Positions 1 to 64,000 of a DNA stretch of 64,000 bases are shown piece after piece. The notes under the pieces were generated by a model that ran no database searches, was not told where the DNA came from, and was given only the letters and a program-made list of their open reading frames with translations. How positions within the stretch are numbered: the first letter of the stretch is position 1; each line of letters begins with the position of its first letter. The DNA is from Phormidium tanganyikae FI6-MK23. GTDB taxonomy: Bacteria > Cyanobacteriota > Cyanobacteriia > Leptolyngbyales > Leptolyngbyaceae. A program made the position numbers and the translations under genes. Where the stretch lies: the NCBI GenBank assembly GCA_019359175.1, contig JAHHHU010000022.1, positions 1 through 64,000 of the forward strand. Direction: 5' to 3'.

Positions 1-155
<155 letters not shown>

Positions 156-180
156 GAAGCGAAGTCTTTCTGATTCCATT

Positions 181-211
181 AGCTCCTACCTCTTTGGTGG
201 GAGCTTTATTT
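181..211 (+). terminator. Terminator of psbD
   Basis: A 10-bp stem (181-190 with 196-205, one G-T pair, TCTTT loop) is followed by TTATTT. It lies 25 bases after the psbD stop codon. Confidence 0.7.
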
Positions 212-216
212 AATGC

Positions 217-247
217 TTGACACTTTCTCGAATGGGTATGCTAGATT
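217..247 (+). promoter_or_regulatory. Candidate promoter of a short transcript
   Basis: A perfect -35 box TTGACA (217-222) is followed after 19 bases by TAGATT (242-247), directly preceded by TGC, an extended -10 element. The spacing is longer than the ideal 17. It sits just after the psbD terminator and upstream of a small ORF with a strong ribosome binding site. Confidence 0.45.
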
Positions 248-331
248 GAATTACAGATGAAGGAATTCGATGGATTCCGAGTCTGTAAACCCTTTGAAAC
301 TTATCCACTTAGGACATAGGAGGTGATGCCC

Positions 332-403
332 ATGCCAGATAGTAGTATACGCTTGGGTCGTCAGGTTAGAGTCAATCGGCTGCGTGCCGGGGCTGTTCTC
401 TAA
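332..403 (+). CDS. Possible 23-aa basic peptide (small ORF or leader peptide)
   Basis: The ATG at 332 stands 8 bases after AGGAGG (318-323), one of the strongest Shine-Dalgarno sequences in the window; an in-frame ATG at 326 is too close to it. The ORF encodes 23 residues beginning MPDSSIRLGRQ and ending LRAGAVL, with five arginines, no cysteine and no membrane segment. It lies between a candidate promoter (217-247) and a long hairpin terminator (512-575), so it could be its own small gene. I do not recognise a family. It could also be a leader peptide controlling the porin downstream, or a chance ORF in an untranslated RNA. Confidence 0.4.
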   Translation: MPDSSIRLGRQVRVNRLRAGAVL

Positions 404-511
404 CAGTTATTTCAGACCTTTTGTAAGCAATTGTCCGTACAATTCTTCGATTACTGGACTAACACGGAGTTCCTTCCGGCAGTCTGGTTTCTAAACTGAA
501 GACCCGCTAGA

Positions 512-575
512 CCGCTCTTGTTCTTGAAAGTTGGATTTGTCCAGCCTTCGCTTGAACAAGAGCGGATGGTTTTTA
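512..575 (+). terminator. Long hairpin terminator or attenuator
   Basis: A perfect 12-bp stem (512-523 with 554-565) encloses a 30-base loop with its own weak 5-bp stem. It is followed by ATGGTTTTT. It could end the short transcript containing the 23-aa ORF, or act as an attenuator in the long leader of the porin gene that begins at 897. Confidence 0.6.
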
Positions 576-699
576 AAGAGAGTTTTTACGATCGCTCTTC
601 TAAAGAAGTACGTCTGTAGATAGAGGAGTCTAAATATCGAGTGAGGCAATCTGTACTCGTATTGGGTACTCTATCAATTGAATTGCTAGCGGCTCCTAT

Positions 700-891
700 A
701 TGAGTCTTTTAATGAGATTCAGACAGTTTGAGAATTGGCACACTTTTGGGGTGTCACCTTTCGACTCTAGCAGGTACACTAAGTTGCAAGCGGAAAATTC
801 GTTCAGCGAACTTAACCGCGATTCTGATGATTTTGATTTTGATATAGAAGGCTCCGCTAGTCGTTCTATCAAAAGGTGTGAGGAGAACTAA
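700..891 (+). CDS. Doubtful 63-aa ORF just upstream of the porin
   Basis: An ATG-initiated frame of 63 codons ends 5 bases before the porin start. The product is rich in Ser, Asp, Phe and Arg, and has no signal peptide or recognisable motif. No clear ribosome binding site precedes it, and its last codons contain the GAGGAG that probably serves the porin. It may simply be part of the porin leader. Confidence 0.2.
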   Translation: MSLLMRFRQFENWHTFGVSPFDSSRYTKLQAENSFSELNRDSDDFDFDIEGSASRSIKRCEEN

Positions 892-896
892 ACACA

Positions 897-2795
897 ATGC
901 GTAAGATTTTATTGAACTCTTTGTTCACAAGCCCTGCTCTCTTAGGTGCAGCGTTGATGATGTCTTCTTCCGCGTTTGCGGCTCAGAAGACCGAAGTTGC
1001 CGGATTGCCTGCTCTTGAAGTCGGAACTCAGTCAAAAGCGATCGCGCCTCTCGCAGAAGTGAAGACACTCGCGGATGTGAAATCGCTCAGTACCGAGAAA
1101 ACTGCTGAAGCAGTCAAACCCCAAGTACAAGTGGCGGCAGAATTCAGCCCCGCTAAATCTGTAGTCGTAAATGAGCCAGTAAAAGTTGCCCAAGCTGCAA
1201 CTGAAGCTCCAACGACTCCCAGCGTTGATTCTTTGAACCAAATCAACCGTTACAGTCGTGAAGGGCAAGGAGCAAACGCTTCCAACGCTCAAGTCACCTC
1301 GGTATCGCAGCTTTCAGATGTGCGTCCCACTGACTGGGCGTTCCAAGCACTGCAATCCTTGGTTGAGCGCTATGGCTGTATCGCGGGTTATCCCGATCGG
1401 ACGTATCGTGGAAACCGCGCTTTGACTCGTTATGAGTTCGCGGCTGGTTTGAATGCGTGTCTCGATCGAGTGAACGAACTGATCGCCGCTTCAACCGCAG
1501 ACTTGGTGAAGAAAGAAGACCTCGCAACCTTGCAAAAACTGCAAGAGCAATTCGCGGCTGAACTCGCTACCCTACGCGGACGAGTCGATGCCCTCGAAGC
1601 TCGCACCACGACTTTAGAGAAGCAGCAATTCTCCACCACAACAAAACTCGCGGGTGAAGTCGTTTTCGCGCTGACCGATGAATTCGGCGTTCGTGGAACT
1701 GGCGGCAACAATACCGTCTTCCAAAACCGGGTTCGTTTGGCACTCAACACCAGCTTCACTGGGAAGGACTTGTTAGTCACCCGGATTGCAGCAGGTAATG
1801 CAGAGGGCTTCACCCTTCCTGCGGGTAGTGGTGCTGAGGGCGCTCAAACCTTCAACTTCGGCAACACGGATGGCAACCGAGGCTTTATCGACTGGGTTGC
1901 TTACTACTTCCCAGTTGGCGAAAAGCTACGATTCTATGTTCCTGCCTTTGCTGGTTTGCATTACGACTATGCGCCGACCATTAGCCCTGCCCTTGATGCG
2001 GCTGATGGTGGCACAGGCCCGCTCTCGGTGTTCGCTCAACGCAACCCGATCTACTTGATTGGTGGTGGTGCGGGTGTCGGTGCAAATTTCAACCTCAACA
2101 ACGCCTTCCAAATCAGTGCAGGTTATCTTGCTGACAACTCAGGCACTGGCTTTGTCGGTGGTGCAAACAATCCGGGACAAAGAGGCGGCGTATTCAATGG
2201 TAGCTACAGCGCCTTAGCGCAGCTCACCTTCAATGCGAGTGATGCACTGCAGATTGGTTTGACTTACGTCAACGCTTACCGTAGCCAAGGCGCTATCTTC
2301 GATACAGGTTTCGGCAGTCCTACTTCGGGTACGCGGTTTGCGAACCAAGGTGGTGTCACTGGACTAAATGCACTCGGAAGCACCACAAGCGCACAAGTTA
2401 ACGCTTATGGTGCCTCGGTTGCGTTCAAGCTGAGTCCGCAATTCGTGATCAACGGCTTTGCTTCCTACGTCAACGCAGATTTTGTGGATGATGGTGCTGG
2501 AACTCGCAGCATTTGGACGTACGGTGTGGGTGTTGCTTTCCCTGATTTTGGTAAGAAGGGCAACTTGTTGGGCTTCATGGCGGGTGCTGAACCTTACCTG
2601 AGCAACCCGAGTGCTGCTCAACGCGCGGCTGGTGTAGGCAACTCGATCCCGCTGCATCTTGAAGGCTTCTATAAGTATCAATTGACCGATAACATCTCGA
2701 TCACGCCGGGTGTGATTTGGGTGGTTAATCCTGGTCAAAATACCAACAACGATGACATTGTGATTGGTACCCTGAGAACAACGTTTACGTTCTAA
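897..2795 (+). CDS. SLH-domain outer-membrane porin (OprB / iron-uptake porin type)
   Basis: A 632-residue cyanobacterial outer-membrane porin of the SomA/Slr1841 kind, allowing passage of small solutes or inorganic ions across the outer membrane. Residues 1-28 form a signal peptide ending SSSAFA. Residues 29-130 are a low-complexity Ala/Val/Lys/Pro linker. An SLH domain follows at about 136-195 (VRPTDWAFQAL, GYPDRTYRGNRALTRYEFAA) and should bind peptidoglycan-linked polymer. A coiled coil lies at about 200-245. The remainder is a beta-barrel rich in Gly/Asn/Tyr, ending in Phe as barrel proteins do. GAGGAG lies 12 bases before the ATG. A fragment of a related gene lies at 22195-22425. Confidence 0.92.
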   Translation: MRKILLNSLFTSPALLGAALMMSSSAFAAQKTEVAGLPALEVGTQSKAIAPLAEVKTLADVKSLSTEKTAEAVKPQVQVAAEFSPAKSVVVNEPVKVAQAATEAPTTPSVDSLNQINRYSREGQGANASNAQVTSVSQLSDVRPTDWAFQALQSLVERYGCIAGYPDRTYRGNRALTRYEFAAGLNACLDRVNELIAASTADLVKKEDLATLQKLQEQFAAELATLRGRVDALEARTTTLEKQQFSTTTKLAGEVVFALTDEFGVRGTGGNNTVFQNRVRLALNTSFTGKDLLVTRIAAGNAEGFTLPAGSGAEGAQTFNFGNTDGNRGFIDWVAYYFPVGEKLRFYVPAFAGLHYDYAPTISPALDAADGGTGPLSVFAQRNPIYLIGGGAGVGANFNLNNAFQISAGYLADNSGTGFVGGANNPGQRGGVFNGSYSALAQLTFNASDALQIGLTYVNAYRSQGAIFDTGFGSPTSGTRFANQGGVTGLNALGSTTSAQVNAYGASVAFKLSPQFVINGFASYVNADFVDDGAGTRSIWTYGVGVAFPDFGKKGNLLGFMAGAEPYLSNPSAAQRAAGVGNSIPLHLEGFYKYQLTDNISITPGVIWVVNPGQNTNNDDIVIGTLRTTFTF

Positions 2796-2801
2796 CGTAA
2801 A

Positions 2802-2839
2802 CCGAAAGCTTCACCTATTCTATTGAGTGAAGCTTTCGG
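2802..2839 (+). terminator. Hairpin 6 bases after the porin stop
   Basis: A perfect 13-bp stem (2802-2814 with 2827-2839) with a 12-base loop. No T-run follows, so it may protect the mRNA 3' end rather than terminate. A true terminator follows at 2909-2940. Confidence 0.5.
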
Positions 2840-2908
2840 GAAAAGTTGCTCTGTTTGTGCTTCACTTTCCTGAGCAAGTCGTTTGTTTCAGTTTGGTAAG
2901 CCTCATAT

Positions 2909-2940
2909 TAAAACCTGCCGGTTCGGCAGGTTTTTTGTTT
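2909..2940 (+). terminator. Rho-independent terminator of the porin gene
   Basis: AAACCTGCCG (2911-2920) pairs with CGGCAGGTTT (2924-2933) around a 3-base loop, followed by TTTTTTGTTTT. Confidence 0.85.
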
Positions 2941-3044
2941 TGCCGTCTATAAGAAGTTAGACATTCAGACAAAACCTCAGCATGAAGATTCGGAGAAGAG
3001 TTAAATTTATGCTTTTGCTATCGATATGAACTTGGAGAATGACA

Positions 3045-3239
3045 ATGGCAAAAGTGAATCCGCTCGAGGTGCAAAAACATTTGAAAGGGATCGATTATCC
3101 GGTTAATAAGGAAGATTTGATCAAGCACGCAGAAAAGAATGGGGCGGATGAAACATTACGATCGCTGTTGAATGAATTACCCGAAGATGAGTACGAAACG
3201 CCAACCGATGTGAACAAAGCGATCGGGAAAGTTGAATAA
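3045..3239 (+). CDS. DUF2795 domain protein
   Basis: A 64-residue soluble protein. The pattern of N-terminal VQKHLKGIDYPVNKEDLIKH, then an acidic middle (LLNELPEDEYETP) and a short helix ending VNKAIGK is typical of DUF2795, whose function is unknown. I chose ATG 3045 over ATG 3039 because GGAG at 3034-3037 is 7 bases from it and only 1 from the earlier ATG. The IS element begins 25 bases after the stop and separates the gene from a terminator now at 4254-4286. Confidence 0.8.
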   Translation: MAKVNPLEVQKHLKGIDYPVNKEDLIKHAEKNGADETLRSLLNELPEDEYETPTDVNKAIGKVE

Positions 3240-3264
3240 GTCGATCGTAAATAGACGTTATTTA

Positions 3265-4240
3265 ACCTAAGTTCGGGATAAGAATTGAGACAAGAAAGGG
3301 GCAAACCCGATAGGCTGAAAATGCTAAAATTCACGCCCAGTTTGCCCTCATGCTTAGTCTAGAAGAACTCTTTTGCTCCGTCGATGATTTCTGCCAAACC
3401 TTTGAGACGCAATGGCAGCAGCAAGTTTTAGGCTGTGGACTGAAACCTCGCAATCGAGCGCGTAACCTGAGCTTGAGCGAAATTATGACCATCTTGATTG
3501 CCTTTCATCAGTCGTGCTATCGCAACTTCAAAACCTACTATCAAGAGAAAGTACAGACCGAGTGGGCATCTGACTTTCCTGGATTGGTCAGCTACCAGCT
3601 CTTTATCGAATGGATTCCGAGCACGCTCGTGCCGATGTGCGCCTATTTGCGCTCCTGCTTTGGGGTGTGCAGTGGCATCAGCTTCATGGATTCCACGTCG
3701 CTGCGCGCTGTCAGAATCGCCGCATCGAGCGCAACAAGGTGTTTGAGCACGTCACTGCACGTGGCAAAACCTCGGTAGATTGGTTCTTCGGCTTCAAACT
3801 GCATCTCGTCGTCAATGACCGAGGTGAGTTGCTCAATATCGTGCTGACTTCGGGCAACACCGATGACCGCACTCCTGTTCCAAAGTTGTTACAGCAGTTG
3901 TTTGGCAAAGTGTTCGCCGACAAAGGCTACGTCTCGCAAAAGCTCGCCAAACAACTGCTCAACACCGCAGGCATTCAACTGATCACCAAACTCAAACGCA
4001 AGATGAAACAGCGATTGATGCCCCTCAACGACCGTTTGACCCTCCGTAAGCGCTCGATGATCGAAACGATCATCGACCAGTTGAAGAACATCTCACACAT
4101 TGAACATTCACGCCATCGTTCTCCAGTCAATTGCTTTGTCAATATTCTCGGCGGCTTAATTGCCTATTGCCATCAGCCAAAGAAGCCGTCGATTGCAATT
4201 GAACACAATCTCCTGTTTCCGGCTTAACCCGAACTCAGGT
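3265..4240 (+). mobile_element. IS982-family insertion sequence (976 bp)
   Basis: Ends are 18-bp inverted repeats with two mismatches: left ACCTAAGTTCGGGATAAG (3265-3282) and right (complement) ACCTGAGTTCGGGTTAAG (4223-4240). A 6-bp direct repeat TATTTA flanks it at 3259-3264 and 4241-4246, which I read as the target-site duplication. It contains one transposase gene, broken by a frameshift. The intact duplication suggests a fairly recent insertion. Confidence 0.88.
3350..4227 (+). pseudogene. IS982-family transposase, frameshifted
   Basis: A DDE transposase of about 292 residues split over two frames. The first frame, from ATG 3350, gives the N-terminal helical part and the first catalytic block (SGISFMDSTSLR). 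The second continues with CQNRRIERNKVF, then GKTSVDWFFGFKLHL, the middle Asp block (VFADKGYVSQKLAKQL) and the C-terminal block RSMIETIIDQLKNISHIEH. The join is near 3705. A single missing base restores the usual four residues between DST and the Cys of CQNRRI. There is no A- or T-rich slippery run, and IS982 elements do not normally rely on frameshifting, so I read this as inactivation. Confidence 0.85.
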
Positions 4241-4253
4241 TATTTAGGAGCAG

Positions 4254-4286
4254 ACTGCATCGAATATATAAGATGCAGTTTTTTTT
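4254..4286 (+). terminator. Terminator, probably originally of the DUF2795 gene
   Basis: ACTGCATC (4254-4261) pairs with GATGCAGT (4272-4279), followed by a run of T to 4286. It lies 13 bases after the IS element. Without the insertion it would stand about 32 bases after the DUF2795 stop codon. Confidence 0.8.
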
Positions 4287-4303
4287 GAATCTATATATAA
4301 AAA

Positions 4304-4333
4304 TGAGCGTGAAGGATACATTTCCCACGCTCA
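4304..4333 (-). terminator. Terminator of the hli gene
   Basis: TGAGCGTG (4304-4311) pairs with CACGCTCA (4326-4333). On the minus strand the hairpin is followed by TTTTTATATA, and it lies 24 bases after the hli stop. Confidence 0.75.
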
Positions 4334-4356
4334 AATTGCTATTTTATCTGTGACTA

Positions 4357-4557
4357 TTAACCAACTAAGTGCAGTAAATCGCGTACAACACTATATCCTG
4401 CTAAATCCCAAAGAAGATATGCCAGAAAACCAATCATTGCAAAACGTCCATTCCACAATTCAGCTTGGGGTGTCCAGCCGAAGAGGAATGAGTTGCGGTC
4501 TTTGCCATTGTAGGCAGTAGAAAGAGGTAGATCGGTCGTGCTAGGAGGAGTTTGCAT
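4357..4557 (-). CDS. High-light-inducible protein (Hli/Scp, single-helix LHC-like)
   Basis: A 66-residue thylakoid protein with one membrane helix. The helix carries the chlorophyll-binding signature ELWNGRFAMIGF (about residues 33-44) found in Hli proteins and in helices I and III of plant LHC proteins. Such proteins bind chlorophyll and carotenoid, dissipate excess energy and protect chlorophyll biosynthesis and PSII assembly. The N-terminal 30 residues are soluble and Thr/Pro-rich. It is monocistronic. I did not find a clear HLR1 element upstream, so light induction is only expected from the family. Confidence 0.93.
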   Translation of the reverse strand: MQTPPSTTDLPLSTAYNGKDRNSFLFGWTPQAELWNGRFAMIGFLAYLLWDLAGYSVVRDLLHLVG

Positions 4558-5050
4558 AATCTAAAGTTCCAAACGCTTCATAATTCTTATATTACTGGTT
4601 GTTTTGCAGTTTGCTGTCTATCTAGAGAGGCAAGATACTTCCCTTTCTATTGATAGATACGAGTGAAATGTTTCGATTTACCGTAGGGGCGTATTTCAAG
4701 ACACCTATATTTTGTTAAATCGGATGCTTTCTATTTAGATTGAATTAAAAAGATACTGCAAAGTTCTAGATTTTTTGGCAAAAATGAGCCGATTTTAATT
4801 CAATTTGAAATCGTATTCAGCACTACGGTAATCTTGCTTAAATTATCGTAAGGTCAAGGCTACGATCGACAACAGATCAAACCTTTCAGGGAAAGCTTTT
4901 CAGCTACATCTTGGGATAGAGGTTATCGCAGAAGCAGAGCGTTACATTAACTGGAGTCTAATCATGTTTTGTAGCAATTTCGATTTTGCCTAGCATCTAT
5001 TACGCTGGGAGATTTCTATTTATTACCGTTTAGTAGTCAGGTTGTGGGGT
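4558..5050. other. Intergenic region between hli and the STAS gene
   Basis: About 490 bases, AT-rich, between divergent genes and presumably holding both promoters. I see no further gene, no clear terminator and no exact NtcA site. The closest promoter-like string for the STAS gene is too weak to call. Confidence 0.4.
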
Positions 5051-5380
5051 ATGGAATTATTAACTCGGACGATTCAGTTTCCAGAAACGTTGGATGACAA
5101 AGCAATCGCACAATTTCACAAAGAGGCAGAGCGTGCAATTTGTTCAGATGCCACTGTTATACTGGTGGATTTTGCGAAAGTTGAGTTTATGAGTAGTCCT
5201 GGTTTGATGGCGTTGGTGATTGCATTTAAGCGATCGCGTGAGGCAGGTAAGCCGATGCTGTTGCAATCGATTAATGAGCGAATCAGAATGCTTCTAGAAC
5301 TGACTGGAATGGAGCAGGTTTTTGAAATAGTGGAAACCTCAGAAGAAGAAAGTAAATTGCTTGCGACTGTTTCTAAGTGA
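5051..5380 (+). CDS. STAS-domain protein (anti-anti-sigma factor type)
   Basis: A 109-residue single STAS domain. The central block ILVDFAKVEFMSSPGLMAL (about residues 38-56) matches the phospho-acceptor loop of SpoIIAA/RsbV proteins (D-x-S-x-V-x-x-x-D-S-S-G), with serines present but Met in place of the usual Asp before them. Members act in partner-switching cascades by binding an anti-sigma kinase. No kinase or phosphatase gene is adjacent. ATG 5051 is used; an upstream in-frame TTG would add only three residues. Confidence 0.8.
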   Translation: MELLTRTIQFPETLDDKAIAQFHKEAERAICSDATVILVDFAKVEFMSSPGLMALVIAFKRSREAGKPMLLQSINERIRMLLELTGMEQVFEIVETSEEESKLLATVSK

Positions 5381-5397
5381 GGAAATATAAAAATATA

Positions 5398-5436
5398 AAA
5401 ATCCGGACTTGAAGCAATCAAATCCGGATTTTTATT
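5398..5436. terminator. Bidirectional terminator
   Basis: AAAATCCGGA (5398-5407) pairs with TCCGGATTTT (5423-5432), a 10-bp stem with A-rich and T-rich flanks. It lies between the convergent STAS and hydrolase genes. Confidence 0.85.
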
Positions 5437-5453
5437 TGTCGAATTTAGGTTAA

Positions 5454-6302
5454 TCAAATAAATTCGCGAATATATTGATTGACTAATTCGGGTTGTTCTT
5501 GCTGCACCCAATGGCTACAGTTTGGAATATATCGAATTTGAAAATCTCTTACATACTGCTCAGTTCCATAAGTCAGTTCTTTGCCCAATGCTGTGTCTTT
5601 TTCTCCCCAAATCATCAGCGTCGGCACATCCAAAACACTCCAACTTTTGCCAACAATTCCAGACTGAAAAGCATTTCGGTAATAGTTAATTGTTGAGGTT
5701 AAAGCACCTCGCTTTGCGATCGCATCTTTATACTGTTCAATGTCCGATCGAGTAAATGCGCTTTTATTCACTGCCATTCCTAAAAACGCGGATTCCAAGG
5801 CTTTGTAGTCGCCTAGCTGAATCAGGAATTCAGGTAAAACGGGAATCTGAAATAGGAAAATATACCAGCTTTTAAGAAGTTGCTGGGGTGTGGTTAAGCC
5901 CTGAGAGAATTTAGCAGGATGAGGAAGATTTAGAATGACCAACTTATCCAGCATATTCGGATAGGCGTAAGCAAAATTCCAAGCGATCGCGCCTCCCCAA
6001 TCGTGCCCGACAAGCGTACAGCGTTGATAGCCTAATCCTTCGATTACACCTTTCACATCTGCTACAAATTCAGACATTTTGTAGGCATCATTTCCAGTCG
6101 GTTTGTCGCTGTCGTTGTAGCCTCGGAGATCGATCGCAACGGCTTTATGATCCTTGGCGAATTCTGGAATTTGTTTGCGCCATGAATACCAAAATTCAGG
6201 AAAACCGTGCAGAAATAGGATCAACTCACCTTCGCCTTGGGTGACGTAATGAAGGTTAATTCCGTTTGTAAAAATGCGATCGTGCTTCCAAGTTTCGATC
6301 AT
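5454..6302 (-). CDS. Alpha/beta hydrolase, epoxide-hydrolase-like
   Basis: A 282-residue soluble alpha/beta hydrolase. The oxyanion motif HGFPEFW and the nucleophile elbow VGHDWGG, with Asp rather than Ser, are typical of epoxide hydrolases and haloalkane dehalogenases. The acid is in WGEKDTALG and the catalytic His in NCSHWVQQEQP near the C-terminus. Cap-domain tyrosines are present (SWYIF, NYYRNAF), favouring epoxide hydrolysis. The substrate is unknown. Its ATG overlaps the uvrA stop (ATGA at 6299-6302), so translation is probably coupled to uvrA. Confidence 0.85.
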   Translation of the reverse strand: MIETWKHDRIFTNGINLHYVTQGEGELILFLHGFPEFWYSWRKQIPEFAKDHKAVAIDLRGYNDSDKPTGNDAYKMSEFVADVKGVIEGLGYQRCTLVGHDWGGAIAWNFAYAYPNMLDKLVILNLPHPAKFSQGLTTPQQLLKSWYIFLFQIPVLPEFLIQLGDYKALESAFLGMAVNKSAFTRSDIEQYKDAIAKRGALTSTINYYRNAFQSGIVGKSWSVLDVPTLMIWGEKDTALGKELTYGTEQYVRDFQIRYIPNCSHWVQQEQPELVNQYIREFI

Positions 6303-9259
6303 GATCCTGCTGGATGTTGTTGTAGAACTTGCTGGAGATATTGACCCGTGTAGGAACGGGGAATCTTCACAACTTCTTCGGGAGTGCCAACGGCGACAAT
6401 TTCGCCACCTCGATCGCCGCCTTCAGGGCCTAGATCAATGATCCAATCTGAGCATCGAATCACATCGAGATTGTGTTCGATGACCAACACTGAATTGCCT
6501 TTATCGACTAATCGCTGAATCACATCGAGAAGTTTGTGAACATCGTAGAACGATAAGCCCGTCGTGGGTTCATCAATTAGATAGAGTGTTTTCCCAGTGG
6601 CGCGGCGAGAGAGTTCGGTGGCAAGTTTGACGCGCTGTGCTTCGCCGCCCGATAAAGTGGGAGCCGTTTGCCCTAAGCGCATATAGCCAAGGCCGACATC
6701 GACCAAGGTTTGCAGACGATTGGCAGCTTGGGGAATGTTTTTGAAGAATTCAGCGCCTTCTTCAACGGTCATGCCCAAAACATCTGCGATCGATTTTCCT
6801 TTGAACTTCACCTGCAAGGTTTCGCGGTTGTACCGTGCCCCTTTGCATACGTCGCATTGCACATACACATCAGGCAAGAAGTTCATCTCAATCACGTTCA
6901 CGCCTTGACCGCTACAAGCTTCGCAGCGTCCGCCTTTGACGTTGAAGGAAAATTGTCCGGGTTTGTAGCCTCTGGCTTTGGCTTCGATCGTTTCGGAGAA
7001 AACATCGCGAATTACATCAAAAACACCTGTGTAGGTCGCAGGATTCGATCGAGGAGTGCGCCCGATCGGGGATTGATCAATGACGATCGCTTTATCGAGT
7101 GCGTCTAATCCCTTGACAGGCTTCATTTCTTTAGGCTGTGGAACTTTTTGCCCAAAGTGGTGCTGAATCGCGGGATAAAGGAGTTCATTAATTAGCGTGG
7201 ATTTGCCAGAACCGGAAACGCCTGTAACACAAACCAATTTACCTAGCGGAATTTCGACATCAACATCTCTAAGATTGTTGCGACCTGCCTTGCGAATGGA
7301 GAGCGATCGACCATTTCCGTCTCGTCGTTCTGCCGGAGTCTGAATCACCCGTCGACCAGAGAGATACGCGCCTGTTAAGGATTCTTCTGCGTTGAGAAGC
7401 GTATCAAGATCGCCTTGAGAAACAATGCGCCCACCATGAACGCCCGCGCCAGGCCCAATGTCAACCAGGTAATCAGCGGCGCGAATCGTTTCTTCATCGT
7501 GTTCAACGACGATTAGCGTGTTTCCTAAATCGCGCAGTTTCGTTAGCGTATTGAGCAATCGGCTGTTATCGCGCTGGTGCAGTCCGATACTCGGTTCGTC
7601 TAGAACGTACAAAACGCCTGTGAGTCCTGCACCGATTTGGGTTGCGAGTCGAATGCGTTGAGCTTCGCCGCCAGAAAGTGTCATGGCAGTTCGATCGAGC
7701 GTCAAATAATCCAATCCGACATCCAAAAGAAACTGCAATCTGGCTTTGATTTCTCTCAGAACGAGATCTCCGATTTGGGCTTGTCGATCGCTAAGTTCCA
7801 AGTCTTCAACGCGATTGAGACAATCTCGAATCGAAACCCCTGTGAAATCATGAATGTGAAACTGTCCGAGTCGCACCGCGAGCGATTCAGGCTTTAGTCG
7901 CTTTCCGCCACAGACATCACAAGCTTGATCGACCAAATATTGCTCTAATTTCTGTTTGTACAAATCAGAACTAGCTTCTTGATACTGTCGATCGAGCAAC
8001 GGAATCGCGCCTTCATACCGACGGTGATAGCCTTTGTTTTCTCGGTATCGCGAATCGACTTCGATCCAAATCGGATCTTTGGAACCGTACAACATGACGT
8101 GCTGTTGTTCCGGGGTGAGTTGACTCCAAGGCGTTTGGATATCAAAACCGTAGGCTTCCGCGACGCTGCAAATCAGGGAGAGGTAATAAGTATTGTCTTT
8201 GTCTGACCAAGGTGCGATCGAGGCGTAAACCGGAAGGTTCGGATTCGGAATGATCAGTTCAGGCGAAAAGGTTCGATGACTGCCGATCCCGTGACAATTC
8301 GGACACGCACCGTAAGGCGAGTTAAACGAGAATAATCGGGGAGAAAGCTCCTCCATCACTGCGCCATGTTCGGGGCAGGCAAAATTTTCAGAGAAGACGA
8401 GTTCTGAAGGTTGATCTTCAGAGCCTTCTTCACGCATTAGATCGACTACGGCAATTCCGCCCGATCGCTTTAAGCAAGTCGTGAGTGAATCACTGAGCCG
8501 TTCTTGCATATCGTCTTTTTTGACTAAGCGATCGACGACAATTTCAACCGTGTGCAATTGATTTTTATCAAGTTCGATCGAGTCGCTCAATTCCCGCACT
8601 TCTCCATCGACCCGAACCCGCACAAAGCCTTCTGCCGCAAGTCCTGAAATCAATTTACGATGCGTTCCTTTCTTGCCTCGAACGACGGGCGCGAGAATTT
8701 GAAACCGAGTTCGATCGGGTAATTCCATAATTCGATCGACCATTTGATCAATCGTTTGAGGCGCAATGGAGCGATCGCAAATTGGACAGTGTGGCGTTCC
8801 GGCTCGACCGTAGAGCAGACGCATATAGTCATAGATTTCGGTGACAGTTCCAACGGTCGATCGTGGATTGTGTGAAGTGGATTTTTGATCAATCGAAATC
8901 GCGGGACTCAATCCTTCGATCGCATCGACATCAGGTTTATCGACTTGCCCTAAGAATTGCCGTGCGTAAGCGCTCAACGATTCGACATAGCGCCGCTGTC
9001 CTTCTGCAAAAATCGTATCGAATGCGAGAGAAGACTTACCTGATCCTGAGACTCCGGTAAACACGATTAAGCGATCGCGGGGTAATTCGAGATCAACGTT
9101 CTTTAAATTGTGCTGACGTGCGCCACGAATCCGAATTGAATTGAGCGAAACGATTTTTCTCTCAGAATTTTTCGACCCGTTTGATTCGATTTCGGCTCCA
9201 AGATCGGGACTCAATACTGGAGATTCGGAGCTTTTAGATTTGCTAACACGCTTTGGCAT
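6299..9259 (-). CDS. uvrA: UvrABC excinuclease subunit A
   Basis: A 986-residue DNA damage-recognition ATPase of nucleotide excision repair, close to the usual 940-970. It has two ABC modules: Walker A GVSGSGKSSLAFDTIF (about residues 69-84) and GVSGSGKSTLINELLYPA, and two signature motifs LSGGEAQRIRLA and LSGGEAQRVKLA. Zinc-binding cysteines are visible in CPICDRS, in CPEHG with ACPNCHG, and in CEACSGQG with CDVCKGARYN. The first 35 residues are a Ser/Lys-rich extension. It loads UvrB at lesions. It appears to be first in a two-gene unit with the hydrolase. Confidence 0.97.
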   Translation of the reverse strand: MPKRVSKSKSSESPVLSPDLGAEIESNGSKNSERKIVSLNSIRIRGARQHNLKNVDLELPRDRLIVFTGVSGSGKSSLAFDTIFAEGQRRYVESLSAYARQFLGQVDKPDVDAIEGLSPAISIDQKSTSHNPRSTVGTVTEIYDYMRLLYGRAGTPHCPICDRSIAPQTIDQMVDRIMELPDRTRFQILAPVVRGKKGTHRKLISGLAAEGFVRVRVDGEVRELSDSIELDKNQLHTVEIVVDRLVKKDDMQERLSDSLTTCLKRSGGIAVVDLMREEGSEDQPSELVFSENFACPEHGAVMEELSPRLFSFNSPYGACPNCHGIGSHRTFSPELIIPNPNLPVYASIAPWSDKDNTYYLSLICSVAEAYGFDIQTPWSQLTPEQQHVMLYGSKDPIWIEVDSRYRENKGYHRRYEGAIPLLDRQYQEASSDLYKQKLEQYLVDQACDVCGGKRLKPESLAVRLGQFHIHDFTGVSIRDCLNRVEDLELSDRQAQIGDLVLREIKARLQFLLDVGLDYLTLDRTAMTLSGGEAQRIRLATQIGAGLTGVLYVLDEPSIGLHQRDNSRLLNTLTKLRDLGNTLIVVEHDEETIRAADYLVDIGPGAGVHGGRIVSQGDLDTLLNAEESLTGAYLSGRRVIQTPAERRDGNGRSLSIRKAGRNNLRDVDVEIPLGKLVCVTGVSGSGKSTLINELLYPAIQHHFGQKVPQPKEMKPVKGLDALDKAIVIDQSPIGRTPRSNPATYTGVFDVIRDVFSETIEAKARGYKPGQFSFNVKGGRCEACSGQGVNVIEMNFLPDVYVQCDVCKGARYNRETLQVKFKGKSIADVLGMTVEEGAEFFKNIPQAANRLQTLVDVGLGYMRLGQTAPTLSGGEAQRVKLATELSRRATGKTLYLIDEPTTGLSFYDVHKLLDVIQRLVDKGNSVLVIEHNLDVIRCSDWIIDLGPEGGDRGGEIVAVGTPEEVVKIPRSYTGQYLQQVLQQHPAGS

Positions 9260-9394
9260 TCGGAGGGCGATGAAATAGTCCTTAACGATTCTATCGCTCT
9301 CACCCGCGATCGAGTTGATTTGTACTCAGGATCGATCTAATACAACCTTCTAAAATCACCCAAACGCTCGACAGGGTGAAACGTTACAAGCAGT

Positions 9395-10816
9395 TTATTG
9401 ATCGATTTCTTTCTGAAGTTTGGCACGATCGCGGATCGCAGGCTGAAAGTTCGGATGATATTTCAGCGCTTGCTCGTAAGAATAAATGGCATCTCGACCG
9501 CGTTTTAGTTCTGCCATGACTCGACCGCGCCAATACCAAGCGCCGTGATGACTGGGTTGAAGTTGAAGTGCTTTATCAAAACACGCGATCGCTTCTCGAA
9601 ATCGCCGCAGTTTGATCAGCGAACTCGCAGAACAGCACCACAGGTCAGCGTTTTCGGGCTGAAGCTGAATCGCTTTATCATAAGACGCGATCGCTTCTTC
9701 ATATCGCGCCAAGGTATACAAAACATTTCCGCGCCAGCGCAACACTTCAGGATCGGCAGGATTTAATTTAATCGCTCGATTGAAGGCAAGAGCAGCTTCT
9801 GCATGATGTTGCAGTTTTTCTAACACTTGACCTTTCTGAAACCAAGCACTATAGTTTGCAGCCGGAATCGATTGTCTTTGGGGTTGTGCGCCAGAATTCA
9901 AGTGTGCAAGGACGCGCTGCCGTCCGTCGATCGCGGCTTTCCAATCGGCTCGAATCTGAATCGCTCGAATGTACGAAAGCAACGCCTCTTCATATTGCTC
10001 GGTCGCTTCCAACGCTTTCGCTCGATCGTGCCAACTCCAATAATTTTCCGGCTGCGCTTCGATCACTTTGTCGTAACACGTGATCGCATCCTCAAACCGC
10101 TGCAAATTCTGCAAAACTGTGCCCCGTTTGAACCAAGCAAGATGATCATTGGGTTGCAGTTCAACAGCTCGATCGTAGGCATTCAAAGCCGCCTCAAATT
10201 GCGCCTGACCTTCAAACGCCATCCCGCGCATCAAACAAGCCGAAGCTTCATCTGCATCTTCTGAAAGTTCTGCTCCACAATCCGCCAAATCATCCGGTGG
10301 CAAATCATATAACGAATCGACTTGCTGAAGTTGAGCCAAAATCCGCCGCCGACTTTCGACCGCCAACTGAAAACTCGGTTTGAGTTGAACGGCTTGATCG
10401 AAAGACTCAACCGCCTCCTCGTAGCGCCGCAGCGTTTCAAACACTTTGCCCTGATCGTGCCACGCCCAATAATTTCCCGGCTGAAGCTCAATCACGCGCT
10501 GATAACACACCAACGCCTCTTTCGGCTGGTGCAAACTCTCCAAAACCACGCCCCGCTTAAACCACGCCAGATAATCATCCGGCTGGATCTCAACCACTTT
10601 GTCGTAACACTCGATCGCTTCTTCCAATCGCTGTAAATTCTCACAAGCGATCCCCCGCTTAAACCAAGCGGTGTAGTTTGACTGAAATCCGATCGCTTTG
10701 TCATAAGCTGCGATCGCTTCTCGGTAGCGCTGAAGCTGAAACAGTTCGTCTCCGCGCTCTAGCCAAGTCGAAACTGATTCGTCGATCGAGGATTCGGGTT
10801 CAGGTGACGGTAGCAT
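9395..10816 (-). CDS. TPR repeat protein
   Basis: A 473-residue protein made almost entirely of tetratricopeptide repeats. About ten 34-residue units carry the pattern W-(Y/F)-K-R-G, then EEAI-x-CYDKVIE-x-QP (for example AWFKRGTVLQNLQRFEDAI). A Glu/Asp-rich break near residues 180-200 separates two blocks. No signal peptide or enzymatic domain is seen. Such proteins are assembly scaffolds; the partner is unknown. The repeats are so alike that recombination between them is possible. Confidence 0.85.
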   Translation of the reverse strand: MLPSPEPESSIDESVSTWLERGDELFQLQRYREAIAAYDKAIGFQSNYTAWFKRGIACENLQRLEEAIECYDKVVEIQPDDYLAWFKRGVVLESLHQPKEALVCYQRVIELQPGNYWAWHDQGKVFETLRRYEEAVESFDQAVQLKPSFQLAVESRRRILAQLQQVDSLYDLPPDDLADCGAELSEDADEASACLMRGMAFEGQAQFEAALNAYDRAVELQPNDHLAWFKRGTVLQNLQRFEDAITCYDKVIEAQPENYWSWHDRAKALEATEQYEEALLSYIRAIQIRADWKAAIDGRQRVLAHLNSGAQPQRQSIPAANYSAWFQKGQVLEKLQHHAEAALAFNRAIKLNPADPEVLRWRGNVLYTLARYEEAIASYDKAIQLQPENADLWCCSASSLIKLRRFREAIACFDKALQLQPSHHGAWYWRGRVMAELKRGRDAIYSYEQALKYHPNFQPAIRDRAKLQKEIDQ

Positions 10817-10890
10817 AACTGCATAGAACGGTAGTATCGCTATTATTCCCGATCTGATTTTTCTGCGTTCAGAAAGGTATCGATCGCTTC

Positions 10891-11358
10891 CTACCCGTTC
10901 TTCATCGCTCGCTGCATATCTCGCTGATCGTCGCGTCGTTTAGAGTCTTCGCGCTTGTCGTACAGTTTCTTACCCCGAACCAGCGCCAGATCGACTTTGA
11001 CCCAGCCGCGTTTCAGATACATCTTTAGCGGAACCAGCGTCAAACCTTGCTGTTCTACTTTTCCAACCAGTTTCCGAATCTCGTCTCGTTTCAGCAACAG
11101 TTTTCGAGTGCGAATGGGATCGTGGTTGAAAATTTGGCTGGCGGTTTTGTGGGGTGAAATGTGAACGTTATGCAGAAAAACTTCGCTATTGCGAACCAGC
11201 GCGAACCCGTCTCGTAAGTTCACTCGACCGTCACGAATCGATTTCACTTCAGTTCCCGCAAGCTCGATCCCCGTCTCGTAGGTTTCCAGAATCTCATACT
11301 GGAACCGTGCCTGACGATTATCGCTAACGATTTTGATGCTTTCATTTTTCTCGCTCAT
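10891..11358 (-). CDS. smpB: SsrA-binding protein SmpB
   Basis: A 155-residue RNA-binding protein needed for tmRNA-mediated rescue of stalled ribosomes. Family blocks are visible: [46 protein letters not shown], and the basic C-terminal tail [16 protein letters not shown] that reaches into the mRNA channel. Length is normal. It is separated from the TPR gene downstream by 74 bases. I see no ssrA gene in the window. Confidence 0.97.
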
Positions 11359-11919
11359 GGTTTTACTTTAGCGCAGTTGATTGGGTTTGAAGCCAAAAAA
11401 ATCGCCTCAACTCAAGCACAAAAGCGCAAGAAGAGAGGCGAATGACTCAAGGAGACGAGGCAAATTTAATACAGAAGTACTATATAACAAATTGGAGGCG
11501 ATCGCAAATCTGTTGCATCTGACGCTTTCCAAGACCTTCCATAGATTAAAATCAATGCTAATCAAAATTACTAGAGAACAATTCAAATTCCATGAACAGC
11601 AATTTGTGATTTGGTATACAGATTGGACTTCCCTGATCAACGAGATTTAACAATATCTCAAGGGTCTATACCTTTAGACACATCGTTCGTTTTAACCAAC
11701 ACAATTTCAGATTCAGCTTCAATGAGTCGAGTTGTAGACGGACAGCGAACCCTAGCTCATTCGCTGCAAGCCTGCAAGCGCTGAGTTTGAGGAGCTTTGG
11801 GATTCGGGAATTACATTTCCAACTTTAAGGGTTCTTCTGCTGAACAAGATGTGTCACGTCACACTTTTTTTAGCTCCGCCGATTTCGGTTTTGTCTCACT
11901 TATCTAGGAATCTTTTGTC
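11359..11919. other. Intergenic region between smpB and the first amt gene
   Basis: About 560 bases. A frame of 89 codons exists at 11381-11650 (+), but its composition is unlike a known protein and it has no ribosome binding site, so I do not call it. The part nearest amt carries an NtcA-spaced dyad at 11851-11864. I could not fit a glutamine riboswitch here. Confidence 0.35.
11851..11864 (+). promoter_or_regulatory. Possible variant NtcA site upstream of amt
   Basis: GTGTCACGTCACAC has the GT-N10-AC form with GTG/CAC half-sites, the spacing of an NtcA site, and lies 55 bases before the amt start. It departs from the GTA/TAC consensus, and no good -10 stands 22 bases downstream. It could instead bind a CRP-type regulator. 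Confidence 0.3.
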
Positions 11920-13494
11920 ATGGTGTTAAGAGCATCGTTGAAGCAAAAAACGCAAGTCCGCAGGAAAAAGCCTGCATTGCAAAAGTCTTGGGAAGCACTG
12001 ATTCGCACAGTGAGTCAGTTGACTCCGAGTTGGCAAATGTCAATTCCAATTACTGTCGCGATCGTCGGACTTTGGAGCTATGCGGCTGTTGCCCAAACCC
12101 CACCCACTGTTGAAAGTGTTGCCACCGCAACCGCTGAACTAAAAATCGGCATTGATACGATGTGGGTGATGATTGCAGGCTTCCTGGTGTTCTTTATGAA
12201 CGCAGGCTTCTGTATGCTCGAAACCGGAATGTGCCGCCAGAAAAACGCGGTCAACGTCTTGGCAAAAAACCTGATCGTATTTGCGCTCTCGACCGTTGCA
12301 TTTTGGGCGATCGGGTTTGGCTTGATGTTCAGCAATGGCAACGGTTGGATTGGCACAAGCGGCGGATTTTTCCTCACAGGAGCAGATAACAGCCCCGCAA
12401 TAGGTGATGCCTATCAAGGGATCTTCAAAGCGATTAGCTGGACGGGTGTTCCGCTCGCAGCGAAGTTCTTCTTCCAACTCGTATTTGCCGGAACCGCAGC
12501 CACGATCGTATCGGGTGCTGTGGCAGAACGGATTAAATTTGTTGACTTCTTGCTGTTTAGCTTGCTGCTGATTGGAATCGCTTACCCGATCACGGGTCAC
12601 TGGATCTGGGGCGGCGGCTGGTTGGCAACGCTCGGATTTTATGACTTTGCAGGTTCGACTGTAGTTCACGCGGTTGGCGGTTGGGCAGCCCTAATGGGTG
12701 CAGCTTTCCTAGGCGGACGAATCGGCAAATACAACGCAGACAAATCTGCAAACGCGATTCCACCTCACAATTTAAGTATTGCAACTTTAGGCGCATTGAT
12801 TCTTTGGTTGGGCTGGTTCGGATTTAACCCTGGTTCAACAATGGGCGTGGGTAATGGTTCTCTGATTGCTCACATTGCGTTAACCACGAACGCAGGTGGA
12901 GCATTTGGCGCGATCGCAGCCACGATAGTCGCTTGGGCAGTTCTCGGCAAGCCGGATCTTTCGATGACCATCAACGGTCTATTAGCAGGTCTGGTCGCAG
13001 TCACCGCATCCTGTGCGTTCATCAGCGTTCCTTCGGCTGCCATCATCGGCGCAATCGGGGGAACCTTGGTCGTGTTTGCAGTTAGCTTCTTCGACAAGCT
13101 GAACATTGACGATCCGGTTGGCGCGATCGCAGTTCACTTGGTTAATGGCGTTTGGGGCACGATCGCACTCGGATTGTTCAGCCAAGCGGATGCCTTCGGT
13201 GCTGCTCCGGCTCCCAAATTGGGCTTGTTGTTCGGCGGCGGAATCGAGCAGCTTTGGTATCAACTGATTGGAACGCTGACTGTTGGCGGCTTCACGGTTG
13301 CAATCTCTAGCGTTTTCTGGATTCTGCTGAAGTCCACTCTTGGAATTCGGGTGACGGCTGAAGAAGAGCTAGAAGGCTTGGATATCAGCGAACACGGTAT
13401 GGAAGCTTATGCTGGATTTGCGAAAGAAAGCTCATTTGGGGCATCGAGCAGCTATCCCAGCAGTGCACCGGGAACACCCACGAAGTATCAGTAG
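11920..13494 (+). CDS. amt: Ammonium transporter (Amt family), copy 1
   Basis: A 524-residue Amt/Mep/Rh channel for ammonium uptake. A long basic N-terminus with a hydrophobic stretch ending SYAAVAQT suggests a cleaved signal, then about 11 membrane helices. Diagnostic parts are FFMNAGFCMLETG, the first pore His in TVVHAVGGW, PHNLSIATLGALILWLGWFGFNPGS, and the second pore His in AIAVHLVNGVWGT. The cytosolic tail is rich in Glu, Ser and Gly. AGGA lies about 9 bases before the ATG. No glnK/glnB gene is next to it; a second, diverged amt follows. Confidence 0.95.
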   Translation: MVLRASLKQKTQVRRKKPALQKSWEALIRTVSQLTPSWQMSIPITVAIVGLWSYAAVAQTPPTVESVATATAELKIGIDTMWVMIAGFLVFFMNAGFCMLETGMCRQKNAVNVLAKNLIVFALSTVAFWAIGFGLMFSNGNGWIGTSGGFFLTGADNSPAIGDAYQGIFKAISWTGVPLAAKFFFQLVFAGTAATIVSGAVAERIKFVDFLLFSLLLIGIAYPITGHWIWGGGWLATLGFYDFAGSTVVHAVGGWAALMGAAFLGGRIGKYNADKSANAIPPHNLSIATLGALILWLGWFGFNPGSTMGVGNGSLIAHIALTTNAGGAFGAIAATIVAWAVLGKPDLSMTINGLLAGLVAVTASCAFISVPSAAIIGAIGGTLVVFAVSFFDKLNIDDPVGAIAVHLVNGVWGTIALGLFSQADAFGAAPAPKLGLLFGGGIEQLWYQLIGTLTVGGFTVAISSVFWILLKSTLGIRVTAEEELEGLDISEHGMEAYAGFAKESSFGASSSYPSSAPGTPTKYQ

Positions 13495-13540
13495 GCTGCT
13501 GATTAAGCAGATTTGATACTCTAATTTTCATTTTTACGTG

Positions 13541-13574
13541 GAACACCTCTGAATTGGCAGGGGTGTTCTTTTTT
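13541..13574 (+). terminator. Terminator of amt copy 1
   Basis: GAACACCTCT (13541-13550) pairs with AGGGGTGTTC (13559-13568, one G-T pair), followed by TTTTTT. It separates the two amt genes into independent transcripts. Confidence 0.85.
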
Positions 13575-13700
13575 CAGATTGTTACAAACAGGGCTTGAAT
13601 TTAATAAGTGAAAGATTCTTTTAACAAACATCTGTCTTAGAGGCGATATCGATGCTTCCTTGGTATCAAAATGTTTTGCTGCGATCGCACTCTTCAAACT

Positions 13701-13742
13701 GTACTCTCTACTACAAAAGCGCAGCAGCAAACCTGGTGCAAT
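13701..13742 (+). promoter_or_regulatory. NtcA-activated promoter of amt copy 2
   Basis: An exact GTA-N8-TAC lies at 13701-13714. After 22 bases comes TGCAAT (13737-13742), a plausible -10 box, which is the geometry of class II NtcA promoters. Transcription would begin near 13749, about 80 bases before the chosen start codon at 13829. The binding itself is inferred. Confidence 0.7.
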
Positions 13743-13828
13743 TCGATAGCGTTCATTTGGATTTCCAATCAATTTGGGAGTCTGAGAGATTAGTCACTTC
13801 TTTATTGGCGTTGAAGGGTCAAAAGTCA

Positions 13829-15250
13829 GTGTTGAAAAAAACGATGTGGACGGCGCTAGCAACTTTAGCGCTATTGAGTTTTCCATTTGTGGGTAGTGCC
13901 CTTGCTGATCCGGTGACGGCTGAGTCTGCAAAAGCCGCAGCCGATCAAGCAACGATTCAGGGCGATACAGCGTTTATGTTAGTGTCAGCCGCACTGGTGT
14001 TGCTGATGACTCCCGGTTTGGCGTTCTTTTACGGCGGATTTGTACGATCGCGTAATGTCCTCAATACGATGATGATGAGCTTCATTCTCATGGGAATTGT
14101 GGGCACGTCCTGGATTCTGTGGGGCTACAGCCTCTCGTTTGCTCCGGGAACTCCGTTTATCGGAGGCTTTCAGTGGTTGTTCTTAAATGGCGTTGGCTTG
14201 GAAACAACCGACTATCTCAAAGGTAGCCAGCCCGATGCAGTCGTTTCTTATGCAGCAACGATTCCGCACCAGACCTTCATGATTTATCAAGCGATGTTCG
14301 CGATTATCACGCCTGCCCTGATTTCAGGTGCGATCGTGGAGCGGATGAGCTTCAAAGCTTACTTCTGGTTTATTGTGCTTTGGTCGAGCATTCTCTATCC
14401 GATTTTTGCTCACATGGTTTGGGCGAAAGGCGGATTCTTGGGACTGTACGGCGGTCTGGGTGCGTTGGACTTTGCAGGTGGAACGGTAGTTCACATCAGT
14501 TCTGGTGTGTCCGCGCTGGTTGCTGCTTGGGTCTTGGGTTCTCGGAAAACTTATCCGAATCAGCCTGCTGCACCTCATAACGTACCCTACATTCTGTTAG
14601 GGGCTGGACTACTCTGGTTTGGTTGGTTTGGCTTCAATGGTGGCAGCGCGTTGGCATCGGGAGCATTGGCAACCGTGGCATTCGTAGCAACCACGACATC
14701 CGCTTCCTCAGCGGGTCTAGTCTGGGTGGTTCTAGAATGGGTGCTGCGTGGAAAGCCGACCGCAGTCGGTATCGCGACGGGTGCAGTTGCAGGGTTGGTT
14801 GGAATTACGCCCGCCGCAGGGTTTGTGACCCCTGTAGCAGCCTTGCTCATTGGAGCAATTACTTCGACTGCCTGTTTCTTCGCCGTTAGCTTTAAGGCAA
14901 AAATTCAGTTTGATGACTCGCTAGATACGTTCCCAGTTCACGGTGTGGGCGGAACGGTAGGAGCGCTTCTAACAGGAATCTTCGCGACGAAATCAGTGAA
15001 CTCGGCGGGTGCAGACGGATTACTATATGGCAATCCGGGGCAACTGCTGACTCAAATTGAAGCGGTCGCAATCACGTATGTGCTGGCAGCGATCGGAACT
15101 TTTGTGATTCTGAAGGGACTTCAAGCGCTCTTTGGAACCTTGCGCGTTGATCCAGATGCTGAATATCAAGGTGTGGATGTCAACGAGCATGGTGAAGAAG
15201 GCTACGGCGAAGAGCTTGGCTCTGCCTTCACGGTGAGTCGAGTTGAGTAA
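13829..15250 (+). CDS. amt: Ammonium transporter (Amt family), copy 2
   Basis: A 473-residue Amt protein with a signal peptide (LKKTMWTALATLALL to SALADP) and about 11 membrane helices. Hallmarks are TPGLAFFYGGFVRSRNVLNTM, the pore His in GTVVHISSGV, LLWFGWFGFNGGSA, and the second pore His in FPVHGVGGTVGALL. The frame is open upstream to an ATG at 13652, but that segment contains the NtcA promoter and would put about 60 non-signal residues first. I therefore chose GTG 13829, 10 bases after GAAGGG; ATG 13844 is an alternative. Nitrogen-limited expression is likely. Confidence 0.93.
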   Translation: MLKKTMWTALATLALLSFPFVGSALADPVTAESAKAAADQATIQGDTAFMLVSAALVLLMTPGLAFFYGGFVRSRNVLNTMMMSFILMGIVGTSWILWGYSLSFAPGTPFIGGFQWLFLNGVGLETTDYLKGSQPDAVVSYAATIPHQTFMIYQAMFAIITPALISGAIVERMSFKAYFWFIVLWSSILYPIFAHMVWAKGGFLGLYGGLGALDFAGGTVVHISSGVSALVAAWVLGSRKTYPNQPAAPHNVPYILLGAGLLWFGWFGFNGGSALASGALATVAFVATTTSASSAGLVWVVLEWVLRGKPTAVGIATGAVAGLVGITPAAGFVTPVAALLIGAITSTACFFAVSFKAKIQFDDSLDTFPVHGVGGTVGALLTGIFATKSVNSAGADGLLYGNPGQLLTQIEAVAITYVLAAIGTFVILKGLQALFGTLRVDPDAEYQGVDVNEHGEEGYGEELGSAFTVSRVE

Positions 15251-15278
15251 GAATGATTTGAAGCGGTGAATTTACCAT

Positions 15279-15311
15279 AAAGGCTCCAAGAGTAAATTTC
15301 CTGGAGCCTTT
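15279..15311. terminator. Terminator between amt copy 2 and a minus-strand gene
   Basis: AAAGGCTCCA (15279-15288) pairs perfectly with TGGAGCCTTT (15302-15311). The T-run is short on either side. It serves amt and may also serve the small gene ending at 15316. Confidence 0.7.
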
Positions 15312-15315
15312 ATCA

Positions 15316-15486
15316 TTAGCGGCGTTTGTTGGATTGTTTGGTCGATTGTTTGGCGGGTTGTTTTTCCTGTTCGCGGCGACGACGATCGCGCCAGTCTGCC
15401 AGCGTAAGATAAATCACTCCCCCCGTCACGGTAAAGAGAAGACCAAACGCAATGAGAACCAGTGTGTTAAAAACTGTAAATTCCAC
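15316..15486 (-). CDS. Small single-helix membrane protein (56 aa)
   Basis: Starting from GTG 15486, the frame encodes 56 residues: a helix of about 24 hydrophobic residues (VFNTLVLIAFGLLFTVTGGV) and a very basic tail (DWRDRRRREQEK, then Lys/Gln repeats). This is the layout of small thylakoid accessory proteins. It reminds me of the Ssl2148/Psb35 type that stabilises CP47, but I cannot confirm that. It lies 65 bases beyond petN on the same strand, consistent with a shared transcript. No strong ribosome binding site is seen. Confidence 0.65.
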   Translation of the reverse strand: MEFTVFNTLVLIAFGLLFTVTGGVIYLTLADWRDRRRREQEKQPAKQSTKQSNKRR

Positions 15487-15551
15487 GGTGATCTGAAGAA
15501 TTGAAGAATTTAGTGCCCGGTGTCGCTAAACCACGGGCGCGAAATCTAGCA

Positions 15552-15641
15552 TTAGAAGCCGTTTCGACCCCATACGACCATTGCGATCGAGAAGGTAAAA
15601 ACCGATAAGAGCGCGACCCAACCCAGTGACAAAATATCCAT
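15552..15641 (-). CDS. petN: Cytochrome b6f complex subunit PetN
   Basis: A 29-residue membrane peptide, [13 protein letters not shown] then [15 protein letters not shown], matching PetN (subunit VIII) over its whole length, including the invariant ending VVWGRNGF. It forms one transmembrane helix at the edge of the b6f complex and is needed for its stability. Transcription runs toward the 56-aa protein gene 65 bases downstream. Confidence 0.96.
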
Positions 15642-15717
15642 GATAAAAAACGAGCGGTACAAAGGATGATACATCTAATAATAAGGCAAAAGGGGTTAGG
15701 GGCTAGGACTTAGAAAA

Positions 15718-16149
15718 GTGATGCATCATGCAAGATTGAGTTGGGAAGAACGAGTAGAGTCGCTAAAAGCGGGAATACTTTCAGCAGCTTCAGTGACGCT
15801 GATTTTTCCGCTGACTGCATTGTTTAATGATTTTTTAGCCAGTCGATATTCCACTCCATTGGTGAACTACTGGGTCAGTGGAGCGATCGCACTTTTTGCG
15901 GGGTTCCTTTTTGGGGTGACGTACCGCTACATCATCCGGCAAGATCAAAATTCTCACCTCAAATCTGGTGCAGTTTTGGCGTTTGGATTAGTGCGAGGAT
16001 TGGCGCAGGTTGAAATGGGAATTGCGACGCAGAGCGCCTGGGTTCCGATCGTGAGTTTTGCGATCGAAAGCGTCTTGCTGTTTGCGATTGCGCGACTGGT
16101 TCTCGATGGCGGAATGGCGATCGGCTGGATTCAACGGTTTAAGGGGTGA
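15718..16149 (+). CDS. Conserved cyanobacterial membrane protein, unknown function
   Basis: A 143-residue protein with about four predicted helices: residues 19-40, 50-70 (SGAIALFAGFLFGVTYRY), 85-105 and 110-135. The N-terminus (LSWEERVESLKAGI) is amphipathic. I recognise no functional domain; I believe it is a cyanobacterial family without an assigned role. Its 3' end overlaps the convergent SDR gene by 11 bases. Confidence 0.7.
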   Translation: MMHHARLSWEERVESLKAGILSAASVTLIFPLTALFNDFLASRYSTPLVNYWVSGAIALFAGFLFGVTYRYIIRQDQNSHLKSGAVLAFGLVRGLAQVEMGIATQSAWVPIVSFAIESVLLFAIARLVLDGGMAIGWIQRFKG

Positions 16150-16825
16150 ATTCTGCGATTTCGGTTGGCGTGAATAATTGATTGCGATCGAGAGCAGACA
16201 GGATCTTTTGATTTGCGCGATCGCTGATTAGACATCGACAAACGAGAGCCGCAACATCTGCCCGATGAATCGAACCAGAAATTTTTGGATCTTCAGTGAG
16301 AATTCCGGTTCCGGTTGGAGGTTCTGATTTCAAACCACCAGGACGCACGATCGTATAAGCTAAACCGCTTTGAATTAGGTGCTGTTCTGCCTTTTCTTTT
16401 TCTTTAAGAACGGCTCCTAACGCTTCCAAGGCGCGAGGCGGCAGGGAGACGACACTTTCTCCACTTCCGATCGAAGTCACTAACACAAACTTTTTCACGC
16501 CCGCTTTCACTGCGGTATCGATTAAATTCCGATTCCCTTCAAAATCTGCGCGATTGCCTTCAGCGGGTAAACCTCCGATCGTACTAATCACAGCATCGAT
16601 CGGGCGATTCGCAAACGCGGTTTCGAGTTGTTCAGGAATCATCGCATCGCCCATCACCGTTTGAACGCCCAAGGCTTCAAGTTCAGTCACAGCAGCAGTC
16701 GATCGCAGCAATGCCGTCACGGTAAAATTAGGCTGTAGCAGTCGAGCAATTTCGCGTCCCACACCTCGACTTGCACCTGCCACTAAAACAGTCTGAAGGT
16801 TCGCACTCGTTAAACTTTCCAGCAT
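16139..16825 (-). CDS. Atypical SDR / NAD(P)H-binding protein
   Basis: A 228-residue Rossmann protein of the NmrA-like atypical short-chain dehydrogenase group. The cofactor loop is VLVAGASRGVGREIARLL at the N-terminus, followed by DAVISTIGG and VKKFVLVTSIGSG; later YTIVRPGGL replaces the usual YxxxK active site, with no Lys four residues after the Tyr. Relatives act as chaperones or reductases in photosynthetic membranes and other complexes; the substrate is unknown. ATG 16825 is preferred to the ATG at 16876, which would add 17 non-homologous residues. Confidence 0.75.
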   Translation of the reverse strand: MLESLTSANLQTVLVAGASRGVGREIARLLQPNFTVTALLRSTAAVTELEALGVQTVMGDAMIPEQLETAFANRPIDAVISTIGGLPAEGNRADFEGNRNLIDTAVKAGVKKFVLVTSIGSGESVVSLPPRALEALGAVLKEKEKAEQHLIQSGLAYTIVRPGGLKSEPPTGTGILTEDPKISGSIHRADVAALVCRCLISDRANQKILSALDRNQLFTPTEIAEFTP

Positions 16826-16995
16826 TTTAATCAGCCCTGTAGGTGGATCATTTATGCTTAAGGATAAGCTGCACACAGGGGCATTCTAATTATACGGATA
16901 CCAGATCTATTGTGAGTCGAGAAAGCCGCCCTGGGGTTTACGCAAAATCTGTTCCAATAAAGAAAGCATCGCTCTCGCCTATAGAGGAAACCGCT

Positions 16996-17376
16996 GTGAA
17001 TCAGAATAATCTTTATAATTTACAACTGGGCATTAACGGACTTGGACGACTGCTCACGATCGTAGGATTTGCCCTTCTATTGAGCGCAGTCGGTCTAGGC
17101 TGGTTGGTAAAATCATTTCTATTCGTGCTGGTGCTTTTAATCGTTGCTCCGATCGTGGGGATATTCGTTTTCCAATGGTGGGTCAGAAAAAATATCGTTC
17201 AAGCAGCGTGTCCGGTGTGCGGTGCAGAACTAACCGGATTTAATCAAGCGCAAGTGCAATGCTCCAATTGTGATGAACCGCTGCAAGGTGAGAAGGGCAA
17301 GTTCAAACGGATGACTCCTTCGGGCACGATCGATGTAGAAGCAGTAGAAGTTGCAGCGCAAGTAGTGGATGATTAG
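16996..17376 (+). CDS. Small membrane protein with a C-terminal zinc ribbon
   Basis: A 126-residue protein from GTG 16996, 6 bases after AGAGGA. Two adjacent helices (about residues 15-55) are followed by a four-cysteine zinc ribbon, CPVCGAEL and CSNCDEPL, and an acidic Val/Glu tail. The arrangement resembles small cyanobacterial proteins of unknown role, with the ribbon on the cytoplasmic side. The frame is open upstream, but that stretch overlaps the divergent SDR promoter. Confidence 0.72.
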   Translation: MNQNNLYNLQLGINGLGRLLTIVGFALLLSAVGLGWLVKSFLFVLVLLIVAPIVGIFVFQWWVRKNIVQAACPVCGAELTGFNQAQVQCSNCDEPLQGEKGKFKRMTPSGTIDVEAVEVAAQVVDD

Positions 17377-17435
17377 CGCAGTGTGTACGGCTATTCAAGA
17401 ATCGTCTACACTACCCAGCATTTTTCAGCACAGGT

Positions 17436-18338
17436 TCAACGACTAGCTTCGGCACTCTGCTCAATCCACTTCTGCAAAATCGGATTCACAACTTCTGGCG
17501 CTTCATCTTGCGGACAGTGACCGACCCCTGGAAGCGAAATAAAATCTTCTACTTGCGGATACTCAGCAAACTTGCGACCGAGCGAAATTGGCTCCCACGG
17601 GTCTTTTTCGCCCCAAAGCACGATCGTGGGACACGGCAGTTTTGGAAACAAATCTTCGGGCAGCGGGCCTGAAGAATATCCAGTAAATGCAATGAAAACT
17701 GCGGTTGCTCCCTGATCGCTTGCAGCACCGAGCAGCAGTTCGACTAATTCATCGGTGACAGCATCCGGATTTACGTATGCTTTGAGCAGAATGTTTCTGA
17801 CCGCTTTCGGCTTGGCAATCTGGCTGAAAAACCATTGTCCGAAGACTTCATTTTTCAGAACTTTTTGTAAAATCGGCGCACCGATTTTCTTAAACCAAGG
17901 CTGGGTAGCGCGATGTCGATCGTGCAATAGCCGCAATGAACAATTGAGTAAGGCAAGCGATCGCGCAATTTCAGGATGGTCAACTGCCGCCTGCATCACG
18001 GCAATACAACCGATCGAGTTGCCAATCAAAACCGCTGGCTCTCCAATCACTTCGCGACAGAAATCCGCAATCTGTTCTCCCCAAGTCTCAAACGTATAGT
18101 CGATTTGCTCAACAGGCTTGGGTTTTGCGGACTTGCCGAAACCCATGAGATCGATCGCATACACTCGACAAGATTTTGCCAGTTCTGGAATGTTCTTACG
18201 CCAATGGAAAAACGATGCCCCAAACCCATGCACCAGAACAACGGGAATTCCCTCTGTGCCTTGCGTTTGATAGGCAACCTGGAAGCCTTTCCACATCCAA
18301 ATCTGGTATTCCGTTGAAATTGCAGGAATCGTCACCAT
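17436..18338 (-). CDS. Alpha/beta hydrolase (serine type)
   Basis: A 300-residue alpha/beta hydrolase. The oxyanion motif HGFGASFFHWRKNI, nucleophile elbow IGNSIGC, acid in WGEKDPWEP and His in GVGHCPQDEAP give a complete Ser-Asp-His triad. It resembles cyanobacterial and plastid hydrolases of the pheophytinase-like group, but the substrate cannot be read from the sequence. It starts about 50 bases beyond chlD on the same strand and may be co-transcribed with it. Confidence 0.82.
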   Translation of the reverse strand: MVTIPAISTEYQIWMWKGFQVAYQTQGTEGIPVVLVHGFGASFFHWRKNIPELAKSCRVYAIDLMGFGKSAKPKPVEQIDYTFETWGEQIADFCREVIGEPAVLIGNSIGCIAVMQAAVDHPEIARSLALLNCSLRLLHDRHRATQPWFKKIGAPILQKVLKNEVFGQWFFSQIAKPKAVRNILLKAYVNPDAVTDELVELLLGAASDQGATAVFIAFTGYSSGPLPEDLFPKLPCPTIVLWGEKDPWEPISLGRKFAEYPQVEDFISLPGVGHCPQDEAPEVVNPILQKWIEQSAEASR

Positions 18339-18390
18339 AGCAACACTTTAAACTTACTCTCTAAGCGTACAGAGTTTATGAAGTTTTGTG

Positions 18391-20433
18391 TCACTTCGAC
18401 TTAATATCTGCGATCGCGTTTCGGGCAACCCCTGCGATTGCGGCATCGGTCGCCTTCGGTAAATGATGATACTTTCCACCCGCTTGCCTTGCGAGTTCTT
18501 TGGCAAATCCGGTTGAGATAAATTTATTCTCGGTATCAATCACCAAAAGCTGAATTCCAAGAACGCGAATCTTAGCTGCAAGTTCTAAAAGTTCGCCTTT
18601 AATATCAGGCTTTTCGCCTTCGGGAATCGTTTCACCCAGCGATCGGGCCAGTGGAATATTGCCGCGTCCATCGGTAATTGCCACAATCACGACTTGCCCG
18701 ATGTCACCGGATTGCTTTGCATTCAATCCGACTCGAACCGCTTGAGTTAAACCGTGTGCCAGTGGAGAACCGCCCCCACAAGGTAAGCGATCGAGTCTGC
18801 GCTTTGCCGCTTCAATCGATCGAGTTGGCGGTAGTAACACCTCAGCCTGTTCACCCCGAAATGGAATCAATGACACTTGATCTCGATTCTGATATGCCTC
18901 GGTGAGCAAACTTAACACTGCCCCTTTTGCAGCATTCATTCGATTCAATGCCATTGATCCAGACGCATCAACGACAAAGACGATCAATGCACCCGCTTTC
19001 CGAGCAAGTCGTTTTGCCCGAATATCCGTTTCTTCGACGTAGACTCGCTTCCGCCCCGTAGGATTAGGCTCCGCTGATCTCGCTCTTCTCGATTTTTGAT
19101 AAGGTGCAGCCGTTCTCAATGTCGCATCCACTGCAATCCGGCGAACTTTACCCTTTGGTAACATCGGTTTAATGTAGCGTCCGCGATCTTCGGAAAGTAC
19201 GATCGTGCGACTACCAGATTTTCCTTGCCGCGTCGCCATCTGAGCAAAGTAAAGCACTTCTGGGTCAAGAATCACTCCTTCTGGATCAAACACGAACTCT
19301 TCTGGAATGTTCGGAGTGTCTTGATCAGGTTGATCTTCCTGTTCGTCTTGGTTTTCTTGATCTTCCTGCTGTTCTTGCTCTTGATCGGATTGATCTTGGG
19401 GTGATGGTGGCGGGGGCGGGGGGGGCGGAGCTTCTTCGGGAGGCGTTTGAACGATCGTCGATCGTGGAATAATCACCAACTCCACTGCTTTTCTCAAATC
19501 CTCAGCGTTGACCTGTGTACGCCCTTCTAATGCTGCGTGAGCTTTGGCAACTCGCAGCGCAAACAGTTCTGCTCGATGTCCCTGAACACCGCCCCGAACC
19601 GCTTCGGTGACCAAATATTCGATCTGGCTTGTGCTGATTTGAACATCTTGGAGCCATTCACGCGCTAGAAGAATCTGTGTTTTGAGGGCATCAATGTCTT
19701 CGTTGTATTGTTCTAAGAAAGTCCTTGGAGAATCAGAGTAGCGGGTGGCTTGTTCGACGGCTTGAATTCGATCGTCAAGTCCCAAAACCATATCCGCCGA
19801 CAAAGAAATCGCAATACGATCGAGTAAATGCTCTCGCAGCGTTCCTTCTTCGGGATTGTAAGTTGCAATCAACAGCGGTTTACAAGGATGCTGAAAGCTA
19901 ATGCCTTCTCGCTCGATTTGATTGCGCCCATCCGTCAACACTGACAGCAATAAATTAGAAATCTGATCGTCTAATAAATTAATCTCATCGATATACAATA
20001 CGCCTCGATTTGCTTCCGCCAATAGCCCAGGCTGAAACACCGTTTCCCCTTGCCTAATCGACTGACTGACATCAACTGATCCAAGTAATCGATCTTCGGT
20101 CACACCAAGTGGAATCTGCACAAACGGCGCGCGAATCACTTCCGTCGGCACCTCTTCAGCGTTGCCAAATTGTTCTAATGTGAAGTCGTCCCATTCTGAG
20201 ATCGCGCTTGGTTCGCAGTTGCTAACCGAGTCTTTCACAACTTCGATCGGTGGTAAGAGTGCATGAATCGCCCGCGCCATTACAGATTTCGCGGTTCCGC
20301 GCCGTCCAGCGATCACGACTCCACCCAATCCAGGATCAACGGCAGCGAGGAGCAGCGCCAGTTTAATGGCTTCTTGACCAACAACAGCAGCCAGAGGAAA
20401 AGCAGTAATTTGAGAATCGATCGTGGCAGGCAT
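18391..20433 (-). CDS. chlD: Magnesium chelatase subunit D
   Basis: A 680-residue subunit of the ChlI-ChlD-ChlH complex that inserts Mg into protoporphyrin IX, the first committed step of chlorophyll synthesis. An AAA+ module comes first ([36 protein letters not shown]). A linker of polyproline and then Gln/Glu/Asp follows (about residues 335-380). The C-terminus is a von Willebrand A domain with the MIDAS motif DASGSM and ITDGRGN. I chose ATG 20433; an ATG at 20496 would add 21 residues and overlap the divergent nurA leader. Confidence 0.95.
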
Positions 20434-20541
20434 TGATAAATTTAGATTGCTATCAATATCCACAATACCAAGATCTGTGGCTTGATTTCGCTGCAATTAA
20501 AAAGGTTTGATATAGTACTCAGATACCAAATAGTGTTGCTC

Positions 20542-21714
20542 ATGCCGATTAAACCTTCTCAGATTTTGAGCTTGCTCGATCGTAAACGCGAAGAATTCAT
20601 GTCGTTCGATCGTACTGCTCTTCAAGCCCTGCAGCAGTATGGAACGGCGCTGATTCAAATGTCGCAGAAGTCCGATCAAGCACTGCTCAAGGCATTAGAG
20701 GGAATGAAAGATTGTGGTGCAAGACCGCTAGAACCGTTGGGGCTGTTTCCTGAATGGATCATGCACTCGAATCTAAGCTGGCAGAATCGCGAAGAAAGCT
20801 TGGAATGGGTTCGCGATCGTATTACCGGAGTTTCCACGTTCTCAGTTGATGGTTCTCAGATCTATCCGAGCAAAGATTTCTCGATTCCCGTCGCGCTCGT
20901 TCAAATCGGTTGGTATGAAAACTACCACCTCCCATCCGGCGAGTATGAGAAGGACATTGATTTAGATGTGATGACTCCGAATGATTTGAAGGTTGGACGG
21001 GGCGATCTTGCCGATCGACGAGTTAATCTCCGTCGATTTGAAATGGAATGCGATCGCATTGTTCAATACATGGAAGAACACGCAGGAAACCAATCTTGTC
21101 TCGCTTTTTTCGATGGATCTCTAATCGCAACGTTTGCAGAAGCATTTGACGAAGAAACACGAAATTTCTACGTCAGATGTATTCGTAGCGTATTGCAAGC
21201 AAGTGAAGATTATCGCGTTCCGGTAATTGGTTACGTTGATACATCGAGTGCGCGAGATCTCACAGAAATGCTACAGCGATTGTGTAATTTACCCGAAAGC
21301 AAAACAATTCACGATGCTCAATTACTGAACCGCGCTAAAAACAAGATGCAGTGGGGCGATCGCACTCCGATCTTTCTTTCTCAACGTCCCGGAATTCGTG
21401 ATTTATATTATGAACATCGCGATCGCATTGCCTTTACTTACTTGAAAACGAATCGAGACGGATATCCTGCTCGAATTGAATTACCGCTGTGGATTTACGA
21501 AGAAGGTTGGCACGATCGCATTTTAGATTGGGTGCGGGCAGAGGTCGTAATCGGTGGCGGATACCCTTACGTAATCGAAACAGCCGATCAAGTTGCAGTA
21601 TTGAAAAACGACGATCGGCAAACCTTTTACCGATTGCTACAAGACTGGGCAGAAAAAGAAGATCTCATGCTCCGACTCTCCCGCAAGATGGTCAGCAAAG
21701 TGAGACGACGATAG
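20542..21714 (+). CDS. NurA-domain nuclease
   Basis: A 390-residue protein of the NurA family: 5'-3' nucleases working with the HerA helicase in DNA end resection. Conserved acidic motifs are visible: FSVDGSQIYPS (about residue 105), AFFDGSLIATF, VIGYVDTSSARD, and FTYLKTN with RIELPLW near the C-terminus. Start ATG 20542 gives a normal N-terminus; an in-frame ATG at 20482 would lie inside the chlD 5' end. No HerA gene is adjacent. It diverges from chlD, with about 110 bases between start codons. Confidence 0.85.
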   Translation: MPIKPSQILSLLDRKREEFMSFDRTALQALQQYGTALIQMSQKSDQALLKALEGMKDCGARPLEPLGLFPEWIMHSNLSWQNREESLEWVRDRITGVSTFSVDGSQIYPSKDFSIPVALVQIGWYENYHLPSGEYEKDIDLDVMTPNDLKVGRGDLADRRVNLRRFEMECDRIVQYMEEHAGNQSCLAFFDGSLIATFAEAFDEETRNFYVRCIRSVLQASEDYRVPVIGYVDTSSARDLTEMLQRLCNLPESKTIHDAQLLNRAKNKMQWGDRTPIFLSQRPGIRDLYYEHRDRIAFTYLKTNRDGYPARIELPLWIYEEGWHDRILDWVRAEVVIGGGYPYVIETADQVAVLKNDDRQTFYRLLQDWAEKEDLMLRLSRKMVSKVRRR

Positions 21715-22086
21715 TTACACAAAAATCAATTTCTGTTTCAATCCGATCGAAGCTCTCGCGTGAAGATAAGCAGGATCAGCATAACGATCAATGGCTCGAT
21801 CGTAAGATTCGATCGCATTCCCATATGCGCCCATTTCAACCAACAACAGTCCGCGATTAAACCAAGCTTGATGATAATCAGGTTGTAAAAACGTGGCTCG
21901 ATCGTAGTTTGTCAATGCTTCCGCGTAACGCTTCAGTGCGGAAAGCGCATTGCCGCGATAATTCCAAGCTTTCGAGCAAGTGGCATCACACTGAATCGCT
22001 TGATCAAAATGCGCGATCGCTTCTAAATATTCTTCTTGCTGACAACACTCACACCCTTGCGCGATCGTCGCTTCTAAACCGCTCAT
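21715..22086 (-). CDS. Small TPR protein
   Basis: A 123-residue protein with three tetratricopeptide units (EEYLEAIAHFDQAIQ, RYAEALTNYDRATFLQPDY, AYGNAIESYDRAID). It is a shorter relative of the TPR protein at 9395-10816. Its N-terminus is Cys-rich (GCECCQQ). Its stop codon directly abuts the nurA stop on the other strand. Function unknown. Confidence 0.75.
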   Translation of the reverse strand: MSGLEATIAQGCECCQQEEYLEAIAHFDQAIQCDATCSKAWNYRGNALSALKRYAEALTNYDRATFLQPDYHQAWFNRGLLLVEMGAYGNAIESYDRAIDRYADPAYLHARASIGLKQKLIFV

Positions 22087-22194
22087 GAAGGAAACCTCTT
22101 TGTACTCCTGAACCTAACTTAGCTCAAGCTCAATGATTTGCAGTTTAAGGAAAGCCGACCCAATTAGTTCGGGCGACTAAGCTGTAAATCAGGT

Positions 22195-22425
22195 TTAGTG
22201 CGACTCAATAACATCCGATCGCAATTTGCTTGTTGTCGAAAACTGCTGCCTCTCCAACGGCGTCGTTTTCGTTCCGGGTTCATCCACTCGATCGCGCAAA
22301 ATTCTCAATTCTGGCTCAAATTCTCTTTGGAGCTTCTGAAACATTTTTAGATCTTCTTGCTTTACTAAATCCACAGTCGCTGCGGAAACGAGTTCATTAA
22401 CGTTCGTGAAATCGCTCTTTTCCAA
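22195..22425 (-). pseudogene. Remnant of an SLH-type porin gene
   Basis: The minus strand reads VNEL-(V)-SAATVDLVKQEDL, then FQKLQREFEPELRILRDRVD, TTPLERQQFSTTSKL. This aligns without gaps to residues 192-251 of the porin at 897-2795 (VNELIAASTADLVKKEDL, QKLQEQFAAELATLRGRVD, TTTLEKQQFSTTTKL). Only the coiled-coil neck and a few flanking residues remain: no signal peptide, SLH domain or barrel. The only start is TTG. It is a decayed fragment left by a deletion or partial duplication. Confidence 0.8.
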
Positions 22426-22427
22426 CT

Positions 22428-22465
22428 AAAAAAGAACCCGCCTCTGCTGGAGGCGGGTTCTTTTT
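22428..22465. terminator. Strong bidirectional terminator after psbT
   Basis: GAACCCGCCTC (22434-22444) pairs with GAGGCGGGTTC (22450-22460) around TGCTG, flanked by six A and five T. It ends the psbB-psbT transcript on the minus strand. Confidence 0.9.
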
Positions 22466-22474
22466 CGTAAGCAG

Positions 22475-22570
22475 TTACTTACCAATTCTCGGTGGTTCGC
22501 GAAACGCGATCGCAAAAAACAGAACGCCGAGCGCCAAAGCCAAAATCAGAATATATGCAACGCTTTCCAT
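22475..22570 (-). CDS. psbT: Photosystem II protein PsbT
   Basis: A 31-residue single-helix PSII subunit, [19 protein letters not shown] followed by [12 protein letters not shown]. PsbT sits at the PSII dimer interface beside CP47 and D1 and helps reassembly after photodamage. It lies 63 bases after psbB on the same strand, the arrangement conserved in cyanobacteria and plastids, and ends at a strong terminator. Confidence 0.96.
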
Positions 22571-22633
22571 GAGGGTGTCCCAATATAAAGGATCGAATTG
22601 GGTCTAAGCAATTGCTTAGACCCAAGAAGCCAA

Positions 22634-24166
22634 TTAGACAGGTTCTTTTCGCAGCGTGGATTTGTCACCCACTTTCGCGAACCGTCCCCATTCGACTTGT
22701 TCTTCCGACAGATCCGGGTCAACCCCAGCAAACACATCCCGGAAGATTGTCCGAGAGCCATGCCAGATATGACCAAAGAAGAACAGCAGTGCAAACACCG
22801 CATGACCGAAAGTGAACCATCCACGCGGGCTAGTGCGGAATACACCATCCGAATTTAGAGTTTCACGATCGAATTCAAACGGTTCGCCCAACTGAGCCGC
22901 ACGCGCAAAGCGTTTGACTTGTGCTGGGTCGCTGATCACTTGACCGTTCAACTTACCGCCGTAGAAGCTTGCCGTCACGCCAGCTTGTTCAAAACTGTAT
23001 TTCGACTCAGCCTTACGGAACGGAATGTCAGCGCGAATCACGCCATCACTGTCTTGCAGAACCACTGGGAAGTTCTCAAAGAAGTTCGGCAAGCGACGCA
23101 CAAACAATTCACGACCTTCGCCATCCTTGAACACCGGATGTCCGAGCCAAGTTTGAGCAATTCCGTCGCCCTTGTTCATCTGACCTGTACGGAACAAACC
23201 ACCTTTTGCGGGGCTGTTACCGACGTAATCATAGAACGCCAGCTTTTCAGGAATTTGGTTATACGCTTCCGATAGACTTGCGCCATCAGCAACCGCATTT
23301 TGAACTCGACGATCGATTTCTTGGCCGAAGTAACCGCCATCCCACTGATAGCGCGTTGGGCCAAAAAGCTCGATCGGGGTTGTCGCATTGCCGTACCACA
23401 TCGTTCCTGCAACGATAAACGCTGCAAAGAAGACTGCTGCGATACTGCTCGACAACACTGTTTCGATGTTCCCCATTCTCAAGGCGCGATAGAGGCGCTC
23501 AGGCGGACGAACACTCAGGTGGAACAATCCAGCAATAATGCCGACAATTCCCGCTGCAATGTGGTGCGCGACGACTCCACCCGGATTAAACGGGTTAAAT
23601 CCCGCTGGACCCCATTCAGGCGCAACAGGCTGAACGTGCCCTGTAATGCCATAGGCATCAGACACCCACATTCCCGGGCCAAAGAGTCCGGTCAAGTGGA
23701 ACGCACCGAACCCAAAGCAAAGTAATCCTGACAAAAACAAATGAATCCCGAACATTTTCGGCAAATCGAGCGCAGGTTCACCTGTGCGCGGATCGCGGAA
23801 AAGCTCCAAATCCCAATAAACCCAATGCCAACAAGCTGCTAAGAACAGCAAGCCCGATAAAACGATGTGAGCAGCCGCAACGCCCTCAAACGACCAGTAG
23901 CCTGGATCGGTGACGGTTTCGCCCGTGATGCTCCAACCGCCCCATGAAGAAGTTACGCCGAGTCTTGCCATAAATGGCAGCACGAACATCCCTTGTCTCC
24001 ACATGGGGTTCAGAACTGGATCGCTTGGATCAAAGATCGCAAGCTCATAAAGCGCCATTGATCCCGCCCAACCTGCAACCAATGCGGTGTGCATCAGGTG
24101 AGTCGCAATCAATCGTCCCGGATCATTCACCAGAACTGTATGTACGCGGTACCAGGGTAGTCCCAT
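22634..24166 (-). CDS. psbB: Photosystem II CP47 core antenna protein
   Basis: A 510-residue chlorophyll-binding core antenna protein of PSII in the thylakoid membrane. The N-terminus [18 protein letters not shown], six membrane helices with paired His residues ([43 protein letters not shown]) and the large lumenal loop are as in all CP47 proteins; length is normal. AGAGGAGAG lies just before the ATG. It is followed by psbT. A ferredoxin gene and psbM diverge from it. Confidence 0.98.
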
Positions 24167-24529
24167 CTGACTACTCTCCTCTTCTAAATTATGTCTACTG
24201 CAACGCTTCCTTCAGCCTTTTGTTAAAGTGCCTAATATTGGTAACTTTACCAGACAAGGCATCCTGTGACCCCGTCGTTTCTGCTTTTCAGCCGTTCTGG
24301 AGAACGTTGAACCGCGACTGTGACAAGGGATTCATAAAAAATGAAAGTGTATAAAGAAGTGTAACCAGTGTTAGAAGCGATTGCAAGCGAATTGCGATCG
24401 TCTGAAATTCGCTACCGTTCTTACGTTACACTCCTTAAAAATTCTTAATTTTTGACCGAAATGAGTTATAATTAAAAAAATGATTTTTATTGCCAAACCC
24501 ATATCCGAATTCTCTTCCAGAGGAACACC
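24167..24529. other. Divergent promoter region of psbB and the ferredoxin gene
   Basis: About 360 bases. On the plus strand a TATAAT box lies at 24467-24472, 58 bases before the ferredoxin start. On the minus strand CATAAT stands about 30 bases before psbB, with TTGCAG upstream as a weak -35. No RNA gene or exact NtcA site seen. Confidence 0.45.
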
Positions 24530-24916
24530 ATGCAACCAGCAGACACTGATCTCCAACCCATTAACACTGAAAGCGTTGAAGAAGTTGTCGTTCCAGAAAC
24601 GCCAAAACCTGCGTTTCAGTCTGCCAGCGTCAATTTTGTGAAAGAAGGGAAAGAAGTCGTCGCATCACAGGGCGCAAACTTGCGGATTAAAGCGGTCGAG
24701 AATCAAGTTGACCTCTACACCTTTGGCGGCAAATTGATGAACTGCGGCGGTTACGGTCAATGTGGGACTTGCATTGTCGAAATTGTCGAGGGAATGGAAA
24801 ACCTGTCGCCTCGTACCGCGTTTGAAGAGCGTAAGCTAAAGAAAAAACCTGCCTCCTATCGACTGGCGTGTCAAGCGTTAGTCAACGGAGTTGTCAGCGT
24901 TAAGACGAAGCCCTAG
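24530..24916 (+). CDS. [2Fe-2S] ferredoxin-like protein
   Basis: A 128-residue protein with an N-terminal extension of about 35 residues rich in Glu, Val and Pro, then a plant-type [2Fe-2S] fold. The cluster ligands are in [12 protein letters not shown] and LACQA. The spacing CxxxxxCxxC with a Gly-rich loop differs from photosynthetic PetF and is closer to divergent ferredoxins found in cyanobacteria next to psbB/psbM. It could transfer electrons during PSII assembly or another thylakoid-linked process; that is inference from position. psbM follows after 63 bases. Confidence 0.85.
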
Positions 24917-24979
24917 TGGAATTCTGATCAGTGGTATTCTGAAAAGTGTTGATGCCGAGTTTAGAAGGGGTCGAGCTTT

Positions 24980-25093
24980 ATGCAAGTTAATGAATTGGGA
25001 TTTATTGCGTCGATTTTGTTTGTGCTGGTGCCGAGCGTGTTTTTGCTGATTCTGTATATCCAAACTGCCAGCCGCCAAACCAAAGACGAGTAA
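24980..25093 (+). CDS. psbM: Photosystem II protein PsbM
   Basis: A 37-residue single-helix PSII subunit: [19 protein letters not shown], then [18 protein letters not shown]. It lies at the PSII monomer-monomer interface. GAAGGGG lies about 10 bases upstream. It is probably co-transcribed with the ferredoxin gene and ends at a strong terminator. Confidence 0.96.
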
Positions 25094-25116
25094 CAAAACT
25101 TTACAGTTGCGTTCAG

Positions 25117-25158
25117 AAAAGCCGCTAAAAACCCTGCAGAGTTTTTAGCGGCTTTTGC
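25117..25158. terminator. Strong bidirectional terminator after psbM
   Basis: A perfect 16-bp stem (25117-25132 with 25141-25156) with an 8-base loop and AAAA/TTTT ends, between convergent psbM and the gene ending at 25159. Confidence 0.92.
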
Positions 25159-25509
25159 TTATCTCTCAGTTTCAGAGCAGGTTTCATCCTCGACGATCAA
25201 GTTCTTGAGAAACTCCTGAAGCCGCATCCGATGGATATAGGGCCAGCCGCCGCTCGCTTCAATGTCCTTCAACAAGCTGTAAAGCGCTCGACGGTTGCTC
25301 GGAAGCGACTCTTGAAACAGTCCTTCTCGAATCTCCCGGTGGAGAATTTCTAAAACTCTAAGCAACGCCAATATCGCTGCTCCATCCCCTTTTGAGCGTT
25401 CAGCGATCGAGCGAATCGCTTGCGCTAATTGATCCAATTCTTGCGATCGCAAGGTAATTTCATCCACGCCACCGGTCGCGTGATTTTTCAACATTGCATC
25501 GTCATCCAT
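25159..25509 (-). CDS. Conserved hypothetical protein (116 aa)
   Basis: A soluble, mostly helical protein. Visible features are a Gln/Arg/Ser-rich helix (RSQELDQLAQAIRSIAERS), a hydrophobic helix (AAILALLRVLEILHREIREG) and a basic stretch (LPSNRRALYSLLKDIE). I do not recognise the family. It lies between the psbM terminator and the psbO promoter; the position suggests nothing firm about its role. Confidence 0.6.
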   Translation of the reverse strand: MDDDAMLKNHATGGVDEITLRSQELDQLAQAIRSIAERSKGDGAAILALLRVLEILHREIREGLFQESLPSNRRALYSLLKDIEASGGWPYIHRMRLQEFLKNLIVEDETCSETER

Positions 25510-25776
25510 GCGGTTCGCTCCTCATACTTGCGCCCGAAAAGGCTTTAATACCGTAGCGCTTTTTGGCAATTTAGACCGTTTCCGGGAGTACTGTAATCAG
25601 TCTCCACCGTCTTTTCAACCCGCGATCATGCCCGATTCTTAAAAAGTTTACGAATATCTGTAAAATGCTATGAGAGGTTCGATCTGAACCAAACCAGAAT
25701 TATAGAAACTCGACGAGATCTGACAGCAGTGCCCAAACACCCTGACAGAAATTTTTACATTACTTTGAGGTTGACC

Positions 25777-26604
25777 ATGAGGTATCGCGCATTGATTGTG
25801 ACACTGCTGGCGTTCTGCCTGAGTGTTCTAACCGCTTGTAGTGAAGCTCCTGCGGCAAGTTCGGAGGGCATGACCTACGAACAAATTCGCGGCACAGGCT
25901 TAGCAAATAGCTGTCCCCAAATCGAGGAAACGTCTCGCGGCGCGATTGCGATCGAGAATGACAAATCCTACTCCATCACCGGATTGTGCCTCCAGCCCAC
26001 GACCTACTTCGTCAAGGAAGAACTTGGCAATAAGCGTCGCGAAGCTGAGTTTGTTCCCGCGAAAGTGATGACCCGTTACACATCGTCGATCGATGCGGTT
26101 TCAGGAACGCTCAGCGCAAATGCGGATGGTAGCTTGACCTTCAAAGAAGAAGACGGTCTTGACTTCCAAGCGATTACGGTTCAGCTTCCCGGCGGCGAAC
26201 GGATTCCCTTCCTGTTCACCATCAAAGGGTTGGTGGCAACGACAGCCCCCGGTTCTTCTAGCATTAACACTTCGACCGACTTTACCGGAGCTTTCCGCGT
26301 TCCGTCTTATCGAACTTCTAACTTCCTCGATCCGAAAGGTCGTGGTTTGACCACGGGCTACGACAATGCGGTTGCGCTCCCTGCTTCAGCGGACTCTGAA
26401 GAACTGAGAAAAGAAAACGTCAAGCGATTCCAGCTTGATAAAGGAACAATCTCGCTTCAAGTTGCGAAAATTGACAGCGCATCGGGTGAAATTGCAGGCA
26501 CGTTCGAGAGCGAACAGCCTTCTGAAACCGATATGGGTTCTCGTGAAGCCAGCGATGTGAAAATTCGTGGGCTGTTCTACGCACGAATTGCACCGGCGGT
26601 TTAG
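25777..26604 (+). CDS. psbO: Photosystem II manganese-stabilizing protein PsbO
   Basis: A 275-residue lumenal extrinsic PSII subunit that stabilises the Mn4CaO5 cluster. The N-terminus MRYRALIVTLLAF ending LTACSEAP is a signal with a lipobox-like Cys. Family blocks are MTYEQIRGTGLANSCPQIEE, LCLQPTTYFVKEE (the two Cys form the disulphide), GLDFQAITVQLPGGERIPFLF and KIRGLFYARI. ATG 25777 follows GAGG by 7 bases; an upstream in-frame start at 25729 would add 16 residues before the signal. Confidence 0.97.
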   Translation: MRYRALIVTLLAFCLSVLTACSEAPAASSEGMTYEQIRGTGLANSCPQIEETSRGAIAIENDKSYSITGLCLQPTTYFVKEELGNKRREAEFVPAKVMTRYTSSIDAVSGTLSANADGSLTFKEEDGLDFQAITVQLPGGERIPFLFTIKGLVATTAPGSSSINTSTDFTGAFRVPSYRTSNFLDPKGRGLTTGYDNAVALPASADSEELRKENVKRFQLDKGTISLQVAKIDSASGEIAGTFESEQPSETDMGSREASDVKIRGLFYARIAPAV

Positions 26605-26677
26605 CTTGAGTTACGACTCCGTCATTTTTTGACGATCGCACAATTTAACACGATCGCTTTTCGGAATAGTGAATCTT

Positions 26678-26702
26678 TGGGGCAATTTGCCCCATTTTTA
26701 TT
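26678..26702 (+). terminator. Terminator of psbO
   Basis: TGGGGCA (26678-26684) pairs with TGCCCCA (26688-26694), then TTTTTATT. Confidence 0.85.
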
Positions 26703-27021
26703 GGTTATTTTGACTCGTAAAATCCTATTTTCAGATTTGTTCAGAATTGATCCAAAAAGTGATTGAAATCACCGCAGCTAGACGTTCCGTGGAAATGCAG
26801 TTGTACGTTGTTGGAGTCAAGAAATAAGTTTGTTTCATCACTAAGAAGTGAACAAAAATTACGACTATTTCAATCACTGGTCCGGAAATAGAGCGATATT
26901 TTGTTCTCGTATTTCGATCGCCTTCTGGGTGTGATTTCTACCATCACAGTTCGATTCAGAAGCAGTCTAAAAATCGGGTTTGCCACCTTCTTAAGCGTTG
27001 AGCTAATTACTGAACTTCGTC
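26703..27021. other. Leader region of sigF
   Basis: About 320 bases with no gene seen. It presumably contains the sigF promoter. I could not pick out a confident -35/-10 pair or a regulator site. Confidence 0.3.
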
Positions 27022-27795
27022 ATGCCTAATCCTGTTTCTACCGATTTAAGAAGCGAAACGTTTCAACTGCTCCGTGAATATCAAAAGTCTGCATCGGCTT
27101 CCGTCCGAAATCAACTGGTTGAACTGAATATTGGGCTAGTCAGAAAAGAAGCGCATCACTGGGTAAATCAGTGTACGGAAAGCTACGACGATCTGCTTCA
27201 AGTGGGGTCGATCGGGCTGATTCGTGCGATCGAGCGATTCGATATGTCAAAGGGTCACGCTTTTAGCTCGTTTGCAATTCCCTATATTCGAGGTGAGATC
27301 CAGCACTACTTGCGGGACAAAAGCCCTTCTGTGCGGATTCCGCGCCGTTGGCAAGCGCTGCAACGTCAAGCCGTTTGGGTCATTCGGGATTTTCAGGCAC
27401 AACAACGGAGACAGCCAAGCGATGTCGAAATTGCGGCAGCCTTGGAAATCTCGATCGGAGAATGGCAAGAAATTCGGTTAGCGGTTCAAAATCGGGCGCT
27501 ACTCAGCTTAGATGCCCCGATTGGAGATGAAGACGGCACGGCATTTTTAGGCGATCTCGTTCCTGATTCCCGCTATCGCAGCTTTCAACTTGCTCAGGAA
27601 GACCAAATTCGGCTTCAGCAAGCATTGGTGCAACTAGAGCAGCGAACTCGCGAGGTTCTGGAATTTGTCTTTCTGTGTGATCTTACGCAAAAAGAAACCG
27701 CAGAACGCTTAGGAATCAGTGCTGTAACCGTGTCTCGCCAAGTTAAAAAAGGACTGCAAAAGCTGCAAACCATCATGACTTGTAGCGAAGCTTAA
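27022..27795 (+). CDS. sigF: RNA polymerase sigma factor SigF (group 3)
   Basis: A 257-residue sigma-70 family factor of the SigB/F/G type lacking region 1. Region 2 is visible as NIGLVRKEAHHWV, YDDLLQVGSIGLIRAIERFD and FSSFAIPYIRGEIQHYLRD; region 3 as QPSDVEIAAALEIS; region 4 as LTQKETAERLGISAVTVSRQV, a helix-turn-helix for -35 recognition. In Synechocystis, SigF controls type IV pilus genes, motility and secreted products. The next gene is a PilP-like lipoprotein, which suits that role. Confidence 0.9.
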   Translation: MPNPVSTDLRSETFQLLREYQKSASASVRNQLVELNIGLVRKEAHHWVNQCTESYDDLLQVGSIGLIRAIERFDMSKGHAFSSFAIPYIRGEIQHYLRDKSPSVRIPRRWQALQRQAVWVIRDFQAQQRRQPSDVEIAAALEISIGEWQEIRLAVQNRALLSLDAPIGDEDGTAFLGDLVPDSRYRSFQLAQEDQIRLQQALVQLEQRTREVLEFVFLCDLTQKETAERLGISAVTVSRQVKKGLQKLQTIMTCSEA

Positions 27796-27961
27796 TTGAA
27801 AAACTCCGAAAATTCACTCAAAAGTATTGAGCAAGTCATTAACTTGATGCGATCGGGGCACACTTGCATTAAATTGATCGTTCTCTGTTGCGGGTCATTT
27901 CAGTTTGGACTGTGAGCAGCGATCGAGGCTAAGTTCTAGAGTCGAATTTTTTGGAGTGGTC

Positions 27962-28753
27962 ATGAGCAAGCGGTTCACGAAGCAAATCACAGCACGAATT
28001 CCACGCGGAACGCTGGTTCTTTGTGCAGGCGCACTCGCGCTCTGGATGAGTGGCTGTACGACAGGCGAAGAGGCAGTTGTCACGAATGCAAGTCCTGCTC
28101 CAGGTTCATCAACGCCTGCCCAATCTTTCGCAAAACCAACCGTTCCCGGCAAAGATGCGGCAAAAGCGAAAACGGGAAACAAAGTTGCGGGTCTGCTGCA
28201 ATCCACCGATCCCGCAGAGCGAGCTAGGCAAGTTCAGCGCGGAATCAGCACCGGAAAAGATCCTTTTTCCAGCGTTCCCCCGATCGTTTCGTTCAAAGTT
28301 CCAGTGACCTCGCTGCCTGGAACGGGATCAACTAGCTCTGCTACTCCCAGTTCACAATCTGATATCAGCAACAAGCCTGTTGATACCAGCAACAAGTCTG
28401 TTGCAACACAACCTAAACCAATTCCAAAACCAGAACAAAAGTCACCGATTCGGACGCTTCCTCCTTTACCTGATCCGACGTTAGCAAAAGCCGTTCAAGT
28501 CACAGGCGTAATCGTTGTAGGTGGCGTGCCCCAAGCGATCGTTCAAGCACCGAATGAAGCGACCAGTCGCTATGTACAAGTTGGGCAGCGCATTTCAAAC
28601 GGGCAAGTTTTGGTTAAGCGGATCGAAATGAATGGCGGTTCTGATCCGATCGTGATTTTGGAACAAAACGGAGTTGAAGTCGCACGCGGGGTCGGCAGTC
28701 CTGCGGCTCCCACTTCGCCCACTGCGATGCTGACGTTGAAGCTTTTCGGCTAA
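27962..28753 (+). CDS. PilP-like lipoprotein
   Basis: A 263-residue predicted lipoprotein: basic N-terminus, hydrophobic stretch and lipobox ending WMSGC. A long disordered Ser/Pro/Lys linker follows (about residues 45-175), including KDPFSSVPP. The C-terminal domain (VQVTGVIVVGGVPQAIVQAP, YVQVGQRISNGQVLVKRI, VILEQNGVEVARG) matches the beta fold and the G-x-P-x-A pattern of PilP, which links the pilus inner-membrane complex to the secretin. The assignment rests on pattern only. ATG 27962 gives a proper signal sequence. Confidence 0.68.
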   Translation: MSKRFTKQITARIPRGTLVLCAGALALWMSGCTTGEEAVVTNASPAPGSSTPAQSFAKPTVPGKDAAKAKTGNKVAGLLQSTDPAERARQVQRGISTGKDPFSSVPPIVSFKVPVTSLPGTGSTSSATPSSQSDISNKPVDTSNKSVATQPKPIPKPEQKSPIRTLPPLPDPTLAKAVQVTGVIVVGGVPQAIVQAPNEATSRYVQVGQRISNGQVLVKRIEMNGGSDPIVILEQNGVEVARGVGSPAAPTSPTAMLTLKLFG

Positions 28754-28852
28754 GACTCGCTACGATTTGCAACATCCTCCAGTCAACTTCGGGAGACAGG
28801 CGCTAGAGTTGAAACACTAATTCTTTAGAGCGGTTTCCGAAGTTGCGTTGTT

Positions 28853-29485
28853 ATGACTGCAAATGTTTCTGAGTTTGATGAATTTTTAACTGCTTTTTTA
28901 CCGACTCCTCAAGCGTCTCAAGATACGGAGTTGCTTCAGCAAATTGGATTTATTCCTGGAGTGCGAGAAACGCTGCTAGTGCGTCAAGTTCACGCACTCG
29001 AACACGCGACTGTATGGATTTTAAGCGGATTGCCCGATCGTAGAACTGTCCCTTCCCAAACCGATTGGACAGATAATAGCGGTCTAGGCGGATTATCAAC
29101 CGAGCAAGGATTTTATCTGTACGGTCAAGCGAATACGGCTGAAGTTAAACGCGCAGTGAACCAAGCCTTAGAGCGAATTACACACGGGGAATGGAATCTA
29201 GCAGTTCATCCCCGTTGTGGTACGAATCTCTCAGTGGGAATGCTGCTGACGGCATCGATCGCATTTGGAATTCATCTGCTGCTTCCCCGAAACCCGATCG
29301 AGCAACTCCTTGGTTTAGGCGTGGCAGCAACAACCGCCTCCCAACTTGCACCAGAATTAGGGCGATTTGCCCAACAGTACATCACGACTTCGATCCCGTT
29401 TAATCTGAAAGTCTGCGAAGTGTCGAGCGTTCAAGATTCTTGGGGTCGCCCTGCTCATTTTATCCAAACTGAGTGGATCGATTAG
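28853..29485 (+). CDS. Conserved cyanobacterial protein (DUF6391-like)
   Basis: A 210-residue protein with blocks FIPGVRETLLVRQVHALEHATVW, GLGGLSTEQGFYLYGQ, VHPRCGTNLSVGMLL and one or two membrane helices (about residues 126-165). The HALEHATV motif recalls a metalloprotein, but this is not established. I believe the family is DUF6391, found in cyanobacteria; its function is unknown. Its end overlaps the convergent prenyltransferase gene by 4 bases. Confidence 0.7.
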   Translation: MTANVSEFDEFLTAFLPTPQASQDTELLQQIGFIPGVRETLLVRQVHALEHATVWILSGLPDRRTVPSQTDWTDNSGLGGLSTEQGFYLYGQANTAEVKRAVNQALERITHGEWNLAVHPRCGTNLSVGMLLTASIAFGIHLLLPRNPIEQLLGLGVAATTASQLAPELGRFAQQYITTSIPFNLKVCEVSSVQDSWGRPAHFIQTEWID

Positions 29486-30381
29486 CTACCCGCAATCATT
29501 CCAGCTAACAAAAGAAAGCCGATCCAAACGTTCTGTTTAAAGCTTAGTGCATAAAACGGGTGCGGAATCGCGGGTTGAATGAGTTTGTAAGATTGCCACG
29601 CCCACGCGATCGCACTAAGACCCAATGCGCCCCAATACCAATGATTTAACTGCATTACCATTCCGAGTTTCGCCAAAATCGCCACAGTTCCGACGTAGAA
29701 AGCTGCGATCGCATAAGGCGCATATCGCCCAAAAAACAGCGCACTCGATTTCACGCCAATTCGTTTATCATCTTCGCGATCAGACATCGCATACACCGTG
29801 TCAAAACCTAACGTCCAAAGCACTGTCGCGCCCCAGAGTAACCACATCGGCTGAGGCAGACAAGCCAGATTCGAGGTCGTGCTGCAACTGACCGCACTCC
29901 AGCTAATCAACACGGCAAATCCCCAAGCGATCGACAACACCAACTGCGGCACTGGAAAAACTCGTTTCGCGGCTGGGTACAGCAGAATTACCGGAACAGC
30001 AGCGACACAAAGCCAAAATGTAAGCGGGTTGAGAAATACAGCCAAGCCTGCCGCACAGAAGAGCGAAATCAAACCGACCCCGATTCCCACCTTTACTGAG
30101 AGCGCTCGTGATGCCAAAGGACGATCGCGCGTGCGTTCGACGTGCGGATCAATATTGCGATCCCAGAGATCATTTGCCACACAACCTGCCGCACTGGTCG
30201 CCAAAGTGCCTAAAATAATGATGATCACCAACAACCAAGGCGGCGTTCCGCGCGCGGCAAGGAACACAGCCCACAGTGCCGGAATCATTAAAATGAGTCG
30301 TCCTTCGGGTTTGTGCCAGCGCAGCAGTCGCGCGATGATGAGCCATGTCGGTTCTGAAGAGGGTTTCGGCTGTGTCCACAT
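29482..30381 (-). CDS. ubiA: UbiA-type polyprenyltransferase (4-hydroxybenzoate; plastoquinone route)
   Basis: A 299-residue integral membrane prenyltransferase with about eight helices. Both Asp-rich motifs are present: NDLWDRNIDPHVERTRDRPL and DTVYAMSDREDDKRIGVKSSA. These bind Mg and the prenyl diphosphate. The length and LLRWHKPEGRLILMIPALWA match cyanobacterial 4-hydroxybenzoate prenyltransferase, which acts in plastoquinone synthesis. A tocopherol-type prenyltransferase is less likely. Confidence 0.9.
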   Translation of the reverse strand: MWTQPKPSSEPTWLIIARLLRWHKPEGRLILMIPALWAVFLAARGTPPWLLVIIIILGTLATSAAGCVANDLWDRNIDPHVERTRDRPLASRALSVKVGIGVGLISLFCAAGLAVFLNPLTFWLCVAAVPVILLYPAAKRVFPVPQLVLSIAWGFAVLISWSAVSCSTTSNLACLPQPMWLLWGATVLWTLGFDTVYAMSDREDDKRIGVKSSALFFGRYAPYAIAAFYVGTVAILAKLGMVMQLNHWYWGALGLSAIAWAWQSYKLIQPAIPHPFYALSFKQNVWIGFLLLAGMIAGS

Positions 30382-30561
30382 AGAGAAAATTCGATCGCAA
30401 GTCTATAAAAAGAACTTAGCGTGCTTCTTGCCCAAAAATCCGCCGAATTGCTCAAGAATTGCGGTAGGAACTTAATTTAGAAACAATCTTGTTCGATCCG
30501 CGCTTTTAATATCAGGTATTCCCATTTCCGCTCACATTAGGTCGCAGTACGTCTAATCCTT

Positions 30562-32208
30562 ATGGTTAACTCCATCTCGAAACCCCCTCAAGAGAGTCCG
30601 GTGATGCTTCCAACGGTTCCGTCAGATCGCGATCGTATTCTCGCCGCGATCGATGTCGGAACCAACTCGATTCACATGGTGATTGCTCGCATTCAGCCTC
30701 ATATTCCTGCTTTTACGATCGTAGGACGGGAGAAGGCAACGGTGCGACTCGGAGATTTTTGTAAAAAAACAGGTGAATTGTCAGCGGAGGCGATGGATCG
30801 CGCGATGGTGGCGCTTAAACGCTGTCAAGATGTCGCGAAAAGTGTCAATGCCGAACAGGTAATCGCGGTTGCGACGAGTGCAGTTCGAGAAGCCCCGAAC
30901 GGACAGGAATTTTTGCAACGCATTGAAGATGAACTTGGGCTGTGGGTGAATCTGATCTCCGGAGCTGAAGAAGCGCGGCGGATTTATCTCGGTGTGCTGT
31001 CGGGGATGAATTTCAACAATCAGCCTCATGTAATTGTTGACATCGGTGGCGGTTCTACCGAGCTGATTTTGGGCGATGGGCACGAACCGCGAACGTTGAG
31101 CAGCACGAAAGTGGGAGCCGTTCGCCTCACGGCTGAACAGATTAGTACTAACCCAGTTAGCATGGCTGAATTCGCTGGGCTTCAGGCGTATATTCGTGGG
31201 ATGTTAGAGCGATCGATTGACGAGTTGCAGGCGCATCTCAGACCCGGAGAACGTCCGCGCCTTGTGGGAACATCGGGCACGATCGAGACGCTCGTAGCGC
31301 TGAACGCTCGCGAAAAGTTTGGCGCAGTTCCGGTTCCGCTTAACGGTTGTGAATTGTCGCTTAAAGATTTACGAGACTGGGTAAATCGCTTGCGGAAAAT
31401 GACTTTAGCGGAGCGGTTAGCGGTTCCAGGATTATCTGAGCGGCGGGCGGAAATTATTCTGCCTGGGGCGCTAATCTTGCAGGAAGTAATGACGCAACTG
31501 GGCGCGGAGTCGATCGTTATTTGTGAACGATCGCTGCGAGAAGGAGTGATTGTTGATTGGATGGTGACTCACGGGCTGATCGAGGATCGACTGCGGTATC
31601 AAGGTTCTGTCCGCGAACGCAGCGTAATCAAAACGGCGCAAAAATATCAAGTCAACCTAGAACATAGTCAGCGAGTCGCAGAATTTTCTCTGAATCTATT
31701 TGATCAAACTCAGGGAAAATTGCATTCTTGGGGTGCTGAAGAGCGGATATTGTTGTGGGCAGCCGCGATTTTGCACAACTGCGGGCATCATATCGGGCAT
31801 TCCTCGCACCACAAGCATTCCTACTATTTGATTCGACACGCTGAATTGCTCGGCTTCACGGAGATGGAGATTGAAGCAATCTCGAATCTCGCCCGCTACC
31901 ACCGCAAGAACAGCCCGAAAAAACGCCACGAGACTTACCGGAATCTTACAAGCAAACGGCATCGTCGAGTTGTGGAGCAATTGCATCCACTATTGCGATT
32001 GGCGGTAGCGCTCGATCGTCGTCAAATTGGCGCAATTCAATCGATCGAATGTCGATTTGCTCCAGAAAAGAGAGAAGTAGACTTGTTAATCAGACCTACT
32101 CATCTCAATGATTCCTGTGAGTTGGAGCTTTGGAGCCTAGAGTTTAAGAAGGAGAGCTTTGAAGCTGAATACGGAATGAAGCTTATTCCTGTTCTGGAAT
32201 TCAAATGA
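30562..32208 (+). CDS. ppx: Exopolyphosphatase / guanosine pentaphosphatase (Ppx/GppA)
   Basis: A 548-residue Ppx/GppA protein hydrolysing inorganic polyphosphate, or pppGpp. The ASKHA ATPase-like half has IAAIDVGTNSIHMVIARI, VIAVATSAVREAPNG, VIVDIGGGSTELI and LVGTSGTIETL. The C-terminal half is an HD-type helical domain (AAAILHNCGHHIGH, HSYYLIRH). Divergent from ubiA, separated by about 180 bases. Confidence 0.93.
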   Translation: MVNSISKPPQESPVMLPTVPSDRDRILAAIDVGTNSIHMVIARIQPHIPAFTIVGREKATVRLGDFCKKTGELSAEAMDRAMVALKRCQDVAKSVNAEQVIAVATSAVREAPNGQEFLQRIEDELGLWVNLISGAEEARRIYLGVLSGMNFNNQPHVIVDIGGGSTELILGDGHEPRTLSSTKVGAVRLTAEQISTNPVSMAEFAGLQAYIRGMLERSIDELQAHLRPGERPRLVGTSGTIETLVALNAREKFGAVPVPLNGCELSLKDLRDWVNRLRKMTLAERLAVPGLSERRAEIILPGALILQEVMTQLGAESIVICERSLREGVIVDWMVTHGLIEDRLRYQGSVRERSVIKTAQKYQVNLEHSQRVAEFSLNLFDQTQGKLHSWGAEERILLWAAAILHNCGHHIGHSSHHKHSYYLIRHAELLGFTEMEIEAISNLARYHRKNSPKKRHETYRNLTSKRHRRVVEQLHPLLRLAVALDRRQIGAIQSIECRFAPEKREVDLLIRPTHLNDSCELELWSLEFKKESFEAEYGMKLIPVLEFK

Positions 32209-32216
32209 GAAGCGAA

Positions 32217-32248
32217 AGAGAGCCGATCTCTGAAATGATCGGCTCTCT
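32217..32248. terminator. Bidirectional hairpin between ppx and the sugar cluster
   Basis: A perfect 12-bp stem (32217-32228 with 32237-32248) with an 8-base loop, 9 bases after the ppx stop and just beyond the last gene of the minus-strand cluster. Confidence 0.75.
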
Positions 32249-32253
32249 TCGTC

Positions 32254-32907
32254 CTAAAACACTAATTTGCGACTATAAAAAGCCTCTGCAAATTTGCTTG
32301 GTGAGTTCGATTCAATTCCTCGCAACCGCAAGATTGCCTGGAAAGTATCTTCAGTAAACCATTGCCGCTTTTTCTGTGATTCAAACACCTCTATCAGTGT
32401 TTGAATCTTGCGCTGACAGACTGCTTCGCTGAGCGGCACATAAAAGTTTGGGTTTCCGATATCGCCATCGTATTTCGGGATTTCGTACTCTAAAACAAGA
32501 TGGTTTCGATAGCTATTCCAGGTCAAATCAGAAATGACCCGATGATCTTGGTGAGCATCGTTTTTGTAGTGCGTCAGAATCAGATCCGGTGAAAATGCTT
32601 GGCTGAGTTCATTGAAGTACTCTTTGATTTCGGTTCCCACAAACGGAAAGAAGCTGTTGCGAAAGTTCTTAACAACAATGTTTTCCACTTTCGCACCTTC
32701 TAGAAATCGATTGGCGCTGTCGAATGCTTCCTTCGATCGAAGTTCACTAGAGCTAAACACAACCCAGTAAAACACAGCATTTGAATACTCTTCGATCAGT
32801 CGTAGAATCGTTCCACCACATCCGATCTCAATGTCATCACAATGAGCACCAAGGCACAGAATCCGGTATTCTGCATCTTTTCCTTGATCGAACATCAACT
32901 TCAGCAT
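32254..32907 (-). CDS. PIG-L family deacetylase (LmbE-like)
   Basis: A 217-residue zinc-dependent deacetylase-like protein. The metal motif appears as LGAHCDDIEIGCGGTI (A-H-x-D-D, with Cys in place of the usual Pro) and LTHYKNDAHQDHR. Family members remove N-acetyl groups from GlcNAc-type sugars. It is last in a seven-gene minus-strand cluster for an unusual sugar, suggesting it deacetylates a nucleotide sugar or glycan intermediate. ATG 32907 follows AAGGTG closely; GTG 32919 is an alternative. Confidence 0.85.
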   Translation of the reverse strand: MLKLMFDQGKDAEYRILCLGAHCDDIEIGCGGTILRLIEEYSNAVFYWVVFSSSELRSKEAFDSANRFLEGAKVENIVVKNFRNSFFPFVGTEIKEYFNELSQAFSPDLILTHYKNDAHQDHRVISDLTWNSYRNHLVLEYEIPKYDGDIGNPNFYVPLSEAVCQRKIQTLIEVFESQKKRQWFTEDTFQAILRLRGIESNSPSKFAEAFYSRKLVF

Positions 32908-32929
32908 TTTCACCTTCACGGGTTAGTCA

Positions 32930-33718
32930 CTACACAGCTTTGCGGGTTTTCCAGACTTCCCAAGGAGGAGTGCCTTGGGAGTACAAGTCATCCAGGTTTT
33001 GCTTGTCTCTAAACGTATCCATGCAAGTCCAGAAACCGTCATAGTTATAGGCAAGTAGTTCTTCTTTCTCGATCAAGCGTTGGAACGGTTCAAGCACCAA
33101 TTCTTCACCAGACTGCATATGTCTGAAAATCTCAGTTTTGAGCGCAAAGAAACCGCCATTGATACGGAGGTCAGCATTGTTAACGTGCTCAATGCTCTTG
33201 ACCAAGCCGTCTTCTTGCGAAGTGACAACGTGAAATGTCTGCGTGGGCTTCACAGATAAGAAGCTTGCAATTTTGTCGTGGCGCATGAAGTGATTAATGA
33301 AGTCATCGAGCGGCAAGTTGCTCAGACCATCGCTGTAGTTTGCTAGGAACATTTCCTCGCCTTCTAGGTACTTCTCAACAGCTTTCAAGCGCTGTCCAAT
33401 GTTAGAGTACAGCCCGGTGTCAACGAAGGTAATTCTCCAATCGTGGATGTCACTGCCGATCATTTGAACTTGCTTTCCACCTGCGGACAGTACAAAGTCA
33501 TTCGAGAGACATTCGTTGTAGTTCAAAAAGTACTCTTTGATGTAGTCCGCTTTGTAACCCAGACACAAAATAAAGTCTTTGTGCCCGTAGTGAGCGTAGT
33601 ACTTCATCAAGTGCCACAGAATCGGACGATACCCGATGTTGACCATTGGTTTTGGAATCTTTTCCGAATAGTCTCTTAATCGAGTGCCTAGACCGCCACA
33701 AAACAAAACAACTTTCAT
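32930..33718 (-). CDS. rfbF: Sugar nucleotidyltransferase, RfbF-like (glucose-1-phosphate cytidylyltransferase)
   Basis: A 262-residue nucleotidyltransferase. The N-terminus VVLFCGGLGTRLRDYSEKIPKPM is the nucleotide-binding loop with the catalytic Lys; GHKDFILCLGYKADYIKEYF, VDTGLYSNIGQRL, MFLANYSDGLSNLPL and GFWTCMDTFRDKQNLDDL follow RfbF. This enzyme makes CDP-glucose, the precursor of CDP-linked deoxy and branched sugars. ATG 33718 follows GAGAGGGA by about 9 bases. A classical CDP-glucose 4,6-dehydratase (RfbG) is not obvious in the cluster. Confidence 0.87.
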   Translation of the reverse strand: MKVVLFCGGLGTRLRDYSEKIPKPMVNIGYRPILWHLMKYYAHYGHKDFILCLGYKADYIKEYFLNYNECLSNDFVLSAGGKQVQMIGSDIHDWRITFVDTGLYSNIGQRLKAVEKYLEGEEMFLANYSDGLSNLPLDDFINHFMRHDKIASFLSVKPTQTFHVVTSQEDGLVKSIEHVNNADLRINGGFFALKTEIFRHMQSGEELVLEPFQRLIEKEELLAYNYDGFWTCMDTFRDKQNLDDLYSQGTPPWEVWKTRKAV

Positions 33719-33794
33719 GCAGATTATCCCTCTCAATGGATTGCTCTTAGAATTCCCTCAGTTTCCTGAGTAACATTCGCTTTCTATCTTGGCT

Positions 33795-35114
33795 TCACAA
33801 ATCGATCGCCTCTTTCAACAAATCAGTTTCAATCAACGCATCTGAAACCCGCTTAATTGCATCAAACTCAAAGCCCGAGCGCTCTGCAATGTCGAGCAAT
33901 GAATGCTGTCCATCCGACAGGTTCAATGTCCATAACAGTGCAAGCTCATTCAATCCGGTTCCAGAAGAGCCTCCCACCGATCGATAAAGTCCTCGTCGCC
34001 CCAATTGAGGCTCGCACTTCGGATTCTGGTTGATATAAATCTTGTTGTGTTCCAACACTGACAGCACATTCAAGCATTTCAAAAATGAATCCGTGAGATA
34101 TTCAGGTCGAATGAAATCGAGATTATCAGCCGAGGTGTGATATTCAGGAAACTTGCTATTTGGTGATCGCATAAAGCACCCAACAGGTAAGTCAAACCCT
34201 GGCGAACAAAACTGCCGCTCATCATAGCCATATGGAAAGAAATCAATGATGTTATGGTCCTGTTCAGACTGTTTCAGAACGTGGGCAACCGCATGATCGA
34301 TCTCTGCATCTCCTTGCCGACTCTTCTTGTAGGTTGACTGACCTGAATCGCCTAAGCAACTCAACACTAACCCATGTTTGATTCGATGAACTTGGTCTTC
34401 ATTTTGACTGAGCCAAGTAATTGATCCGATCGTCGCTGGAATAAAGATGAAGCGGTAAGAATAGCGGTGTGCAATCTCGCTCAAGGACTTGGCAAGGTGA
34501 ACTGCGATCGCAATTCCCGATAAATTGTCATTTGCCAAGGATGGATGGCAGGCATGACAAGAAATCAGCACTTCATCTTCAACTTCTCCAGGTAAGTAAT
34601 ACTCACCGTAAGTTAAATTTCCAGCTTCTAGTGTCGAATCAATGCAAACCTCATACTGATTCTCTGGTAGTTCAAGCAACTGCTTGTGAGTGAGGCAGAA
34701 TCCCCAAGTATCTTTGTAGTAAGACGTGCGATAGGGAATCCAATCGGGACGATCTGGCAAGCTGAACAGATGCGGCTTGAGTTCTTCCAGAGACATCGTT
34801 TGATGCACCGGAATGCTGTAGTTTACAACGTGCAAATTGCATTGCTGGAAATCAATCACGCGATCTCCTTGTGAATTTTTCACATAGGCATCCCGAATGT
34901 TCCATTCTCGCGGCACTGTCCAATCAAATACCTGCGTTCCGGTTGGAACTTCAAATCGTTTCAATGGAATAAAGCGTTCGATCTGGCGCAGTGTTTCCCG
35001 AAATCCATCGCCCGTAATGCTGCGGCAAATCGGATACAATTCGGCAGCAAAACGATGGAGATCTTTACCGATCGCTTGGGGGTCGAGAACTGTTTTGAGA
35101 TCAGTGATGTTCAT
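33795..35114 (-). CDS. DUF4910-like aminopeptidase-fold protein with C-terminal winged helix
   Basis: A 439-residue protein. The N-terminus AAELYPICRSITGDGFRETL and later SCHACHPSLANDNLSGIAIA (His and Asp-Asn metal-site pattern), GYDERQFCSPGFDLPVG and YHTSADNLDFI are the features of DUF4910, a zinc-aminopeptidase-like fold often found in polysaccharide clusters. The last 70 residues look like a winged helix (LLDIAERSGFEFDAIKRVSDAL). The biochemical role is not known to me; amide or ester cleavage on a sugar intermediate is a guess. It ends close upstream of rfbF. Confidence 0.75.
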   Translation of the reverse strand: MNITDLKTVLDPQAIGKDLHRFAAELYPICRSITGDGFRETLRQIERFIPLKRFEVPTGTQVFDWTVPREWNIRDAYVKNSQGDRVIDFQQCNLHVVNYSIPVHQTMSLEELKPHLFSLPDRPDWIPYRTSYYKDTWGFCLTHKQLLELPENQYEVCIDSTLEAGNLTYGEYYLPGEVEDEVLISCHACHPSLANDNLSGIAIAVHLAKSLSEIAHRYSYRFIFIPATIGSITWLSQNEDQVHRIKHGLVLSCLGDSGQSTYKKSRQGDAEIDHAVAHVLKQSEQDHNIIDFFPYGYDERQFCSPGFDLPVGCFMRSPNSKFPEYHTSADNLDFIRPEYLTDSFLKCLNVLSVLEHNKIYINQNPKCEPQLGRRGLYRSVGGSSGTGLNELALLWTLNLSDGQHSLLDIAERSGFEFDAIKRVSDALIETDLLKEAIDL

Positions 35115-35119
35115 TGTCT

Positions 35120-36055
35120 CTAGTAGGAAGACAGAAGAGCAACGGGCGGCCGAAACACTAAGTCACCTTCAGGGGGTGCAGTGTCTTCGTAGAGGGCAAT
35201 CACTTCTTCAGGCAATCGAGCGAGATCGGTTGCCCGCATGAAGTCTCTCAATGCTGTGCCAGTCGAAACATTATCAACGTTCGGCGCACCTTTTCTGGCA
35301 ATCAAATCGTCCAGATGCACCGTTCTAAAGTCGATACTATAGCGTGTGCGACCAGAGGTGTTTGGGACAGTTGAGTGCATCTGTGCGCCAGCGAACAACA
35401 TCACGCCGCCTACTTCACAAACAAGCCGAATTTGAGGATCGATATCGATAGGTTCTTCTGAGCGAGGCTGAAAGCGCGTGTCTTTCTTAACGTGTTGAGC
35501 GGCGTTTTTGCGCCCTGTGTTGTTGTATTCGTAGTAGTTAAAGCCGCTCGAACTATTCTTCACAGGTTGGCTCCAGTATTTCGGATGGAATGCCATCGAG
35601 CTTTCTGATTCAAATTCATATACTGGAAGCCACCAATTCACCTGGCTCGGAGGCGCACAGTACCAGGTATCTCGATGCGGATGGAACGGATAACCGACTC
35701 CTGCTGTGAGGTAAGCGTGACTTGTGATGATCTTTAATCGAGGGACATCGAAATAAGTTTTTTCTAAGTCGTAGCTGTATTCTTCCAGGATTTCTTGAAT
35801 GAGTTGCTTTGATTTTGGATGATGAATAAAGCTGGGTTTGAGTGGAGCCGCGATCGCAACAAATTCCTCAACGCTAAACTTATGTTGCGCCATGGTTGGA
35901 TCAAGCGGAGCAAACGCCGCTTCAATCATTTCGCGAGCGTGTTCACACAGCGCCAACAGACTAGGACGGGGCGAAAATAAGAAAAGCTGCCCGTCGTAAA
36001 TTCGTTCGCGTCTCACTTCATCACTAACTGGAGAATCAAAGTAAACAGTGTGCAT
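35120..36055 (-). CDS. Fe(II)/2-oxoglutarate dioxygenase-like protein (PhyH-type)
   Basis: A 311-residue protein. GYPFHPHRDTWYCAPPSQVNW holds an H-x-D pair and AGAQMHSTVPNTSGRTRYSIDF holds a distal His followed by an Arg-Ser pattern, together matching the facial triad and 2-oxoglutarate-binding Arg of PhyH-like dioxygenases. The substrate is unknown. Only 5 bases separate it from the DUF4910 gene, so the two are almost certainly co-transcribed. A role in oxidising a sugar or acyl group is inferred from position. Confidence 0.68.
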   Translation of the reverse strand: MHTVYFDSPVSDEVRRERIYDGQLFLFSPRPSLLALCEHAREMIEAAFAPLDPTMAQHKFSVEEFVAIAAPLKPSFIHHPKSKQLIQEILEEYSYDLEKTYFDVPRLKIITSHAYLTAGVGYPFHPHRDTWYCAPPSQVNWWLPVYEFESESSMAFHPKYWSQPVKNSSSGFNYYEYNNTGRKNAAQHVKKDTRFQPRSEEPIDIDPQIRLVCEVGGVMLFAGAQMHSTVPNTSGRTRYSIDFRTVHLDDLIARKGAPNVDNVSTGTALRDFMRATDLARLPEEVIALYEDTAPPEGDLVFRPPVALLSSY

Positions 36056-36121
36056 AGAGCTTCCTTACAAAATTGAAATGAACAATCATCGATCGAGTAA
36101 ATTGCTCGATCGATGACTTGC

Positions 36122-37459
36122 TTAAAGTCCAATGCCTTCGTAGCGCTGAATCGAGTCTTTGTCTAACATCCGACGACCATCCACAAAGACAGGCTGTGGA
36201 TCAAGTTGAGCAATCATCTCAGGCACGGCTCGAAACTCATCCCAACGAGTCACAAGCACGATCGCATCTACCTCGTCGAGCGCGGCTTCTAAGCGATCGC
36301 AGAGTTCCACCTCTTCTGAATTGAGGAGCTTTGCCGCTTCTGAGTTCGCCACCGGATCGTAGGCTTTGAGCATTGCATTTTGCGCTTTGAGTGCCTTGAT
36401 CAATGGAATCGCGGGTGTTTCCCGCATATCGTTCGTGTTAGGTCTAAACGATAATCCCAAGATGGCAATCTTCACGCCATCAAGCGACGGAAAATGCTTG
36501 TTTAGCCTAGCAATGACTTGCTGAGGTTGGGATTGATTGACTTGAATCACTGCGTCTAACAAGGGCATCGCACTCTGATATTTCTCGCCATGAGCAATCA
36601 AAGCCTTCACATCTTTGGGTAGGCAGCTTCCTCCAAAGCCACAACCAGCGGCAAGAAAGCTTGTAATTGGTGGAACAATACGATCGCCATTTGGCAATAC
36701 AGTAGTCAAATAGCGGCTGTTGTGAACCCCTTTCATCACTTCTACAATGTCGGTGTTGCCGATCGCAGAACAAAGATTGCCAACTTCATTCGAGAAAGAG
36801 ATCAACAAGGCTAACAATGAATTTGAAGTATATTTGATCATCTCAGCAGTGGAATTGTTCGTTCTTAAACGATCGACTCCATCAAATCCACTGTAAAGAG
36901 CATCTAATTGGTCAATGCTCTGATCGTCAATGCCGCCTAAAACAATGCGATCGGGATACATAAAATCGTCGATCGCTTCGCCTTCAGTGAGGAATTCTGG
37001 GTTCATTCCTACACCAAAGTCAACTCCTGCTTTTTTGCCCGAAGCAGCTTCGAGAATTGGCAAAACAACTTGATCCGTTGTTCCAGGAACAACAGTACTT
37101 TTCACTACAACCAAATGGTAGGTTGACTTCTCTTTGAGCGCCTCGCCGATCTGCTGTGCAACTTGCTTCACATAAGTCAGATCAACTTCTTTCCCATCAA
37201 ACGGAGTTCCGACTGCAATCAAAGAAAGCTCAGTATCAAGAATTGCTTGGCGGAAATCCGTTGTCGCTTTGAGACGAGAATGAATGTTGCGCTCCAAGAG
37301 TTCGTTCAATCCAGGCTCGTAGAACGGAGAAATGCCTTGGTTGATCTTATCGACTTTCGATTGATCGACATCAACACAGAGAACTTCATGCCCTTTCTCA
37401 GCAAAGCAAACTCCTGAAACTAAGCCGACATAACCTGTTCCAATGATAGAAACCTGCAT
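36122..37459 (-). CDS. ugd: UDP-glucose 6-dehydrogenase
   Basis: A 445-residue UDP-glucose/GDP-mannose dehydrogenase that oxidises UDP-glucose to UDP-glucuronate with 2 NAD. The N-terminal Rossmann loop is VSIIGTGYVGLVSGVCFAE; the catalytic Cys lies in GFGGSCLPKDVKAL; the C-terminal domain has LGLSFRPNTNDMRETPAIPL and LVTRWDEFR. Its ATG overlaps the stop of the SDR gene upstream by one base (TAATG), indicating coupled translation. Its product, UDP-glucuronate, is the substrate of UXS-type enzymes. Confidence 0.95.
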   Translation of the reverse strand: MQVSIIGTGYVGLVSGVCFAEKGHEVLCVDVDQSKVDKINQGISPFYEPGLNELLERNIHSRLKATTDFRQAILDTELSLIAVGTPFDGKEVDLTYVKQVAQQIGEALKEKSTYHLVVVKSTVVPGTTDQVVLPILEAASGKKAGVDFGVGMNPEFLTEGEAIDDFMYPDRIVLGGIDDQSIDQLDALYSGFDGVDRLRTNNSTAEMIKYTSNSLLALLISFSNEVGNLCSAIGNTDIVEVMKGVHNSRYLTTVLPNGDRIVPPITSFLAAGCGFGGSCLPKDVKALIAHGEKYQSAMPLLDAVIQVNQSQPQQVIARLNKHFPSLDGVKIAILGLSFRPNTNDMRETPAIPLIKALKAQNAMLKAYDPVANSEAAKLLNSEEVELCDRLEAALDEVDAIVLVTRWDEFRAVPEMIAQLDPQPVFVDGRRMLDKDSIQRYEGIGL

Positions 37460-38592
37460 TATGCGTCCTCCGCTTCTTGGTTGCCTTCATACCAAATCAG
37501 AGATCGACGAAGCCCTTCTTCAATAAAAATCGTCGGATTATAGCCCAAATGATTGCGAGCTTTTTCGATCACCGGACAGCGACGATTCGGATTATCGATC
37601 AAATAGTCCTTGTCCTCACTGACTTTACGAATGACCTGCCCTTCATATCCAAACAGTTCTTTTGAGATTGCGACCACTCTTTCTGCCAGTTCTGCAACCG
37701 AGATTTCAGGTGTCTCAATCCCAATGTTGTAAGCTTCACCAGGATGCCCTTTGACTAAAACCTTGTAGTAGCCTGTGATCGAATCCGCTGAATAGCAGAA
37801 TGTCCGCTTAGGTGAACCATCAGACAGCATGGTAATGTCTCTGCCACTGAACACATCGCGGGCAAAATCGGGAAGCAAACGTCGATCGGTAATCTTTAGC
37901 CCAGGCCCGTAGTTGTTAAAAGGACGGGCAGACTTAATCGGTAAGCCATACTGTTGAGCAAAGTTCACACACAGCGTTTCACCATAGCGCTTCGCTTCGT
38001 CATAGCAGGCGCGAGGCCCCGTACAAGAAACATTGCCTCGATAATCTTCAGGCGTGGGAATGTTCTCTGGTGTGGGATCGCCATAGATTTCGCTGCTAGA
38101 GAAGAACAAAAATCCACCAACTTCTTTCCCTTGATCTCTCTGGTTTTTGAAGTATTCCAGTAGATTGCGGAGTCCGTTGACATTAGCATCCATTGTGCCG
38201 ATCGGATCTCTGCGGTAGAAGGTAGGAGAAGCGATCGAAGCTGCATGAATAATGTACTGAAAGTCACCCATATCAGACGGCAACGGCTGTGTCATATCAT
38301 GCTTCAGCAGCGTTAGCGTGGGATCGTCTTTCAGGTCGGTCAACCAAGTTGGTACACCTCGCGAATAGTTATCGTAAACCGTGAGGCGGATTTGCTGCGC
38401 TGAGTCCCGTTTTTGGTTCCAGTGCAAAATCGCTTGTACAAAGTAATAGCCCAGAAAACCTGCGCCGCCTGTAATCAAGAGGTTTTTGCCTGCCATTGTG
38501 TCAAACTCTTCCGTGAGATTGGCACAAATATAGTCCAGGTCTTCAGCAATAATATCTTTTGCGCGGAGTTGGACTTTGGTTTGATTCGTCAT
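37459..38592 (-). CDS. UDP-glucuronate decarboxylase-like SDR (UXS type)
   Basis: A 377-residue extended SDR. The cofactor loop is LLITGGAGFLGYYFVQA and the active site YDEAKRYGE (YxxxK). TGPRACYDEAKRYGETLC is the signature of UDP-xylose synthase/UDP-glucuronate decarboxylase. Later SARPFNNYGPG and RTFCYSADSITGYYKVL fit the family. It sits directly before ugd with a one-base overlap, so the pair can make UDP-xylose or its 4-keto intermediate from UDP-glucose. ATG 38592 follows GAAGAGAG; an ATG at 38640 would add 16 residues. A 4,6-dehydratase role is an alternative. Confidence 0.82.
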   Translation of the reverse strand: MTNQTKVQLRAKDIIAEDLDYICANLTEEFDTMAGKNLLITGGAGFLGYYFVQAILHWNQKRDSAQQIRLTVYDNYSRGVPTWLTDLKDDPTLTLLKHDMTQPLPSDMGDFQYIIHAASIASPTFYRRDPIGTMDANVNGLRNLLEYFKNQRDQGKEVGGFLFFSSSEIYGDPTPENIPTPEDYRGNVSCTGPRACYDEAKRYGETLCVNFAQQYGLPIKSARPFNNYGPGLKITDRRLLPDFARDVFSGRDITMLSDGSPKRTFCYSADSITGYYKVLVKGHPGEAYNIGIETPEISVAELAERVVAISKELFGYEGQVIRKVSEDKDYLIDNPNRRCPVIEKARNHLGYNPTIFIEEGLRRSLIWYEGNQEAEDA

Positions 38593-38706
38593 TAAACTCT
38601 CTTCGTTGAGGCTCATGCCTACACTACTCATTGCACTCATAGATTGATTTCCACAACGTCATGATCTAAGCTCATCATCAAGAACACAAGACTGGCAGCA
38701 CACGCA

Positions 38707-39939
38707 CTAAGCGTAGATTTTAACTTCAGGGATAGGAACCACGAACTGGCCGCCCCACTCACGAATGTAGGAAACTTGCTCCATAATTTCGTCTTTGACG
38801 TTCCAGGGAAGAATCAACAGATAGTCTGGTTTTGTTTCTCGGATTTTGTCCGGAGAATAGATTGGAATGTGAGTTCCAGGGGTAAACTTGTTCTGCTTGT
38901 AAGGATTGCGATCGACAGTGTAATCGAGAAAATCTGTCCGAATCCCACAGTAGTTCAGCAAGGTATTTCCCTTCCCAGGCGCACCGTAACCCGCAACCGT
39001 TTTTCCCTTTTGCTTTGCTGTGATCAAAAACTCCAGCAGTTTTCGCTTGGTTTCTTTCACCTGCTCGGTAAAGTTGGCATAGGTTTCAAGCTTGTCAAAA
39101 CCAGCGATTTTTTCGCGTTCTAAAAGTTCAGTCACACGATCGCTCACAGGTTTCGATATATCTTCGGTGTGACGCGCATAGATTCGCAGAGAACCCCCGT
39201 GAATCGGAATCTCTTGCACATCGAACAAGGTCAACCCATGAAATGCAAAGATTCTCTCAACAGCGATAAAAGACAGGTAAGAGAAATGCTCATGGTAAAT
39301 GGTGTCAAACTGATTCTCTTCTATCAGGCGCATCAGATGGGGAAACTCCATCGTGATCACACCATCGGGTTTCAGCATGATTTTCATGCCGCCTACAAAA
39401 TCATTGATGTCTGGGACGTGCGCGAGAACATTGTTTCCGAGCAGCAAATCCGCTTTACCGTCAGCTGCAAGCTCAGTTGCCGTCTGTACACCAAAGAATT
39501 TGTTAACAACCGGAATCCCTTTATCTTTCGCAACCTGAGAGACATTTACCGCAGGTTCAACGCCTAGCACTGGAATGCCTTTCTTCACAAAGTACTGCAA
39601 CAGATAACCATCGTTGCTAGCAATTTCCACCACTTTGCTTTGAGATCCGAAGCCGAACCGCTCCACCATCAGATCGCTGTAATCGCTCGCGTTTTTCAGC
39701 AAAGCATCCACATAAGACGAAAAATAGGCGTACTCTGTGAAAATGTCTTGGGGGCTAACGAACTCTTGAAGCTGAACCAGAAAGCAATTATCGCAAACAT
39801 AAGTATGGAGTGGATAGAACGGCTCCATCTCGTTTAATTGCTCTGGAGTAATATGGGTTTGGCACAGTGGCGACATTCCCAAATCGACAAACGTATGATG
39901 CAGCGGTGAGCTACAAAACCGACAATTTGAACCACTCAT
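38707..39939 (-). CDS. Sugar C-methyltransferase (zinc-binding, SAM-dependent)
   Basis: A 410-residue NDP-hexose C-methyltransferase type. The N-terminus has four zinc cysteines (CRFCSS and CDNC). The SAM domain follows (VVEIASNDGYLLQYF, VLGVEPAVNVSQVA), then the C-terminal block GYGAPGKGNTLLNYCGI. Relatives such as TylC3 and NovU add a methyl branch to 4-keto deoxysugars. It is the first gene of the minus-strand cluster. Start ATG 39939 follows GAGGTG by about 9 bases; an ATG at 39951 is too close to it. Confidence 0.88.
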   Translation of the reverse strand: MSGSNCRFCSSPLHHTFVDLGMSPLCQTHITPEQLNEMEPFYPLHTYVCDNCFLVQLQEFVSPQDIFTEYAYFSSYVDALLKNASDYSDLMVERFGFGSQSKVVEIASNDGYLLQYFVKKGIPVLGVEPAVNVSQVAKDKGIPVVNKFFGVQTATELAADGKADLLLGNNVLAHVPDINDFVGGMKIMLKPDGVITMEFPHLMRLIEENQFDTIYHEHFSYLSFIAVERIFAFHGLTLFDVQEIPIHGGSLRIYARHTEDISKPVSDRVTELLEREKIAGFDKLETYANFTEQVKETKRKLLEFLITAKQKGKTVAGYGAPGKGNTLLNYCGIRTDFLDYTVDRNPYKQNKFTPGTHIPIYSPDKIRETKPDYLLILPWNVKDEIMEQVSYIREWGGQFVVPIPEVKIYA

Positions 39940-40536
39940 AAATTCATGCACCTCACGGCATCAGGACGCTAAAACTACAGCACAGCGAGCCTTGAATCAC
40001 GTATCTCGTCATTTGACAAGAACGATCGAAGACTAATGGACTGAAGCAGACGTTGCCCCTCATTGACATCGAATTGACATCGAATCTTGTCTGCAAGTTG
40101 GCTGAATCAAGTCTCTACCATCTCTGCATAATTTTCCAGTATTTCTACGTAATCTTTATCGAAATCCCAGCATCTTTACTTAAACAAAATAGAGATACTG
40201 AGAATCACTATTTAGGGCTTGAAAATACTGCCATTTCTGGGAATCAAGCCTGTGGGTGTGAAATTCGGTCGTTTAACTCGGTAGATTGAGTAAATAACTC
40301 ACTCATTTTGGCGATTGCCTAAGAACAAGTGATGTGAGTTCTATTTACGGGTGTTGATGTTTACCAAAGTTTCGCTACAGTAGATGGAAATCGATCGTGA
40401 ATTCCATGTTCACGGAATGATCGAAATTGAGATTGAAGCAAGATTAAACCGAAATCGCGCTTGTGCATCAGGGTGTTCTGAATGTGACTTTTGCGTCTAA
40501 GAGATTTCTGTAAACCGTTACGATCGCTTTGAGACT
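39940..40536. other. Intergenic region upstream of the sugar cluster and the VanZ gene
   Basis: About 600 bases between divergent genes. A 78-codon frame at 40053-40289 looks like chance. A dyad lies at 40391-40424: TCGATC/GATCGA enclosing ATTCC/GGAAT with a 4-base bulge; an alternative is GTGAA/TTCAC. No exact NtcA site and no clear promoter boxes seen. Confidence 0.35.
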
Positions 40537-41352
40537 ATGAGCTATTCTTCGCCCCGCCGCTCGATTTTCATCACGCTCAGTAGTGTTTTGCTCGTGGTGC
40601 TGGTGACGTTACTTCCGTTTAATTTCACCGCAGAAGGCATTACTTTCGAGAGTGCAATCCGTCGCGTTTCGACTCATGCCAGTGGGATGAGTGACCTTGT
40701 TGGTAATATTTTTCTCTTCTTACCGTTTGGAATTGATTTAGCTTATGAGTTTCGTCAGCGGCGCATCAATAAACGACTAACGCTGCTATTTGTCTTGGGG
40801 TTGAGCGCTCTTCTCTCAACAACCGTAGAAACGCTGCAAGTCTTTCTGCCGTGGCGTTCTCCAAGCGTGATTGATGTTCTCACTAATACAAGCGGCGGCG
40901 CGATCGGCGCGATCGTTTATTTTCTGTGGCAACAAGCATTACCAAGTGGAGCGGAACCGATCGCGATTTGGATTCGTCGTCGGCTTTCACCTCAAATGCT
41001 GGCAGGCTTATCAATTCTGTGGTTAGTTGTGGCATCTGGAATTTGCTTTGTACTTCAGCAAGACCTGAAGATTGGCACTTGGCATTTTCCGATCGCGTTT
41101 ATGTTTATTTTCTACGGGGTCTTCTTTGTTCCGCTTGGAATCTTACTTGCACTAATTACCAGTGTGTTGAAAGGCGAACTCAAGTTCTATTTAATATTAT
41201 CGGTCGTCGGAGTTATTCTCCCCGCACTCATTATTGAGGTGTTGCTGCGGGGAACTGATCTAAGAAAGGTAAATTTGCTGGTGAGCATCACGATCTCACT
41301 TTTTACGATGCTGGTATTTCGGGGCCGTCTAGGTCACCTGCTGCGATATTAG
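40537..41352 (+). CDS. VanZ family membrane protein
   Basis: A 271-residue protein with about seven hydrophobic helices. The N-terminal half carries the VanZ pattern: a first helix, LPFNFT, then SDLVGNIFLFLPFGIDLAYEF and TTVETLQVFLPWRSPSVIDVLTNTSGGAIGA. VanZ proteins are linked to glycopeptide resistance or cell-envelope functions in other bacteria; the role here is unknown. The C-terminal helices (about residues 160-265) are an extra region. Confidence 0.82.
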   Translation: MSYSSPRRSIFITLSSVLLVVLVTLLPFNFTAEGITFESAIRRVSTHASGMSDLVGNIFLFLPFGIDLAYEFRQRRINKRLTLLFVLGLSALLSTTVETLQVFLPWRSPSVIDVLTNTSGGAIGAIVYFLWQQALPSGAEPIAIWIRRRLSPQMLAGLSILWLVVASGICFVLQQDLKIGTWHFPIAFMFIFYGVFFVPLGILLALITSVLKGELKFYLILSVVGVILPALIIEVLLRGTDLRKVNLLVSITISLFTMLVFRGRLGHLLRY

Positions 41353-41826
41353 CGGCGATCTCATTCATTACAGATCGGGCTGATCTAAGCTCGCGAATTG
41401 TACGGATTGACGGACAGATTTACAGAGGATAGCGGCTTGTTCTGCGGCAGCGATCGCAATTTCGCCTCGTGTGCATTTTTCATTCACTTTTTCCACTCCG
41501 TATTACTCACCGCTAAAATCCTTAGTTCAAATCGGAGCTTAACAAAAAACCTATCAAATCGAGCTTCTGTTTAATTAAAACGGCGCTTTTTACTCGTATT
41601 AGCACGGAACTGAAATATCGAGTTACAACTGCGACCTGCGAAAAACTAAGATTCAAATCCGTATAAATCAGGCAAACACCGAAATCTAATAAAGAGTGAA
41701 CTAAGCCCGCATTACCCCCCTGGATACTCAGCAGGTTCTGTTGTTAGAAGTATTACAAGTTACAAGCAACCGAGACATCGGGAGCCTGAGCCTCTAGAGT
41801 TAGCTGCACTTCATCTTGACTGCCAA
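41353..41826. other. Intergenic region upstream of the PEP-CTERM gene
   Basis: About 475 bases. It holds a 39-codon minus-strand frame (41368-41487) described separately, and a GTA-N8-TAC string at 41750-41763 overlapping a direct repeat (TTACAAG twice). No good -10 box stands 22 bases after it, so I do not call a promoter. Confidence 0.35.
41368..41487 (-). pseudogene. Possible fragment of a bisphosphate-nucleotidase-like gene
   Basis: From GTG 41487 the minus strand reads 39 residues, including GEIAIAAAEQAAILCKSVRQ. This resembles the first helix of cyanobacterial 3'(2'),5'-bisphosphate nucleotidases (a pattern of Ala-rich then LC-x-x-V-R). Nothing of the catalytic region follows. The similarity is short and may be chance. 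Confidence 0.22.
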
Positions 41827-42627
41827 ATGAACAACAAATTTTTGACTGGATTAACCGTCGCTGCTGCCACCCTGACTGGCGCTCTCGTCCATGCCCCTGC
41901 TGCCTCTGCATTTAACTGGAGCAGCGCTTGGTCGCAACCCACCATCTACAGCAAACAACAAGCTGAATTCAACGACGCGCCCTACCAACAGTACGTTCAG
42001 CAAGAGCGAGTCGCAATTCCAAACAGCGAACAATTTCTCCTCGATCCTTCAAAACTAAATCTGAAATTTGCTCACAACGTCTCCGTTTCGTTCATCAATG
42101 AGGGTGCTGGCTTCCGTAACCAACTCGCCTTTACTTCAAGCGGAACAACAAATACATCAGGGTTGATCTTCAACGACATTTCTTGCACGGGCGCGGGCTG
42201 TGTTGGCGATTGGGGCGGCAGCGCACTCAAACTCGGTGACACCGTGAACCTGGGCAAAATCAAGGGTGGATCTCAGTTAGATTTCGGTCTGAAATCGGAC
42301 GGCTTCAACGGCGGAACCAATATCTTTGGAACGAAGACTCAGAATAACGAAGATGGGCTTCAGCACGTTGTAGCTTACGCAGTCGGAAATCGTTACGTTC
42401 TATTGGGCTTTGAAGATTTGTACGGTGAGAAAAACGCAACAGGTGGTAAGAACCAAAACTCCGATCGCGATTTCAACGATACGGTATTTGTCGTGGATGT
42501 GGGTGAAGACAACCTGAGAGTTCTCAAAGGCGAAAAAGTTCCTGAGCCTTCGATCGTGCTTTCGCTATTGGGTCTAGGGGCTGCGGGATTGGTAGCTCGT
42601 CGCCGTCAGAACGACATCAAAGAATAG
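41827..42627 (+). CDS. PEP-CTERM sorted extracellular protein with DUF4114 domain
   Basis: A 266-residue exported protein: signal peptide ending ASAFNW, a beta-rich domain containing the DUF4114 block NSDRDFNDTVFVVDVG (a likely calcium-binding Asp pattern), then the C-terminal VPEPSIVLSLLGLGAAG, hydrophobic helix and RRRQ. The PEP-CTERM tail is cut by exosortase, so the protein should be released or anchored outside the inner membrane. No exosortase gene is seen in the window. Confidence 0.88.
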   Translation: MNNKFLTGLTVAAATLTGALVHAPAASAFNWSSAWSQPTIYSKQQAEFNDAPYQQYVQQERVAIPNSEQFLLDPSKLNLKFAHNVSVSFINEGAGFRNQLAFTSSGTTNTSGLIFNDISCTGAGCVGDWGGSALKLGDTVNLGKIKGGSQLDFGLKSDGFNGGTNIFGTKTQNNEDGLQHVVAYAVGNRYVLLGFEDLYGEKNATGGKNQNSDRDFNDTVFVVDVGEDNLRVLKGEKVPEPSIVLSLLGLGAAGLVARRRQNDIKE

Positions 42628-42667
42628 GTTTCCTCAACCGTTCTTTTGTCGAATTTGTGTGTAATAT

Positions 42668-42699
42668 AGGTAGCTCATGCTCTGTGGGCTACCTTTTTT
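42668..42699 (+). terminator. Terminator of the PEP-CTERM gene
   Basis: AGGTAGCTCA (42668-42677) pairs with TGGGCTACCT (42685-42694, one G-T pair), followed by TTTTTG. Confidence 0.85.
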
Positions 42700-42749
42700 G
42701 TTGCACAATAGGGGACTGAGATTGTGATGCCCAGACCGAGGAAGTTGAC

Positions 42750-43685
42750 ATGAGCGAAGATCCCCCTATTAGTGTCATTGAACAGCCGATTGGGATTGGC
42801 GGTACGGTTCGAGAACATCATTGGAGTTGGAAGGGAAAACCGCTGACCCTGGTGTATGAGATGATGGGAGAAGGCAAGCCGATTTTGTTGCTGCCTGCGC
42901 TGAGTTCGGTGTCAAGTCGATCGGAGATGCGAGGCTTGGCGAAACAGTTGGCGGACAACTATCAAGTTTATGCGATCGATTGGGTAGGGTTTGGGGATTC
43001 GTCGCGTCCATCCATTCAGTACACGCCTGCTTTATATGAAACTTGTTTGCGGAGTTTTGTGCAAACGATGTTTTCTGAACCTGTCGTGGTGATTGCAGCA
43101 GGACATTCGGCAGGATATGTGATGGAGTTGGCTCAGAGACAGCAGCCTTGGGAATGGGTTGTGTTGGTATGTCCGACTTGGAGAGGCCCCTTACCGACCG
43201 CGATGGGCGAGTATCGTTGGGCATATCGGCTGTTACAGGGCTTGATTGGGTTGCCGCTGGTGGGGCAATTTCTTTATCTTTTGAATACGACTCGTGGTTT
43301 CTTGAAAATGATGTACGAGCGGCACGTATTTGCCGACAAGCAGAACGTTACCCCAGATTTGCTCGATCGCAAATGGAAAACGACGAAGCGAAAAAGGGCG
43401 CGATTTGCATCCGCCGCATTTGTGACAGGGGCGCTCGATCAAGTGCGATCAAGTCAAGATTGGTTTAATTGGTTTCAGCCGCTTCCTGTCCCTGTGATGA
43501 TGGTGATCGGGGAAGAAATGCCCGCAAAATCACGTCAAGAAGTTGAAATATTGGCGCATTTCTCAGGAGTTCAGGTCTATCGGATGCCTGGATCGCTCGG
43601 ATTGCATGAGGAGTATCCGGAGCAATTGGCGGCGGGAATTCTGGCGTTTCTAGAAAAATATCGATCGAGAAAACGTAAGTTCTAA
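42750..43685 (+). CDS. Alpha/beta hydrolase
   Basis: A 311-residue alpha/beta hydrolase. The nucleophile elbow is AAGHSAGYVM; the first strand region is PILLLPALSSVSSRSEM, without the usual HG oxyanion motif; DWVGFGDSSRP follows. The His is in LGLHEEYPEQ, and a Glu in IGEEMPAKS may be the acid. The missing HG motif marks it as a divergent subfamily. Substrate unknown. Confidence 0.78.
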   Translation: MSEDPPISVIEQPIGIGGTVREHHWSWKGKPLTLVYEMMGEGKPILLLPALSSVSSRSEMRGLAKQLADNYQVYAIDWVGFGDSSRPSIQYTPALYETCLRSFVQTMFSEPVVVIAAGHSAGYVMELAQRQQPWEWVVLVCPTWRGPLPTAMGEYRWAYRLLQGLIGLPLVGQFLYLLNTTRGFLKMMYERHVFADKQNVTPDLLDRKWKTTKRKRARFASAAFVTGALDQVRSSQDWFNWFQPLPVPVMMVIGEEMPAKSRQEVEILAHFSGVQVYRMPGSLGLHEEYPEQLAAGILAFLEKYRSRKRKF

Positions 43686-43736
43686 TCTGCGAGCGGGATA
43701 AGGTGATCAAGTTTGCTTATCCCGGCTCACGTTCAG

Positions 43737-44288
43737 CTACCCTGCTTTTTGTAGCTCATCTAGTTTTGCGAGAACTTCACGGCTATGGACGATCGGGTTT
43801 ACTCCCGTAAAGGTCGCGCGGAGCGTTCCTTGTGGATCGATGATAAAAGTGTGGCGCGCCGATCGAACTCCCATCCAAGAGCCATAAGCTTTGCTGATTT
43901 TGCCTTTGGCATCTGCGAGTAAAGGAAACTTCAAGCCTTCAGAGTCACAGAAATCAGCGTGAGAATTGACATCATCGGCACTGATGCCGAGAACTTGAGC
44001 ATTGCGATCGAGATATTTCGGCAAGTCTTCCTGAAATTTACGGGCTTCGAGCGTACAACCGGGCGTAAAGTCGGCAGGATAGAAGTAGGCGACGACCCAT
44101 TTTCCGCGATAGCCCGACAGCGAGACGGTTCCTTCTCCCTCGTTGCTGGGCAAGGCGAATTCGGGTGCAGGCTGATCGATCGAGGGCAAAACTCCACCCA
44201 ATGCGAACGCAGGAATCGCGAAATTCAAACTTGCAGAGATCGCAAGCACACTGATCATTAGGCTCTTTAGCAAATCTCGACGCAACAT
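43737..44288 (-). CDS. Exported peroxiredoxin (PrxQ/BCP-like)
   Basis: A 183-residue thiol peroxidase with an N-terminal signal (LKSLMISVLAISASL to AIPAFA), so it acts in the periplasm or thylakoid lumen. The peroxidatic Cys is in YPADFTPGCTLEARKF. The usual PrxQ resolving Cys five residues later is Arg here; another Cys lies in ADFCDSEGLKFP. It may be a 1-Cys enzyme or use the distant Cys. GSWMGVRSARHTFIIDPQG is typical of the family. Confidence 0.88.
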   Translation of the reverse strand: MLRRDLLKSLMISVLAISASLNFAIPAFALGGVLPSIDQPAPEFALPSNEGEGTVSLSGYRGKWVVAYFYPADFTPGCTLEARKFQEDLPKYLDRNAQVLGISADDVNSHADFCDSEGLKFPLLADAKGKISKAYGSWMGVRSARHTFIIDPQGTLRATFTGVNPIVHSREVLAKLDELQKAG

Positions 44289-44419
44289 AGGATAACTTCT
44301 GAAATAAAACTTAATTAAAGTTTACCGTGATCTTTCAGCATTCAGAACGATAAGCTTCTGGAGCGAGTTTCAGACAATGTAACGGATATTTTCAAATCAT
44401 CAGGACGACGTTTCTTAAA

Positions 44420-45787
44420 ATGGTTCTAGCTCTTAAAGTCAGTGTCCGCGAGGAACTGAAGGCATTTCTACAGCTTGCGATTCCGTTAGCCAGCGCTCAA
44501 GTGGCACAACTTGCAACTGGGTTTGTCGATACTGTCATGATGGGACATTTGGGGCGGGAAACCTTAGCTGCGGGCGCGTTAGCTTCGATCACATTCTTTT
44601 CATTTGCGGTGACTGCCGCTGGAATCGTAATGGGGGTGAGTCCATTGGTGGCAGAGGCTTTTGGAGCGGGTGATAAGGCTCGAATTGAGCAAGTGACGCG
44701 ACAAGGATTTTGGCTTTGTGCGGGGCTAGTGATTCCGCTGATGATTGCGATCGCTCAGCTAGATTCGTTGATGCAGCACATCGGACAAGAAGCGGCGATC
44801 GTCAAACTCGCCAATGTGTATCTGGATGTTTTGCTGTGGGGATTATTTCCGTTTTTGGGGTTTGCGATGTTACGAGGCGTGGTGTCGGCTATTTCTGAGA
44901 CACGCCCGATTATGGTGATTGTGATCGCAGGGACTTTGTTTAATGTAGTGGGTAACTATGTCTTGGGGTTTGGGCAGTTTGGATTTCCGCGCTTAGAAAT
45001 TGCGGGATTGGCGATCGCGAGTGTGTTGAGCTTGTGGGGGATGTTTCTAGCCCTGGTGATTTATGTCGCAAATCATCCGCAGTTGAGACAGTATCAGTTT
45101 TTTGATCGCGTTTATCCGATTCAGCCACAGATGATTCGCGAATTGCTGAAGTTAGGAATTCCGATCGGCGTTTTTTCTGCGCTTGAAATTAGCATTTATA
45201 CTGCTTTAACCTATGCAATGGGGCTTTGGGGTGCGACTGGTTTAGCGGCACATCAGATTGTGTTTCAGACCATCAACATCATTTTTATGGTTCCGTTGGG
45301 AATGTCGTTTGCGGCAACGGCTCGGATCGGACAATGGTTGGGACGGCAGAACCGAGCAGGAATTCGGCGGGCGGGTGTCGTCAGTTTGAGCATGGGAGCA
45401 ATTTGGACGATATTGATTGCGATCGCGCTGTTGCTGTTTCCGCGATCGATCGTCGGATTGTATCTCGATGCTAAGGCTCCGGAGAATGCTGAAGTGGTGG
45501 CGCTAGCGGTATCGATGTTGCGAATTGGAGCGATCGCGCATTTCTTTGATGGTGTGCAAAAGATTGCTTACGGCGCGTTGCAAGGCTTGAAAGATACTCG
45601 CGTGCCGATGTTGGTTAGCCTACTGTGTTACTGGGGCGTGGGATTGTTTACGGGCTATGTTTTGGCTTTTCAGTTCCGATTAGGCGGGGTTGGATTGTGG
45701 CTCGGAATTCTGAGTTCTGTCGCGATCGCGGCGGTGATGTTTGTTTGGCGATTTCAGTGGTTGACCTCAAATCGGGTTGCAAATTAA
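44420..45787 (+). CDS. MATE family efflux transporter
   Basis: A 455-residue exporter with 12 predicted helices in two related halves. Family blocks are ATGFVDTVMMGHLG, GVSPLVAEAFGAGD, GLAAHQIVFQTINIIFMVP and ATARIGQWLGRQNRA. MATE proteins expel cationic drugs or metabolites using Na or H gradients. The substrate cannot be read from the sequence. Monocistronic. Confidence 0.92.
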   Translation: MVLALKVSVREELKAFLQLAIPLASAQVAQLATGFVDTVMMGHLGRETLAAGALASITFFSFAVTAAGIVMGVSPLVAEAFGAGDKARIEQVTRQGFWLCAGLVIPLMIAIAQLDSLMQHIGQEAAIVKLANVYLDVLLWGLFPFLGFAMLRGVVSAISETRPIMVIVIAGTLFNVVGNYVLGFGQFGFPRLEIAGLAIASVLSLWGMFLALVIYVANHPQLRQYQFFDRVYPIQPQMIRELLKLGIPIGVFSALEISIYTALTYAMGLWGATGLAAHQIVFQTINIIFMVPLGMSFAATARIGQWLGRQNRAGIRRAGVVSLSMGAIWTILIAIALLLFPRSIVGLYLDAKAPENAEVVALAVSMLRIGAIAHFFDGVQKIAYGALQGLKDTRVPMLVSLLCYWGVGLFTGYVLAFQFRLGGVGLWLGILSSVAIAAVMFVWRFQWLTSNRVAN

Positions 45788-45791
45788 GAAC

Positions 45792-45821
45792 GAGACACCC
45801 AGACTATCCTCCGGGTGTCTC
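45792..45821. terminator. Hairpin between convergent MATE and argZ genes
   Basis: GAGACACCC (45792-45800) pairs with GGGTGTCTC (45813-45821). T-runs on either side are weak. Confidence 0.6.
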
Positions 45822-45828
45822 ATCACGT

Positions 45829-47934
45829 TTAGACTTTTTCGGCTACTCGATAAGGATTCGTCAACTTATCAAGCTGCTGCACCAATAAGCTCAAGAACAA
45901 TCCCACATCAGTTACAACGCCAACAGATTCGATCGAACCTCGATCGCTAAGTTTTGTCACCACTGCCGGATTGATATCCACACAGACCATCTTCACGCCG
46001 GATGGTGTCATGTTGCCAACGCCGATCGAATGCAGCATCGAAGACAACATTAAAATCATGTCTGCGCCTTCAATTAAGCGAGCATAATCTTGCTGTGCTT
46101 CGATCAGCTCCATCTTCGTATCGGGTAACGGCCCGTCATCCCGAATTGATCCCGCTAATGAGAATGGAATGTTATTACGAACGCACTCGTAAAGAATACC
46201 GCCTTGGAGAACACCCGCTTCAACGGTTTTGTCGATGCTACCGTAACGCCGCACCAGGTTAATCACTTTCAAATGATGGCGATGTCCACCCCGCACCGAA
46301 ACGCCACGCTTCATGTCTACACCAAGTGAAGTTCCGAGCAGTGATTGTTCCATATCGTGAACCGCGATCGCATTTCCACCCAAGAGCGCCTGAACATAGC
46401 CTTCACGAACCAGCTTCGCTAAATGTTCTCCGCCCCCGGTGTGAATGACAACAGGCCCTGCGGTGACAACAACGCGACCGCCTTGATCGCGAATCTGCCG
46501 TAGCTCCCAAGCAATTTGTTCAACGACTAATTCAACGCGCCGTTCACTCGACACGCCTGCACCCATAAAGCTGAATTCCTGCGTGTTGCGTTGTTCGCGG
46601 GCAGCTTTACGAATCGTGCGAATTCCTTCGACACCCACCACTACACGATCGCTAGTGGTTAAATCTCGCAATAGCTTACATTGTGCGCTCTTGCCATCTG
46701 GGGAAACTGCGACCGCACCATCCATTCTTTGTTGATCGACTTTCACCCATTCCCCATTCACTCGAACTTCAGTTGGGTAGATTGTTGTCACATAGAAGTC
46801 ATCGGGTGCAACCCCGTCTTGAATTACGGGTTCTAGATCAGCATCACAAATCTCCTGCGGGCGCGGCAATGCACCGAGATCAATCAACTGCGACATGATC
46901 GTTTCCATCACATCATGCGATGGAGCCGTCACTTTCACCTCTGCGGAGGAGGTACTTTGCCGCTGAGTGCCTAAGTTAAAGTTCAGCACTTGGAAGCTAC
47001 CACCCGCTTCAACAATGATATCAAGCGCGCGATTAATCACACCGGAATCGAGCAAGTGACCATCGAGTTGCACAATCCGGCTCTCGACAGTAGCACTGCC
47101 ATGAAGCTCAACGCGAACGGGTTCTGTCACTCGCAGCGTTAAGCATTTTGCAGCTCCTCCAGCTTTGAGAAATTCAGTCAGCGGAGTTTCCAGCACTTGA
47201 AAGCCTGCATCCGTTAAATGCTGTTTCAGTTCTGTACTAGCTTTGTTCATGATCACAATCTGATCAAGGTTCACCGCATTACAAGCAAAGTTCACTGCAT
47301 CGTGTTCTGCGATCGCAATTCGTTTTTCAGCCGGAACGCGCATTTCGATCAATCGATTAGAATACGCATCAAACGCAGGCGGATAGTACAGCAAATAGCC
47401 ATTGTTCAGCGGACAGAAGCAAGTATCGAGGTGATAAAAGCGATCGTCCATGAGGCGCAGCGAGAGAACTTCCACATCAAGCCATTTTGCGAGATAAGGA
47501 TGTGAATCGAGTTCCGACCGAAAGCCATAGCCCGCCCAGAGCCAGCGACCTTCACGATCAAACAACGCATCACCCGCTCCTTCAAACGGCAACTCTGGCG
47601 GCAGTTCGTGAACGGTGAAACCATTGCTCTCAAACCAAGCTTTGAAATACGGCTCTTCGCCTTGGCGCTCTTTGTGATAAAACCGACTCAAAACGGCAGT
47701 ATCACCGAGAACTAAACCTGCATTCGCCGTGAATACCAGATCTGGAACGCCTTTTTCGGGTGTTACCAAATCGACGATCGCGTGTTCTTTGATTAGGTGA
47801 TACAGTCCTTGCCATTGTTCCACAGCGCGATCGCGCGAGGACTTGTGAATATTGCCTTCCATCCACGGATTAATCACGTAATCTACGTCGTAATAGTCAG
47901 GCGCACACATCAGAATCCGAATCGAGGAGGTCAT
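45829..47934 (-). CDS. argZ: Arginine dihydrolase / ornithine cyclodeaminase (ArgZ/AgrE)
   Basis: A 701-residue bifunctional enzyme of the cyanobacterial arginine-catabolic pathway. The N-terminal amidinotransferase-fold domain (MCAPDYYDVDYVINPWME, DLVFTANAGLV, HLDTCFCPLNNG, GGAAKCLTLRV with the catalytic Cys) converts arginine to ornithine, CO2 and ammonia. The C-terminal LOR/SDH-like part is the ornithine cyclodeaminase in AgrE of Anabaena, giving proline. Start ATG 47934 is preferred; a start at 47967 would add 11 residues. An exact NtcA motif lies 70 bases upstream. Confidence 0.93.
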   Translation of the reverse strand: MTSSIRILMCAPDYYDVDYVINPWMEGNIHKSSRDRAVEQWQGLYHLIKEHAIVDLVTPEKGVPDLVFTANAGLVLGDTAVLSRFYHKERQGEEPYFKAWFESNGFTVHELPPELPFEGAGDALFDREGRWLWAGYGFRSELDSHPYLAKWLDVEVLSLRLMDDRFYHLDTCFCPLNNGYLLYYPPAFDAYSNRLIEMRVPAEKRIAIAEHDAVNFACNAVNLDQIVIMNKASTELKQHLTDAGFQVLETPLTEFLKAGGAAKCLTLRVTEPVRVELHGSATVESRIVQLDGHLLDSGVINRALDIIVEAGGSFQVLNFNLGTQRQSTSSAEVKVTAPSHDVMETIMSQLIDLGALPRPQEICDADLEPVIQDGVAPDDFYVTTIYPTEVRVNGEWVKVDQQRMDGAVAVSPDGKSAQCKLLRDLTTSDRVVVGVEGIRTIRKAAREQRNTQEFSFMGAGVSSERRVELVVEQIAWELRQIRDQGGRVVVTAGPVVIHTGGGEHLAKLVREGYVQALLGGNAIAVHDMEQSLLGTSLGVDMKRGVSVRGGHRHHLKVINLVRRYGSIDKTVEAGVLQGGILYECVRNNIPFSLAGSIRDDGPLPDTKMELIEAQQDYARLIEGADMILMLSSMLHSIGVGNMTPSGVKMVCVDINPAVVTKLSDRGSIESVGVVTDVGLFLSLLVQQLDKLTNPYRVAEKV

Positions 47935-48003
47935 AGAAAAATCTGGGTAAATGTGTAATCTAGGCAATCAACAAGAGTGAATCGGAGTTTGATCCCCTAG
48001 GTT

Positions 48004-48017
48004 GTATCGGTTAATAC
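48004..48017 (-). promoter_or_regulatory. NtcA-binding site of argZ
   Basis: An exact palindromic-type GTA-N8-TAC (GTATCGGTTAATAC), 70 bases before the argZ start. On the minus strand TTCACT stands 22 bases beyond it as a weak -10. Regulation of arginine catabolism by nitrogen status would make sense; binding is inferred. Confidence 0.65.
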
Positions 48018-48181
48018 GGAAGCTTCGGGGCACGTTTGAGGTTCGGGAGGCGTGCATTCGATCCATTCTAGAAAGAAACGGGACGCGCGGAACGGTTTCG
48101 CAAAACTTCAGGTGAGGAGTTAAAGACATTTTGCGGGAGTATCGATCGGGTTTGAAGTGCATCGATCGTGCGCTTTTAAAT

Positions 48182-48216
48182 AATAAAAAACCCAGTAGCG
48201 CGACACCACTGGGCTG
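48182..48216 (-). terminator. Orphan minus-strand terminator (possible small RNA end)
   Basis: CCCAGT (48191-48196) pairs with ACTGGG (48208-48213). On the minus strand it is followed by TTTTTTATT. No minus-strand protein gene lies just upstream, so it may end a small RNA transcribed from about 48320. A TAAAAT box lies in that region on the minus strand. Confidence 0.45.
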
Positions 48217-48629
48217 GTAGCTGTGAAAGTTGATACTCTCTAATGAAATGACTTATGTGCTAATCATCTCAATCTCACCCCAATTCCTCATCTGTAGATT
48301 TACGGGAATGTATTTTATGAAACCTGAATGATTTTTGAGATGCTCGTAGAGAATCCGTATTCACACGGTATGATTGCGCTGTCAATTTGAAGATGATTGA
48401 AAGTTCTACGATAAATTGCGGAAAAGCAGCGGGTTAAACTCTAAGCTGCTGTGTGCAACTCCCCCGTATTTTGAGTGTTTTACCCGTATTCAGCCAGTTT
48501 TTAAATTCAGAGGGAACTTGAACGCGTGTAAGGATTTCCGTACTTTGTGAAGCGTTTTTATTCTCACAACAGAGATGAGCGAGGTTCTCTGTATGATTGA
48601 GATGTGAGGTCTGGAGGAGTGATAGCTTT

Positions 48630-48900
48630 TTGATATTCGAGTTTGATCAAAATAAGAGTTCAGAGCAATCAAGATAAACATGGGATTGATCTTAACTAAG
48701 CTCAATGACTGTGGACAGATTCTAATCGTATTGAAATCCCAGCAACTACAGAAGACGAGCAACGATTTCTTGTCATTGGCACAATCGCCCAGCAACATTG
48801 GACAGCAGTGATTACATATCGAGATGAAAATGTGAGGATCATATCTGTTCGACATGCAAGAGATAACGAGAGGGGAATTTATGAAAGCAACCGAATTTGA
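48630..48900 (+). pseudogene. BrnT-family toxin, inactivated
   Basis: The C-terminal half is clear: RIEIPATTEDEQRFLVIG, ITYRDENVRIISVRHARD and NERGIYESNRI, ending at TGA 48898. This matches BrnT RNase toxins. Upstream the N-terminal part is also readable as IFEFDQNKSS, then DKHGID, but one frameshift separates them and two in-frame stops follow (TAA 48697, TGA 48706). The only possible start is TTG 48630. Its end overlaps the antitoxin gene, as in brnTA operons. Confidence 0.82.
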
Positions 48901-49111
48901 TAAACGATTTGACAACAGTGAAGATGTGATCGAGTTTCTGGATCTGTCAAAGGCATCGCGTCCAGGATTGGGAAAGAAATCAGTAAGGATTGATTTTCCA
49001 GCTCGGATGATCAATGGAATTGACCAAGAAGCAAAGCGTCTGGGCTTAGATCGTCAGTCACTTTTAGAAGTCTGGGTTGAAGAAAAGTTAAAGCAATCTT
49101 CTGAGTACTAA
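48881..49111 (+). CDS. BrnA/CopG-like antitoxin
   Basis: A 76-residue protein. MKATEFDKRFDNSEDVIEFLDLS, then KSVRIDFPARMINGIDQEAKRLG and LDRQSLLEVWVEEKL are typical of CopG-type (ribbon-helix-helix) antitoxins paired with BrnT. These bind the toxin and repress the operon. It is intact, starts 20 bases before the end of the toxin remnant, and follows GAGGGG by about 6 bases. With the toxin broken, it is an orphan antitoxin. Confidence 0.83.
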   Translation: MKATEFDKRFDNSEDVIEFLDLSKASRPGLGKKSVRIDFPARMINGIDQEAKRLGLDRQSLLEVWVEEKLKQSSEY

Positions 49112-49173
49112 GCAGAACGATCGCAGTTCTAATTCGAGAGTCGGAAAATAGAGGAATTGAGAGAGCAAAATTT

Positions 49174-49812
49174 ATGCTTTTAGAGTTAAATCGAATCGAA
49201 GTTCCGCCAGGACAGCGAATTTTACTGCAAAATGTCTCCTGGCAAGAGTTTGAGCGAATTTTAGAAGAATTGGGAGATCGTCGTGCCGCTCGAATTGCTT
49301 ATGAGAACGGAACTTTAGAAATTATGACCCCGCTACCCGAACACGAAGCGAATAAAGAAGCCATTGGGGACTTGATTAAAGCATTATTGGAAGAACTAGA
49401 GATTGAGTTTTTGACATTAGGTTCAACGACGTTCAAGAACCAACAGATGCTGAAAGGCATTGAGCCAGATCAGTGCTTTTACATTCAAAACGAATCCAAA
49501 ATTCGTGGAAAGAAGCGCTTGGATTTAAGCATTGATCCACCTCCAGATCTCGCCCTAGAAGTTGATTTGACTTCTAGGACACATCCAAGTATTTATCAGG
49601 GGTTAGGTGTTCCGGAGCTATGGCGATTTGAGAAAGGAAAGCTCCAAATCAACGTGCTGCGAAATGGTAAGTATGAGGTTTCAGAGCGAGGAGAAATTTT
49701 TGCAGCTTTACCGATCGCACAAGTCATTTCACACTATCGGGAACAAAGCGACATCATTGGAAGGACTGCCGCTTTGAAAGCATTTCGACAATGGATTAGA
49801 GAACGACTTTGA
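49174..49812 (+). CDS. Uma2 family (DUF820) putative endonuclease
   Basis: A 212-residue protein of the Uma2 family, abundant in cyanobacteria. The restriction-endonuclease-like core has YENGTLEIMTPLPEHE, GIEPDQCFYI, PPPDLALEVDLTSRT (acidic active-site residues) and YQGLGVPELWRF. Biological function is not established; many copies are linked to mobile DNA. It follows the antitoxin gene by 62 bases. Confidence 0.85.
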   Translation: MLLELNRIEVPPGQRILLQNVSWQEFERILEELGDRRAARIAYENGTLEIMTPLPEHEANKEAIGDLIKALLEELEIEFLTLGSTTFKNQQMLKGIEPDQCFYIQNESKIRGKKRLDLSIDPPPDLALEVDLTSRTHPSIYQGLGVPELWRFEKGKLQINVLRNGKYEVSERGEIFAALPIAQVISHYREQSDIIGRTAALKAFRQWIRERL

Positions 49813-49918
49813 TCATCAGTGCGAAACTCGATCGAAGTTTTGCCAAATCTCCAGCCAATTCGTTCAACCTACGGCAAGATAAGATAAATAACGCACTTCT
49901 CAACTTTTTTGGACTTCA

Positions 49919-52540
49919 ATGGCTACTCCTCTTAGCGGCGCTCAAATTCGGCAAACGTTCCTCGATTTCTTTGCACAGCGCGGACATCAACCGATCGCGA
50001 GTGCGTCGCTTGTGCCTGAAGATCCGACAGTTTTGTTGACGATCGCGGGAATGTTGCCCTTCAAACCCATTTTTCTCGGTCAGCGACAAGCAGAATTCCC
50101 TCGTGCGACGACTTCGCAGAAATGTATCCGCACGAATGACATTGAGAATGTGGGACGCACCGCACGACACCACACATTTTTTGAGATGTTGGGAAATTTC
50201 AGCTTTGGCGATTACTTCAAGTCGCAAGCGATCTCGTGGGCTTGGGAATTGTCCACCAAAACATTTGGATTGCCTGCGGATCGCATTGTGGTCAGCGTGT
50301 TCGAGGAAGATGATGAAGCGTTTGCAATTTGGCGCGATGAAGTCGGCATTCCAGCACACCGGATTCAGCGGATGGGTGCAAAAGATAACTTCTGGAACTC
50401 AGGCCCGACTGGCCCTTGTGGCCCTTGTTCAGAGTTGTACTACGATTTTCATCCGGAGCTAGGAGACGCTCACCTAGATCTCGAAGATGATAGTCGCTTC
50501 ATTGAGTATTACAACCTGGTATTTATGCAATATAACCAGGATATCGATGGCAACCTAACCCCACTTCAGAACAAGAATATTGATACTGGACTAGGCTTGG
50601 AGCGGATGGCACAGATTCTTCAGCAAGTGCCAAATAACTATGAGACGGATCTGATTTTCCCGATCGTACAAACTGCTGCGAAGATTGCAGGAATTGATTA
50701 TGCAACCGCAGATGAATCGACAAAGGTATCACTCAAAGTCATTGGTGATCACATTCGTGCAGTCGTTCATATGATCGCAGATGGAATCACTGCATCGAAT
50801 GAAGGGCGCGGCTATGTGCTGCGGAGATTAATCCGTCGAGTGGTGCGACATGGGCGGTTGATTGGCATCGATCGAGATTTCACACCTGAAGTTGCCGAAA
50901 CTGCGATCGCGCTTTCCGAATCGGCTTATTCAAATGTGCGACTGAAAGAAACCGTCGTGAAGTCAGAGCTAAAAATCGAGGAAGAACGATTCCGTAAAAC
51001 GCTCGATCGAGGTGAGAAGCTGTTAGAAGAAATTCTAAACCGAGAAACCAAGCAAATCTCAGGAAAAGATGCGTTTGAGCTATACGATACCTATGGCTTT
51101 CCCGTTGAACTGACTGAGGAAGTTGCGACCGAGAAAGGCTTAAGGGTTGACATGAAAGGCTTTGAAGCCGAGATGGAAGCGCAACGCCAACGCGGTCGAG
51201 ATGCCCATAAAACGATCGATCTAACCGTTCAAGGAACACTGGATACATTAGCTGCAACAATTCATGAAACAGAGTTTTTAGGCTATGAGCAAACCTCTAG
51301 CGGCTCGGAAATTCAACTGTTGTTAGTCAATGGCGAAACGGTCGATCGCGTCGAATCTGGAACCGAAGTGCAAATCGTCCTCAATCAAACTCCGTTCTAT
51401 GCAGAGTCGGGGGGGCAAATTGGCGATCGCGGTTATCTTTCCGGCGATGATTCTGTCATTCGGATCGAGGATGTGAAAAAAGAATCCGCTTTCTTTGTTC
51501 ACTTTGGACGAGTCGAGCGCGGAACGGTCAGAGTGGGCGATCGGGTTACGGCTCAGATCGACCTTTCCTGTCGTCGTCGCGCCGCTGCAAACCATTCTGC
51601 AACCCACTTACTTCAAGCTGCACTCCGCAAGATTGTAGAGGAAGGCATTTCGCAAGCTGGATCACTCGTAAACTTCGATCGCTTACGGTTCGACTTCAAC
51701 TATTCCAAGCCACTAACCGCCGAGCAACTACAACAAATCGAAGAACAGATCAACACTTGGATCGCAGAGGGACATCAAGCTGAAATTGCAGTGATCCCGA
51801 TCGCAGATGCCAAAGCGAAAGGCGCGATCGCAATGTTTGGTGAAAAGTATGGCGACGAAGTTCGCGTGATTGATTTCCCTGGAGTCTCGATGGAGCTATG
51901 CGGCGGAACTCACGTAGGGAACACCGCAGAAATCGGATTGTTCAAAATCGTTTCTGAAGCGGGTGTCGCTGCCGGAATTCGACGGATTGAAGCAATCTCT
52001 GGAGCATCGGTTTTAGAGTATCTCAATGTTCGTGAAGCAGTGGTCAGAGAGTTAAGCGATCGCTTCAAAGTCAAACCCGAAGAAATCCCCGATCGCATTA
52101 CTTCACTGCAAGCGGAACTAAAGAACACTCAGAAACAACTAGAAACCGTCAAAGGACAGTTAGCGATCGCGAAAGCGGATCAACTATTAGCCGAAGCAGA
52201 AACAGTTGGAGAGTTTAAAATTCTCGTGTCACAGCTTGAAAGCGTTGATCCCGCTGCTTTACAGAAAGCCGCAGAACAATTGCTGCAAAAGTTAGGAGAA
52301 GGCGCGATCGTTCTCGGATCGATTCCTGAAGCCGGAAAGGTTAGCTTTGTCGCGGCGTTTAGTCCAACTGTAGTGAAGAAAGGACTGCAAGCTGGGAAAG
52401 TGGTCGGTGCGATCGCGAAAATCTGTGGTGGGGGCGGCGGAGGTCGCCCGAATCTTGCACAAGCAGGCGGACGAGATACCAGCAAACTACCGGAAGCTTT
52501 GGCAGAAGCAAAGCAACAGCTACAAGCTGGATTAAACTAA
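49919..52540 (+). CDS. alaS: Alanyl-tRNA synthetase
   Basis: An 873-residue class II synthetase charging tRNA-Ala. The N-terminus ([18 protein letters not shown]) and motifs 1-3 are as expected ([39 protein letters not shown]). The editing domain has [13 protein letters not shown] and [18 protein letters not shown], binding zinc and removing mischarged Ser or Gly. The Gly-rich C-Ala domain ends [14 protein letters not shown]. Full length. A perfect hairpin follows at 52548-52584. Confidence 0.97.
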
Positions 52541-52547
52541 AATACTT

Positions 52548-52584
52548 GCCCCACCTCAGTCATCAAGCACAATCGAGGTGGGGC
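52548..52584 (+). terminator. Hairpin after alaS
   Basis: A perfect 10-bp GC-rich stem (GCCCCACCTC at 52548-52557 with GAGGTGGGGC at 52575-52584). No T-run follows. It may stabilise the 3' end. Confidence 0.5.
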
Positions 52585-52626
52585 GAACGATATGCCAGCA
52601 GTTGAACTATCTCTAGGAGAGTTCTG

Positions 52627-52845
52627 ATGTCCCCAATTCAACAAATTATTCTCGATAAGCTGAAAGAACTCCCGCCTGAAAAACAGGGAGAAGTACTAGA
52701 TTTTATCGAATCGCTTCAGCCACAAACAAGAGAAGATCGTCCCACTCTTAGGGGCATTTGGGCGGGAGTAGAAGAAATTACAGAAGAAGACATCGCAGAA
52801 GCGCAGCGAGAAATGTGGGGTAATTTCTCGAGAGCAATTGAATGA
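52627..52845 (+). CDS. DUF2281-like antitoxin
   Basis: A 72-residue protein. IQQIILDKLKELPPEKQGEVLDFIESL is the DUF2281 pattern; the acidic tail EEITEEDIAEAQREMW is the part expected to hold a PIN toxin. Such genes form VapBC-like pairs. The stop codon overlaps the ATG of a broken PIN-toxin reading frame (ATGA at 52842-52845), the normal pairing geometry. Confidence 0.75.
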   Translation: MSPIQQIILDKLKELPPEKQGEVLDFIESLQPQTREDRPTLRGIWAGVEEITEEDIAEAQREMWGNFSRAIE

Positions 52846-52923
52846 GTTCAGTGATCGCAGATACACACGATGATTTGGTATCCAGGCGATCCGGTAATCG
52901 GAATCTATTGCTTTGTCCGTTGA
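52842..52923 (+). pseudogene. PIN-domain (VapC-like) toxin fragment
   Basis: From ATG 52842 the frame reads MSSVIADTH, the start of a PIN domain with its first catalytic Asp. One base later another frame continues MIWYPGDPVIG, as in intact toxins (DTHAMIWYL). That frame stops at 52921 after about 17 residues, and nothing more of the domain is found. The gene is both frameshifted and truncated. Confidence 0.72.
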
Positions 52924-53081
52924 TTCCGCCGATATCGAGCTAAACAGGCTTCCAGGTCAGGGCAAGACTCGGTATCATGATCTGGATCTTTTTGCTGATT
53001 ACAGAGTTCGATGCAGTGTTGTAGCGATCGCGGTTGTGTTCGACGAATTTCTAACAAAAGTAAAAAACAATCTCGAATCAT
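52905..53081 (-). CDS. Possible small protein (58 aa)
   Basis: A minus-strand ATG frame of 58 residues: MIRDCFLLLLEIRRTQ then LQHCIELCNQQKDPDHD and CPDLEACLARYRRNQ. It has four cysteines after the start region and a basic end. Codon use looks like a gene, but no ribosome binding site is evident and I know no homologue. It lies after the gene at 53154 on the same strand, beyond a terminator. Confidence 0.35.
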   Translation of the reverse strand: MIRDCFLLLLEIRRTQPRSLQHCIELCNQQKDPDHDTESCPDLEACLARYRRNQRTKQ

Positions 53082-53102
53082 TTTCTTATTAATTGCAAAA
53101 AC

Positions 53103-53144
53103 AAAAAAGTTAGATCTCCAACACAGTTAAAAGGTTGGAGATCT
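53103..53144 (-). terminator. Terminator of the 69-aa gene
   Basis: AGATCTCCAAC (53112-53122) pairs with GTTGGAGATCT (53134-53144). On the minus strand it is followed by a T-rich stretch (AACTTTTTTG). It lies 10 bases after the stop at 53154. Confidence 0.78.
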
Positions 53145-53153
53145 TTGCGGAAC

Positions 53154-53363
53154 TTAGTTATTTCGGTAGTTCGCATCTATCCAACAGCGCGGTAACGATT
53201 CACCAGAGGGAAACACCAAAGCTGTTTTTGTGTATTTTTCTGGATCTTGCTCTTCTTGACCTGCTTGGTCGCGGGCAGGAACTGCTTCTTCATTTGGGTC
53301 AATCAGAAGCTTCACATCCATGATTTCGAGCAAGTTACCCGTTTCTTTTTCTTGCAGCAACAT
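53154..53363 (-). CDS. Conserved cyanobacterial small protein (69 aa)
   Basis: A soluble 69-residue protein: MLLQEKETGNLLEIMDVKLL, PNEEAVPARDQAGQEEQDPEKY and a C-terminal FPSGESLPRCWIDANYR. I recall this as a widespread cyanobacterial family of unknown function, sometimes named acetyltransferase without evidence. The ATG and family-like ends support a complete gene. Confidence 0.72.
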   Translation of the reverse strand: MLLQEKETGNLLEIMDVKLLIDPNEEAVPARDQAGQEEQDPEKYTKTALVFPSGESLPRCWIDANYRNN

Positions 53364-53426
53364 ACAACGCTTTCCTCAACACAATGTTATTAGGATAGAA
53401 AAACAATCAACGGATCGAAATTCGTC

Positions 53427-53888
53427 CTAAGACAGAGTTTGATCAGGGTCAATCGCGTTCTTGAATTCGTCTGTAACAGGTTTAGCGGCTCCGATTACAT
53501 CCTGCTTTAGTTCCTCAACCTTCTGTGAAAGCTGTTGGCGAGTTTCAGCTTTTAATAGATAGCGATTGACAAACCAAACGGTATAGCCAATTCCAACCAG
53601 TTCTAAAAGTCCGCTGATGATCGGTAAGCTAGTGACAAAACCGATGATGCCAAAAACGACATTGAGCGCGAACAATGTAAACAAGATTGCACCCAGAATA
53701 TATACGATCGGCTTATATTCTTGCCAGAATGCCGAAATGTACTTCATTGGGTCACTGAAGAAGTCTCGGATCTGAGCGTGGTCACGTTCCCAAGCAGCAA
53801 TGCGACGCGCTTCAATGATTTGTTGATCAATCGCTTCGGGAGCGGGTTCAATGGCAGAGCTGGATTTGATTTCAACTTGAGTGGTCAT
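53427..53888 (-). CDS. CAAD-domain membrane protein (CurT-like)
   Basis: A 153-residue protein with an N-terminal acidic region, two adjacent membrane helices (about residues 63-90 and 93-112: IVYILGAILFTLFALNVV, LLELVGIGYTVWFVNRYLL) and a C-terminal amphipathic helix. This is the CAAD/CURT1 fold, which bends thylakoid membranes; it also occurs fused to some aminoacyl-tRNA synthetases. Last in a three-gene minus group with two DUF2382 proteins. Confidence 0.83.
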   Translation of the reverse strand: MTTQVEIKSSSAIEPAPEAIDQQIIEARRIAAWERDHAQIRDFFSDPMKYISAFWQEYKPIVYILGAILFTLFALNVVFGIIGFVTSLPIISGLLELVGIGYTVWFVNRYLLKAETRQQLSQKVEELKQDVIGAAKPVTDEFKNAIDPDQTLS

Positions 53889-53899
53889 GATAGTTTCCT

Positions 53900-54373
53900 C
53901 TAAGATTTACGGCAGCGATCGAACCAGGTTTGATACGTTTCCTGGTGTTTAGAATCCTTGAGCGTGATTTCTATCCGAATTTCGGTGCAGTTGTGATCGG
54001 GAGTTCTCGCGATCGCATCGATTAAGTCACGCGCGGTTCGCAGTGAATCAAACTCACCTTGAACCGTATTGTCCTTGACGATTCCGTTATCGGTCGAGTG
54101 TTCTTTCCCGTTTGGGTAAGTTTGACCGATATCGATTTCTGCAATCCGTTCGTAAGTTGGCTCGACTCGTTCAACGATCAGCTTTTCTCGGCGAACGGGG
54201 ACTTCGACGATCCGCGTCTCGATCTCTTTACGAACAACGATTTCGCCAACTTTACGCTTATCCGAGCGAACGACCAATCGTTCTTCTAGGAGTTGGATAA
54301 CTTCCTCAGGTGAGAGAACTTCAGAAGTCAGAGATTGATCAAAAGCCAGAGATTCATCAAATCGTGAGGTCAT
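53900..54373 (-). CDS. DUF2382 domain protein
   Basis: A 157-residue protein. LLEERLVVRSDKRKVGEIVVRKEIETRIVEVPVRREKLIVERVEP is the DUF2382 repeat, the same block as in the next gene upstream. The C-terminal half (IDIGQTYPNGKE, IRIEITLKDSKHQETYQTW) is unlike its neighbour. DUF2382 proteins are commonly stress-linked in cyanobacteria; the role is unknown. ATG 54373 is preferred to one 13 codons earlier. Close to the CAAD gene (11 bases). Confidence 0.8.
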   Translation of the reverse strand: MTSRFDESLAFDQSLTSEVLSPEEVIQLLEERLVVRSDKRKVGEIVVRKEIETRIVEVPVRREKLIVERVEPTYERIAEIDIGQTYPNGKEHSTDNGIVKDNTVQGEFDSLRTARDLIDAIARTPDHNCTEIRIEITLKDSKHQETYQTWFDRCRKS

Positions 54374-54382
54374 AGTAGCAAA

Positions 54383-54419
54383 ATGAAGGATGAGGAGAAG
54401 GATGAAGTTCATCCTTCAT
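54383..54419 (-). promoter_or_regulatory. Intercistronic hairpin before the DUF2382 gene
   Basis: A perfect 11-bp stem (54383-54393 with 54409-54419) fills most of the gap between the PRC-barrel gene and the DUF2382 gene, ending 9 bases before its start. It could mask the ribosome binding site or stop decay. Confidence 0.5.
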
Positions 54420-54430
54420 AGAACTAGGAG

Positions 54431-55252
54431 TTAAAGCTTTTTCTCTAAAACGGGATTACCCTCTACATCGAGATCTAGCTCTTCACGGCGGATTTGATCT
54501 TCTGCGGTGACAACATCGCGATCGACCACTTTTTTCACGCGCACTTCTTCACGCACAAAGGCTTCTTTTTGAATGTCAGCGACTTCTTCGTAAACTTCTA
54601 CACGAGCCACTTCGCCTTCGTAGAAATCGACTTCGCCGGGAGTCACAGCCATGCCTCCAGTGACTGGAGTGCGTTCGATGACGACTCGCTCTTTCTCAAC
54701 CGGGACAGAAACGCGAGCAGTCTCAGTTTCGATATGCTTTCCAACTGCAACTTCACCAGACTTCCGCCGAGTTTTGCTAGCAATCAAGCGCTCTTGATAG
54801 AGGCGCAAGCTTTGATCATCATTGAAAGCATAGAGATCAGGATCGCGATCGTAGCCATAGCTTGTGCGATCGTAAGTCATATCGGCAGACATCGCAGCAG
54901 TCGTCGGGCGGTAGACTCCCCGGACTTGTTCTTCATGCTCATAGTCGATCAGTTGATCCGGGTTGTAGTCCGGCAAGCTTTCGACTTGAGCTTTGGTTAG
55001 ATTGTTTGCATACACTTTACGATCGGGGTAAGCAATGCGTCCTTGTGCGATCGGCATTAATACTTTTTTGCCTAAAACCCACAGTCCTGTATTGATCACA
55101 AGGTAGCGGAATGAACCATTGTCATCAACAAGAACATCTTCGACTGATCCAACTTTCTCATTGCCAGCGTAAACATCGAACCCGATCACATCGTTATTGT
55201 CGAAATGAGTCCGATAGTCAGGATCGAAGTCCTTAATTTTATGAAGAGCCAT
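54431..55252 (-). CDS. PRC-barrel and DUF2382 protein
   Basis: A 273-residue protein. The PRC-barrel domain (residues about 20-85: VIGFDVYAGNEKVGSVEDVLVD, FRYLVINTGLWVLGKKVLMP) is followed by a linker and a DUF2382 domain (LIASKTRRKSGEVAVGKHIE, VPVEKERVVIERTPV, RVEVYEEVADIQKEAFVREEV). PRC barrels occur in photosynthetic reaction-centre and RNA-processing proteins. Probably one stress-related transcript with the next two genes; the role is unknown. Confidence 0.83.
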   Translation of the reverse strand: MALHKIKDFDPDYRTHFDNNDVIGFDVYAGNEKVGSVEDVLVDDNGSFRYLVINTGLWVLGKKVLMPIAQGRIAYPDRKVYANNLTKAQVESLPDYNPDQLIDYEHEEQVRGVYRPTTAAMSADMTYDRTSYGYDRDPDLYAFNDDQSLRLYQERLIASKTRRKSGEVAVGKHIETETARVSVPVEKERVVIERTPVTGGMAVTPGEVDFYEGEVARVEVYEEVADIQKEAFVREEVRVKKVVDRDVVTAEDQIRREELDLDVEGNPVLEKKL

Positions 55253-55421
55253 AGCAGTTATTTCATGTTGCTTACGAATAACTCTTACGATAAAGACAGC
55301 TCTGTATAGCTACATCAATCTTTTGGAGCGTCATAGCAAATCGAAAGCAGTACTTTTTAAACTGCTTCAGGGATGACAAAAAGAATTTGTGCGAGAATTA
55401 ACGCAGCGATCGCAAAATATT

Positions 55422-56000
55422 ATGACTCAAGTTCTGTCCAAAAACCTCGATCGGCACCTTGTGATTCCCGGAACCTGGGAGCACTTCAAGCATATCCAGA
55501 AAGGATTTGAAGAAACTCCGGGCGCGAAGCTGTCTTATTATGATGAAACGATCGAGATTCTTATGCCCGGAATAGACCACGAACGTTTTTCTCGCATTAT
55601 TAATTTTTTGGTCGCAACATTTCTGCTAAAGCAGGGAATCTGGTTTCAGATGACAGGAGCAGTCACACAAGAGCGAGAACCGAAGGTTTCGACTCAAGCA
55701 GACGAGTCTTTTTGCTTCGATAGATTGAAGTCGATTCCTGATTTGTCGATCGAAGTCGTTTTTACCAGCGACGGCGAAAATAAGCTGGCGCGATATCGCG
55801 CTTTAGGTGTTTCTGAGGTGTGGTTTTGGGAAGATGGCGTTCTGAAGCTTTATCATCTGCGTGAAGACGGATATCAGCAGATTAGTCGTAGTGAGTTATC
55901 AGAACTCGATCGATTAGATATCGAACTGCTCCAACGCTGTATCTTAATTGCTGAAGCTGATTTTTCAGAAGCCGTTCGGATTTTTCAACAATCGATTTAG
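55422..56000 (+). CDS. Uma2 family (DUF820) putative endonuclease, second copy
   Basis: A 192-residue Uma2 protein related to the one at 49174-49812. ETIEILMPGIDHERFSRII, DLSIEVVFTSDGENKLARYRALGVSEVWFWED carry the family's acidic residues and C-terminal block. ATG 55422 is preferred to an in-frame start at 55389. Its 3' end overlaps the convergent HEAT gene by 4 bases. Confidence 0.83.
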   Translation: MTQVLSKNLDRHLVIPGTWEHFKHIQKGFEETPGAKLSYYDETIEILMPGIDHERFSRIINFLVATFLLKQGIWFQMTGAVTQEREPKVSTQADESFCFDRLKSIPDLSIEVVFTSDGENKLARYRALGVSEVWFWEDGVLKLYHLREDGYQQISRSELSELDRLDIELLQRCILIAEADFSEAVRIFQQSI

Positions 56001-57277
56001 AAGCTCCATTCTCGAAGCGCGATCGCAATTCCCCGTCCTAGTTCAGATTCCTCTGGCTCAATCTTGGCTAATTGCTCTAAATGTTGATGTGCCAACTCTG
56101 TATTCAATGTTTTTAATGCTGAAATTGCATGAAATCGCACACCCTCATCGGAATCAGCAAGCAGCGCCACTAGAGAATTCATTGCTTCTACGTTGCCTAA
56201 CTGACCCAGAGAAAGCGCGATTGCTTGTCGAGTGGCAACGGATTGAAGCAGCGGTAATACACTGAGTAAAATCTCTGTCGCCTGGAATTTCAGAATAATC
56301 GCTTCAACTCGCCCCAATGTTTGAATAATTTCAAGCTGCACCGATTCAGAAAGCGGTAGCTGTAACAACGCAGCTTCTAAGTTATTCAATGCTTCAGGCA
56401 AGCCGATCCAACCTAATGCACGAACTAGCTCGATCGCTAAACTTTCCGGTGTGTGCGGTGATCTCAGGGCATCATATAGTGCAGTTGAGGCTTGAGAAGT
56501 TCCGAGCCTTCCAAGTGCGAGCGCGCTTTGACGACACACTTCTAGATTCAAATCCAACAGCAACGGACGAAGATACGCGACTAAGTTAGTTTGCTCCTGA
56601 CGGGATCCTAATCCTGCGACCGCTGCAAATCTGACCCGAACCGCCAAATCTTGTAGCGCTTCGATTAGAACATTAGTAATTTCAGCAGAATGAAAGCTGC
56701 TCAAAGCTTCGATCGCGATCGCCCGAATCTGAACATCCGGATCATGAATGACCTGCATCAACAACGGAACTGTTTCCGAGCGCCGAATTTGTCCGAGTGC
56801 CTGAGTCGCTAACAGCCGCGTAGAATCTTGAACTAATAATGTTTCTAGCATTGAGATAGCAGGTTTGCCCATGCTTGCTAGCACTGAAACTGCCATCGAA
56901 TTGAGATCGTTGCTTTGAGACGTTTTTAGCAGTTCGATCAAAGCCTCAATTACACGCGGATGATTGAAGTTACCTAAAATGCGAACTGCGAACCATTGTG
57001 CTTCTGGTTCTGCATCTTCATCGTTTAGTAGTTCAATTAACGGCGCGATCGGGTCGATGCCAAAATTTGGAAAGAGCTTCGCAATCTCCCACCGCTCCTG
57101 AAAGCTTCCCGATTTCAACACTTGCATCGCGAGATTGAGAAGTACAATCGCCCGTTCAGACTGATCAAACTCTTCATCTGAGAGAAGCTGCTGTAAGTCT
57201 TGACTCAGCATTCCCCAGTCTTGATAGTTCGCCGCTGTCTCAGCGTGTTCTAAAATCTCTTGATAACTTAACTTCAC
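55997..57277 (-). CDS. HEAT-repeat protein
   Basis: A 426-residue helical repeat protein. At least eight HEAT units are visible (for example AVRILGNFNHPRVIEALIELL, ALGQIRRSETVPLLMQVI, VRFHAISALKTLNTELAHQHLEQL). The family includes phycobilisome lyase-like and scaffold proteins; no catalytic motif is seen. Monocistronic. Confidence 0.82.
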   Translation of the reverse strand: MKLSYQEILEHAETAANYQDWGMLSQDLQQLLSDEEFDQSERAIVLLNLAMQVLKSGSFQERWEIAKLFPNFGIDPIAPLIELLNDEDAEPEAQWFAVRILGNFNHPRVIEALIELLKTSQSNDLNSMAVSVLASMGKPAISMLETLLVQDSTRLLATQALGQIRRSETVPLLMQVIHDPDVQIRAIAIEALSSFHSAEITNVLIEALQDLAVRVRFAAVAGLGSRQEQTNLVAYLRPLLLDLNLEVCRQSALALGRLGTSQASTALYDALRSPHTPESLAIELVRALGWIGLPEALNNLEAALLQLPLSESVQLEIIQTLGRVEAIILKFQATEILLSVLPLLQSVATRQAIALSLGQLGNVEAMNSLVALLADSDEGVRFHAISALKTLNTELAHQHLEQLAKIEPEESELGRGIAIALREWSF

Positions 57278-57388
57278 CTTTGTTCTCTTGGCATATCGGG
57301 TCTAATGTTTACTTTGCCATAGAACAAGAGCGATCGCGCAGGAACGATTGATCAGAAAGCATCGATCAATTGCAGTCTTTACATCCCT

Positions 57389-57415
57389 AGCGGTAGAGAA
57401 TTCATCCCTACCGCT
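57389..57415 (-). terminator. Hairpin downstream of the 79-aa gene
   Basis: AGCGGTAG (57389-57396) pairs with CTACCGCT (57408-57415), 10 bases after the stop at 57425. No T-run. Confidence 0.4.
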
Positions 57416-57424
57416 CCGAACACT

Positions 57425-57664
57425 CTACATTCTGCCGTTCTGCATAACTTGTTGCAGATGATGGCGAATTTCTTGAGCCGTTTGGACATCCGCATCTCTT
57501 AACTTACGAAATAGTTCAACGCAGGGTTGAGATTGCGATTGTTCAGCGTCTTGAATGTAGGTTTCGTATGCCTTCACCGCTTCCGCCTTGTTTTGCAAAG
57601 CAGTCAGCAAATCGTATTCAAGATTGCTAATCGCGCGATCGTTTTGCATTGCAGTCTGAGTCAT
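57425..57664 (-). CDS. Small helical protein (79 aa)
   Basis: A soluble, all-helical protein of 79 residues (TQTAMQNDRAISNLEYDLLTALQNKAEAVKAYETYIQDAEQ), reminiscent of ferritin-like or rubrerythrin-associated helical domains but without metal ligands I can identify. ATG 57664 is preferred to an upstream start. Function unknown. Confidence 0.6.
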   Translation of the reverse strand: MTQTAMQNDRAISNLEYDLLTALQNKAEAVKAYETYIQDAEQSQSQPCVELFRKLRDADVQTAQEIRHHLQQVMQNGRM

Positions 57665-57740
57665 AAGCCAAATCTCCAATCGTTGGGTTTGATTTAACGG
57701 TGGCTCATTGTCGATCGATGTCCCTCTATCTAAAAGCGCA

Positions 57741-58160
57741 TTAGCTTACTTTGACCTGAACATTCTGCCCCTCAATCTGAACCGGATACGTCGTTAAAGG
57801 TTTTGTTGCAGGGGGGTTCTGCACTGAGCCATCAGCTCCATACGCTGCACCGTGACAGGGACAAATAAACGCTTTGCGCTCTGCATTCCAATTGACCAAA
57901 CATCCTTGATGCGTACAAGTGGAATTCACTGCGATTAAAGTTTTTGGATCGGCTGGATTACGAACCACCAAAATTGGAGCCGGAGACTCTGTTTGCAATA
58001 TTCCTTTCGCGTCTAGATCTGCGATCGTACCCACCGTCTCTAGTCCACTTGCGGGCTTCTGCTGTCTGGTACAAGCCGCAAGAAACACTGTGAACACTGC
58101 TGGAACTCGACTGAACAGCCAACCCACTCCAACCCAGGATAAAAATGCTCGGCGGCGCAT
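57741..58160 (-). CDS. Rieske [2Fe-2S] protein, exported
   Basis: A 139-residue Rieske-type protein. The N-terminus MRRRAFLSWVGVGW looks like a Tat signal with a lipobox-like Cys (FLAACTR). The two cluster motifs CTHQGCLVNW and CPCHGAAYG are complete. It is shorter than PetC of the b6f complex and lacks its membrane anchor layout, so it is probably a different soluble or lipid-anchored electron carrier. It diverges from nirA and may share its regulatory region. Confidence 0.85.
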   Translation of the reverse strand: MRRRAFLSWVGVGWLFSRVPAVFTVFLAACTRQQKPASGLETVGTIADLDAKGILQTESPAPILVVRNPADPKTLIAVNSTCTHQGCLVNWNAERKAFICPCHGAAYGADGSVQNPPATKPLTTYPVQIEGQNVQVKVS

Positions 58161-58279
58161 CGTCTTCTCCTTATTTCTCTTTGTTCTAAGTTCTAAGGTA
58201 CGCTGTTCAGCCTCTTTCTGCCGATAGATGACGAAAGCGAATCGGCTCCATGCAGAAACGTCATATTATGAAACATTTT

Positions 58280-58321
58280 GTAACAACAGATACGAATTTC
58301 CTCTGTGATCCCGCTTACCTT
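58280..58321 (+). promoter_or_regulatory. NtcA-activated promoter of nirA
   Basis: An exact GTA-N8-TAC at 58280-58293 is followed after 22 bases by TACCTT (58316-58321), matching the TAN3T -10 box of class II NtcA promoters. Transcription would start near 58328, about 80 bases before the nirA ATG. It is one of the best NtcA promoters in the window. Confidence 0.8.
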
Positions 58322-58410
58322 TACTGCATCGGCAGAGTTTGCACCAATCACGGTTGCGGAAGCGCCAAGTTTGTGTTCGCGCTGGAACACCTCATTTATA
58401 GGCTCAATCC

Positions 58411-60360
58411 ATGACAGACACCCTCACATCGGCACCGACCCTGAATAAGTTTGAAAAACTCAAAGCAGAGAAAGACGGTCTTGCGGTGAAAGCAGAGCTA
58501 GAGCAATACGCTCAACTCGGCTGGGAAGCAATGGATGAAACAGATCGCGATCATCGCTTAAAGTGGCTTGGCGTGTTTTTTCGCCCCGTAACTCCCGGTC
58601 AGTTCATGATGCGGATGCGGATTCCAAACGGCATTTTGACCAGTGGGCAGACGCGCGTGCTAGGAGAGATTCTACAGCGTTATGGCGATGACGGTACTGC
58701 GGACATCACCACGCGCCAAAATGTTCAACTGCGCGGCATTCGGATCGAGGATTTACCAGAAATTTTTCGCAAATTTGATCAGGCTGGATTAACCAGTGTT
58801 CAGTCTGGAATGGATAACGTTCGCAACATCACCGGATCGCCTGTTGCGGGAATTGATGCGGATGAGTTGATTGACACACGCGGGCTAGTGCGGAAAGTGC
58901 AGGATATGATCACGAACAATGGGCGTGGCAATCCGAGCTTTAGCAATCTGCCGCGTAAGTTCAATATTGCGATCGCAGGTTGCCGCGACAATTCAGTCCA
59001 CGCAGAAATCAACGACATCGCGTTTGTGCCTGCTTTCAAAGATAGAACGCTCGGCTTTAATGTGCTGGTGGGCGGATTCTTTTCGGCAAAGCGCTGTGAT
59101 GCGGCGATTCCGTTAAATGCTTGGATTGATCCGCGCGATGTGGTTGCGGTTTGCGAAGCGATCTTGACGGTGTATCGGGATTTGGGATTGAGAGCCAATC
59201 GTCAGAAATCGCGCTTGATGTGGCTGATTGATGAAATGGGTTTAGACCAGTTCCGAGAAGCCGTTGAAAAACAGTTAGGGCACGCATTCTTACCCGCCGC
59301 TGCCAAAGATGAAATTCTCTGGGACAAGCGGGATCACATCGGGATTCATGCTCAAAAACAGCCCGGCTTAAACTATGTCGGCTTGCACGTTCCCGTGGGA
59401 CGGTTGTTCGCTCAAGATTTCTTTGATCTAGCGCGGATTGCAGAAGTTTACGGCAGCGGCGAAGTTCGCTTTACCGTGGAACAGAATCTGATCATTCCAA
59501 ATGTTCCTGATTCGCGGGTTTCGGCATTGTTGCGAGAACCGATCGTCAAACGTTTCTCGATCGAGCCACAGAATCTATCTCGTGCATTGGTTTCTTGCAC
59601 AGGCGCACAGTTCTGTAACTTTGCTCTGATTGAAACCAAAAATCGGGCAGTGGCTCTAATTCAGGAACTCGAACAAGATCTCTACTGTCCCCGTCCGGTT
59701 CGGATTCACTGGACAGGCTGCCCCAACTCTTGTGGACAGCCGCAAGTCGCAGACATCGGACTGATGGGCACAAAAGTCCGCAAAGATGGACGCACTGTGG
59801 AAGGAGCCGATCTCTATATGGGCGGCAAGGTTGGCAAACACGCCGAACTTGGAACCTGTGTGAGAAAGAGCATTCCCTGCGAAGACCTCAAGCCGATTTT
59901 GCAAGAGATTTTAATCGAGCAGTTCGGAGCGCGCCCGTGGGCTGATTTGCCCGAATCGGCGCGACCTGCTCACACCGCATTGATTACCCTCGATCGACCC
60001 ATTGCGGAAACACCGAACGGTAAATCAACCACACAAGAATTCGAGTATGTGCTGAGTTCGCCGCCTGTTATCAAAGCACCAACAGTCGTCGTAACTCCAG
60101 CAACCGTCAGTTTTGCAAAGTCCGGTAAGGATGTGACTTGTACGCAGAATGATTTCATTCTCGATGTTGCAGACCAAGCCGAAGTCTCGATCGAGAGTTC
60201 TTGTCGATCGGGAACTTGCGGAAGCTGCAAATGCACCTTACTCGAAGGCGAAGTTCGTTATGACGGTGAACCCGATGCACTCGACGACAGCGATCGAGCC
60301 GCGAAACAGATTCTGACTTGCATTGCTCGTCCAGTGGGTCGAATCGTTCTCGATGCCTAA
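58411..60360 (+). CDS. nirA: Ferredoxin-nitrite reductase with C-terminal ferredoxin domain
   Basis: A 649-residue enzyme reducing nitrite to ammonium with six electrons from ferredoxin. The siroheme/[4Fe-4S] ligands lie in SCTGAQFCNFALIET and TGCPNSCGQPQ; earlier ITTRQNVQLRGIRIEDL and NRQKSRLMWLIDEMG are typical. Beyond the usual ~515-residue enzyme, a linker leads to a [2Fe-2S] ferredoxin domain at about residues 560-649 (ESSCRSGTCGSCKCTLLEGEV and LTCIA). The fusion is known in Plectonema/Leptolyngbya. First gene of the nitrate operon. Confidence 0.95.
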   Translation: MTDTLTSAPTLNKFEKLKAEKDGLAVKAELEQYAQLGWEAMDETDRDHRLKWLGVFFRPVTPGQFMMRMRIPNGILTSGQTRVLGEILQRYGDDGTADITTRQNVQLRGIRIEDLPEIFRKFDQAGLTSVQSGMDNVRNITGSPVAGIDADELIDTRGLVRKVQDMITNNGRGNPSFSNLPRKFNIAIAGCRDNSVHAEINDIAFVPAFKDRTLGFNVLVGGFFSAKRCDAAIPLNAWIDPRDVVAVCEAILTVYRDLGLRANRQKSRLMWLIDEMGLDQFREAVEKQLGHAFLPAAAKDEILWDKRDHIGIHAQKQPGLNYVGLHVPVGRLFAQDFFDLARIAEVYGSGEVRFTVEQNLIIPNVPDSRVSALLREPIVKRFSIEPQNLSRALVSCTGAQFCNFALIETKNRAVALIQELEQDLYCPRPVRIHWTGCPNSCGQPQVADIGLMGTKVRKDGRTVEGADLYMGGKVGKHAELGTCVRKSIPCEDLKPILQEILIEQFGARPWADLPESARPAHTALITLDRPIAETPNGKSTTQEFEYVLSSPPVIKAPTVVVTPATVSFAKSGKDVTCTQNDFILDVADQAEVSIESSCRSGTCGSCKCTLLEGEVRYDGEPDALDDSDRAAKQILTCIARPVGRIVLDA

Positions 60361-60437
60361 GTTTGTTCGTTCTCTCACATCGCAGCATTCGCTGTGTTTT
60401 CCCTCCCTCCCAGTACATTTTCTCCAAACAACAATCC

Positions 60438-61775
60438 ATGTCTAACCTTTCAAGACGTAAGTTTCTCTTAACCGCAGGCGCAACCGCAGCAGGTACGTTG
60501 GTCGTCAATGGTTGCAGCACAGGTTTGAATAAAAGCGCTTCATCGAGTAGCGGTACGGCTCCAAGTGCTGTTCCTGCGGTAAACAGTGGTACGGCTGACG
60601 CTCCCGAAACGGCGACTGCAAAACTCGGTTTCATTGCTCTAACCGACTCCGCACCTTTGATCGTTGCATTGGAAAAAGGCTACTTCGCCAAGTACGGCAT
60701 GAGAGATGTCTCCGTAACCAAGCAAACCTCCTGGGCAGTCGTTCGCGATAACCTAGAACTCGGTGCGGACAAAGGCGGGATTGATGGCGCTCACATTCTC
60801 ACCCCAATTCCTTACTTCCTGTCTACGGGCAAAATCACCAAAGGTAACACGCCGTTGCCGATGTACATTTTGGCGCGGTTGAACACAGACGGTCAGGGCA
60901 TTTCGGTGTCGAACGACTATGCAGATTTGAAACTTGCAGCAGATAGCGCTCCGCTGAAAGACAGGATTGCAGCGGCAGCGGCAGCAGGCAAGAAATTCAA
61001 GGCTGCAATCACTTTCCCTGGTGGAACTCACGATCTGTGGATGCGCTACTGGCTTGCGGCAGGTGGCATCAATCCGGATACTGATGTGGATCTTGTGGTT
61101 GTGCCGCCGCCTCAGATGGTTGCCAACATGGAAACCAAGACAATGGATGCCTTCTGCGTGGGCGAACCTTGGAACGATCGCTTAGTCAACAAGAAGCTGG
61201 GTTACACGGCTGTCACGACTGGCGAACTGTGGAAGAACCATCCAGAAAAATCCTTCACGATGCGGGCGGATTGGGTGGATAAGAATCCGAAAGCGGCGAA
61301 AGCATTGTTGATGGCAGTTCAAGAAGCGCAAGTCTGGTGTGACAAAGACGAGAACAAAGAGGAAATGTGTAAGATCCTCTCGGCTGAAAAGTATGTGAAA
61401 GCTCCAATTGCAGACATTCTTGAACGATCGAGAGGCAATTTCGACATGGGTAACGGTCGCACCTTTCAGAACAGCGACTTGCTGATGAAGTTCTGGCGTG
61501 AGGATGCGTCTTATCCGTTCAAGAGCCATGATCAGTGGTTCATCACTGAGAATATGCGCTGGGGCAAATTGGATGCCAACATGGATGCGAAAGCTTTAGT
61601 GGATAAAGTGAATCGTTCAGACCTTTGGCAAGCAGCAGCGAAAGCGATCGGGCAAGAAGCAGCAATTCCGAAAGATGCAAATTCACGCGGAATCGAAACC
61701 TTCTTTGACAAAGTGACCTTCGATGCAGCGAATCCGAAAGCCTACATGGATAGCTTGAAAATCAAGAAAGCCTAA
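60438..61775 (+). CDS. nrtA: Nitrate ABC transporter, substrate-binding protein
   Basis: A 445-residue periplasmic lipoprotein: Tat-like signal SRRKFLLTAGATAAGTLVV with lipobox Cys (NGCS). The binding domain has LGFIALTDSAPLIVALEKGYF and GFNPKA-like C-terminal family features, with ITFPGGTHDLWMRYWLAAGG and PPPQMVANMETKTMDAFCVGEPW characteristic of NrtA/CmpA. It captures nitrate or nitrite for NrtBC(D). ATG 60438 is chosen. Its gene is followed by a hairpin at 61789. Confidence 0.95.
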   Translation: MSNLSRRKFLLTAGATAAGTLVVNGCSTGLNKSASSSSGTAPSAVPAVNSGTADAPETATAKLGFIALTDSAPLIVALEKGYFAKYGMRDVSVTKQTSWAVVRDNLELGADKGGIDGAHILTPIPYFLSTGKITKGNTPLPMYILARLNTDGQGISVSNDYADLKLAADSAPLKDRIAAAAAAGKKFKAAITFPGGTHDLWMRYWLAAGGINPDTDVDLVVVPPPQMVANMETKTMDAFCVGEPWNDRLVNKKLGYTAVTTGELWKNHPEKSFTMRADWVDKNPKAAKALLMAVQEAQVWCDKDENKEEMCKILSAEKYVKAPIADILERSRGNFDMGNGRTFQNSDLLMKFWREDASYPFKSHDQWFITENMRWGKLDANMDAKALVDKVNRSDLWQAAAKAIGQEAAIPKDANSRGIETFFDKVTFDAANPKAYMDSLKIKKA

Positions 61776-61788
61776 GTGAGTTAAAGAT

Positions 61789-61812
61789 GAAGGGTTAGTA
61801 CTCTAACCCTTC
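61789..61812 (+). promoter_or_regulatory. Intercistronic hairpin between nrtA and nrtB
   Basis: GAAGGGTTAG (61789-61798) pairs perfectly with CTAACCCTTC (61803-61812) over a TACT loop. No T-run follows, so it is more likely a decay barrier or partial attenuator favouring high NrtA levels. Confidence 0.6.
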
Positions 61813-61847
61813 GCGGTTCATCGTCCTTACTAAAACTCTCTCCTCCC

Positions 61848-62681
61848 ATGACTATTAACCCGTCTCTTCGTCCGGCTCGATCGTTCAAGTTCTCAGAAGC
61901 GCTGAAGAAATACAGTGGCACAATTGTTCCGGTAATCATTTGCGTAAGCGTTGCTTTGGTGCTGTGGCAAGTTCTCACGTTGAGTCCAGAATCAAAGATG
62001 CCTGGGCCGATCAAAGTGATCGAACAAACTTGGAGATTGATTCTCGATCCGTTCTATGACAATGGCGGTACGGATAAAGGGTTAGGATTGCAAATTCTGA
62101 TCAGTTTGCAACGGGTGGCATTAGGTTATTCGATCGCTGCTGTGGTTGGAATCGCGCTCGGTGTGCTGCTCGGTGTGAGCAAGTTTATGCAGAACGGTTT
62201 AGACCCGATCGTGCAAGTTCTCAGAACGGTTCCGCCGCTGGCATGGTTGCCGATTTCGTTGGGCATCTTTCAAGACAACGACCCCGCTGCAATTTTCGTG
62301 ATTTTTGTGACTGCAATTTGGCCCATTGTGATCAACACTGCGGTGGGTGTTCAACAAATTCCACAGGATTACAACAACGTTGCAAAGGTTCTGAGACTAT
62401 CGGGCAAAGAGTATTTCTTTAGCATTCTCGTTCCGTCTACTGTGCCTTATGTGTTTGGTGGATTGAGAATCGGGATTGGGTTAGCGTGGTTGGCGATCGT
62501 TGCCGCAGAAATGCTGAAAGCAGAAGGCGGAATTGGCTTCAAGATTTGGGATGCTTACAACGCAGGCAACGAAGACAGCATGAGCCAAATCATTATCTGT
62601 GTGTTGTTGGTCGGTTTGGTTGGTTTAGCGCTCGATCGCTTCGTTGGCTGGCTTGGCTCACTGATCACGTCCGACAAGTAA
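61848..62681 (+). CDS. nrtB: Nitrate ABC transporter, permease
   Basis: A 277-residue inner-membrane permease of the NrtB/SsuC type with about six helices. The ABC-contact loop is EYFFSILVPSTVPYVFGGLRIGIGLAWLA (EAA motif); ALGVLLGVSKFMQNGLDP and VPPLAWLPISLGIF are family blocks. It forms the membrane channel with a second copy and the NrtC/NrtD ATPases. Confidence 0.95.
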   Translation: MTINPSLRPARSFKFSEALKKYSGTIVPVIICVSVALVLWQVLTLSPESKMPGPIKVIEQTWRLILDPFYDNGGTDKGLGLQILISLQRVALGYSIAAVVGIALGVLLGVSKFMQNGLDPIVQVLRTVPPLAWLPISLGIFQDNDPAAIFVIFVTAIWPIVINTAVGVQQIPQDYNNVAKVLRLSGKEYFFSILVPSTVPYVFGGLRIGIGLAWLAIVAAEMLKAEGGIGFKIWDAYNAGNEDSMSQIIICVLLVGLVGLALDRFVGWLGSLITSDK

Positions 62682-62708
62682 ACCCTTCACCTGAGTTGAT
62701 TTGCTGCT

Positions 62709-64000
62709 ATGTCTGTTTTTCTAGAAGTTGACCACGTTGATAAGGTTTTTCCACTCAAAGATGGTGGCGAATACATTGCGCTGAAGAACATCGAACTTAA
62801 GATCAAACAAGGCGAGTTCGTTTCATTTATCGGACATTCGGGCTGTGGAAAATCCACGCTGCTGAACATCATTGCAGGATTGGATCAAGCTTCAATAGGG
62901 GGTGTGATCCTCGAAGGGCGGCAAATCAAAGAGCCAGGTCCCGATCGCATGATGGTGTTCCAAAACTATTCGCTCTTACCTTGGAAAACAGTTCGCGAGA
63001 ACATTGCTTTAGCCGTTGATAAGGTGATGAAAGATGCACCGAAAGGAGAGCGACGCAGTGTAGTCGAGCATCACATCGATATGGTAGGACTGCGCCATGC
63101 AGCCGAAAAAAAGCCGAAAGAACTATCCGGCGGGATGAAACAACGAGTCGCGATCGCACGCGCCCTCGCAATCCGTCCGAAGCTTCTTCTACTCGATGAA
63201 CCATTTGGGGCATTAGATGCCCTAACCAGAGGCAATCTACAACAACAGTTAATGTCGATCGCGCAAGAGAACAATGTCACTTGCATCATGGTGACGCATG
63301 ATGTGGATGAAGCATTGTTACTCAGCGATCGCATTGTGATGTTAACAAACGGGCCAGAAGCACACATCGGACAGATTCTATCCGTACCGATTCCCCGTCC
63401 GCGCAACCGTTTAGAAGTGGTGAATCATCCGAGCTACTATGCGCTCAGAAATGAGATTATCTACTTCCTCAATCAGCAAAAACGGGCGAAAAAACGTCAA
63501 GCGAAAGAGAAAATTGCGATCGCAAGAAATGGCTTAGAAAAAGTCAATCTCGAAATCGGCTTTGTTCCTCTCACCGACTGTGCGCCGCTCGTTGTTGCAC
63601 AAGAGAAAGGCTTCTTCAAGAAACACGGACTAGAAGAAGTTACCCTTAGTCGCGAACCAAGTTGGAAAGCAATCTCAGAAGGTATTCGGACAGGGCGACT
63701 CGATGCGGCTCAGATGGTTGCAGCAATGCCATTAGCAATGACGCTCGGTTATGGAGGGCACGAACCTCAGCCTGTTGTTACTGCTCTGGTTACATCACGC
63801 AACGGAAATGCGATTACGCTGAATAAGTCTTTCTTGGATCAAGGAGTTCGATCGCTTGCTGACTTCAAGCGAGTTCTCGAAGAAACGAAAGATCGATCGC
63901 ATACCCTGGGCGTTGTTTACCCAACTTCGATGCACAACTTAATGCTGCGGTATTGGTTAGCATCAGGCGGCATTGATCCCGACGAAGATCTTTCGCTCAC
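62709..64000 (+). CDS. nrtC: Nitrate ABC transporter, ATP-binding protein NrtC (partial)
   Basis: The first 430 codons are inside the window; the frame is open to its end. The ABC module (about residues 1-260) has Walker A GHSGCGKSTLLN, signature LSGGMKQRVAIARAL and Walker B LLLLDEPFGALDA. After a Lys-rich linker comes an NrtA-like sensor domain (IGFVPLTDCAPLVVAQEKGFF), known in NrtC to regulate uptake. The window ends within it. Confidence 0.95.
   Translation, partial: MSVFLEVDHVDKVFPLKDGGEYIALKNIELKIKQGEFVSFIGHSGCGKSTLLNIIAGLDQASIGGVILEGRQIKEPGPDRMMVFQNYSLLPWKTVRENIALAVDKVMKDAPKGERRSVVEHHIDMVGLRHAAEKKPKELSGGMKQRVAIARALAIRPKLLLLDEPFGALDALTRGNLQQQLMSIAQENNVTCIMVTHDVDEALLLSDRIVMLTNGPEAHIGQILSVPIPRPRNRLEVVNHPSYYALRNEIIYFLNQQKRAKKRQAKEKIAIARNGLEKVNLEIGFVPLTDCAPLVVAQEKGFFKKHGLEEVTLSREPSWKAISEGIRTGRLDAAQMVAAMPLAMTLGYGGHEPQPVVTALVTSRNGNAITLNKSFLDQGVRSLADFKRVLEETKDRSHTLGVVYPTSMHNLMLRYWLASGGIDPDEDLSL

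Follow-up and report, generated by a model that had tools for sequence, protein, structure and literature searches.

A cyanobacterial gene cassette is modular: a sugar C-methyltransferase and a DUF4910 protein are its constant part, and an RfbF-like nucleotidyltransferase and a PIG-L deacetylase are usual. Its source of 4-keto sugar appears to be exchangeable, being Ugd plus UXSx, a divergent UDP-glucuronate decarboxylase paralogue, in the window (the whole analyzed stretch of 64,000 nucleotides from Phormidium tanganyikae FI6-MK23) and CDP-glucose 4,6-dehydratase elsewhere in the family. We propose, at a confidence just short of even, that the cassette supplies an activated, CDP-linked C-methyl-branched pentose to a surface glycan that is built elsewhere. 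In this proposal we infer the CDP carrier, the substrates, the position of the methyl group, the sugar finally made, and what DUF4910, PIG-L, and PhyH do.

The cassette comprises seven co-directional genes that follow one another along the minus strand (32254-39951), and an ORF check found no internal stops. In order of transcription, they encode an NDP-sugar C-methyltransferase (38707..39939; Methyltransf_13/14; ATG start, with a GTG at 39951 also possible), UXSx (37459..38640; Pfam Epimerase, with a match to human UXS1), a nucleotide-sugar 6-dehydrogenase of the Ugd type (36122..37459; Pfam UDPG_MGDP_dh; TIGR03026, 424.7 bits), a PhyH-type Fe(II)/2-oxoglutarate oxygenase that is an optional part (35120..36055; Pfam PhyH, 25.9 bits, cut-off 22), a DUF4910/DUF2172/HTH_47 protein with an M28-like fold and one Zn site (33795..35114), the RfbF-like nucleotidyltransferase of a separate subfamily, RfbF2 (32930..33718; Pfam NTP_transferase), and a PIG-L family deacetylase (32254..32919; Pfam PIG-L PF02585, 51.1 bits, cut-off 28.2). 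The RfbF2 frame is open from a TTG at 33736, and its start is probably the ATG at 33718. Successive intergenic gaps are 66, -1, 66, 5, 76, and 10 nt, with UXSx and Ugd overlapping by 1 nt. An earlier note on this DNA had described seven tightly arranged genes on one strand with these domains, and the intact ORFs, the gaps of -1 to 76 nt, and the Pfam matches bear this out.

The C-methyltransferase matches Pfam Methyltransf_14 at 239.8 bits and carries Methyltransf_13, a SAM domain, and a YHEH motif that we take to be catalytic. Residues Y219, E221, and H222 and cysteines C10, C13, C53, and C56 are invariant in 15 aligned sequences, and other matches in the genome reach at most 23.3 bits. Its best solved relative is 4rv9 (294.7 bits), listed as D-mycarose 3-C-methyltransferase and presumably MtmC; other solved members reach at most 244.7 bits, and TcaB9 entries reach at most 228 bits. 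The MtmC/TcaB9-type sugar 3-C-methyltransferases are of the same family as the window enzyme, but to our knowledge they act on antibiotic deoxyhexoses, whereas the predicted acceptor here is a pentose. MtmC is a bifunctional ketoreductase/methyltransferase according to the available part of PMC5103430, and by its sequence the window enzyme may also be bifunctional, with an MtmC-type 4-ketoreduction.

The DUF4910 protein matches Pfam PF16254 at 394.4 bits (cut-off, 26.6) and the solved structure 3k9t at 545.7 bits. Residues H190, D196, and H326, which match the Zn ligands of 3k9t, are invariant in 13 sequences. The protein lacks the catalytic Asp and Glu of M28 peptidases: in the alignment its Ser192 and Pro226 correspond to 3k9t residues Ser191 and Pro225, which are reported to replace those two residues (PMC4000134, available part).

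To describe what accompanies DUF4910, we used 106 loci (109 minus three duplicates), 96 of them close and 10 distant, divided at 650 bits; this split and the other score limits were set after the scores were known. The C-methyltransferase gene lies near 83 of the 96 close DUF4910 genes versus none of the 10 distant ones, and since loci cut by contig ends were included, some absences may be false. Cassette relatives were found in many bacterial phyla, and the association of methyltransferase with DUF4910 holds across them. Among the 96 close loci, RfbF2 occurs in 65 and canonical-type RfbF in 9, never both; about one-third of the close loci are without PIG-L and RfbF2.

Of the genus's eight genomes, seven, with the window's among them, carry the locus, so the grouping of the seven genes is more than chance. 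The locus was retrieved from six congeners, and all of them keep the gene order; PhyH is missing from two, and the other six genes have the same order in these congeners and in G386. On the methyltransferase side, VanZ and/or hydrolase genes are present in all six fetched congeners; on the PIG-L side, Ppx is found in three, and the other three have none in the 3 to 5 kb examined. In G408, about 0.8 kb of sequence follows the Ppx gene before the contig stops. Apart from the window, and with congeners counted, the full seven-gene set was found at seven non-redundant loci, two of which are in bins named Fibrobacteres. L036, from another genus of the same family, has all seven genes, with one PhyH shortened and apparently truncated, and L035, L148, and L153 have all of the cassette genes except PhyH. 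The earlier note would have been refuted had the genes co-occurred in no other genome; they do co-occur in the genus, in L036, and in the two Fibrobacteres bins. A plasmid search for UXSx gave at most 37% identity among the matches listed (25 of 1277).

That the operon is a historical assembly with no common product, in which an ordinary UDP-xylose supply sits beside unrelated neighbors, is very improbable. PhyH does come and go, and no glycosyltransferase adjoins the cassette, but the conserved order of six genes, the methyltransferase-DUF4910 association in many phyla, and a canonical UXS and Ugd pair already present in the genome all argue against it. Within the window cassette there are no glycosyltransferase genes; at L049, at L057, and on plasmids L017 and L174, the cassette genes stand with glycosyltransferase, flippase, or export genes. 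The earlier suggestion of a modified nucleotide sugar is supported, and the sugar is probably branched.

UXSx is a divergent enzyme. Its best solved relative, human UXS1, matches it at 159.3 bits and matches the genome's canonical UXS at 472.9 bits, and a tree separates four canonical UXS sequences from the UXSx rows with support of 100/100. The active-site S, E, Y, K, R, and N are conserved in all 14 aligned UXSx sequences. In the TSE triad, Thr is replaced by Ser in 14 of 14 UXSx sequences, whereas the 4 aligned and the 30 cyanobacterial canonical UXS sequences, the genome's own included in both sets, all have Thr. Ser is not universal, as UXSx of L218 and L219 has Thr, and this weakens the exchange as proof of keto release. 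UXSx as a CDP-glucose 4,6-dehydratase was rejected (its score is 33 bits where the cut-off is 278, and UXS residues are retained), as was UXSx as an apiose synthase (at most 37.5 bits, versus 159.3 bits to UXS). EvdS6 from the everninomicin system (8shh) is a distant match, at 65.4 bits. For the window Ugd, the best-scoring models are UDP-glucose dehydrogenase, a point against our CDP-linked proposal, and on contig C7 of the same genome, a canonical UXS lies beside a second Ugd that is 41 to 45% identical to it in two pieces.

RfbF2 is not an ordinary RfbF. In the window it scores 229.7 bits on TIGR02623, below the cut-off of 300.25 (RfbF2 of L020, 217.5), and canonical-type RfbF of L051, L091, L058, and L070 scores 382 to 450 bits. 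A Glu-Lys signature, which we take to mark the sugar site of RfbF, is present in none of 52 RfbF2 sequences versus 9 of 9 canonical-type ones. All 52 have the two Asp residues, presumably metal binding, and the Arg of GGxGxR and the Lys of PKP, presumably functional sites. The missing signature and the subthreshold score rule out an ordinary RfbF and make CDP-glucose doubtful as the product; the earlier note's CDP-glucose chemistry, read from this gene alone, is unestablished because the gene is under the curated cut-off.

The neighborhoods of UXSx bear on the nucleotide carrier. Ugd accompanies UXSx in all 14 DUF4910-linked loci and in 7 of 10 additional regions that were retrieved; the three without Ugd (L225 to L227, 37 to 42% identity) are the weakest matches and were left out, leaving seven UXSx loci without DUF4910. 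Canonical-type RfbF lies within about 2.5 kb of UXSx and Ugd in six of these seven, and the four such genes tested all pass the curated cut-off (332 to 394 bits). Around canonical UXS, RfbF was found in 0 of 20 control regions and Ugd in 18, two of the regions being cut by contig ends. L225 and L227 have a canonical-type RfbF further off, beside CDP-glucose 4,6-dehydratase, and L226 has no RfbF. Because UXSx and Ugd keep company with RfbF and canonical UXS never does, one CDP-linked route is the simpler reading, and this, together with RfbF2 being a distinct subfamily, tells against the earlier idea that the set mixes UDP and CDP chemistry.

Under that reading, RfbF2 would form a CDP-sugar, probably CDP-glucose, which Ugd would oxidize at C6 to CDP-glucuronate. 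UXSx would oxidize C4 and decarboxylate, releasing a CDP-4-keto-pentose. The C-methyltransferase would place the methyl on a carbon adjacent to the ketone, probably C3, and might itself reduce C4 as MtmC does; DUF4910 would act on the branched intermediate, with PhyH and PIG-L as optional tailoring enzymes. For PhyH, H127, D129, H227, and R238 are invariant in 18 sequences and the HxD...H metal triad is present; its fold model is closest to PtlH (Z, 13.9; rmsd, 3.7; 223 aligned), with pLDDT below 50 at residues 118 to 131, HxD included, and the fold search recovered the general family and indicated no substrate.

More broadly, UXSx, Ugd, and an RfbF-family enzyme may constitute a CDP counterpart of the UDP branch, leading from CDP-glucose through CDP-glucuronate to a CDP-4-keto-pentose. 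Its 4-keto product, replacing CDP-4-keto-6-deoxyglucose, would feed the C-methyltransferase/DUF4910 module or, in other operons, an aminotransferase; we rate this as a real possibility, though somewhat below even. We know of no described CDP-glucuronate route. In L218 and L220, DegT adjoins the RfbF/UXSx/Ugd trio, and in L219, an RmlC-like gene is contiguous with it. One family accounts for five of the seven UXSx loci without DUF4910, and in these Ugd scores 356 to 379 bits on a custom Ugd model versus 393 to 418 for canonical Ugd. Ugd of L218 and L219 scores 640 to 661 bits, so only these two have a window-type Ugd. Both the CDP-branch reading and our main one lose some weight through L219 and through the low Ugd scores in the five loci from a single family.

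The window Ugd and UXSx are also paralogues of the genome's canonical pair, as would be expected if they use UDP-glucose and UDP-glucuronate to give a UDP-C-methyl-pentose, with RfbF2 and PIG-L forming a mini-pathway of their own to activate a different building block for the same glycan. We rate this alternative below even, though not far behind the CDP-linked reading. EvdS6 offers a precedent for release of a 4-keto-pentose from UDP-GlcA (PMC10338323, available part), and RfbF2 and PIG-L come and go together: in 63 of the 65 loci with RfbF2, PIG-L lies no more than 8 kb from DUF4910, and three UXSx loci lack both. Two of those three nevertheless have a canonical-type RfbF, contiguous with UXSx and Ugd in L058 (381.9 bits) and on the other strand in L072 (296.7 bits, just under the cut-off). 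The third, L074 (UXSx, Ugd, methyltransferase, and DUF4910), has no RfbF within its 21 kb, in favor of the UDP version, and L223 is without RfbF too; the canonical-type RfbF near UXSx in loci without DUF4910, never near canonical UXS, counts against it.

PIG-L tracks RfbF2 and hardly canonical-type RfbF (one of nine loci), and the Glu-Lys signature is lost in RfbF2; both would fit an N-acylated or amino sugar, with RfbF2 taking an N-acetylated sugar phosphate, PIG-L deacetylating it, DUF4910 transferring or cleaving an acyl group, and the methyl branch an extra. Campylobacter jejuni Cj1295, which we take to be a PF16254 member, points the same way. In the available text of Hitchen et al. 2010 (PMC3068675), genetic evidence connects Cj1295 with the acyl modification of a sugar, as it is needed for di-O-methylglyceroyl on the 5-amino of pseudaminic acid, but that pathway differs from the one here. 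Class-III aminotransferase genes lie near 14 of the 96 close DUF4910 loci, yet the window cassette has no aminotransferase to explain a PIG-L substrate, which counts against our main reading too. With PIG-L and RfbF2 absent from about a third of close loci and the M28 catalytic residues absent from DUF4910 (PMC4000134, available part), we regard an amino sugar as unlikely. Against the BshB1 equivalog, PIG-L scores 40.3 bits and does not reach the cut-off of 182.5.

Returning to the CDP-linked pentose, the exchange of sugar sources is seen in six DUF4910 loci with CDP-glucose 4,6-dehydratase, three of them from the window's own family; in five of the six, RfbF2 is the sole RfbF. In the window's own genome, the best match to this dehydratase is 77 bits, below the cut-off of 278.45. 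RfbF2 is not tied to the CDP-pentose route, because 52 of the 69 loci without UXSx carry it, only five of these with the dehydratase. SDRc4, a candidate for the 4,6-dehydratase that other loci lack, was rejected, as none of five tested members reached a cut-off and the triad reads S-C-S in three aligned. None of the 14 DUF4910-linked UXSx loci has an RmlC-like epimerase, against 51 of the 69 others (Fisher p, 1.8e-7, overstated because only three independent changes map on the methyltransferase tree and four on the DUF4910 tree). If it acts at C5, such an epimerase would be idle on a pentose, which argues for a pentose product; the argument is made weaker by the few tree changes, by the RmlC-like gene in L219, and by RmlC being in only three of the six dehydratase loci.

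The earlier note knew of no described pathway with exactly this set. The open-access literature, a scope with most subscription papers outside it, yielded none with this gene set or its chemistry, but general DUF4910 links had been drawn by Das et al. 2014 (PMC4000134). In the available part of that paper, DUF4910 (CA_C2195, 3k9t) is proposed for modified surface carbohydrates and linked, also in cyanobacteria, to genes for an epimerase, a nucleotidyltransferase, a glycosyltransferase, and a sugar methylase. Its loci share the window's protein family and Zn-site residues, but the tabulated locus contains nonulosonate genes and is without Ugd, UXS, RfbF, and PIG-L, and sugar-source exchange is not described there. 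EvdS6, like the predicted UXSx, is a UXS-like decarboxylase that releases a 4-keto-pentose, UDP-4-keto-xylose, as the proposed branching substrate; that system differs in that an acetyl unit would be added by a TPP enzyme (PMC10338323, available part). The Coxiella burnetii virenose model likewise has a C-methyl-branched surface-glycan sugar and a TylCIII-like methyltransferase with a suggested dual reductase role, but the sugar is a GDP- or TDP-linked hexose, and the available part of PMC3539893 does not name DUF4910, PIG-L, or RfbF. Bacterial UDP-apiose synthases also make a branched pentose, from UDP-glucuronate, but with no C-methylation and no conserved operon in the available part of PMC5607165.

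Taken together, these results give DUF4910, whose structure was solved years ago but for which no reaction is known, a tight partner in the C-methyltransferase and a set of candidate substrates. The exchange of sugar sources inside one cyanobacterial family provides natural paired comparisons and makes an unstudied pathway testable. If the proposed route is true, a CDP-linked uronate/pentose route would be an added branch of nucleotide-sugar metabolism.

The seven genes of the cassette occupy positions 32254 to 39951 on the minus strand. The window covers the opening 64 kb of the 78.8-kb contig C18, from a 5.74-Mb genome in 77 contigs whose closest named relatives mark it as cyanobacterial. 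All are intact and run head to tail, with spacings of -1 to 76 nt, in the order C-methyltransferase, UXSx (a divergent SDR resembling the UDP-glucuronate decarboxylase UXS), Ugd, PhyH, DUF4910, RfbF2, and PIG-L. Pfam and NCBIfam supported the names assigned in the earlier note except that of the RfbF-like protein, which scored 229.7 bits against the NCBIfam RfbF equivalog model, under its cut-off of 300.25. Searches of the rest of the genome revealed no other DUF4910 gene and nothing else that matched the C-methyltransferase or the RfbF-like protein well. Contig C7 carries a further UXS and Ugd pair, which is canonical. Because its UXS scored 472.9 bits against human UXS1, versus 159.3 for the window SDR, the cluster has a divergent pair of its own. 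Between Ugd and PhyH lies a 14-pair hairpin (36084 to 36118, minus strand), at the point where PhyH comes or goes among close relatives. This hairpin could represent either a terminator or a scar; in a hairpin scan, such sites were no commoner than in shuffled sequence.

The cassette is real, conserved, and modular. Counting the window's genome in both cases, a DUF4910 relative was present in 13 of 42 genomes in the family and 7 of 8 in the genus. The locus was retrieved from six congeners, all of which keep the gene order, two of them lacking PhyH; each is flanked by VanZ and/or hydrolase genes, and Ppx was found in three. A genome from a different genus likewise carries every cassette gene except PhyH. 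For wider comparison, we assembled 80 loci from a genome-contig scan, 13 regions from 12 genomes in a phylum search, 3 plasmid loci, 12 family loci, and the window (109 in total, 106 after removal of three duplicates). In this sample, which was built around DUF4910 and is skewed toward relatives of the query, all seven genes occurred in 8 of 106 loci (the window, L034, L036, L049, L057, L146, L150, and L151). The L036 PhyH match spans 241 of 311 residues, and therefore that gene may be truncated. L049 and L057, from bins named Fibrobacteres, showed 52 to 72% identity across the seven proteins; there PhyH is placed differently, and flippase and glycosyltransferase genes adjoin.

DUF4910 loci scoring at least 650 bits on a model built here were considered close (96 loci), and 10 others were distant. 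A C-methyltransferase lay within 8 kb in 83 of the 96 close loci. RfbF2 was present in 65 and canonical-type RfbF in 9, never both together, and PIG-L accompanied RfbF2 in 63 of 65 loci versus 1 of 9 for canonical-type RfbF. Four canonical-type proteins were tested (L051, L091, L058, and L070) and all exceeded the curated cut-off; that of L072 was slightly under it (296.7 bits). The metal Asp residues were retained in 52 of 52 RfbF2 sequences, and a Glu-Lys signature was found in 0 of 52 RfbF2 versus 9 of 9 canonical-type sequences. C-methyltransferase, RfbF2, canonical-type RfbF, and PIG-L were all absent from the 10 distant loci, some of which carry NeuB-type genes. DUF4910 preserves a single Zn site, and PhyH has the PhyH fold with an intact metal triad. 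Das et al. proposed a role for DUF4910 in sugar modification (PMC4000134), and Campylobacter Cj1295, which its description marks as a relative, is reportedly linked to altered acylation of pseudaminic acid (PMC3068675).

Several loci showed other neighbors. In L041 to L043 (Rhizonema and Scytonema), DUF4910 adjoins a short SDR; the available sequence, which for L043 is a contig of just 4.7 kb, revealed no C-methyltransferase. In L037 to L040 (Brasilonema), a conserved gene lies downstream of DUF4910; the L038 copy encodes a PurK-like ATP-grasp protein. A Gordonia terrae plasmid (L172, 7754 to 11608, plus strand) carries methyltransferase, RfbF-like, PIG-L, and SDR genes with no annotated DUF4910. 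Three rhizobial plasmids (L171, L173, and L174) bear the module together with RmlC and an SDR, with polysaccharide export and autokinase genes near those of L171 and L174.

Where the loci differ is in how the 4-keto sugar is supplied. Fourteen loci have Ugd and UXSx, as in the window. Six others (L021, L022, L110, L154, L155, and L157) have a CDP-glucose 4,6-dehydratase, two confirmed by NCBIfam (492 and 487 bits) and four called by an HMM built here only. Within the window's family, four of the fetched loci lack UXSx, and L154, L155, and L157 are three of these. In these three, the dehydratase gene is immediately upstream of the methyltransferase, followed by DUF4910, RfbF2, and PIG-L as in the window; two have an extra SDR. 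Most remaining loci encode a different SDR together with an RmlC-like epimerase. This epimerase was found in 0 of 14 DUF4910-linked UXSx loci versus 51 of 69 other methyltransferase-bearing loci. A pentose has no C5 stereocentre, and therefore a 5-epimerase would be idle. However, this contrast reflects only three to four independent changes, and in L219 (UXSx without DUF4910) an RmlC-like gene is contiguous with RfbF, UXSx, and Ugd, so the contrast is weak evidence. In L224, the interval between canonical-type RfbF and UXSx-Ugd holds a CDP-glucose 4,6-dehydratase broken into two ORFs (7602 to 8742, plus strand), as if an older sugar source were decaying next to its replacement.

To avoid the DUF4910 anchor, UXSx itself was used as the query against 386 phylum genomes, 11 of which matched at 1e-60 or below, the window's own included. 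Ten regions were fetched: seven have UXSx adjoining Ugd and no DUF4910, and three weaker matches lack Ugd. Canonical-type RfbF was near UXSx-Ugd in six of the seven, several contiguous (RfbF-UXSx-Ugd), and four of four tested among those six passed the RfbF cut-off (332 to 394 bits). In a control of 20 regions around canonical UXS genes, RfbF was found in 0 and Ugd in 18. With DUF4910-linked loci included, an RfbF-family gene lay within 8 kb of 19 of 21 UXSx-Ugd pairs. Of this total, only the six of seven were obtained without the DUF4910 anchor; RfbF was absent from the fetched regions of L074 and L223. One family supplies five of the seven DUF4910-free loci, and by score the Ugd of those five is unlike the window's (356 to 379 bits, versus 393 to 418 for canonical Ugd and 640 to 661 for L218 and L219). 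L058 shows the complete arrangement, RfbF-UXSx-Ugd-methyltransferase-DUF4910-PhyH. L218 and L220 additionally encode a DegT aminotransferase, which would fit the release of a 4-keto sugar.

In a tree, UXSx proteins split from four canonical UXS proteins with support of 100/100, and UXSx retains the decarboxylase residues. The Thr position of the TSE triad is Ser in 14 of 14 DUF4910-linked UXSx proteins and in the five from the single family that supplies most DUF4910-free loci; canonical UXS proteins of cyanobacteria have Thr (30 of 30), but so does the UXSx of L218 and L219. For EvdS6, this Thr is reported to be needed for the reductive half of the reaction, its loss giving almost only the 4-keto product (PMC10338323). 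Because Ser retains the hydroxyl, the exchange is a hint only. The solved structure closest to the window methyltransferase is 4rv9, which we take to be MtmC. MtmC is described as a bifunctional ketoreductase/methyltransferase (PMC5103430), a dual activity that could explain the lack of a separate ketoreductase in the window cassette; by analogy, the window enzyme could also serve as a ketoreductase.

The enzyme families are known; searches of an open-access library did not turn up a description of this combination. The simplest reading is a predicted CDP-linked route. A CDP-uronate/pentose branch is a bold, testable reading of the cassette.
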